Positions 1 through 14,529 of a stretch of 14,529 nt of DNA are shown here, in pieces. The notes beneath the pieces are model-generated. The model did no database searches, had not been told where the DNA came from, and worked only from the letters and a program-made list of their open reading frames with translations. A program made the position numbers and the translations under genes. Every line of letters starts with the position of its first letter. Position 1 is the first letter of the stretch. The DNA comes from an uncultured Propioniciclava sp. (GTDB lineage Bacteria > Actinomycetota > Actinomycetes > Propionibacteriales > Propionibacteriaceae), in NCBI GenBank assembly GCA_937872005.1, contig CALMPQ010000414.1:1-14529 (forward strand). Direction: 5' to 3'.

Positions 1-2
1 AC

Positions 3-41
3 CGGGCCGAGCCCACGGCGTCCGACATCACCACGACCTGA
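3..41 (+). CDS. C-terminal tail of an upstream gene (partial, unidentified)
   Basis: The first bases read as an open frame ending at TGA 39-41, with last residues RAEPTASDITTT. Every sense codon in this frame ends in G or C, the pattern of real genes here, while the other two plus-strand frames do not show it. The stop lies 13 nt before the permease start, which suggests a co-transcribed upstream gene. In ketone-body operons a CoA-transferase subunit often sits nearby and would supply the missing acetoacetate activation step. Twelve residues are too few to identify it, so that identity is a guess from context. Confidence 0.4.
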   Translation, partial: RAEPTASDITTT

Positions 42-54
42 ATCGCAGACCCAC

Positions 55-1464
55 ATGACCTTTTACAGCCTGATCATCGTCATCGCGGCGTTGGGCTTCC
101 TGATGTGGATGGCCTACAAGGGCCACTCCGTGATCCTCTTCGCGCCGATCGCCGCCATGGGCGCGGTGCTCCTCACCAACCCGGGACTCGTCGCCCCGGT
201 CTTCACCGGCCTCTTCATGAGCAAGATGGTCGGCTTCATCCTGAACTACTTCCCCGTCTTCCTGCTGGGCGCCATCTTCGGCAAGCTCATGGAGATCTCG
301 GGCTTCGCCAAGTCGATCGTCTCGGCGGTCATCAAGGTCGTCGGCGCGCGCAACGCGATGCTGACGATCGTGCTCGTCGGGGCGCTGCTCACCTACGGTG
401 GCGTGTCGCTCTTCGTCGTCGTGTTCGCGGTCTACCCGTTCGCCGCGGAGATGTTCCGCCAGGGCAACATCCCCAAGCGGCTCATCCCCGGCACGATCGC
501 GCTGGGCGCGTTCACCTTCACGATGGACGCCATCCCCGGCACCCCGCAGATCCAGAACATCATCCCGACCACGTTCTTCAACACCACCGGCTATGCGGCG
601 CCCGTGCTCGGCATCATCGGCGGCATCCTCGTGTTCGCCGCGGGCATGGCCTACCTCGAGTGGCAGCGCCGCAAGGCCCTGGCCAAGGACGAGGGCTACG
701 GCGAGGGCCACACCAACGAGCCCACCACGTACGCCGACGCCGCCAAGCTGCCGCACCCGCTGCTCGCCCTCGCGCCGCTGCTCATCGTGGGCGTGGTCAA
801 CTTCGTGATGACCCGCGTGATCCCCGGGATGTACGGCAAGGAGACGACCTTCGACTCCACCGTCGTGGGCAAGCAGGTGCCCGTCACCGTCGCCACCTCG
901 GCCAACGTCGCCATCTGGTCGGTGCTCGTCGCCCTGCTGGTCGGCATCCTGTTCGTCGTCGTGACGGCGTTCGGCACGATCCGCAAGCACTTCGCCGAGG
1001 ACGTCAAGCCCGCCATCGCCGGCTCCCTGCTCGCCACGATGAACACCGCGTCGGAGTACGGCTTCGGCGCCGTCATCGCGTCGCTGGCCGGCTTCAAGAT
1101 CGTCGCCGACGGGCTCACCGCGATCCCCGACCCGCTGATCCGCGAGGCGGTCACGGTCACGTCGCTGGCCGGCATCACCGGCTCGGCCTCGGGCGGCATG
1201 TCGATCGCCCTGGGTGCGATGAGCCAGTCGTTCATCGACGCGGCCAACGCCGCCGGCATCCCGATGGACGTCCTGCACCGCGTCGCCGCCATGGCCTCCG
1301 GTGGCATGGACACCCTGCCGCACAATGGAGCCGTCATCACCCTGCTGGCGGTCACCGGCCTGACCCACAAGTCGTCCTACAAGGACATCTTCGCCATGAC
1401 CATCATCAAGACCCTCGCCGTGTTCGTCATCATCGGCGTCTACTACGCCACTGGCCTCGTCTAA
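55..1464 (+). CDS. GntP-family permease, probable 3-hydroxybutyrate:H+ symporter
   Basis: A 469-residue, highly hydrophobic membrane protein of the usual length for the GntP family (gluconate and related organic-acid proton symporters). Family-like stretches are GGVSLF at 115-120, DAIPGTPQIQN at 158-168 and GGMDTLPHNGAV near 416-427. A hydrophilic loop lies near residues 204-230. The substrate is inferred from context: the next two genes encode 3-hydroxybutyrate dehydrogenase and a thiolase, and GntP members beside such dehydrogenases are commonly annotated as D-beta-hydroxybutyrate permeases. The ATG at 55 has no clear Shine-Dalgarno upstream and is close behind the stop of the preceding partial frame, so translation may depend on coupling. 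A different short organic acid as substrate cannot be excluded. Confidence 0.88.
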   Translation: MTFYSLIIVIAALGFLMWMAYKGHSVILFAPIAAMGAVLLTNPGLVAPVFTGLFMSKMVGFILNYFPVFLLGAIFGKLMEISGFAKSIVSAVIKVVGARNAMLTIVLVGALLTYGGVSLFVVVFAVYPFAAEMFRQGNIPKRLIPGTIALGAFTFTMDAIPGTPQIQNIIPTTFFNTTGYAAPVLGIIGGILVFAAGMAYLEWQRRKALAKDEGYGEGHTNEPTTYADAAKLPHPLLALAPLLIVGVVNFVMTRVIPGMYGKETTFDSTVVGKQVPVTVATSANVAIWSVLVALLVGILFVVVTAFGTIRKHFAEDVKPAIAGSLLATMNTASEYGFGAVIASLAGFKIVADGLTAIPDPLIREAVTVTSLAGITGSASGGMSIALGAMSQSFIDAANAAGIPMDVLHRVAAMASGGMDTLPHNGAVITLLAVTGLTHKSSYKDIFAMTIIKTLAVFVIIGVYYATGLV

Positions 1465-1468
1465 GGAG
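1463..1468 (+). promoter_or_regulatory. Ribosome binding site of the dehydrogenase gene
   Basis: AAGGAG lies 5 nt before the ATG at 1474 and overlaps the last two bases of the permease stop codon TAA (1462-1464). This supports the chosen start and tight translational linkage of the two genes. Confidence 0.7.
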
Positions 1469-1473
1469 AACCC

Positions 1474-2235
1474 ATGAGCACCTACCCGAACTACCACGCC
1501 GGACGCCGCGCACTCGTCACCGGCGCCGCCTCCGGCATCGGACGCGAGGCCGCCATCAAGTTCGCCGAGGCCGGCGCCCACGTGCTGGCCGTCGACGTCA
1601 ACGCCGAGGGCCTGGCCGCCCTGGCGTCCGAGGTCGAGGGCATCGAGGCGCTGCCCTGCGACCTGAGCAACTACGACGCGATTGCCGAGCTGCCCAAGGG
1701 CATCGACATCCTGGTCAATGTCGCCGGCATCCAGACCGTGAGCCCGATCCACGAGTTCCCGGTGGAGAAGTTCGAGTTCATCATGAAGGTGATGCTGCAC
1801 GCGCCCTGGTACCTCATCCGCCAGTCGGTGCCGCACATGTACGCCAAGGGCTGGGGGCGCATCGTCAACCTGTCCTCGGCGCACGGCCTGCGCGCGTCGG
1901 AGTACAAGTCGGCCTACGTGACCGCCAAGCACGGCCTTGAGGGCCTGTCGAAGGTCGCCGCGCTGGAGGGGGCGCCCCACGGCGTCACCTCGGTGACCGT
2001 CAACCCCGCCTACGTGCGGACACCCCTGGTCGAGAAGCAGATCGCCGACCAGGCCCGCACCCACGGCATCTCCGAGGACGAGGTCATCGAGAAGATCATG
2101 CTGACCCGCTCGCACGTGAAGCGCCTCATCGAGCCCGAGGAGGTCGCCGAGCTGGTGCTGTTCCTGACCGGGCCGGCCTCGGCGTCCATGAGCGGCACCT
2201 CATACCCCATCGACGGCGCCTGGACGGCGTACTGA
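1474..2235 (+). CDS. bdhA: 3-hydroxybutyrate dehydrogenase (SDR family)
   Basis: A 253-residue classical short-chain dehydrogenase that would oxidise (R)-3-hydroxybutyrate to acetoacetate with NAD+ in the cytoplasm. The cofactor motif TGAASGIG is at 16-23 and NVAG at 82-85. The catalytic residues are Ser135, Tyr148 and Lys152 (YVTAK). From memory of the Pseudomonas fragi enzyme, its substrate-contact residues Gln94, His144, Lys152, Gln196 and Trp257 correspond with a constant offset of seven to Gln87, His137, Lys145, Gln189 and Trp250 here, so all five are present. This lifts the call above a generic SDR. The fourth catalytic position, Asn114 in that enzyme, falls on Met107 in the segment KVMLHAPW. 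The gene sits 9 nt after the permease with an AAGGAG site and leads into a thiolase gene, completing a 3-hydroxybutyrate route. Confidence 0.9.
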   Translation: MSTYPNYHAGRRALVTGAASGIGREAAIKFAEAGAHVLAVDVNAEGLAALASEVEGIEALPCDLSNYDAIAELPKGIDILVNVAGIQTVSPIHEFPVEKFEFIMKVMLHAPWYLIRQSVPHMYAKGWGRIVNLSSAHGLRASEYKSAYVTAKHGLEGLSKVAALEGAPHGVTSVTVNPAYVRTPLVEKQIADQARTHGISEDEVIEKIMLTRSHVKRLIEPEEVAELVLFLTGPASASMSGTSYPIDGAWTAY

Positions 2236-2242
2236 CCACTCG

Positions 2243-2265
2243 TTGGCTGAGCATGTCGAAGCCAG
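2243..2265 (+). repeat. REP-like palindrome, copy 1
   Basis: TGGCT (2244-2248) and AGCCA (2260-2264) pair around the core GAGCATGTCGA (2249-2259). The core matches 10 of 11 bases of a second copy at 11609-11619, which has a different but also self-pairing stem. The element fills most of the short gap between the dehydrogenase and thiolase genes and runs into the thiolase Shine-Dalgarno, so as RNA its stem could affect initiation. Motifs of this kind are familiar to me as dispersed repeats in actinobacterial genomes, but I have not checked this one. Confidence 0.55.
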
Positions 2266-2271
2266 AAGGAG
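2266..2271 (+). promoter_or_regulatory. Ribosome binding site that sets the thiolase start
   Basis: AAGGAG is 7 nt upstream of the ATG at 2279. It rules out the longer frame opening at 2243, whose first twelve codons would be made of the palindromic repeat. Confidence 0.7.
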
Positions 2272-2278
2272 ATTGAGC

Positions 2279-3460
2279 ATGAAGAAGACTGACGACCCGA
2301 TCGTGGTGGTGGGCTACGCCCGCACCCCGGTGGGCGCATTCGGCAAGTCGCTGGCGTCCGTGCCCGCGCACGTGCTGGGCGCCACCGCCGCCAAGGCCGC
2401 GCTGGAGCGCGCGGGCCTGACACCGGCCGACGCCCAGGAGTGGATCATCGGCTGCGTCGGCTCGACCGGCACCGACGCCTACATCAGCCGCCGCGTCTCG
2501 ATCGAGGCCGGGGCGACCGAGGAGTCGACCGCCATGACCGTCAACCGCCTGTGCGGGTCGGCCATGCAGGCGATCGGCCTGGCCGCGGCCGAGCTGATGG
2601 TCGGCGAGGCCGACATCGTCGTGGCCGGCGGCACCGAGAACATGTCGGCCCAGCCGTTCATGGACTTCTCGGCCCGCAACGGCGTGACCCTCGGCAACCG
2701 CACCATCATGGACGGCACCAACTCCATGATCACCGACCCCTTCTCGGGTGAGCCGATGGGCATCACAGCCGAGAACGTCGCTGAGCGCTTCGCCGTGACC
2801 CGCGAGCAGCAGGACGAGTTCGCCCTCGAGTCGCAGCGCCGCGCGCAGGAGGCCCTGGCCTCGGGTGCGGTGGCCGACGAGATCACGCCCGTGGTGATCT
2901 CGACCCGCAAGGGCGACGTCGTCGTCGACACCGACGAGCACCCGCGCGCGGGCCTGTCGCTGGAGAAGCTGGCCGCGATGCGCCCGGTCTTCAAGAAGGA
3001 CGGTTCGGTCACCGCCGGCAACGCCTCGGGCATCAACGACGGTGCAGCGATGCTGGTGCTGACCCGCGCGTCGGTGGCGGCCGAGCGCGGCTTGACCCCC
3101 ATCGCCGAGCTCGTCGACTTCACCAAGGTCGGCATTGAGCCCGGCATCATGGGCTACGCGCCGAAGCCGGCCATCGAGAAGATCCTCGAGCGCAACGACC
3201 TCGGCACCGGCGACATCGCCTGGTACGAGATCAACGAGGCCTTCGCCGCCCAGGCGGTCCCGGTCGCGCGTGACCTCGACCTCGACCCGGCCAAGGTCAA
3301 CCCGCTCGGCGGCGCGATCGCGTGGGGCCACCCCATCGGTGCCACCGGCGCGATCATCTCGCTGCGCACCATCAACAACCTCCAGCCCGGCGAGCTGGGC
3401 CTGGCGTCCATGTGCATCGGCGGCGGCCAGGCCGTCGCGAGCATCTGGCGTCGTCTCTGA
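2279..3460 (+). CDS. Acetyl-CoA acetyltransferase (thiolase)
   Basis: A 393-residue protein of the normal length for biosynthetic or degradative thiolases (AtoB/PhaA type). It would cleave acetoacetyl-CoA with CoA into two acetyl-CoA, or run the reverse condensation. The nucleophile is Cys92 in NRLCGSAMQA. The NEAF motif is at 319-322, the catalytic His351 lies in GHPIGATGA, and Cys379 lies in the C-terminal CIGGGQ loop, so all catalytic parts are intact. It follows the dehydrogenase after a 43-nt gap holding a REP-like palindrome and a good Shine-Dalgarno. In this operon the degradative direction is likely. Acetoacetate must first become acetoacetyl-CoA, and no CoA-transferase or ligase is encoded in the visible part of the operon. 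A thiolase for longer 3-ketoacyl-CoA is an alternative, less favoured by the neighbours. Confidence 0.92.
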   Translation: MKKTDDPIVVVGYARTPVGAFGKSLASVPAHVLGATAAKAALERAGLTPADAQEWIIGCVGSTGTDAYISRRVSIEAGATEESTAMTVNRLCGSAMQAIGLAAAELMVGEADIVVAGGTENMSAQPFMDFSARNGVTLGNRTIMDGTNSMITDPFSGEPMGITAENVAERFAVTREQQDEFALESQRRAQEALASGAVADEITPVVISTRKGDVVVDTDEHPRAGLSLEKLAAMRPVFKKDGSVTAGNASGINDGAAMLVLTRASVAAERGLTPIAELVDFTKVGIEPGIMGYAPKPAIEKILERNDLGTGDIAWYEINEAFAAQAVPVARDLDLDPAKVNPLGGAIAWGHPIGATGAIISLRTINNLQPGELGLASMCIGGGQAVASIWRRL

Positions 3461-3477
3461 GGCGGGTCTCCCCCAAC

Positions 3478-3559
3478 GGCAAAAGTCCGGTATCCCGGCG
3501 TTCTGGCGCGGTTCGAGGCCTCTCGAGCCCCCAAGATCCCGGGATACCGGACTTTTGCC
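3478..3559. repeat. 82-nt hairpin element with perfect 21-bp arms, likely bidirectional terminator
   Basis: The arms at 3478-3498 and 3539-3559 are exact reverse complements over 21 bp; the left arm starts GGCAAAAGTCCGG. The 40-nt interior folds again: GGTTCGAG and CTCGAGCC pair, with one G:U, around GCCT. The element fills the space between two convergent genes, 17 nt after the thiolase stop and 2 nt from the regulator-PPTase stop, and the outer arms carry T-runs in the 3' direction on either strand. That fits a shared terminator. The length and perfection of the arms also fit a small non-autonomous mobile palindrome. I see no target-site duplication. Confidence 0.8.
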
Positions 3560-3561
3560 AT

Positions 3562-4617
3562 TCAGGGCAGCAAGCACCAGCTGGCCACCCACTGCGGCCC
3601 CAGGTCGAGGACGCCCCAGCGCGCGTCAGCTTGCTGCCGGACCTCGCCGCGCAGGCCCTCGCCGGTGGCCTTGAGGTAGGCCTCGGCGCGGGTCCACTCC
3701 TCGATCGAGGCGAACCCCGGCGGCGCCTCGGCCGAGGCGCGTTCGAGGTCGACGCCGAGGCGTCCGGTGTTCGTTGCGCCGACGAGGGTGAACCCACCCG
3801 CGTGCGCGATCGAGACATCCGGACGCCGACCGTTGGCCAGCCGCAGGCGGGGGCGTCCGTGCTGGTCGGAGCCGCAGGCGGGGCACTGGTGGCGGACGGT
3901 GACGTCCTCACCGACCAGGTCGGCGAACAACGTCTCGGCCCGCGGCTCACCCCAGGCGAAGCGCGGGCCATCCGGCAGCACGCGGATCGCCGCGCGGTCG
4001 TCGCGGTCGAGGGCGAGGAGGCCGCCGGCGGAGTGGACGGCACCCGCGGCGTCCACGGTGAGGTCGGTGCCGGGCGCGATGCCGAGGTCGCTGAGGCGGG
4101 CCAGTTGGTCGGGGTCGGAATCGGCCACGCGGGCGACCGTGTGCGAGCCGGGCCCGGCATCGCCCAACAGCGGCGCAACCAGACGCACCCACTCTCCCGA
4201 CGCGCCGGGGATCGCGTCCCCGTGGGGGTCGCGGCGGGGGTGCCCGAGGTGCGCGTCGAGGTGGGCGAGGAAGAACTCGGACGCCGCGTGCTCGAGGAGT
4301 TCGGCGTCGTCGTGCACCTCCTCCCAGCCGTAGCCGAGCACCTCGGTGAGGAAGGTCTCGATCAGGCGGTGGCGGCGCACCATGGCGCGGGCGAGCTGTT
4401 CGCCGAGCTCGGTGAGCGCGACGGGCTTGTAGGGGGCGTAGGTGATCAACCCCTGCGCGGCAAGGCGTTTCACCGTGTCGGAGACGTTGGCCTGGGTCGT
4501 GCCGAGGCGGGCGGCGATGCCCTTGGTGGTGATCGGGGGGTCGCCCCACTCGACCGCGGACCAGATGATCTTCAGGTAGTCCTGAGCGGTGGTGGTGAGG
4601 TCGTCGACGTGGGTCAT
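3562..4617 (-). CDS. mntR: MntR-type (DtxR family) manganese regulator fused to a 4'-phosphopantetheinyl transferase domain
   Basis: A 351-residue protein with two unrelated halves. Residues 1-140 are a DtxR-family winged-helix and dimerisation region. Likely metal ligands Asp13, His83, Glu106, Glu109 and His110 follow the MntR pattern, with Glu where DtxR has Cys; MntR's further Glu is Lys here. Residues about 168-213 are a FeoA/SH3-like domain. Residues about 213-351 resemble a short Sfp-type phosphopantetheinyl transferase: CPAC at 245-248, SIAHAGG at 269-275, GVDLE at 288-292 (Mg ligands Asp290, Glu292) and WTRAEAYLKATGEGL at 308-322 (Glu312, Lys316). There is no Met after residue 79 and no convincing Shine-Dalgarno at the junction, so a true fusion is likely; an internal GTG at Val213 is the alternative. 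The ATG at 4617 overlaps the mntH stop (TGATG); an in-frame TTG lies at 4620. The mntH neighbour supports manganese sensing. Confidence 0.85.
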   Translation of the reverse strand: MTHVDDLTTTAQDYLKIIWSAVEWGDPPITTKGIAARLGTTQANVSDTVKRLAAQGLITYAPYKPVALTELGEQLARAMVRRHRLIETFLTEVLGYGWEEVHDDAELLEHAASEFFLAHLDAHLGHPRRDPHGDAIPGASGEWVRLVAPLLGDAGPGSHTVARVADSDPDQLARLSDLGIAPGTDLTVDAAGAVHSAGGLLALDRDDRAAIRVLPDGPRFAWGEPRAETLFADLVGEDVTVRHQCPACGSDQHGRPRLRLANGRRPDVSIAHAGGFTLVGATNTGRLGVDLERASAEAPPGFASIEEWTRAEAYLKATGEGLRGEVRQQADARWGVLDLGPQWVASWCLLP

Positions 4618-5870
4618 CAACCCCAGCCCAGCACGGTGAGCACCACGAGGGCAAGGTTCAGGGCGATGACCAGTGCGATGACGACCCAGGCGACCAGGGT
4701 CAGGGCTCGGCGGTTGGTGTGCTCCCCCATGAGGGAGCGGTTGCTGGTGAGCCGCACGAGCGGGATCAGCGCGAACGGGATGCCCAGGCTCAGGAAGACT
4801 TGGCTCATCACCAGCGCGGTGGTGGGGTTGACGCCCAGCGCGAGGATGATGAGCGCCGGGACCAGCGTGATCGCGCGCCGCACCACCATCGGGAGGCGGA
4901 CATTGAGCAGTCCGCTCATGATGGTGGCGCCGGCGTAGCAGCCGACCGACGTGGACGCCAACCCGCTCGCCAGCAGCCCGATCCCGAAGAGGATGCCGAA
5001 GGCTGGGCCGAGGGCGTCCGTGATGGCGGCGTGGGCGCCCTCGATGGAGTCGGTGCCGGCGACCCCTTGGAGGGACGCAGCGGCGAGGAGCAGCATGGCT
5101 ATGTTGACGGCGCCGGCGACGAGCATGGAGAGGCCGACGTCCCAGCGGGTGGCGTGCAGGATGCGCGGCAGCTCATGGGGTTGGTGGCCGTGGCGGTCAC
5201 GCGCGAGGGCCGAGTGCACGTAGATGGCGTGCGGCATGACGGTGGCGCCGAGCATGGACGCCGCGAGCAGGACGGACTCGGTGCCGTCCAAGCGGGGGAT
5301 CATCCCGTTCGCGGTTTCGGGCCAGGAGACGTCGCTGACGAACAGTCCGGCGGTGAAGCCGATGGTGATGACCAAGAGGAGGCCCATGACCGTGAGCTCG
5401 AACGGTCGTTGGCCGCCGCGGGTCTGGACGCTGAGGATGAGCATCGACACCGCGCCGACGATGAGGCCGCCGATGACGAGCGGCACGTCGAAGAGGATCT
5501 TCAGTGCGATCGCGCCGCCGAGCACCTCGGCCAGGTCGGTGGCGAGCGCGACGGCCTCGGCCTGCGCCCAGTAGGCGAGGCGCTGGCGTTTGGGAAGGCG
5601 CTCGCCGAGGAGCCTCGGGAGGGACTCGCCCGTGACGAGGCCCGACTTGGCGCTGAGGTACTGCACGAGCATCGCCATGATGTTGGCCGCGACGAGCACC
5701 CAGACCAGCAGGTAGCCGAAGCTCGCGCCCGCGGTGAGGTTGGCGGCGACGTTGCCCGGGTCGACGTACGCGATCGCCGCGACGAACGCCGGCCCCCACA
5801 ACCACGCGAGCGGTCGGGCGGCCGGGCGCGATCCCGACCGCTCGGCCAGCTTCGGCGCGACGGGTTTCAT
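4617..5870 (-). CDS. mntH: NRAMP-family manganese/iron importer MntH
   Basis: A 417-residue polytopic membrane protein of the usual NRAMP length that would import Mn2+ (or Fe2+) with protons. The TM1 metal-site motif DPGN is at 37-40 and the TM6 motif MPH is at 212-214 (MPHAIYVHSAL), the two unwound helices that bind metal in this family. TDLAEVLGGAIAL at 111-123 matches the conserved TM3. The downstream gene, overlapping by one base, is an MntR-like regulator, so the pair looks like a self-regulated manganese uptake operon. The ATG at 5870 has no Shine-Dalgarno and lies 2 nt from a palindrome, which suggests a leaderless or near-leaderless transcript under direct repression. Mn specificity is inferred from the MntR-type ligands of the partner and not from MntH itself. 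Confidence 0.93.
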   Translation of the reverse strand: MKPVAPKLAERSGSRPAARPLAWLWGPAFVAAIAYVDPGNVAANLTAGASFGYLLVWVLVAANIMAMLVQYLSAKSGLVTGESLPRLLGERLPKRQRLAYWAQAEAVALATDLAEVLGGAIALKILFDVPLVIGGLIVGAVSMLILSVQTRGGQRPFELTVMGLLLVITIGFTAGLFVSDVSWPETANGMIPRLDGTESVLLAASMLGATVMPHAIYVHSALARDRHGHQPHELPRILHATRWDVGLSMLVAGAVNIAMLLLAAASLQGVAGTDSIEGAHAAITDALGPAFGILFGIGLLASGLASTSVGCYAGATIMSGLLNVRLPMVVRRAITLVPALIILALGVNPTTALVMSQVFLSLGIPFALIPLVRLTSNRSLMGEHTNRRALTLVAWVVIALVIALNLALVVLTVLGWG

Positions 5871-5872
5871 GC

Positions 5873-5894
5873 AAAGTTAAGCTACACGAACTTT
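5873..5894 (-). promoter_or_regulatory. Putative MntR operator/promoter of mntH
   Basis: AAAGTT (5873-5878) and AACTTT (5889-5894) form a 22-bp interrupted palindrome ending 2 nt upstream of the mntH start codon. This AT-rich patch stands out in GC-rich surroundings. Its spacing and place suit a DtxR/MntR dimer site over the core promoter; on the minus strand TAGCTT (5884-5879) could be the -10 of a leaderless transcript. The assignment rests on position and symmetry only. Confidence 0.45.
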
Positions 5895-5915
5895 TGGCCG
5901 CGGGCAGGTCTCGCT

Positions 5916-5995
5916 GTCCGCCGATTGCGCCCGTCCGTTTGTGCGCCGGGGCGACCGGACGAGCGGCCCCAATCCAGCGGACGCAATCGGCCGAC
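5916..5995. repeat. Imperfect 14-bp inverted repeat in the mntH/DUF1697 divergent region
   Basis: GTCCGCCGATTGCG (5916-5929) pairs with CGCAATCGGCCGAC (5982-5995) at 13 of 14 positions. Inside the loop, GTCCG (5933-5937) and CGGAC (5956-5960) can form a second stem. The right arm lies 20-34 nt upstream of the DUF1697 start, so the element could be a regulatory site or a structured leader. No known riboswitch class is recognised. Confidence 0.4.
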
Positions 5996-6015
5996 GCCTG
6001 TGGCATCGTGAAGCC

Positions 6016-6558
6016 ATGGCCACCGAGTCGTACGCCGCCCTGCTGCGCGGGATCTTCCCCAGCGGCAGGAACATGAGCAACGCGCACCTGCGTGGGGTCT
6101 TCGAGAGCCTGGGCTTTGAGAAGGTCGCCTCGATCCTGGCCAGCGGCAACATCGTCTTCCGCGCCCCGGCCACCGACGTGGCCGAGCTCGAGGCGTCCAT
6201 CGAGGTGGCGCTGCAGGGCCAACTGGGCATCAAGGGCGGCACGATCGTCCGCACCCAGGCCGAAGTGCAGGGGCTGCTCGACCGCGACCCCTTCGCGGGG
6301 TACACGCACGGGCCGGGCACCTACCTGACGGCGACCTTCCTGAAGACGCCGCTGATCGAAGCCCCGCCCGAGCACCCCGACCCCCTGACGCGCGTGCTCG
6401 GTTACGACCCGGACGCCCGCGCGGTGCTCGCGGTCACCGACAACACCGTCCCGGGCACCACGGGCAATTGGATGGCCTGGCTCACCGCCACCCATGGTGA
6501 GGGCATCACCACGCGCACGTGGCTCACGGTGCAGAAGATCGTCGCGAAGATGCGCTGA
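6016..6558 (+). CDS. DUF1697 family protein
   Basis: A 180-residue soluble protein that fits the DUF1697 family in length and layout. The N-terminal YAALLRGIFPSGRN matches the family's opening YVALLRGINVGG-type motif, and ILASGNIVF (residues 34-42) matches the conserved Y-x-x-SGN-x-x-F element. The C-terminal part TGNWMAWLTAT also looks like the family. No biochemical role is established that I can name. ATG 6016 is chosen because homology starts right there; a longer frame from 5941 would be built from the upstream inverted repeat. The Shine-Dalgarno is weak. The gene is divergent from mntH and its stop (TGA 6556-6558) directly abuts the stop of modC on the other strand, with no space for a separate terminator. 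Confidence 0.85.
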   Translation: MATESYAALLRGIFPSGRNMSNAHLRGVFESLGFEKVASILASGNIVFRAPATDVAELEASIEVALQGQLGIKGGTIVRTQAEVQGLLDRDPFAGYTHGPGTYLTATFLKTPLIEAPPEHPDPLTRVLGYDPDARAVLAVTDNTVPGTTGNWMAWLTATHGEGITTRTWLTVQKIVAKMR

Positions 6559-7623
6559 TCAGCGCGGGTAGAGCGCCACCTGCGCGGCCTTGACCACGAG
6601 CCATACGTCCCGGCCGGGCACGAGTCCTTCGTCGACGGACGCCGCGAGCGTCAGGTCGGCCGCCACCGGGCTGCCGTCGGCGAGGTCGGCGGTCAGGCGC
6701 ACCAGCGAGCCGCGTGGCTCGATGCCCGTCACCGTCGCGCGGAGGTGGTTGCGCGGGCTGCCCGAGGGTTCGACGGTGTGCACCGCGACGGCGGCGGGCG
6801 CGAACGAGGCGATGGCGTCGCGTCGGCGCCCGAGGGGTCCGTCGGCGACGCCGACCACGCGCTCCCCGGTCGGCAGGGTGACCGTGTCGACCTCGGACGC
6901 CACCCCTGCCAGCAGGTTCACCCCGACGAGGTCGGCGACGAAGGGCGTCCGGGGTCGGGAGAGGAGGTCGGCGACGGGGCCGACATCGACGACACGGCCG
7001 TCCTCGACCACGGCGAGGGCGTCGGCGAGGGCGAGCGCGTCGACGGCGTCGTGGGTGACCAGCAGGGCGGTGCGGCCCTCGTCACGGACTCGCGCCCGCA
7101 GGAGGGAGCGGATCGCCGGGGCGACCGACACGTCAAGGGCCGCGAGTGGTTCGTCGAGCAGCACCAGGCGCGGGTCGGTGGCCAGCGCCCGGGCGATGGC
7201 GATGCGCTGGGCCTGGCCGCCCGAGACCTCCCAGGCGCGGGAGTCGGCGAGTGCGCCACAGCCCACGGCCTCCAGTTCGGTGAGGGCTCGCTGGCTCGCT
7301 TCGTCCGAGGGAACGCCGCGCGCGCGCAACCCGAACGCGACGTTGTCGAGCACGCTGAGGTGCTCGAAGAGCAGCGAGCGCTGCTCCAGCACGGCGATGC
7401 GGCGCCGGTGCACCGGCACGTGGACGCCCGGCCCCGAGACCACTTCGTCGCCGATCGTCACGGTGCCGGCGTCGGGGCGGAGTTGGCCGCCGACGAGTTG
7501 GAGGATCGACGACTTGCCCGCACCATTGGGCCCGACGAGGGCGAGGACACGCCCTTCAGACACCTTGAGCTGGGCGTCGAGCCCGCGCGCTGCGACGCGG
7601 GCGGAAACAGTCACCGCGCTCAT
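6559..7623 (-). CDS. modC: Molybdate ABC transporter ATP-binding protein ModC
   Basis: A 354-residue protein with an ABC ATPase domain and a C-terminal Mop/TOBE domain, the arrangement of ModC. It would power molybdate import through ModB. Walker A GPNGAGKS is at 31-38, the signature SGGQ at 134-137, Walker B LVLLDE at 153-158 and the switch histidine is His191. Residues from about 288 to the end form the oxyanion-binding Mop-like domain that usually senses or binds molybdate. The ATG at 7623 overlaps the modB stop (ATGA), as expected for coupled translation. A much longer open frame continues upstream to 8442 but runs antisense-like through modB in another frame and is not coding. The protein ends at TGA 6561-6559, touching the convergent DUF1697 gene. 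Confidence 0.94.
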   Translation of the reverse strand: MSAVTVSARVAARGLDAQLKVSEGRVLALVGPNGAGKSSILQLVGGQLRPDAGTVTIGDEVVSGPGVHVPVHRRRIAVLEQRSLLFEHLSVLDNVAFGLRARGVPSDEASQRALTELEAVGCGALADSRAWEVSGGQAQRIAIARALATDPRLVLLDEPLAALDVSVAPAIRSLLRARVRDEGRTALLVTHDAVDALALADALAVVEDGRVVDVGPVADLLSRPRTPFVADLVGVNLLAGVASEVDTVTLPTGERVVGVADGPLGRRRDAIASFAPAAVAVHTVEPSGSPRNHLRATVTGIEPRGSLVRLTADLADGSPVAADLTLAASVDEGLVPGRDVWLVVKAAQVALYPR

Positions 7624-8408
7624 GAAATCCCCCGGCGGACCGTGCGCCGCGAGAACCAACCGGTCACGGCCACGGTGAGCCCGGCCACGACGATGAGCAC
7701 CAACGACAGGGCCAACGCCGAATCGGTGTCGAGCTCGCGGAGCATGTAGATCTCCAGCGGCAGGGTGCGCGTGGTGCCCTGCAGGGAGCCGGCGAAGGTG
7801 ATCGTCGCGCCGAACTCGCCCAGCGCACGGGCGAAGGTCAGGGCGGCGCCCGAGGCGATCGAGGGGGCGAGCAGCGGGATCGTCACCCGCCGCAACGCAT
7901 GCGTCGGCGACGCCCCCAGCGTGGCGGCGGCCCCCTCGTAGCCGCTCCCCGATGCGCGGACTGCACCCTCGACCGACGTGATCAGGAACGGCATCGCCAC
8001 GAACACCTGGGCCATGACGACGGCGATCGTCGTGAAGCCCACCTCGATGCCCAGCACCGAGAGCGGGGCGCCCAGCACGCCACGGCGTCCGAAAGTGATG
8101 AGCAGGGCCAGACCGGCCACGACGGGCGGCAGCACCATCGGGATGGTCACGAGGGTGCGCACCACCCCGGCCAGCCGGCCGTCGGAGCGGGCCAGCACCA
8201 GCGCCAGCGGCAGCCCGATCAGCAGGCTGATCGCCGTCGCGATGAGGCAGGTGAGCAGGCTGAGGCCGAGGGCGTCCAGCGAGGAGCGGGACGACAGGAG
8301 GGTGGGCACGTCGGCGAACGGGACCCGGACGAGCAAGCCCAGCAACGGCAGTGCCACGAACGCGACGGCGAGGCCGGCTGGCAGCAGCAGCCAGCGGGGC
8401 AGGCTCAC
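7620..8408 (-). CDS. modB: Molybdate ABC transporter permease ModB
   Basis: A 262-residue inner-membrane permease with about five to six hydrophobic segments, which would form the molybdate channel as a dimer. The ABC-coupling EAA loop is EGAAATLGASPTHALRR at 158-174, and the family stretch LGEFGATITFAGSLQG at 196-211 is typical of ModB. The start is GTG 8408 (first residues MSLPRW): it overlaps the modA stop as GTGA, and the longer frame reaching 8747 lies over modA and is arginine-rich nonsense. The stop overlaps modC as ATGA. CysT/W or tungstate permeases are related alternatives, but the ModA and Mop-domain neighbours favour molybdate. Confidence 0.93.
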   Translation of the reverse strand: MSLPRWLLLPAGLAVAFVALPLLGLLVRVPFADVPTLLSSRSSLDALGLSLLTCLIATAISLLIGLPLALVLARSDGRLAGVVRTLVTIPMVLPPVVAGLALLITFGRRGVLGAPLSVLGIEVGFTTIAVVMAQVFVAMPFLITSVEGAVRASGSGYEGAAATLGASPTHALRRVTIPLLAPSIASGAALTFARALGEFGATITFAGSLQGTTRTLPLEIYMLRELDTDSALALSLVLIVVAGLTVAVTGWFSRRTVRRGIS

Positions 8409-9187
8409 GGGGTGCCGAAGCCGTACTCGGTGAGCACCGCACGGCCCTTCGCGCTGGTGACGAGGTCGATGAACGCCTGGGCGGCAGCCTGGTTCTGCGA
8501 GGCGGTGACGGGCGAGATCGGGTAGCGGGTCGCGTGGTTGGCCGCGCCGGCGAGCTCCAGGGTCTCTACGACGTCGCCGGCGGCCTTGGCGTCGGTGGAG
8601 AAGACGATGCCGGCGTCGGCCTCGCCCGAGGCGACCTTGCCGCGCACGTCGGTGACCTTCTGTTCTTCGGAGACGGGCTTGAGCGTCACGCCGGCCTCCT
8701 TTGCGAGGTTGACGGCGACGGCGCCGCAGGGCACGGCCGGGGCGCACATGACCAGCTTCTTGCCGTCGAGCGAGGCGTCAAGGCCGGTGATGCCCCCGGG
8801 GTTGCCCTGGGGCACGATCAGGACGCCGACGTTGGTGGCGAACATCGTCGGGTCGGGCTGCACGAGCTGGGCGTCCAGTGCCTTGGTCATGGTGGCCTGG
8901 TCGGCGGTGGCGAGCACGTCGGCGGGGGCGCCACCCTTGATCTGGTCGACGAGGGTGGGGGAACCGTCGAACGTGTACCGCACCTCGAGGTTGGGGTCGA
9001 GTTCGGCGATCTCGGTGAACGCCGCGGTGAGCGAGGCGGCCGCGAACACCGTGACGGTCTGCTTCTCGGCCCGGGTGGGGCTGGACGCCGCGGGCCCGGC
9101 CGCACAGCCCCCCAGCGCGACCGTGAGGGCCAGCATTCCGCCGAGAGCCCGTGTTCCGCGCGCCCAGAGCCCGTGTTCCTGGGTCAT
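8405..9187 (-). CDS. modA: Molybdate-binding lipoprotein ModA
   Basis: A 260-residue periplasmic-type solute-binding protein. The N terminus is a lipoprotein signal: positively charged start with Arg10 and Arg13, a hydrophobic stretch, and the lipobox LGGC ending at Cys28, so the protein would be lipid-anchored outside the membrane. ModA features follow: VFAAASLTAAF near 47-57 and FDGSPTLVDQIKGGAPADV, which contain the small and hydroxyl residues that bind the oxyanion. ATG 9187 is chosen because it overlaps the regulator stop as ATGA; starting at Met18 would remove all the positive charges. Codons 2-16 are made from a palindromic repeat (9145-9183), so the signal peptide's n-region seems to have been acquired from it. 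Tungstate may also bind. Confidence 0.93.
   Translation of the reverse strand: MTQEHGLWARGTRALGGMLALTVALGGCAAGPAASSPTRAEKQTVTVFAAASLTAAFTEIAELDPNLEVRYTFDGSPTLVDQIKGGAPADVLATADQATMTKALDAQLVQPDPTMFATNVGVLIVPQGNPGGITGLDASLDGKKLVMCAPAVPCGAVAVNLAKEAGVTLKPVSEEQKVTDVRGKVASGEADAGIVFSTDAKAAGDVVETLELAGAANHATRYPISPVTASQNQAAAQAFIDLVTSAKGRAVLTEYGFGTP
9145..9183 (+). repeat. 22-nt-period hairpin repeat, array A (two units, partly degenerate)
   Basis: AGAGCCCGTGTTCC occurs at 9144-9157 region and again 22 nt later (dyads GCCCG-TGTTC-CGCGC at 9147-9161 and GCCCG-TGTTC-CTGGG at 9169-9183). It is the same sequence and the same 22-nt period as array B at 9630-9684 but in opposite orientation; the right-hand stem halves have drifted. 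It lies entirely inside the first codons of modA. Confidence 0.8.
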
Positions 9188-9591
9188 GATCGCCCCCGCG
9201 GGGTCTCGACGTGGACGTTGGTGGCCTTGACCACGGCCGTCGCGACTGATCCCGGCTCGAGCCCCAGCTCGCGCACCGCCTCGGTCGAGATCAGGGACAC
9301 GACGCGGAACGGCCCGCACTGCAGGGTCACCTGCGACATCACCGGGTCGCTGACCACGTCGGTCACGAGGCCGGTGAAGTGGTTGCGGGCGGAGCGGTGT
9401 CCGCTGCCGGGGTCGGCGACGGCGTCCGCGTGCATCTCCTCGGCGAGCTGCGCGAGGTCGATCCCGTCGATGACCTTGCGCCCGGCGCCGTCGACCCCGG
9501 CGGCGAGCCGACCGGCGTCCACCCAGCGCCGCACGGTGTCGTCGCTGACGCCGAGCAACGCGGCCGCTTCCGAAATCCTCAATTGCGTCAC
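9184..9591 (-). CDS. HTH-Mop domain molybdate-responsive regulator
   Basis: A 135-residue two-domain protein. Residues 4-25 (LRISEAAALLGVSDDTVRRW) form a MerR/excisionase-type helix-turn-helix. Residues about 68-130 form a single Mop/TOBE domain (ARNHFTGLVTDVV, then VVKATNVHVE) of the type that binds molybdate. It probably senses molybdate and controls the operon it heads, an actinobacterial counterpart of ModE that is not homologous to ModE in its DNA-binding part. GTG 9591 is chosen: it gives the HTH its full first helix, and a TAGGCT box lies 8-13 nt upstream, which suits a leaderless transcript; TTG 9582 is an alternative. An ATG at 9595 belongs to another frame. The stop overlaps modA as ATGA. 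The gene is bracketed by the inverted repeat arrays A and B. Confidence 0.85.
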   Translation of the reverse strand: MTQLRISEAAALLGVSDDTVRRWVDAGRLAAGVDGAGRKVIDGIDLAQLAEEMHADAVADPGSGHRSARNHFTGLVTDVVSDPVMSQVTLQCGPFRVVSLISTEAVRELGLEPGSVATAVVKATNVHVETPRGRS

Positions 9592-9598
9592 ACATACG

Positions 9599-9604
9599 AG
9601 CCTA
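9599..9604 (-). promoter_or_regulatory. Candidate -10 box of the molybdate operon
   Basis: On the minus strand TAGGCT lies 8-13 nt before the GTG start of the regulator gene, in a 92-nt gap after the exporter genes. No Shine-Dalgarno is visible, so a leaderless mRNA is plausible. No clear -35 is seen, because the region further up is the repeat array. Confidence 0.35.
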
Positions 9605-9629
9605 TCACCGCACTTGCGGCTCTGTGCAG

Positions 9630-9684
9630 GCTGTCGGCGCCCGGAACACGGGCTCTCGGCGCCCGGAACACGGGCTGTCGGCGC
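9630..9684 (-). repeat. 22-nt-period hairpin repeat, array B (two and a half units)
   Basis: Two full units at 9630-9651 and 9652-9673 differ by one base, and a partial third runs to 9684. Each full unit holds a perfect 5-bp hairpin, GCCCG-GAACA-CGGGC, at 9639-9653 and 9661-9675. The partial unit ends at the last base of the exporter stop codon. On the minus strand the units read as the same sequence found in array A. The array could end exporter transcription or protect its 3' end. Confidence 0.85.
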
Positions 9685-11642
9685 TACGAGCGCCAGGTCC
9701 GCCACAACCGGGCGTACTCGCCGTCGGCCTCCATCAGTTCTCCATGCGAGCCCAGTTCGGCGATGCGGCCGTCGATGACCACGGCGATGCGGTCGGCGTC
9801 ATGCGCGGTGTGCAACCGGTGCGCGATCGCGATGACCGCGCGCCCGTCCAACAAGGCGTGCATCGAGCCCTCCAGGTGCCGGGCCGAGGTCGGGTCGATC
9901 AGCGACGTCGCCTCGTCCAGCACCAGCGTGTGCGGGTCGGCCACCACCAGCCGCGCCAGCGCCACCTGTTGCGCCTGGGCGGGCGTGAGTTGCAGGTGTC
10001 CGTGACCGAGTTGCGTGTCGAGCCCGTCGCGCAGCTTCGACACCCACCCCCACGCGTCCACCACGCGCAGGGCCTCCTCGACTTCCCCATCCGAGGCCGT
10101 CGTCTCCCGCGCCAGCACGACGTTGTCGCGCAGCGACCCGACGAACACGTGGTGCTCCTGGGTGACCAGCGCCACCTCGGTCCGCAGCCGGTCCAGCGGC
10201 AGGTCCATCACGTCGACCCCACCGACCTCGACCGACCCCGTCCGCGGACGGTTGACCCCCGCCACCAGTCGGCCGAGGGTCGACTTGCCCGACCCCGACG
10301 GGCCCACCACCGCCAGCCGCTCCCCCGGCGCGAGCTCGAGCGACACGTCGTGCAGCACGTCGTGGCCCTCGCGGTACGCGAACCGCACCTCACGACCCTG
10401 CAGCCCAGCCCCCACAGGCTCGGACGCCCCGGGCGTGCGGTCGTCCTCCACCTCAGCCACGCCGATCAGGCGCGTCGTCGAGACCAGGCCGATCTGCAGG
10501 TGGTCGAGCACCGCGATGACGCGGTCGAGAGGCCCCTGCAACTGCTGCACGTACAACGCGGCGGTGGTGATCTGCCCGATCGTGACCAGGTCGGCGTGGT
10601 ACCCCCACGTGCCCACGAGCACGATGAAGACCAGCGGCAGCTGGAACGACGCGTCCACCATCGAGAACAGCACGTTGCGCAACCCGAGCGTGTACCGCTC
10701 AGCCTGGCCCGACAGCTCGGTGTCCTCATCGAGTTGCCCCAACCGACGACCACCAAGCCCCAGCGCCTCGACCGTGCGGGCGCCCTCGATCGACTCGGTC
10801 AGCGTGGCGCTGATCGTCGAGTAGGTGCGCGACTCGGTGATGTACCCGGCGGGAGCGCGACGCAGGTAGTGGCGTCCGCCCGCGACCATCATCAGCGCCG
10901 TCACCAGCATGGGCAGGGCCAGCAGCCACGAGTTGGCGACCATCGCGACCAGCGTCGCGCCGATCGTCACCGTCGAGATGATGAAGTGCGGCAGCGCCCA
11001 GCGCACGGCGGCCGCCATCTTCGACACATCGGACGTGATGCGCGTCAGCAGGTCGCCTGAGCTCGACGCCTCGACCTGCCCCAGGGGCAGGCGCAGCACG
11101 ATCCGCACGACCTCCTCGCGCGCTGCGGCCAGCGTGTCGTAGCCCAGCACCGCGGACGCCCGCCGCGCCAGCAGCACCAGCACGGCCTGCACGACGATCG
11201 CCACCACGATGACGAAAACCAACGCATCCAGCCCCGAAGCACCGACCGTCCCGGCCGCCACCCCGTCGACGAGGTCACCCAGCAGCAACGGCGCGACCAG
11301 CGCCGCCGCGCTCGCCAGCAGGTTGATCACCACGGCCCACACCAGCACCGTGCGGCGGGTGCGCAGGAGCCCGCCCAGGAACCCCACGGCCGTCTTCGCC
11401 GACGACACCGGGAAGCCGCGCACAGGGTTCCGCGCCTCCGCCATCTGCTCGGCCGCCATCGCTTCACGCACCCGCTGCAACCCTGCGTACGCGCGCATGC
11501 GCGCACCCCAGCCACGCCCCCGTGCGGGGCGCCGCAGCCCCTCGGGCATGCGGGACGCGGTCGCCCCCTCGTGCCACGTCTCGGCCGACGTCGCCAACAG
11601 CGGTTCCTGAGCCTGTCGAAGGGCGTCCATTGCCTCACTCAT
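9684..11642 (-). CDS. Heterodimeric ABC exporter subunit with degenerate signature motif
   Basis: A 652-residue half-transporter: an approximately 80-residue cytoplasmic N-terminal extension, an exporter-type membrane domain of about six helices (about 95-390) and a nucleotide-binding domain. Walker A GPSGSGKST is at 447-455, the Q-loop glutamine is Gln495, Walker B LVLDE is at 573-577 and the switch is His608, all intact. The signature is LTPAQ (552-556) in place of LSGGQ. The partner has the reverse defects, so the pair would have one good ATP site. The substrate is unknown; lipid, drug or peptide export are family options. Start ATG 11642 has GGAGG (11654-11650) 7 nt upstream; the ATG at 11648 is too close to it. 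The gene overlaps the partner by 8 nt. Codons 6-14 (DALRQAQEPL) are contributed by a REP-like palindrome. Confidence 0.9.
   Translation of the reverse strand: MSEAMDALRQAQEPLLATSAETWHEGATASRMPEGLRRPARGRGWGARMRAYAGLQRVREAMAAEQMAEARNPVRGFPVSSAKTAVGFLGGLLRTRRTVLVWAVVINLLASAAALVAPLLLGDLVDGVAAGTVGASGLDALVFVIVVAIVVQAVLVLLARRASAVLGYDTLAAAREEVVRIVLRLPLGQVEASSSGDLLTRITSDVSKMAAAVRWALPHFIISTVTIGATLVAMVANSWLLALPMLVTALMMVAGGRHYLRRAPAGYITESRTYSTISATLTESIEGARTVEALGLGGRRLGQLDEDTELSGQAERYTLGLRNVLFSMVDASFQLPLVFIVLVGTWGYHADLVTIGQITTAALYVQQLQGPLDRVIAVLDHLQIGLVSTTRLIGVAEVEDDRTPGASEPVGAGLQGREVRFAYREGHDVLHDVSLELAPGERLAVVGPSGSGKSTLGRLVAGVNRPRTGSVEVGGVDVMDLPLDRLRTEVALVTQEHHVFVGSLRDNVVLARETTASDGEVEEALRVVDAWGWVSKLRDGLDTQLGHGHLQLTPAQAQQVALARLVVADPHTLVLDEATSLIDPTSARHLEGSMHALLDGRAVIAIAHRLHTAHDADRIAVVIDGRIAELGSHGELMEADGEYARLWRTWRS
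11604..11623 (+). repeat. REP-like palindrome, copy 2 (inside a coding start)
   Basis: Core GAGCCTGTCGA (11609-11619) matches copy 1 (2249-2259) except for one base. The flanks TCCT and AGGG pair with one G:T, using other bases than copy 1, so the stem has been kept while its sequence changed. It lies within codons about 7-14 of the exporter subunit on the minus strand. Confidence 0.55.
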
Positions 11643-13548
11643 CGTCATCCTCCATGCCCCGCGCGATGACCCGGCGGTAGTCCGGGTGCGCCTGCAATGC
11701 GTCGTGCGTACCGCGCGCGACCTCGCGTCCCTCCACCAGCAGCGCCACCTCGTCGGCCCGGTGCAACAACAGCGGGGACGCCGTGGTCACCACCGTTGTC
11801 CGCCCTCGGCGGTGCTCCACGAGCCGCTCGGCGATGCGGGCCTCGGTGTGCGCGTCCACCGCGGACGTGGGCTCGACGAGCACCAGCACCTCGGGGTCGC
11901 GCACCAGCGCCCGCGCCAACACGATGCGTTGCCGTTGCCCTCCGGACAGGCCGCGACCCTTCTCGTCGATGCGCCCCTGCCAACCGCCGGGCAGCCCGTC
12001 GTAGACGTCCTCGGCCGACGCCGTACGCAGCGCGGCCTCCGCCTGCGAGCGGGTGTGCGTGCCCCAGGGGTCGACCGCCTCCTGCAGCGTCCCGGCGAAC
12101 AGGGACGCCCCGGTGTCCGACACCACCACCCGCTCCCGCAGGCTCGACAGGTCGTATTCCCCGTAGTCAACCCCGTCAGCGGTCACACCCCAGCGCTGGG
12201 CCGCGCGTTCGGCGTCCAGCAGCGCTTGGCGTGCGCGCGCCTTGGCACGCTCCTTGCGGGCGCGCCGCAGTTGGCGGCCCTTGAGTTCCTCGAGGTCGGG
12301 CTCCTCGCCGGTGAGCGTCGGCAGGTAGCGCCCCAGCCGGTCGGCCAGCGCCGCGGACGCCTCGGGGTCGGCCGACACCACGGCCAGGAACCGCCCCGGC
12401 TCGACCACAACGCCCGACGCCTCGTCCACCAGCCGCGGCCGCTCCCCCACCGTCAAGTCGCGGCGCGCCCAGGGCACGTCGGCCCCGAACAGCGCGATGG
12501 TCTTGCCTGCGGCCACCAGCCCCTGCACCCACTTCTGGGCGAACTCGAAGAACGTGCGCATCGGGGTGACGAGGAACACCGCGTACCCGAAGAAGCTGAT
12601 GAGCTGCCCGACCGTCAGGCGGCCGTCGAGCATCTGGTGGGCGCCCAGGTAGACCAGCACCACGAGCAGGACGCCCGACAGCAGCACGCTGATCGCCTCG
12701 ACCACGCCCTGCCACGTGCCCAGCGTGATGCCGAGGCCGCGCACCTTCTGCGACTGGCGTTCGTAGTTGCGCGCGAAGGTCTGCTCACCACCGATGCCGC
12801 GCAGGATGCGCAGGCCGGCGACGATGTCGGTCGCGAGCGAGGTCAGGTTCGAGCTCTCGGTGCGCTCGGCCGTCTGGGCCGCGGTCAGCGGCCGCATCAC
12901 CGGCAGGGACGCCGCGAGCATCAGCGGCGTCGCCACCAGCACGACCAGCCCCAGGATCGGAGACGTCGAGAACATCAGCACGCACACGAACAGGAAGCTC
13001 AGCGCCGAGGCGATCACGTGCCCGAACGCGTCGATGGTCGCCCCGAACTGGTCGGAGTCGGAGTTCGCGATGCTGAGGGCCTCGCCGGTGGGCACGCGGC
13101 GCCCGAGCACGTGGCCGAGATCGGCGGCCTTGCGCCCGACGCGGCGCTGGGTGCCGTGGATCGCCATGACCCACTCGCGCACCGCCATGGTGTGGAACAG
13201 GATGCCGCCGGCGACGCCGAAGGCGATCACGCCGAACAGCAACCCCACCCACCCAACCGTCGCCCACGCGTCGCCGCGCAGGATGCCGGCGTCGATCGCG
13301 CTGCCCAACAACCACGGGGTGAGCGATCCGGGTACGAGCCAGGACAGCGCCGCCAGGGTCATGGCGGGCACGACCCAGCCCATCGACCGCATCAGCCAGA
13401 ACAGGAACCGGCTGGGCGAGCGCGTGTCGGGCGCCCCCGGGTCGTCGGGGGCGAACCCGCCCACGATCGGCGGGAAGTCGTGGCGGCCCGCCCAGCGCAG
13501 GCCGGGGTCGCGGTGGGGAGTGGGGGTCGTCTCATCGACGCGGTGCAT
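11635..13548 (-). CDS. Heterodimeric ABC exporter subunit with a degenerate ATP site but intact LSGGQ
   Basis: A 637-residue half-transporter with an N-terminal tail (1-48), a membrane domain (about 49-345) and a nucleotide-binding domain. The P-loop region, around 391-399 (VSADPEASA), has no GxxGxGK[ST]; Walker B reads LVLVE at 555-559, with Val for the Asp; the Q-loop position appears as VVVSDTG (475-480) without Gln; and the switch His is Ala590 (TTVVTTAS). The signature LSGGQ at 534-538 is perfect. It can therefore complete the partner's ATP site while its own is dead. A strongly basic, probably helical segment at about 415-450 is inserted after the lost P-loop. ATG 13548 follows GAGGAA at a workable distance. 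It is the first gene of the exporter operon; a 22-codon ORF and palindromes precede it. Confidence 0.9.
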   Translation of the reverse strand: MHRVDETTPTPHRDPGLRWAGRHDFPPIVGGFAPDDPGAPDTRSPSRFLFWLMRSMGWVVPAMTLAALSWLVPGSLTPWLLGSAIDAGILRGDAWATVGWVGLLFGVIAFGVAGGILFHTMAVREWVMAIHGTQRRVGRKAADLGHVLGRRVPTGEALSIANSDSDQFGATIDAFGHVIASALSFLFVCVLMFSTSPILGLVVLVATPLMLAASLPVMRPLTAAQTAERTESSNLTSLATDIVAGLRILRGIGGEQTFARNYERQSQKVRGLGITLGTWQGVVEAISVLLSGVLLVVLVYLGAHQMLDGRLTVGQLISFFGYAVFLVTPMRTFFEFAQKWVQGLVAAGKTIALFGADVPWARRDLTVGERPRLVDEASGVVVEPGRFLAVVSADPEASAALADRLGRYLPTLTGEEPDLEELKGRQLRRARKERAKARARQALLDAERAAQRWGVTADGVDYGEYDLSSLRERVVVSDTGASLFAGTLQEAVDPWGTHTRSQAEAALRTASAEDVYDGLPGGWQGRIDEKGRGLSGGQRQRIVLARALVRDPEVLVLVEPTSAVDAHTEARIAERLVEHRRGRTTVVTTASPLLLHRADEVALLVEGREVARGTHDALQAHPDYRRVIARGMEDDDE

Positions 13549-13630
13549 GAACGGTTTCCTCGAAGTTCTGGGGAGCTGGTGCCAGGGGCGGACGATGGCC
13601 CGCGTTGCCCTGAGGGCGGTGGTGGCGGCG

Positions 13631-13699
13631 TCAGGCGGCTGCAGGCAGTGCTGCGATAGCGCGCGGTCGACCGAAGCCAGACTTGACGACGTACGTCAT
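13631..13699 (-). CDS. Possible 22-residue leader peptide ahead of the ABC exporter operon
   Basis: On the minus strand, ATG 13699 opens a 22-codon frame (starts MTYVVKSGFGRPRA, ends in an Ala-rich tail) closed by TGA 13633-13631. AGAGGGGG (13712-13705) gives it a good Shine-Dalgarno at a normal distance. It lies within the likely 5' untranslated region of the exporter, 83 nt before that start. It may be a regulatory leader peptide whose translation controls the exporter, or a small product. In a GC-rich genome such a short frame can arise by chance; I recognise no family. Confidence 0.35.
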   Translation of the reverse strand: MTYVVKSGFGRPRAIAALPAAA

Positions 13700-13704
13700 G
13701 ACGG
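13685..13704. promoter_or_regulatory. Overlapping palindromes upstream of the exporter operon (putative operator)
   Basis: Two perfect 10-bp palindromes, GACGTACGTC (13688-13697) and CGTCATGACG (13694-13703), share four bases. The ATG of the 22-codon leader frame lies at their overlap. Symmetry of this kind suits a dimeric repressor such as a TetR- or MarR-type protein, but no such gene is in the window. Confidence 0.4.
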
Positions 13705-13736
13705 CCCCCTCTCGATCGACACCAGAACCGGGCATC

Positions 13737-13766
13737 ACGCTACGCCCGCACGGGGGACCCGGTCAA
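13737..13766 (-). promoter_or_regulatory. Candidate promoter of the ABC exporter operon
   Basis: On the minus strand TTGACC (13766-13761) and TAGCGT (13742-13737) are separated by 18 nt, near the sigma-70 type consensus spacing. The -35 overlaps the vapC stop codon. Transcription would begin near 13730, giving a leader of about 180 nt holding the palindromes and the 22-codon ORF. Confidence 0.4.
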
Positions 13767-14176
13767 TCAGAGGCTGGCAAGGGCACCAGCCGGACCGGCA
13801 CGCCGCGCACCGCGCGCGCCAGCTTGGCATCGCAAGTCAGAAGTTCCCCCGAGACGAGTTCGGCCAGGGCGACGTAGTGGGCGTCGTACACCGCGTGGGC
13901 TGATGCCAAGCCCCACACGCGGGGCGCCAGGGCCAGCGCGCTGACCACCTCGAGCTGCAACTCCCCCAAGCGCCGAACGGCCGCCCCGGCCTCTCGTTCC
14001 GAGATGACGCCCCCACGCCACAGACCGCGGAGTGCGCTGAGCACTTCGCCGACCATCAGGTCGGGGGCGTGGACGGCGTCGGCCACCCGGATGAGCTCCC
14101 ACACCTCGGCACCCTGCTGGGTCCCCAGCAGGAACTCGACGCAGGCGGACGCGTCGAGGATGACCGGCCCCGTCAC
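13763..14176 (-). CDS. vapC: VapC-type PIN-domain ribonuclease toxin
   Basis: A 137-residue PIN-domain protein, the standard length for VapC toxins, which cleave RNA with Mg2+ or Mn2+. The acidic active-site residues are Asp8 (VILDASACVEFLL), Glu44 (MVGEVLSALR), Asp98 (VYDAHYVALAE) and Asp116 (LLTCDAKLA), so it looks catalytically complete. The GTG start at 14176 overlaps the stop of the antitoxin gene as GTGA, the usual coupling that keeps antitoxin ahead of toxin. The RNA target cannot be told from sequence. The stop codon overlaps the -35 of the predicted exporter promoter. Confidence 0.9.
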   Translation of the reverse strand: MTGPVILDASACVEFLLGTQQGAEVWELIRVADAVHAPDLMVGEVLSALRGLWRGGVISEREAGAAVRRLGELQLEVVSALALAPRVWGLASAHAVYDAHYVALAELVSGELLTCDAKLARAVRGVPVRLVPLPASD

Positions 14177-14421
14177 GCGTCAGGACCCTCACGGGCATCC
14201 CGCTCGGCGCGGATCAGTTCCGCGGCCCCCACGGAAACTCGCGACCTCGGGTGGTCCTCGCGGATCTCGGCCCAGACCACATCGAGGGTCGGACGCCGGG
14301 CGCTGCGGGACAGCTCAGCCAAGGCGTACTGCGACAGCGACTGGCCCGCGGCCTTCGCCCGGTCCTTGAGGATGCGGGACACGTCGTCGGGGACGTCACG
14401 GATCTGGAGGGTGGTGGCCAT
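14173..14421 (-). CDS. vapB: VapB/FitA-type ribbon-helix-helix antitoxin
   Basis: An 82-residue protein. Residues 1-40 (TLQIRDVPDDVSRILKDRA, then GQSLSQYALAEL) fit the FitA-like ribbon-helix-helix fold that binds the operon's own promoter as a dimer. The C-terminal part, charged and probably flexible, would wrap and block the VapC active site. ATG 14421 is chosen because the RHH strand begins immediately there; an ATG at 14445 would add eight residues coded by the palindrome. Neither start has a well-spaced Shine-Dalgarno, so leaderless translation is possible. It overlaps vapC by 4 nt. Confidence 0.85.
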   Translation of the reverse strand: MATTLQIRDVPDDVSRILKDRAKAAGQSLSQYALAELSRSARRPTLDVVWAEIREDHPRSRVSVGAAELIRAERDAREGPDA

Positions 14422-14438
14422 ACCCCCATCATCCGACA

Positions 14439-14453
14439 CATGCATTCTGCATG
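14439..14453. promoter_or_regulatory. Putative VapBC operator
   Basis: CATGCA (14439-14444) and TGCATG (14448-14453) form a perfect inverted repeat with a 3-nt spacer, 17 nt before the vapB start. Antitoxins of this fold bind such palindromes to repress their own operon; the assignment is by position. Confidence 0.5.
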
Positions 14454-14460
14454 CAAGCCC

Positions 14461-14529
14461 TCAGCGGCGGCGTCCGGTGCCGAAGATCGACCGGGTGATC
14501 TCTCGCCCGAGCTGGGTTCCAGCCGACTT
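14461..14529 (-). CDS. C-terminal tail of a further gene, possibly HerA-like DUF853 ATPase (partial)
   Basis: A frame entering from the right edge ends at TGA 14463-14461, giving 22 residues that include GTQLGREITRSIFGTGRRR. Almost all codons end in G or C. The GREI-x-R-x-[IL]FG-x-x-RR ending recalls the tail of HerA-like (DUF853) helicase proteins, which is a recollection and not a comparison. It stops 40 nt upstream of vapB. Confidence 0.5.
   Translation of the reverse strand, partial: KSAGTQLGREITRSIFGTGRRR

What the first reader, a model, noticed from the sequence alone, without database searches (positions are those of the whole stretch)
3562..4617. Manganese regulator fused to a phosphopantetheinyl transferase
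One uninterrupted frame joins a full MntR-type regulator (metal ligands Asp13, His83, Glu106, Glu109, His110 plus a FeoA-like domain) to a domain with the Sfp signature (GVDLE and WTRAEAYLKATG, Asp290, Glu292, Glu312, Lys316 present). Sfp-type enzymes use Mg2+ or Mn2+, and the gene is coupled to mntH. The protein could link manganese status to activation of a carrier protein, for example in siderophore, polyketide or fatty-acid synthesis. I know of no described system of this kind. The lack of any Met after residue 79 and of an internal ribosome site argues against two separate proteins.
Basis: partly seen in the sequence, partly recalled or inferred. Interest (0 to 1): 0.85.

Follow-up and report, generated by a model that had tools for sequence, protein, structure and literature searches.

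The report
Manganese repressor fused to carrier activator
In a few related actinobacteria, the protein that switches manganese uptake off is joined to a shrunken enzyme of the kind that switches on peptide-polymer factories, and the enzyme half seems to have come from the gene neighbourhood of one such factory.

Summary
The fusion is real. One frame (4617..3562, minus) encodes a complete MntR-type repressor joined by three residues to a 135-residue domain with the fold and most active-site residues of Sfp-type phosphopantetheinyl transferases (PPTases). Seven protein clusters (72-98% identity) share the full length, one from a closed 3.43-Mb genome (Propioniciclava sp. MC1595); the MntR halves form one clade, so it is no assembly error.

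Stand-alone relatives show where the enzyme half came from: a gene trio of a Pls/PosA-family nonribosomal peptide synthetase (polylysine-synthetase-like), an M1 peptidase and a short PPTase. A PPTase lies beside this synthetase in 18 of 28 family genomes that have it, and in 4 of 4 loci checked outside the family. In MC1595 synthetase and peptidase remain, the PPTase slot is empty, and the fusion is the only PPTase found besides AcpS. Best reading: a bifunctional protein, self-repressed with mntH, whose C-terminal half activates that synthetase. Activity and manganese control are unproven. Cautions: the domain is truncated, misses the Pfam cut-off, lacks a conserved lysine, and is degenerate in one of seven clusters. 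New variant of known parts; interest moderate.

The parts
3562..4617 (-). mntR-PPTase fusion gene, 351 aa, ATG start at 4617, stop 3564..3562
   Evidence: seven full-length homologous clusters
4426..4602 (-). residues 6-64, DtxR/MntR winged-helix DNA-binding domain
   Evidence: PF01325 50.3 bits, cut-off 26
4207..4413 (-). residues 69-137, metal-binding and dimerisation domain (His83, Glu106, Glu109, His110)
3979..4140 (-). residues 160-213, FeoA/SH3-like domain
   Evidence: PF04023 26.7 bits, cut-off 23
3565..3969 (-). residues 217-351, truncated Sfp-type PPTase-like domain (His272, Asp290, Glu292, Glu312, Lys316)
   Evidence: Pfam ACPS itself below cut-off
4617..5870 (-). mntH, NRAMP-type Mn2+ transporter, upstream gene; its TGA overlaps the fusion's ATG
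5873..5894 (.). operator-like imperfect palindrome directly before the mntH start (AAAGTTCGTGTAGCTTAACTTT on the minus strand)
   Evidence: related site before mntH in 4 of 4 genomes compared; only match of the core in G000. By palindrome score alone it is not among the four best of its own upstream region: the case is conservation

Best explanation
The gene makes one bifunctional protein. Residues 1-215 are a manganese-responsive MntR repressor that binds the palindrome before mntH when manganese is plentiful, shutting off mntH and itself. Residues 217-351 are a minimal Sfp-type PPTase that came from the locus of a Pls/PosA-family NRPS (a membrane-bound synthetase probably making a polycationic homopoly(amino acid)) and still puts the phosphopantetheine arm on that NRPS, now from a distance. 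Because the enzyme half sits in the mntH operon, its amount should rise when manganese is scarce. Shown: the fusion, one clade of fused MntRs, the fold (by model), retention of the catalytic residues in six of seven clusters, purifying selection, the operator-like site, the gene trio in relatives, and the empty slot in fused genomes. Inferred: catalysis, the NRPS as substrate, metal response, and any effect of manganese on NRPS activation.
For: MntR half; operator-like site in 4 of 4 mntH upstream regions, one exact site in G000 and in G001. PPTase half: 31 invariant columns in 11 sequences, with H, D, E, E, K among them; fold match. Origin: NRPS-M1-PPTase trio in P. tarda (G003), G018 and G119; a PPTase beside the NRPS in 18 of 28 NRPS-bearing family genomes; 4 of 4 loci checked outside the family (the four best of 76 other matching genomes). 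Co-occurrence 14 of 28 against 11 of 170, Fisher p 8e-8, genomes not independent. In G001 and G012 the trio keeps NRPS and M1 but no PPTase; in the window's own genome a HAD-like gene follows M1 where the PPTase would be. G001 has only AcpS as another PPTase found and only an AcpP-like protein and this NRPS as carriers found. Fused MntRs form one clade, support 100/98. dN/dS 0.40-0.43, bootstrap 0.26-0.64.
Against: The domain is about 60-150 residues shorter than the solved Sfp-type chains it matches and misses the Pfam cut-off. The Lys before the catalytic Glu (Lys152 in PptAb by my alignment; PMC8433221 passages) is Ala311. P0007 has lost the CPxCG/HGRP stretch, Asp290 and Lys316. His272 is Tyr in P0128 and Arg in the trio member of G119. 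A PDB sequence profile reached Sfp only at E 0.07. The NRPS was not found in the window's own 72%-complete genome; its M1 gene ends at a contig edge where the NRPS would begin. Six of 28 NRPS genomes show no PPTase nearby (three cut by contig ends); G009 has an 87%-identical NRPS and no PPTase of this kind, but three ACPS matches elsewhere. The ACPS search that found one gene in G001 does not ring on the fusion itself, so other divergent PPTases could be missed. No operator-like site was found at the NRPS. The PPTase-domain tree forces at least two changes of the fused label, because P0121 groups with P0005.
Confidence: 0.6

Rival explanations
1. The C-terminal domain is a decaying or catalytically dead PPTase remnant, kept only because it folds against the MntR half.
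For: Truncation and subthreshold profile score; Ala311 for the conserved Lys; dN/dS 0.40 against 0.16 for the MntR half; P0007 has lost key residues yet keeps the frame.
Against: Six of seven fused clusters and the nine stand-alone rows of A3 keep H, D, E, E, K; dN/dS clearly under 1; similarly short stand-alone forms sit in the NRPS trio of G003 and G018; G012 and P0121 keep the domain without MntR.
Confidence: 0.22
2. A direct switch: manganese bound by the MntR half, or DNA binding, changes PPTase activity, so that carrier activation is gated by manganese in one molecule.
For: Three residues between strands 211-215 and 219-223 and high model confidence (pLDDT 92.9, pTM 0.89); the Sfp-type enzyme PptAb was crystallised with two Mn2+ (PMC8433221 passages; PDB titles).
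Against: The domain exists as a separate gene in relatives, and probably separated again in P0121; no test of coupling was possible.
Confidence: 0.12
3. The PPTase half serves another carrier, for example AcpP of fatty-acid synthesis, not the NRPS.
For: An AcpP-like protein is the only PP-binding protein found in the window's own incomplete genome.
Against: G001 has a canonical AcpS; relatives sit beside the NRPS; G006 has PP-binding proteins but no match to this PPTase domain.
Confidence: 0.05

Closest known systems
MntR, manganese-dependent repressor of the DtxR family (PDB 5zr4/5zr6)
   Different: The solved members end after the FeoA/SH3-like domain; here a further 135-residue enzyme-like domain follows. 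The closest unfused relative, P0008, ends at ...AIRVLPPS.
Sfp-type PPTases (Sfp 4mrt/1qr0, PptT, PptAb)
   Same: Fold, His/Asp/Glu/Glu/Lys set, CPxCG-HGRP stretch partly shared with larger Sfp-type relatives P0129-P0132.
   Different: About 135 residues against 197-283 in the solved chains (a 595-residue crystallisation fusion left out); lacks the N-terminal part and the segment between GVDLE and the WxxxE helix; Ala for the Lys before the catalytic Glu.
Pls/PosA-family NRPS with a peptidase gene (epsilon-polylysine synthetase pls with pldII)
   Same: The G001 NRPS passes TIGR02353 (669.6 bits, cut-off 423.1); a peptidase gene (M1 by Pfam) follows it; pls-peptidase operons are described in PMC8117764 (passages read).
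   Different: A short PPTase gene as third partner was not mentioned in the passages read; in the fused clade it lies elsewhere, in the mntH operon. Whether PldII is of M1 type was not checked; the polymer made here is unknown.

Membership tests
MntR (DtxR family) | Winged-helix DNA-binding domain plus metal-binding/dimerisation domain | tested here: met
MntR (DtxR family) | Metal ligands as in characterised Mn2+-dependent members | tested here: met
   Asp13, His83, Glu106, Glu109, His110 align with PDB chain 5zr4; Lys16 where, by recall, Bacillus MntR has Glu11
MntR (DtxR family) | Score over an NCBIfam MntR equivalog cut-off | tested here: not met
   Best NF047407 146.4 bits, cut-off 350; so a DtxR-family regulator of MntR type, not one of these named equivalogs
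MntR (DtxR family) | Binds an operator at the Mn transporter gene in response to Mn2+ | tested here: inconclusive
   Related site before mntH in 4 of 4 genomes, one exact site in G000 and in G001; the backward control rings at one place in G006; binding not testable here
Sfp-type PPTase | PPTase fold over most of the domain | tested here: met
Sfp-type PPTase | Pfam ACPS score over cut-off | tested here: not met
   15.1 bits against 25 for the window protein; met by 4 of 5 stand-alone relatives tested
Sfp-type PPTase | Metal and catalytic residues His, Asp, Glu, Glu, Lys | tested here: met
   His272, Asp290, Glu292, Glu312, Lys316; invariant in 11 of 11 rows of A3. Not in all relatives: Asp and Lys lost in P0007, His replaced in P0128 and G119
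Sfp-type PPTase | Lys before the catalytic Glu, and full two-half length | tested here: not met
   Ala311; about 135 residues. Filed therefore as a truncated divergent relative, not as a canonical Sfp enzyme
Sfp-type PPTase | Transfers phosphopantetheine to a carrier protein | not testable with these tools
   Needs an enzyme assay
Pls/PosA NRPS trio | Short PPTase lies beside NRPS and M1 peptidase | tested here: not met
   True for many relatives (18 of 28 NRPS genomes have a PPTase beside the NRPS; M1 also seen in 14, not found in 3, G108 not checked) but not for the fused gene, which is 343 kb away in G001

The most novel reading that the evidence does not exclude
A one-protein manganese switch for nonribosomal polymer synthesis: the mntH repressor carries the sole PPTase for a Pls/PosA-type synthetase, so that manganese shortage both opens manganese uptake and raises (by expression, or by direct gating) the conversion of the apo-synthetase to its active form.
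Probability: 0.25. Interest if true: 0.8.

Novelty: new variant of a known kind. Interest (0 to 1): 0.56.

Why it matters
Post-translational activation of carrier proteins is usually treated as constitutive (my understanding, not searched). Here the likely enzyme for one particular synthetase is physically and transcriptionally tied to a metal sensor, in a closed genome where no other Sfp-type enzyme was found. That makes a simple question directly testable: can a bacterium control a biosynthetic machine by metering its PPTase? The work also exposes a gene trio (Pls/PosA synthetase, M1 peptidase, short PPTase) that points to dedicated PPTases for such synthetases, and a very small Sfp-type domain that tests which parts of that fold are needed.

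Tried and rejected
Assembly or sequencing error: rejected; the fusion is in the closed genome G001 and in six other clusters besides. Two separate products from internal initiation: not supported; GTG213 and TTG230 in the window lack a clear ribosome site by eye, and G001 has no ATG/GTG/TTG from residue 201 to 245; proteomics not possible. AcpS replacement: G001 has a canonical AcpS. The window's own genome gave no ACPS match, but it is 72% complete. Direct repression of the NRPS by an MntR site: the pattern found none there; one site with one mismatch in G001 at 2247736 was not followed. Order of events for G012 (PPTase alone at the thiolase/DUF1697 locus, no full mntH match and only a 39%-identical regulator): not resolved; the PPTase and M1 trees are too weak. 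Foldseek and VIA on the whole fusion listed only the MntR half (50 rows each shown), so the C-terminal part was modelled alone. The profile search of A3 against PDB sequences gave Sfp only at E 0.07, below two phosphofructokinase rows, so sequence alone does not prove the link. Independent DtxR-PPTase fusions elsewhere: none noticed, but not searched for systematically; of the 25 family and 77 class genomes with a domain match only those named here were read. Published precedent: searches for MntR with phosphopantetheinyl transferase (9 papers, 8 listed), Propioniciclava with phosphopantetheinyl (none), DtxR/FeoA/fused/MntR terms and a regulator fused to a phosphopantetheinyl transferase domain (none) showed no such fusion in titles and abstract starts; passages of two of these papers were read; only this open-licence library was searched. 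Polylysine with phosphopantetheinyl transferase gave no named PPTase for Pls in the passage read of PMC4361855.

Full report

3. Not an artefact. Of 949 hits of the whole protein (7997 candidates scored), 120 were listed; seven clusters (P0001-P0007, 325-352 aa, 72-98% identity) cover 100% of the query. P0005 has a contig of 3,430,973 bases, the length of the single contig of G001, and bears the name Propioniciclava sp. MC1595. The MntR parts of the fused proteins form one clade (100/98) with the unfused P0008 as sister (96/92); P0008 ends at AIRVLPPS, where the fusions read A(I/V)RVLPxGPRFAWG. The PPTase-domain tree is weakly resolved and forces at least two changes of the fused label, because the separate P0121 groups with the fused P0005. 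dN/dS (Nei-Gojobori) between G000, G001 and G012 is 0.40-0.43 for the PPTase part (bootstrap 0.26-0.64) and 0.16 for MntR (G000-G001). P0007 lacks the CPxCG/HGRP stretch, Asp290 and Lys316, so the enzyme half can be lost.

4. Where the enzyme half comes from. The G001 copy of the NRPS has AMP-binding, PP-binding and hexapeptide domains and passes TIGR02353, Pls/PosA family (669.6, cut-off 423.1). The Streptomyces and Corynebacterium pls genes form operons with a peptidase gene, PldII in Streptomyces being an epsilon-polylysine-degrading enzyme (PMC8117764, passages). Of 198 family genomes, 28 carry the NRPS (E 1e-100 or better) and 25 match the PPTase domain (E 1e-3); 14 have both against 11 of the 170 without NRPS (Fisher 8e-8, not corrected for kinship). 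Looking at the loci, 18 of the 28 have a PPTase next to the NRPS: 17 by a profile made of 12 of the sequences above (G003, G018 and G119 were in that profile and match by construction) and G108 by coordinates only. Three of these (G008, G010, G107) have a distant NRPS (32-33%) and no M1 match. G001 and G012 have the gene at the thiolase-DUF1697 locus; G145 and G146 have a match on another contig; G007, G009, G111, G141, G144 and G182 show none in the stretch fetched, the stretches of G007, G111 and G144 ending 0.1-1.3 kb after M1. In a sample of 394 class genomes 77 matched, the window's own included; the four best others were looked at and all lie beside an NRPS and M1 (4 of 4).

5. State of the fused genomes. 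In G001 the NRPS and M1 are intact (NRPS 2812556-2816362), followed by a HAD-like gene and groEL (names by reading), with no PPTase; the fusion lies 343 kb away. ACPS finds one gene in G001, AcpS, and PP-binding finds a short AcpP-like protein and the NRPS; the ACPS search does not ring on the fusion itself, so an equally divergent PPTase could be missed, though the domain query found only the fusion. In the window's genome (72% complete) the M1 gene is on a 3331-base contig, runs to within 17 bases of its end, and is followed by the HAD-like gene; the NRPS itself was not found. In G012 the PPTase stands alone between the thiolase and DUF1697-modC genes, the same outer neighbours as in the window, while no full mntH (one match at 22%) and no close MntR (one match at 39%) were found. 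P0121 is a separate protein grouped 100/99 with the fused P0005 and still carries the AIRVLPEG tail of the FeoA domain. So the enzyme half can be kept when the MntR half is not.

6. Regulation. An imperfect palindrome, AAAGTT..(10)..AACTTT, lies directly before mntH in G000 and G001, and related forms lie before it in G006 (perfect) and G011; by palindrome score alone the G000 site is not among the four best of its region, so the case is its conservation. The core AGTTNNNGTANNTTAACT, taken from these four sites, occurs once in G000; in G001 once exactly and once with one mismatch; none in G012; the backward control rings only in G006. It was not found at the NRPS. The likely control is therefore of the mntH-fusion operon.

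7. Mechanism. Both halves probably work: the first as manganese-dependent self-repressor of the operon, the second as PPTase of the remote NRPS. Manganese would then act on NRPS activation through the amount of the protein. Direct gating is possible (three-residue linker, pTM 0.89) but untested. A dead domain is the main rival.

8. Novelty. Each half is known; the fusion was not seen in the listings. It is a new variant of known parts.

Noticed in passing
window 3470-3567: A palindromic element of about 100 bp (29-nt arms, 90% complementary) abuts the fusion's 3' end and overlaps its stop and last codon; 14 matches on 7 contigs of the window's genome, its own place included, and none in G001 or G012.
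   Followed up: partly
L164, L165, L166, L167, L086, L087, L123: A recurring actinobacterial gene trio: Pls/PosA-family NRPS, M1 peptidase, short PPTase. The PPTase partner was not mentioned in the passages read of PMC8117764.
   Followed up: yes
P0007 (ena, longest contig 9527 bases): A fused relative whose PPTase half has lost the CPxCG/HGRP stretch, the Asp of GVDLE and the last Lys, yet stays in frame.
   Followed up: partly
L085 7470-7907 (G012): The PPTase stands alone at the syntenic place while no full mntH or close mntR was found in the genome: ancestral state or secondary loss, unresolved.
   Followed up: partly
window 13763-14445: Two overlapping small genes that read like a VapBC-type (PIN domain and antitoxin) pair; from reading the translations, not searched.
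   Followed up: no
window 9184-9705: A short protein that reads like a DNA-binding domain joined to a molybdate-binding (mop) domain, beside modABC-like genes; from reading the translation, not searched.
   Followed up: no
G001:C1:2247736-2247753 (L192): A second operator-like site with one mismatch in the MC1595 genome, a possible further MntR target.
   Followed up: no
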